From: Desulfobacteraceae bacterium | GTDB taxonomy: Bacteria > Desulfobacterota > DSM-4660 > Desulfatiglandales > HGW-15 | Length of the DNA: 8,569 bases | Assembly (NCBI GenBank): GCA_003819975.1 | Contig: RPPU01000161.1 | Span: forward strand, 1 to 8,569 | Direction of reading: 5' to 3' | Shown: positions 1 through 8,569 of the stretch, in pieces | Layout: every line of letters starts with the position of its first letter | How positions within the stretch are numbered: position 1 is the stretch's first letter | The notes under the pieces: generated by a model | Seen by the model: only the letters and a program-made list of their open reading frames with translations | Database searches by the model: none | What the model was told of the DNA's origin: nothing | Program-made: the position numbers and the translations under genes

Positions 1-250
1 CTTCTTTAAACAAGGGGGCGGTGGCGCGCGCGCCGCTCGGGCCGAAGAAACTTTGCCCCGGCCTGATCTGCAGCAGGTTGCTGCCCAATTTGGCGATATC
101 GGCCGTGACCCGGGCCGTGGTGCCTTTGCCGAGGGTCACCATGGTGATGACCGCGGCCACGCCGATAACAATGCCCAGGATGGTTAAAAAGGAGCGCATG
201 GCATTGCGCCGGATTTCACGCTGGGCTAAAATAATAGTTTCCCAAAACAT
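1..250 (-). CDS. MacB/FtsX-family ABC transporter permease, N-terminal part (cut by window edge)
   Basis: The first 83 codons are visible, starting from ATG at 250. The protein opens with a short amphipathic stretch, MFWETIILAQREIRRN. A first membrane segment follows at about residues 20-40 (FLTILGIVIGVAAVITMV), then the periplasmic start GKGTTARVTADIAKLGSNLLQI. This is the typical beginning of MacB-type permeases, in which TM1 leads into a large periplasmic domain ('LGSNLL' region). The family uses ATP hydrolysis to drive mechanotransmission across the periplasm and does not move substrate through the inner membrane itself. In E. coli MacB the ATPase is fused in front of this domain; here the ATPase is the separate upstream gene, as in YknY/YknZ-type systems. 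A GGAG lies 12 bases before the ATG. This is the last visible gene of the minus-strand efflux operon. The family is clear; the substrate is unknown. Confidence 0.93.
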   Translation of the reverse strand, partial: MFWETIILAQREIRRNAMRSFLTILGIVIGVAAVITMVTLGKGTTARVTADIAKLGSNLLQIRPGQSFFGPSGARATAPLFKE

Positions 251-269
251 TAAGCGTTTAGACTCCACA

Positions 270-291
270 TATCGACGATTTGCTGTCGATA
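270..291. repeat. Inverted repeat upstream of the permease start
   Basis: TATCGAC (270-276) and GTCGATA (285-291) form a perfect 7-bp stem around an 8-base loop. It lies in the 73-bp gap between the ATPase stop and the permease ATG, just before the permease ribosome binding site. It could tune processing or relative expression inside the operon. It has no T-tract, so it is not an obvious terminator. Its function is inferred only from its position. Confidence 0.35.
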
Positions 292-323
292 AATAAAAAG
301 ATTAATAATCAACTGAATGGTCC

Positions 324-1040
324 TCATACGGACACTTCAGACTCAATCAGGCCGTCGTGAAAACGGACAATGCGTTTGGCATAGCCGGCCATGTCGGGTT
401 CATGGGTAACCATGACAATGGTGATGCCGCGATCACGGTTCAGGACCGTGAGTAGATCCATAATTTCCCGGCCGCGAGCCGAATCCAGGTTACCGGTCGG
501 TTCATCGGCGAAAAGGACCTGGGGATCCATAACAATGGCGCGCGCAATGGATACGCGTTGTTGCTGGCCGCCGGAAAGTTCGCCGGGGGTGTGGGTCGCC
601 CACTCCACAAGACCCACGGCGGCCAGGGCTTGCAGAGCCAATTTTTTACGCTGCCCGGCCGGAGTGCCGCGATAGATGAGCGGGAGTTCCACGTTTTCCA
701 GGGCCGAAGTGCGGTTCAAGAGGTTGTAGCCCTGAAAGACAAATCCCAGGTAATGACGTCGCAACAAAGCGCGCTGATTGCGGGTCAAACCGGCGACATT
801 GGCGCCTTTGAAGCAATAAATTCCGGCGGTCGGCGTGTCCAGACAACCCAGAATATTCATGCAAGTGGATTTGCCCGAGCCGCTCGGGCCCATGACGGCG
901 ATGAATTCACCCTGGTCAATGTTGAATTGGATACCGCGCAGGGCATGGGTTGCGGCTGTGCCGGTCCCGTATACTTTGGTTACCCCCCGGAGTTCAATCA
1001 GATGATGTTCATCGGTCAACTGGCAGGCGATCTGGTTCAT
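324..1040 (-). CDS. MacB/LolD-type ABC transporter ATP-binding protein
   Basis: This is a 238-aa stand-alone nucleotide-binding subunit. Visible motifs in order are: Walker A GPSGSGKST (residues 51-59), Q-loop glutamine in VFQGYNLL (Q103), the signature LSGGQQQRVSIARA (155-168), Walker B VLFADEPTGNLD (175-186, with the catalytic Glu) and the H-loop VTHEP (His213). The N-terminal 'IELRGVTKVYGTGTAATHALRG' and the 'DEPTGNLDS' motif are characteristic of the MacB/LolD/FtsE subfamily. It should hydrolyse ATP on the cytoplasmic face for the permease encoded next. Its ATG overlaps the stop of the adaptor gene in an ATGA (1037-1040), which predicts translational coupling; the Shine-Dalgarno in front of it is weak, consistent with coupling. 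All catalytic motifs are intact and the length is normal. Confidence 0.97.
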   Translation of the reverse strand: MNQIACQLTDEHHLIELRGVTKVYGTGTAATHALRGIQFNIDQGEFIAVMGPSGSGKSTCMNILGCLDTPTAGIYCFKGANVAGLTRNQRALLRRHYLGFVFQGYNLLNRTSALENVELPLIYRGTPAGQRKKLALQALAAVGLVEWATHTPGELSGGQQQRVSIARAIVMDPQVLFADEPTGNLDSARGREIMDLLTVLNRDRGITIVMVTHEPDMAGYAKRIVRFHDGLIESEVSV

Positions 1041-2347
1041 GGTTTTTTGCTCACAATATCGACTAAAAGAGCCAAGCCGGGGGTCACGTCACCGGTCAGT
1101 ACTTCGGAATGGATTCCGTCGGTCATGCCGATGATGACCGGAATCGGCGTGGGCAGCCCGTTATTAAGGACCCAGACCTTTTGTTCTTTTTTACGATTGC
1201 CGTTTCCTTTGGACGGCTGATTTTGATTGGCATTGCGCGGCGGACCGTGCCGGCCGGGCAGCAGCGGGTTTACAAAACCGGTTTGGCCGGTCGCTTCCGC
1301 ATCGTTTTTGGCGGGCGGAGTAAAACGCAGGGCTGCATTCGGCACGAGCAGAGCGTTCCGGACTTTTTGGACAATAATTTCGGCCGTGGCAGTCATGCCG
1401 GGTCGTAAAGACAGATCGGAGTTGTCCACGCTAAGAACGGTTTCATAGGTCACAACACCGTTGGCGGTCTTGGCGCCGTTGCGTACCTGGGTGATTCGGC
1501 CGCGAAAAGTGCGGGTCGGAAAAGCATCGACCGTGAAGCGCGCTTCCTGGCCTTCCAGGATCTGGCCGACATCCGCCTCATCCACATCCACATGCAGCTC
1601 CATTTGGGCCAGGTTCTCGGCTAAAGTGAAAAGCACCGGGGCTTGCAAAGAAGCGGCTACGGTCTGACCGGGCTCCACGTTACGAATCAGTACGACCCCG
1701 TTGATGGGTGAACGGATGACTGTTTTGGATAAGTCGGTTTGTTTGGTTTTCAAGGTGGCTTGGGCTTGGGCTAGGTCGGCCTTGGCGCCGGCTTCATTGG
1801 CCAGAGCCCGGTCCAGGGCAGCTTGGGCCGCGACCAGATCGTTTTGCGACGGGGTTTTGCCGTTGGTCAGTTCCCGAACCTTTTGTATGCGTTCCAGATT
1901 ATTACGGGTTTCCAGGATAGTGGCCTGGGACTGCAGTACTTTGGCCTTGGCGGATTCCAGGCCTGCCTTGGATTGCACGACCTGAGTTTCCAACAGGGTG
2001 GTGTCCAGTTTGGCCAGGATTTGGCCGATCTTGACCCGGGAGTTGTAGTCCACAGCCACGCTCTTGACAATGCCGGAGAGCTCGCTGCCCACATCCACCT
2101 GGTTGGTGGGTTGCAAATTACCGGTGGCGGTCACAGTGACCGTCAGGTCGCCCTGGGTTGCTTCCTTGGTCTTGAAAGATACGGTGTTGGAAGCCTGGGA
2201 TCGTTGCCAAAAGAACAGCAATAAAGCGATGACCGGGACAAGCGCAAGGATCAACAGCCATTTTTTCAGGCGGCTTTTTTTGTTTTGAGCCGGATCCAAG
2301 CTCAGGGTTTGAAGCACATCCGGCGGAGTATTGTTATTATTTTTCAT
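1037..2347 (-). CDS. macA: MacA-like periplasmic adaptor (membrane fusion protein, HlyD/RND-MFP family)
   Basis: This 436-aa adaptor should link the inner-membrane ABC complex to the outer-membrane channel. A basic N-terminus leads to one membrane anchor (about residues 30-47, WLLILALVPVIALLLFFW). The first half of the lipoyl/barrel-sandwich domain follows ('TVTATGNLQPTNQVDVGSEL'), then a long alpha-hairpin (about 118-208, rich in Ala, Gln and Leu, coiled-coil-like). The second lipoyl half is 'IRSPINGVVLIRNVEPGQTV' (211-230). The beta-barrel includes 'VDVDEADVGQILEGQ' and 'LSLRPGMTATAEI'. Residues about 342-390 are a Pro/Asn/Gly/Lys-rich linker before the C-terminal membrane-proximal region. 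GGAG stands 7 bases before the ATG. It starts 15 bp after the outer-membrane gene and overlaps the ATPase gene by 4 bp. The pairing with a MacB-type ATPase and permease makes MacA the best family name; the exported substrate is not known. Confidence 0.95.
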   Translation of the reverse strand: MKNNNNTPPDVLQTLSLDPAQNKKSRLKKWLLILALVPVIALLLFFWQRSQASNTVSFKTKEATQGDLTVTVTATGNLQPTNQVDVGSELSGIVKSVAVDYNSRVKIGQILAKLDTTLLETQVVQSKAGLESAKAKVLQSQATILETRNNLERIQKVRELTNGKTPSQNDLVAAQAALDRALANEAGAKADLAQAQATLKTKQTDLSKTVIRSPINGVVLIRNVEPGQTVAASLQAPVLFTLAENLAQMELHVDVDEADVGQILEGQEARFTVDAFPTRTFRGRITQVRNGAKTANGVVTYETVLSVDNSDLSLRPGMTATAEIIVQKVRNALLVPNAALRFTPPAKNDAEATGQTGFVNPLLPGRHGPPRNANQNQPSKGNGNRKKEQKVWVLNNGLPTPIPVIIGMTDGIHSEVLTGDVTPGLALLVDIVSKKP

Positions 2348-2362
2348 TGAATATCTCCAAGT

Positions 2363-3838
2363 TTACTGCTTCTCCTCCGGGGCCAGAGCGGTCCAGCCGC
2401 CGCCCAGGGCTTTATACAGAGTGATCAGATTTTTAACAACCGAACCTTGGCTTTGGGCCAATTGATTCTGGGCTGAAAGCAAAGAGCGCTGGCTGTCGAG
2501 CACGACCTGGAAATCGACCAGACCGGCTTCGTATTTTTTTTGCGAAAGATCGGCGGCCGCGGTCGCGGCTTGGGCCGCCGCCATGAGCGCTTGTTGTCGG
2601 ATCTGCTCGTTGGCATAAGCGGTCAGGGCGTTTTCGGTTTCTTCCAAAGCAATAAGAATTTTACTCCCATATTGGTACAGGCTTTGATCCCGAACCGCGG
2701 ATTGGGCTTCCATGTTGCGCCGAACCGCCCCGGCGTCGAAAATCTTCCAGGTGATGCGCGGACCATAACTCAGGGTGCGGGTGTATTCTGAAAACAAGTT
2801 GCCGAACGAAGAGGCTTCGATACCGATGGAACCGGATAAAGAGATTTTTGGGTAGAGCTCGGCCGTGGCCACGCCGATGCGCGCGGTTTGGGCCGCCAGC
2901 TGGCGCTCGGCCTGACGCACATCCGGACGCTGACGAAGGGTTTCAGCCGGCACACCCACTGGGATTTCCGGGGCAGGCAAGGGCATGGGTTTGGGTTCCG
3001 CGAGTTCTTTTTCCAGAGCGCCGGGGGTTTCACCCGTCAGCACGGCCAGGCGGTTCTGGGCCGCTGTCAGTGTTGAGCGTAAAGAAGGAATTTGCGAACG
3101 GGTGTTTTCAAGGTTGGCTTTGGCTTGTTGCACGGCCAGATCGTCACTCAACCCGGCTTGATAGCGGAACTGAGTTAAGGTGTAGGTCTCCTGCTGAATG
3201 GCCAGATTCGATTCGGCTACAGCCAATTGGTTTTGCGATGACCGGACTTCCACATAATTCAAAGCGGTCTCGGCCAGCAAAGAAACCAGCACATCGCGCA
3301 AGGCTTCCTGATTGGCCTGCAGATCCGCATCCGCCGCTTCGATGGATCGGCGTACGCCTCCGAAAATGTCCAATTCCCAGCCGGCGTCAAAGCCGGCGCT
3401 GTAAAGGTCGCGGGTTTGGGTGGTATTGCCGGCGCGTGTGCCAATATTTTGCGGGTTGTTTTGCTTGGTTTCGCTATGCAAGTTGGATGCATTGGCGGTC
3501 AGGGTGGGAAAAAGATCGGTTTGGCTCAAACCGCGGCGGGCGCGCGCTTCGCGCACCTTGGCCCGGGCTTTTTTAAGATCCAAATTGCCGGCTACAGTCC
3601 GTTCGATCAGGCTGGTTAAAAGCGGGTCCTCAAGGGTCTGCCACCAGGTTGCCAAGGATTGCGAACCGGAGTTTAAGCTATTTGGTAATGGGGAATGCCA
3701 ATTAGCCGGGCTTTTGGAATCAGGCTTTACATAATTGGGACCAACGGCACAGCCGGAAATGAAAAGACAGGTCAGGCCGATGGCGAGCCATGATGCAATG
3801 TGGCTGAGGTGTTTAGCAATAGAATTATTTATTAACAT
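2363..3838 (-). CDS. Outer-membrane efflux lipoprotein, NodT/TolC family
   Basis: This protein of 491 aa should form the trimeric outer-membrane channel of the pump. An N-terminal signal ends in a lipobox, ISGC (Cys30 from the chosen start), followed by AVGPNYVKP, the hallmark opening of NodT/OprM-type factors. Two OEP repeats follow: alpha-helical stretches 'ARAKVREARARRGLSQTDLFPTL' and, in the second half, 'RQRPDVRQAERQLAAQTARIGVATAELYPKISL', a strongly conserved segment. The end 'NLITLYKALGGGW' is also typical. I chose ATG at 3838, because AAGG lies 8 bases upstream. An in-frame TTG at 3844 would add two residues but sits only 2 bases from that AAGG. It is the first gene of the efflux operon and is read divergently from the sigma gene. 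Domains are complete and length is normal. Confidence 0.96.
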   Translation of the reverse strand: MLINNSIAKHLSHIASWLAIGLTCLFISGCAVGPNYVKPDSKSPANWHSPLPNSLNSGSQSLATWWQTLEDPLLTSLIERTVAGNLDLKKARAKVREARARRGLSQTDLFPTLTANASNLHSETKQNNPQNIGTRAGNTTQTRDLYSAGFDAGWELDIFGGVRRSIEAADADLQANQEALRDVLVSLLAETALNYVEVRSSQNQLAVAESNLAIQQETYTLTQFRYQAGLSDDLAVQQAKANLENTRSQIPSLRSTLTAAQNRLAVLTGETPGALEKELAEPKPMPLPAPEIPVGVPAETLRQRPDVRQAERQLAAQTARIGVATAELYPKISLSGSIGIEASSFGNLFSEYTRTLSYGPRITWKIFDAGAVRRNMEAQSAVRDQSLYQYGSKILIALEETENALTAYANEQIRQQALMAAAQAATAAADLSQKKYEAGLVDFQVVLDSQRSLLSAQNQLAQSQGSVVKNLITLYKALGGGWTALAPEEKQ

Positions 3839-3898
3839 TATCAATACCTTATCTAAGATGGTCTCCGGAGTTCATGATTGCCGGCGAATATTCACTAA

Positions 3899-3924
3899 GT
3901 CGCCAAGTGCCGGAGAAAGTTACA
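3899..3924 (-). promoter_or_regulatory. Candidate ECF-sigma promoter for the efflux operon
   Basis: Read on the minus strand there is a -35 element TGTAAC (3924-3919, extended to TGTAACTTT), a 16-base spacer, and a -10 element CGAC (3902-3899). Transcription would begin near 3892 and give a leader of roughly 50 bases before the outer-membrane gene. An AAC-containing -35 with a CG-containing -10 is the general ECF promoter form, and TGTAAC/CGAC is the pattern known for B. subtilis SigX. A matching element faces the other way 9 bases from it, toward the ECF sigma gene. The sequence match is seen; use by this sigma factor is inferred. Confidence 0.62.
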
Positions 3925-3941
3925 TTCATTTTTGTAACTTT
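3916..3941. repeat. Inverted repeat joining the two divergent -35 elements
   Basis: AAAGTTACA (3916-3924) and TGTAACTTT (3933-3941) are perfect inverted copies around an 8-base centre. The arms contain the two divergent TGTAAC -35 elements plus three conserved downstream Ts, so the palindrome is best explained as back-to-back promoters. A third TGTAAC lies at 3951-3956, giving a longer inverted match GTTACATTC (3919-3927) to GAATGTAAC (3948-3956). A dimeric repressor operator is an alternative reading. Confidence 0.6.
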
Positions 3942-3959
3942 GAAATCGAATGTAACGAC
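3933..3959 (+). promoter_or_regulatory. Candidate ECF-sigma autoregulatory promoter
   Basis: The -35 element TGTAAC (3933-3938), a 17-base spacer (3939-3955) and the -10 element CGAC (3956-3959) face the ECF sigma gene. Element sequences and spacing match the B. subtilis SigX-type pattern. A start near 3966 would leave a leader of about 150 bases before the sigma ATG. ECF factors commonly transcribe their own operon, so this is most simply the autoregulatory promoter. The divergent twin supports a shared regulon. Confidence 0.65.
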
Positions 3960-4046
3960 CATATAAAACAAGAGCTGTTCCTGACAATATATGAATGGAA
4001 CCTGAATTTTTAAGGAGGGCTAAATTACCTATTACATGGGTCGCCA

Positions 4047-4075
4047 TTGACTTTAGACCGGGCCCTTGTCATAAT
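4047..4075 (+). promoter_or_regulatory. Sigma70-type promoter for the sigma/anti-sigma/sensor cassette
   Basis: TTGACT (4047-4052) and CATAAT (4070-4075) are separated by exactly 17 bases, each one base from consensus. The predicted start is near 4082, about 35 bases before the sigma ATG. It would provide basal expression of the cassette, which the upstream ECF-type promoter could amplify under stress. Confidence 0.6.
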
Positions 4076-4116
4076 TTCCTCCATTGCAGTTATAAAAATA
4101 ATCAATTGGGTGGAAA

Positions 4117-4707
4117 ATGGAACAGGACCCGAAGCATCCCGGTGACAAAGAGATCATTCAGCGCGTACTGGACGGCGAAGTAAATGCTTTTGAGGCGCTG
4201 CTAAAAAGGCATGAACAGCGGGTCCTCGGTATTGTGAAAAAACACGTTCCTTATGGCGAAGTCGAAGAAACGGCCCAGGAGGTTTTTATCAGGGTCTACC
4301 GGTCTTTACCGCGTTTTAAGTACGCGGACCGGTTCGAAGCTTGGATCAGCCGCATTGCCGTCAGGACCTGCTGCGATTTTTGGCGCAAGCGTTACCGCTC
4401 TAAAGAAGTCGCCTTGGAGGATCTATCCGAAGCCCAGCAACAATGGCTGGAGGGCACGCTGGCCGGACAGGCGCTGGAAAGTTTGGACGAGCAGAGCGGG
4501 CGCAAAGAGATGGAGGCGACATTGGATTGGGCCTTGAGCCGGTTGCCGGCCCGGGAACGCATGGTGTTGGAATTAACTTATCTGGAAGGGCTGTCCGGAA
4601 AGGAAACCGCCGCGCTCATGGAATGCACTCTGGCCAATGTCAAGGTCCGCGCTTTCCGGGCACGAAAAAAACTGGAGAAAATGCTGTTAAAGGTCTTGCG
4701 GCCTTAA
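4117..4707 (+). CDS. ECF (sigma70 group 4) RNA polymerase sigma factor
   Basis: This 196-aa protein has the two-domain ECF layout. Region 2 covers about residues 24-95: 'NAFEALLKRHEQRVLGIV', then 'EVEETAQEVFIRVYRSLPRFK' (the core-binding region 2.2 motif) and 'FEAWISRIAVRTCCDFWRKRYR' (regions 2.3/2.4, -10 recognition). A linker of about 35 residues follows. Region 4 (about 133-193) reads 'LDWALSRLPARERMVLELTYLEGLSGKETAALMECTLANVKVRAFRARKKLEKML', with the helix-turn-helix that contacts the -35. It should direct RNA polymerase to stress promoters. A purine-rich GGTGGA lies only a few bases before the ATG, so the ribosome site is close and not ideal. It is followed after 12 bp by a one-TM protein and then a Spy-like protein, the usual company of metal or envelope-stress ECF factors. 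The two TGTAAC/CGAC sites upstream are its likely targets. Confidence 0.96.
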   Translation: MEQDPKHPGDKEIIQRVLDGEVNAFEALLKRHEQRVLGIVKKHVPYGEVEETAQEVFIRVYRSLPRFKYADRFEAWISRIAVRTCCDFWRKRYRSKEVALEDLSEAQQQWLEGTLAGQALESLDEQSGRKEMEATLDWALSRLPARERMVLELTYLEGLSGKETAALMECTLANVKVRAFRARKKLEKMLLKVLRP

Positions 4708-4719
4708 AAGGAGGGTAAC

Positions 4720-5046
4720 ATGAAAGCGGATAACAACAAGCTCAGTAAACTGCTGTCGGTCTGGCGGCGAATGTACCTCTCGCGCGCAACCGAAGCCGTG
4801 GGGGATCAGTGGCAGACAGAAGCCATGCGCCGCATTCGTCTGATCGGCCCGCTCAATGCCCGGACCGGCTTTATGGAACTGTTCGAACAAATGGTCTGGC
4901 GCCTGGCGCCGGCCACCTCTCTTATGGTTGTCGCTTTGGTTGTGGTTTTCCTGGTCTCGGGCTTAACCCAAGGAAACGATGTTTTGGCCTTTATGAACGA
5001 TCCGGAAGAAATGGATCTGGCCCAGTTGCTCGGGTTTGGAGGATAA
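4720..5046 (+). CDS. One-TM protein, candidate anti-sigma factor (CnrY/RseA-like in position)
   Basis: This is a protein of 108 aa with no family I can name from motifs. The N-terminal ~60 residues are hydrophilic and helix-prone, with the repeated basic/hydrophobic pattern 'KLLSVWRRMYLSR' and 'MRRIRLIGPLN'. One membrane segment follows (about 66-82, TSLMVVALVVVFLVSGL), then a short acidic tail (NDPEEMDLAQLLGFGG). A short cytoplasmic helical region followed by one TM and a small periplasmic tail is the build of CnrY-type anti-sigma factors. The position, directly between an ECF sigma gene and a CnrX/Spy-like gene, supports that role. A strong AAGGAGGG stands just before the ATG, and the stop overlaps the next gene's first ATG. 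I see no zinc-binding HxxxCxxC (ZAS) motif. The anti-sigma role is inferred from context and topology. Confidence 0.8.
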   Translation: MKADNNKLSKLLSVWRRMYLSRATEAVGDQWQTEAMRRIRLIGPLNARTGFMELFEQMVWRLAPATSLMVVALVVVFLVSGLTQGNDVLAFMNDPEEMDLAQLLGFGG

Positions 5047-5048
5047 TG

Positions 5049-5441
5049 ATGAAACACTATAAATTATGGGCGGGCATTATTCTGGTTTTTATTCTGGGTC
5101 TGGTCGCGGGTTATATGGGGAGTTATATGCTGCACGGTCGCGCCTTTTGGCGCTCCGGTCATAAGGATGCGGCTACGCGCAATGCCGAGATTTTGGAGCG
5201 GTTCAGAAATGATTTGTCTTTGACAGACCCGCAGGTCTTACGCGTCAAAACGATCATCGAGCAGATGGAGGCCAAACGCAGCGAATACTTTCGCAAAAGC
5301 CGGGCCGAATTGAAAGCAATCGCGGAATCGGGCTTTGCCCTGATCCGTCTGGAATTGACGCCGGAACAGCAAAAGCTGTTTGACGAGAATCAAGCCAAAA
5401 TGGAAAAAGCGCGCAAAGAGAGAGAGCAATCGCGGAAGTAA
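5049..5441 (+). CDS. Membrane-anchored periplasmic Spy/CpxP/CnrX-like protein (Metal_resist type)
   Basis: This is a 130-aa protein. A signal-anchor spans about residues 7-27 (WAGIILVFILGLVAGYMGSYM). The rest is an all-helical, highly charged domain carrying two LTxxQ-type motifs, 'LSLTDPQ' (about 57-62) and 'LELTPEQQ' (about 101-108), the signature of Spy/CpxP and of the heavy-metal-resistance sensors related to CnrX and ZraP. His29 and His38 after the anchor could bind metal, but I cannot assign ligands. The likely role is periplasmic sensing of metal or misfolded protein that frees the ECF sigma factor through the preceding one-TM protein. GGAGG (5038-5042) sits 6 bases from ATG 5049 and only 3 from the in-frame ATG 5046, which overlaps the previous stop, so I chose 5049. 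Reading in this frame continues upstream to 4809, but that part overlaps the preceding gene and is not coding. Confidence 0.8.
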   Translation: MKHYKLWAGIILVFILGLVAGYMGSYMLHGRAFWRSGHKDAATRNAEILERFRNDLSLTDPQVLRVKTIIEQMEAKRSEYFRKSRAELKAIAESGFALIRLELTPEQQKLFDENQAKMEKARKEREQSRK

Positions 5442-5460
5442 GCCGATGGTTCTTTTGCTT

Positions 5461-5485
5461 TATAAAACGGTTTTGCCGTTTTATA
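5461..5485 (+). terminator. Hairpin after the sigma cassette, possible terminator
   Basis: TATAAAACGG (5461-5470) and CCGTTTTATA (5476-5485) form a perfect 10-bp stem with a 5-base loop, 19 bp after the sensor stop. The arm itself is A-rich on one side and T-rich on the other, so it could act in either direction. The GC core is only 3 bp and no separate T-run follows, which makes it a weak terminator at best. Confidence 0.45.
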
Positions 5486-5503
5486 CGGAAAAATATATCC
5501 GCA

Positions 5504-5531
5504 TTCAACAAGAAATTTGATTATATATAAT
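5504..5531 (+). promoter_or_regulatory. Weak promoter candidate for the phosphoesterase gene
   Basis: A perfect TATAAT -10 (5526-5531) lies in an AT-rich stretch, with a poor -35 match TTCAAC (5504-5509) at 16 bases. It is placed between the hairpin and the phosphoesterase start. The -10 is good and the -35 is not, and AT-rich DNA gives such matches by chance. Confidence 0.3.
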
Positions 5532-5606
5532 AGAAACAGATGAAATTATCGTTACAGCAGTTGCGCATCTGCATAGAGACCCGGAACATTATAAAGATAG
5601 AATTTT

Positions 5607-6338
5607 GTGAAAATATCAAAAAAGCAAACTGCCGGAAAAACCCAACAAAATCGTAAAAAGCCGATAAAACTGCGGAAAACATCCAAATCAACAATATCCT
5701 CTCCCAAACAGGCGCGGACGGCGTACCGCCGGAAACGAAATTTTTCAAAAACCGTTGAGCCTGTTGGCGGAGCCAAAGCAACGATTCAGGGTCCGTTGAC
5801 TTTTGTCATTCAAAAACATGCGGCCCGGCATTTACACTTTGATCTGCGCCTGGAGCTGGATGGCGTGATGAAAAGCTGGGCCGTGCCCAAAGGGCCGAGC
5901 CTGGACCCGGCAAACAAACGCCTGGCCATGCAGGTCGAAGACCATCCCATTGAGTACAACCTATTTGAAGGGACGATTCCGGAAGGAGAATACGGCGGCG
6001 GCACGGTTATGCTTTGGGATCAGGGCACTTATCGCCATGATGAAGAAAACTCCGGTGATCTTGAAAGTCTGCGGCAAGGTTATGCCAAAGGCGACCTGAA
6101 ATTGATTTTTGCCGGCAAGCGGCTCAAGGGGGCCTGGGCTCTGGTGCGCATGCAAAAGAGCGACCCAAAACGTCCGCAATGGCTCCTGATCAAACGACGC
6201 GATGCTTTCGCCGATTCCCAAATCGACATGGTGGAGAAGTATCAAACTTCGGTGACAACCGGACGGACCATGGAAGAGATCGCAATCCGGAAGACAACAT
6301 CGGCGCCCTGGCAGTCCGTTTGTCCGCGGAAGAGTTGA
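5607..6338 (+). CDS. Stand-alone LigD-type DNA repair 3'-phosphoesterase (PE domain)
   Basis: This is a 243-aa protein whose residues about 45-226 form a LigD N-terminal phosphoesterase domain. Such enzymes trim 3'-phosphate or 3'-ribonucleotide ends during DNA end joining. 'FVIQKHAARHLHFDLRLE' (67-84) supplies His71, His77, Asp79 and Arg81. 'VEDHPIEY' (110-117) supplies Glu111, His113 and Tyr117. By spacing these align with the metal and phosphate ligands of Pseudomonas LigD PE. 'WAVPKGPS', 'FEGTIPEGEYGGGTV', 'LKGAWALVR', 'WLLIKRRDAFA' and 'VTTGRTMEEIA' are also family motifs. The start is GTG with a poor ribosome site; no in-frame ATG precedes the domain. The first ~50 residues are a Lys/Arg-rich tail that could bind nucleic acid. 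After 'EEIA' the sequence leaves family similarity, because the DNA there matches an aldo/keto reductase end in another frame. No ligase, polymerase or Ku gene is nearby. Confidence 0.92.
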   Translation: MKISKKQTAGKTQQNRKKPIKLRKTSKSTISSPKQARTAYRRKRNFSKTVEPVGGAKATIQGPLTFVIQKHAARHLHFDLRLELDGVMKSWAVPKGPSLDPANKRLAMQVEDHPIEYNLFEGTIPEGEYGGGTVMLWDQGTYRHDEENSGDLESLRQGYAKGDLKLIFAGKRLKGAWALVRMQKSDPKRPQWLLIKRRDAFADSQIDMVEKYQTSVTTGRTMEEIAIRKTTSAPWQSVCPRKS

Positions 6339-6421
6339 AGCGTTTGGATGAAGCGTTTCCCGCGGGCGCGGCCGCCGGCGATCGTTATGCGACCCAAGGC
6401 ATGCAAGCTGTAAACCGTTAA
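6281..6421 (+). pseudogene. Aldo/keto reductase C-terminal remnant
   Basis: In the frame ending at the TAA of 6419-6421, the DNA reads RNPEDNIGALAVRLSAEELK and then RLDEAFPAGAAAGDRYATQG followed by MQAVNR. This is the recognisable last ~46 residues of aldo/keto reductases, where a 'YLEENIGAL...LDAAFPPGAAAGxRY...NR' tail is common. The other ~280 residues, including the TIM-barrel active site, are absent. The remnant begins exactly where the phosphoesterase loses family similarity (about 6280-6290) and overlaps the end of that gene in a different frame. It has no start signal of its own. It is a gene fragment left by a deletion or recombination, or an assembly join. Confidence 0.7.
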
Positions 6422-6846
6422 AGGATTCAATCCGATATTTTACATCCGGTAACCGGTTGGATATTCGAAAAAGGATAGATTTTCAGCCGGTCTCCCGCCT
6501 CCAAATCGGTCCATGATATGCAAAATAAACCGAATAAAGACACCGTTCCGGCCGGCTTGTCCGTTTGCCGTTTTTAACACGTCGTTGCTATATTATGTGC
6601 GGTAAGCAAGGTTTTGGGGCGCAAATAAAAAAGGTTACTATAAAAGAATTGGTACACGGTTTAGATAAAAATTTAATAAAACTAAAGTAGGGATACATGA
6701 TGATCGGCAAAGCGAAAGGGAATCGTTTTTCTTAAGGCCTGTTTTTTGAATCGCAATCCGTATCGTTCCTCAATTCCTTTGCTCTATTCCGTAAAACCTT
6801 CCGGTTCTGCTCCGTTTATGTTCGTGCTTCTAAAAATAACTAACGA

Positions 6847-6863
6847 TACGGCTTATAGCCGTA
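6847..6863. repeat. Short hairpin TACGGCT/AGCCGTA
   Basis: This is a perfect 7-bp stem with a 3-base loop (TAT). Its left arm shares TACGG (6847-6851) with a longer-range 10-bp inverted repeat (6758-6767 with 6842-6851), so the two pairings cannot form together in one RNA. No T-run follows, so it is not a terminator. Confidence 0.4.
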
Positions 6864-7091
6864 ATAAATTGCAGACCAGTCGGTCCACTCCGGCGGCAGG
6901 GTGCTTCGAAACGTAATAAAAGTCCTGCTATTATCATTCGTTCTTGAAATCAATTTTATCGTATTGCTTGTTCTCGAAAGTTTACGATTAATTGCTCCGT
7001 CTCGTTCGGCTTGACTTCCTCGATTATTATCCGCGGATTATAGCTCTTTAAACGAGTCGGAAATGAATGACGGTATTCCCACTCATGCATG

Positions 7092-7115
7092 CGCGGCATT
7101 TTTGCCGCGTTTTAT
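7092..7115 (+). terminator. Rho-independent terminator (plus strand)
   Basis: CGCGGCA (7092-7098) and TGCCGCG (7103-7109) form a GC-rich 7-bp stem with a TTTT loop. TTTTAT follows at once. This is a compact, standard intrinsic terminator for plus-strand transcription. No protein gene ends just upstream, so it either serves an unrecognised transcript in 6650-7090 or is a leftover. Confidence 0.6.
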
Positions 7116-7183
7116 CTGTATTTACTCGGGTTTTACCGCTACTGATTGCATTTTAGCGCTGTCAGTTCTTTTATAATAACCGC

Positions 7184-7390
7184 ATGGCGTATTATTTTTG
7201 TAAGTTTTTTAATAAAAAAGTTGACTCGAAAATTGTCATGGATCATAATGGGCGCAAATACCTAATTGCGAATAGGGTTTGTGACGCATTCGCCGATTCG
7301 GGCGAAGAGCCGTTTTTGAAAGCCGGGAATCCGCGGCACTCCCGGTCATTAGTTCCAAAACAATTTAGCATCCAGTCGAAAAGACAGTAA
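7184..7390 (+). CDS. Small hypothetical reading frame, possibly frameshifted
   Basis: This frame has 68 codons and no recognised family. It begins MAYYFCKFFNKKVDSKIVMD and continues with a mixed charged sequence. TATAAT (7172-7177) sits so close to the ATG that a transcript from it would be nearly leaderless, and there is no good Shine-Dalgarno. The last ~20 residues look unlike the rest. A different frame, open from 7369 to the TGA at 7516-7518, gives a well-behaved charged tail (DAPEALLYVKEEALNEP and onward). One extra A in the AAAA run at 7379-7382 would join the two into about 111 residues. It may therefore be a broken small gene, a sequencing indel, or non-coding. Confidence 0.25.
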   Translation: MAYYFCKFFNKKVDSKIVMDHNGRKYLIANRVCDAFADSGEEPFLKAGNPRHSRSLVPKQFSIQSKRQ

Positions 7391-7532
7391 CTTTCATATA
7401 CCCGAGACAAATCCGATCCGATGCCCCTGAAGCGCTCCTCTACGTCAAAGAAGAGGCATTGAACGAACCCATACCTTCGGAAATTCAAAAGACCAGGAAC
7501 ATTTTGCAAACTTATTGAACGGAGTAATCGTC

Positions 7533-8569
7533 ATGAAAAAAAAGAATATATCTCTTATCGTTTTAGTGTTTTTAATACAGATCGTCGCTTGTTTCAGCGC
7601 GTTCGCGGATGACTATCCATGCACCGGAACTTTACTTGCAACCTATACGGATCAATCGCTAGCGCTCACGCCGGGTGTCTATTGCAGTTCAACTGACGTG
7701 ACATTCACTCGTACGACATTGACGCTTGATGCCCTGGGTGACCCCAATGCCGTCTGGATTTTTAAAATCGGGACGCTCGGAACCGGTAAGCTCACGGGCA
7801 ATAACGTCATATTGAAACTTGCCAATGGCGGACAGTTGAATAATGTGTATTGGTGGGTGTCCGGCGCCATGACCCTGATGAGCGCAGACTTCAAAGGCGC
7901 CATTGTCACGGGCGCAACCGGCATCATAGACGGAGGTACCTTGCCAACCATCGCTTCCGTATCGGGCAATATCGGCAATGGCGGTGACATAACCATTTCC
8001 GGCATAAGATTCGGCAATACCGGCCCCAACGTTGTATTTTTTGAAAATTTTGAAAAAGGAAGCAAAGACGCTCAGATTGCCACTTCTTCCGCAACGATAG
8101 GTCAATGGGCCCGTGGTAACCTGAATGGCGTGGCAACTTACAATACTACTTGGTTTCACAGCGGTTCCAAGGCTATGAAGAATAATTGGGACGTTCCTAA
8201 TGGCGAGCCCAATAATATCGATGCGGCGCCCAAAATTGCATTTAGCAATACGGATAACCTTTTTTATTCTTTTTGGACAATGGTTCCAACCGGTATGAAT
8301 GTTCCCGGAGACAATATTACCGGCGGCAATACCATCGGACCCAACTGGAAATTGTCCTGGATCAACTTTGGCGTGAACGAGTATATCAGCACGACCGTAC
8401 TCAATTGCAATTTAACTTGGGGTTATTGGTTCACCTGGAACAACGGCAATCGCGCCGGAAATTATGAAGGGAACCATCAAATGGCCAAGGGGCGCTGGAG
8501 TCGTTTTGATTTTTATCAAAAGTCGGCGTCCACGACCACCGGTGCTTTAATAGGTGATGAATTCGATTC
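7533..8569 (+). CDS. Exported DUF3494 (ice-binding-like) protein with TIG-like linker and jelly-roll domain, 3' end outside window
   Basis: 345 codons are visible and the frame is still open at the window end. ATG 7533 has GGAG 8 bases upstream. The N-terminus MKKKN plus a hydrophobic run is an export signal, cleaved either at SAFA|DD (after residue 25) or, less likely, as a lipoprotein at IVA|C20. Residues about 30-137 match the second half of a DUF3494 (Pfam Ice_binding) beta-solenoid: 'LALTPGVY', 'LTLDALGDPNAVWIFKIG', 'NNVYWWVSG', 'FKGAIVTGAT'. The usual N-terminal half ('NFAVLAGS...GVSPG') is missing. Residues about 138-170 (VSGNIGNGGDITISGIRFGN) look like a TIG/IPT-type strand pair. From 'VVFFENFEKGSKD' (168) onward, with 'SGSKAMKNNW', 'FYSFWTMVP' and 'GRWSRFDFYQK', the sequence resembles concanavalin-like or polysaccharide-lyase jelly-roll domains. 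DUF3494 proteins are extracellular; some bind ice and many have unknown adhesive roles. Function here is unproven. Confidence 0.85.
   Translation, partial: MKKKNISLIVLVFLIQIVACFSAFADDYPCTGTLLATYTDQSLALTPGVYCSSTDVTFTRTTLTLDALGDPNAVWIFKIGTLGTGKLTGNNVILKLANGGQLNNVYWWVSGAMTLMSADFKGAIVTGATGIIDGGTLPTIASVSGNIGNGGDITISGIRFGNTGPNVVFFENFEKGSKDAQIATSSATIGQWARGNLNGVATYNTTWFHSGSKAMKNNWDVPNGEPNNIDAAPKIAFSNTDNLFYSFWTMVPTGMNVPGDNITGGNTIGPNWKLSWINFGVNEYISTTVLNCNLTWGYWFTWNNGNRAGNYEGNHQMAKGRWSRFDFYQKSASTTTGALIGDEFD

Follow-up and report, generated by a model that had tools for sequence, protein, structure and literature searches.

In Escherichia coli, periplasmic proteins of the Spy/CpxP type belong to an envelope-stress regulon (Cpx/Bae) that also includes export pumps and is controlled by a two-component system. 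In Bacillus subtilis, the MacA-like protein YknX works with an ATPase and a permease that are split, and its operon (yknWXYZ) is not located beside the gene for the sigma factor SigW, which follows a different anti-sigma logic (RsiW). SigW controls the ABC transporter YknWXYZ, which protects against the toxic SdpC protein, as described in an excerpt of the source (PMC3210768). The CnrYXH-CnrCBA system of Cupriavidus metallidurans places an efflux pump under the control of an ECF sigma factor, a membrane anti-sigma factor, and an anchored helical sensor (excerpts of PMC7689651 and PMC4598750). In Acinetobacter, SigAb-AabA-AabB is described in an excerpt of PMC12153292 as an autoregulated ECF operon in which two co-transcribed genes provide anti-sigma activity, the direct regulon being small.

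The locus considered here lies in an 8,569-nucleotide stretch of DNA from a member of the Desulfobacteraceae (hereafter the window), in which an ECF sigma factor cassette and a MacA/TolC-type pump operon diverge from a pair of promoter-like elements. Judged from sequence, the two elements are best explained as divergent promoters of one ECF sigma factor (probability roughly 85%). CnrYXH is the nearest functional model; a sigma factor, a short membrane anti-sigma factor, and an anchored sensor also occur together in the window cassette. The gene order differs from that of CnrYXH (here sigma, anti-sigma, sensor), a secreted Spy-like gene is added in about half of the related loci, and the pump is a MacA-type ABC exporter, not an RND pump like CnrCBA. 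For a pump of this type, SigW and yknWXYZ are the nearest regulatory precedent. An earlier note on this DNA had called an ECF/Spy-like pair wired to a MacAB-type pump less familiar; ECF control of such an ABC exporter does have a precedent in SigW (PMC3210768). The SigW system differs from that of the window in being Gram-positive and without TolC. SigAb is likened to the window system by description, and the excerpted text presents it as copper-responsive, with RND pumps under indirect control. In place of the two-component system of Cpx/Bae, the window has an ECF sigma factor, whose operon includes a Spy-like protein anchored in the membrane.

Genes flanking the probable promoter pair

The minus strand carries a TolC/NodT-family outer-membrane channel (2363 to 3844; OEP 1.8e-44; TIGR01845 3.4e-114, above cut-off), whose likelier start by eye is ATG 3838, with AAGG about 9 bases ahead, rather than TTG 3844. 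Beyond it lies a MacA-type periplasmic adaptor (1037 to 2347, minus strand) that matches the MacA model NF008606 at 5.6e-46, under the equivalog cut-off, and whose nearest solved structures are MacA (9qgy, E 1e-33). The end of the MacA gene is overlapped by the gene for a MacB/LolD-like ABC ATPase of 238 residues (324 to 1040, minus strand; ABC_tran 1.6e-29), the best NCBIfam match of which is the N-terminal part of MacB (3.2e-70, under its cut-off). The N-terminus of a MacB_PCD-type permease (2 to 268, minus strand; MacB_PCD 1.5e-13) is cut by the window edge. The pump is like MacAB-TolC in its MacA-type adaptor and unlike it in having the ATPase and permease on separate genes. Of the MacAB-TolC pump proposed in the earlier note, the adaptor and TolC stand, and MacB is split into two genes.

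The plus strand carries a short ECF sigma factor (4117 to 4707) with sigma-70 regions 2 and 4 (Sigma70_r2 and Sigma70_r4_2, both above cut-off), and its sequence matches in the PDB include CnrH (4cxf, 8e-11). The next gene (4720 to 5046, plus strand) encodes a probable membrane anti-sigma factor of 108 residues, an assignment based on position, length, and a low-confidence structural model (pLDDT 60) with two cytosolic helices, one transmembrane helix, and a short periplasmic tail. No zinc-binding motif was seen in this candidate by eye and no Pfam family matched it above cut-off. The third gene (5043 to 5441, plus strand) encodes a putative Spy/CpxP/CnrX-like sensor of 132 residues, membrane-anchored and with four helices. 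The window sensor scores 19.3 bits against the LTXXQ family (cut-off 24.3), all 10 aligned sensor relatives match the family at E<=1 (best 7.8e-7), and two of four secreted Spy-like relatives tested pass its cut-off. The flanking genes agree with the first reading of the locus: TolC, MacA, and the ATPase are encoded on the minus strand, and the plus strand encodes the ECF sigma factor followed by the anti-sigma-like and Spy-like proteins. The pairing of the sigma factor with a Spy-like protein also holds, with the amendment that the protein is membrane-anchored like the CnrX sensor.

Downstream of the cassette, positions 5607 to 6338 encode a protein with a LigD 3'-phosphoesterase domain. An ice-binding-like domain is encoded at positions 7515 to 8567, in a protein whose C-terminal extension continues past the window edge.

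The probable promoter pair

Two exact matches to the pattern TGTAAC-CGAC lie between the divergent genes and point away from each other. The minus-strand element (3924 to 3899, TGTAACTTTCTCCGGCACTTGGCGAC) is the predicted ECF promoter of the pump operon, with a -35 TGTAAC at 3924 to 3919, a 16-base spacer, and a -10 CGAC at 3902 to 3899. It ends 54 bases from the TolC-type frame as called and 60 bases from the likelier start. The plus-strand element (3933 to 3959, TGTAACTTTGAAATCGAATGTAACGAC) is the predicted autoregulatory ECF promoter of the sigma cassette, with a -35 TGTAAC at 3933 to 3938, a 17-base spacer, and a -10 CGAC at 3956 to 3959, and it ends 157 bases from the sigma ATG. These coordinates bear out the two opposed copies with spacers of 16 and 17 that had been reported, as well as the statement that the window has no third: a search for TGTAAC-N14..19-CGAC finds these two alone. 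Shuffled window sequence gives a mean of 0.06 matches to the same pattern, and two matches occurred in none of 200 shuffles.

The promoters of B. subtilis SigX have a similar, TGTAAC-N17-CGAC-like consensus. No SigX model is among the best 25 of 90 NCBIfam matches of the window sigma factor, and the likeness to SigX seen here lies in the promoter letters.

A sigma-70-like site, TTGACT-N17-CATAAT with TG ahead of the -10, is located downstream of the ECF promoter and ahead of the sigma gene (4047 to 4075, plus strand). It matches the consensus at 10 of 12 positions; the scan for such sites gave 4 in this region, where 1.4 would be expected. This weak candidate for a housekeeping promoter might be a source of basal sigma expression.

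Conservation of the element upstream of related sigma genes

A scan of species genomes with the window sigma protein gave four Desulfobacterota loci (L001 to L004) and three remote Firmicutes loci; L005 to L007 were left out (sigma matches at 28-30% identity). In the order to which the L004 genome (Desulfatibacillum alkenivorans) belongs, 291 genomes were searched and 55 had the sigma factor at E<=1e-30, including those of L001 to L004. The loci of the other 51 genomes, each taken with flanks of at most 6 kb, were combined with L001 to L004 and the window to give 56 loci (this set, L038 to L088 with L001 to L004, supersedes the narrower L008 to L037). Two loci have fewer than 40 bases upstream (L042, L049) and two have fewer than 850 (L046, L053), and all four were kept in the denominators 56 and 47 used below. 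Behind the sigma gene, tblastn finds a relative of the anti-sigma factor in 42 of the 56 loci, a relative of the sensor in 40, and at least one of the two in 50. A secreted Spy-like gene precedes the sigma gene in 30 of the 56; the window is without it. In L002, a 109-residue protein with two EF-hand-like loops (5622 to 5951; by eye) takes the place of the secreted Spy-like gene.

A search of the 1.2 kb upstream of the sigma gene for the exact element, with spacers of 15-17, found it on the plus strand of 42 of the 56 loci and on the minus strand of 14; 44 loci have it on either strand and 12 of these on both. Random permutations of the letters of the hexamer and tetramer (2000 draws, repeats allowed) reached at most 4 loci, with a mean of 0.085. 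The spacer is narrowly set: 39 plus-strand and 12 minus-strand sites have a spacer of 17, 3 plus-strand and 2 minus-strand sites have 16, and no remaining spacer from 8 to 30 exceeds 2 sites. The consensus of the 51 aligned spacer-17 sites is TGTAAC-CTTT at -35 and CGAC-T-W-A-A at -10. Of the 14 loci without an exact plus-strand element, two extend hardly at all upstream of the sigma gene. An element with one mismatch is present in 11 of the other 12, and its -35 is CGTAAC or TGTATC in 7 cases. In 169 kb, on both strands, of the 50 sigma-negative pump loci described below, there are 3 matches with one mismatch or fewer. Outside the sigma locus, strict matches in the 55 genomes number 16, against 20 for a reversed-pattern control.

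Elsewhere in these loci, over a further 521 kb, there are 4 sites with a spacer of 17, and two of these precede further Spy-like genes (L045, L087; by eye).

The divergent pump and the minus-strand element

A divergent relative of MacA or TolC is found by tblastn in 8 of the 56 loci (the window, L002, L039, L060, L063, L067, L078, and L080). L065 is counted as a ninth; its contig ends inside the frame of a MacA N-terminus, the first 52 residues of which match the L060 and L063 MacA proteins at 63 and 56%, respectively. Every one of the 9 divergent-pump loci has the minus-strand element, versus 5 of 47 others (Fisher 2.6e-7, a value that overstates independence because the genomes are related). 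The earlier note had made conservation of the elements in genomes with the same gene pair a test of its proposal, and this comparison answers it in the affirmative. In L078 the minus-strand element is exact and the plus-strand element has one mismatch at best. The five loci that have a minus-strand element without a divergent pump are L057, L070, L076, L082, and L085. Inspection by eye identified behind it a decayed remnant of a MacB permease in L057 and Spy-like secreted proteins in L070 and L076; in L082 and L085 the same inspection identified no gene behind the element.

The two -35 elements of the window form a perfect 9-base inverted repeat, AAAGTTACA-N8-TGTAACTTT, which could be read as the operator of a dimeric transcription factor, with the CGAC tetramers incidental. 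The gap between the -35 elements is 8 bases in the window, whereas it is 20, 26, 27, 44, 65, 85, and 90 bases in the seven other divergent-pump loci where both elements are exact. Because of this variation the inverted repeat is not a conserved unit, and the operator reading is largely refuted. It is the distance from TGTAAC to CGAC that stays constant, at 16-17, and just 12 of the 44 loci with an exact element have it on both strands. An operator is thus a very improbable explanation for the pair, and the reading as two ECF promoters is retained.

Pump operons away from the sigma gene

MacA relatives at E<=1e-70 occur in 77 of the 291 genomes, 20 with the sigma factor and 57 without. At this threshold none was found in the genome of Desulfatibacillum alkenivorans, whose locus (L004) has the cassette and an element with one mismatch. 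Among pump operons that are not linked to the sigma gene, the element is present at 6 of the 10 loci that could be evaluated in sigma-positive genomes and at none of the 50 pump loci examined from sigma-negative genomes (Fisher 4e-6, or 7e-6 with 45 loci, both optimistic since the genomes are related). The sigma-negative loci numbered 62, of which 12 were left out, and 5 of the 50 examined have less than 1.5 kb upstream. Four loci of sigma-positive genomes were dropped, one with about 250 bases upstream (G001), one at a contig end (G008), and two where the pump is downstream of the cassette (G132, G254).

The element is on the coding strand in all six operons, and its position varies. It lies 92 bases before MacA in G118 (first met in the motif search and also among the MacA search results). 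The distance to the TolC frame is 150 bases in G014 and 383 in G017; in G169, where the called TolC frame is over-extended, the element is likewise upstream of TolC. In G082 it lies 98 bases ahead of a Spy-like gene, with TolC and MacA following. G283 has two elements, one 110 bases before TolC and one within 180 bases of the MacA match; a longer stretch was taken there as a strict match was already known, and the second element falls within the normal range. No element was found at the unlinked pump loci of G055, G071, and G116 or at the second locus of G082.

These four loci would fit a reading in which the elements are ECF promoters used by a different or additional ECF factor. Other such factors may exist in these genomes (up to 23 first-look candidates per genome, unscreened for ECF type), and TGTAAC-CGAC is also the SigX-type consensus. 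Such cross-talk is nevertheless improbable, since the element before pump operons follows the presence of the sigma gene and also precedes the cassette of the window-type sigma factor itself in most of the loci.

A model of the circuit

Comparison of the loci demonstrates, at the level of sequence, that the elements are real and conserved, that they are spaced as ECF promoters, and that they are tied to the sigma factor, its cassette, and the MacA/TolC pump, whether the pump is linked or unlinked. Very probably, the pump and the sigma cassette are both driven by the one ECF sigma factor, as the earlier note had predicted; both the divergent loci and the unlinked operons speak for this circuit. 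We infer that the window sigma factor is the reader of the elements, and we also infer the parts played by the anti-sigma factor and the sensor, and that the inducer is exported. At rest, the short membrane anti-sigma factor would keep the sigma factor bound at the inner membrane. On sensing a periplasmic signal, the anchored Spy/CnrX-like protein would cause the anti-sigma factor to relax its hold. The freed sigma factor would then fire both promoters, the plus-strand promoter giving positive autoregulation of the sigma, anti-sigma, and sensor cassette and the minus-strand promoter expressing tolC, macA, ATPase, and permease, so that more of the MacA-TolC ABC exporter is made and the offending compound is removed.

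The likeness of the cassette to CnrYXH raises the question of a true metal resistance of the Cnr/Ncc type, in which a metal ion is the ligand of the sensor, and the metal or a complex of it is the substrate of the pump. Homologues of CnrX retain Met123, according to an excerpt of PMC7689651. Among 49 sensors picked by position, no His, Met, or Cys column reaches 60%, initiator Met aside, and the best His column reaches 53%, in a comparison made by column and not by CnrX ligand position. The pump, moreover, is ABC-type and not RND. Metal resistance is accordingly judged unlikely, and filing the locus as a Cnr system was rejected because the RND pump and the conserved His/Met ligands of such a system are both missing. 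Envelope damage is a likelier inducing signal than a CnrX-type metal, since the sensors show no well-conserved column of His, Met, or Cys.

The system may do with an ECF factor what Cpx/Bae does in envelope stress, and may do so in many Desulfobacterota, with a Spy-like sensor, chaperones, and a MacA-type exporter as its parts, a tentative proposal to which we give somewhat less than an even chance. The anchored Spy-like chaperone would be the sensor, and damaged envelope protein or a membrane-active compound would titrate it; in response, the sigma factor would raise secreted Spy-like chaperones and the MacA-type exporter. If so, a Cnr-like module has been re-tasked from metal to envelope damage. 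The circuit proposed here joins the natural induction of MacA-type pumps and the signal read by Spy/CnrX-like sensors in one small system, whose promoter pair could serve as a ready reporter for that signal. A description of this circuit or of this ECF group was not found in the literature searched. The comparison provides a concrete, testable regulon for one ECF group, consisting of its own cassette, Spy-like proteins, and the MacA-type pump.

Phylum-level sample and other genes behind the element

A phylum-level sample of 395 genomes contained 32 with the sigma factor at E<=1e-40; 4 of these had been seen before and 2 more were without a fetched locus, leaving 26 new loci. The plus-strand element is exact in 10 of the 26 and has one mismatch in 7, and 9 loci (one with 203 bases upstream) have neither; a minus-strand element is present in 3. 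The more distant sigma factors are more often without the element. L193 (G347) matches the window in architecture, with a divergent TolC and both elements, and in L192 (G656) the elements are back-to-back with a Spy-like gene on the other side. In L194 (reverse complement, 5736 to 6980), TolC from residue 222 abuts the sigma factor from residue 51; a deletion or a misassembly has removed the starts of both genes along with the divergent promoter region.

Spy-like secreted proteins are among the further products encoded behind the element. In L089 (G010), two tandem elements 79 bases apart precede a single secreted Spy-like gene. In G176 (L058, minus strand upstream of the sigma gene, spacer 16) and G169 (L096), inspection by eye identified a secreted YVTN beta-propeller-like protein behind the element, which is possibly a further member of the regulon.
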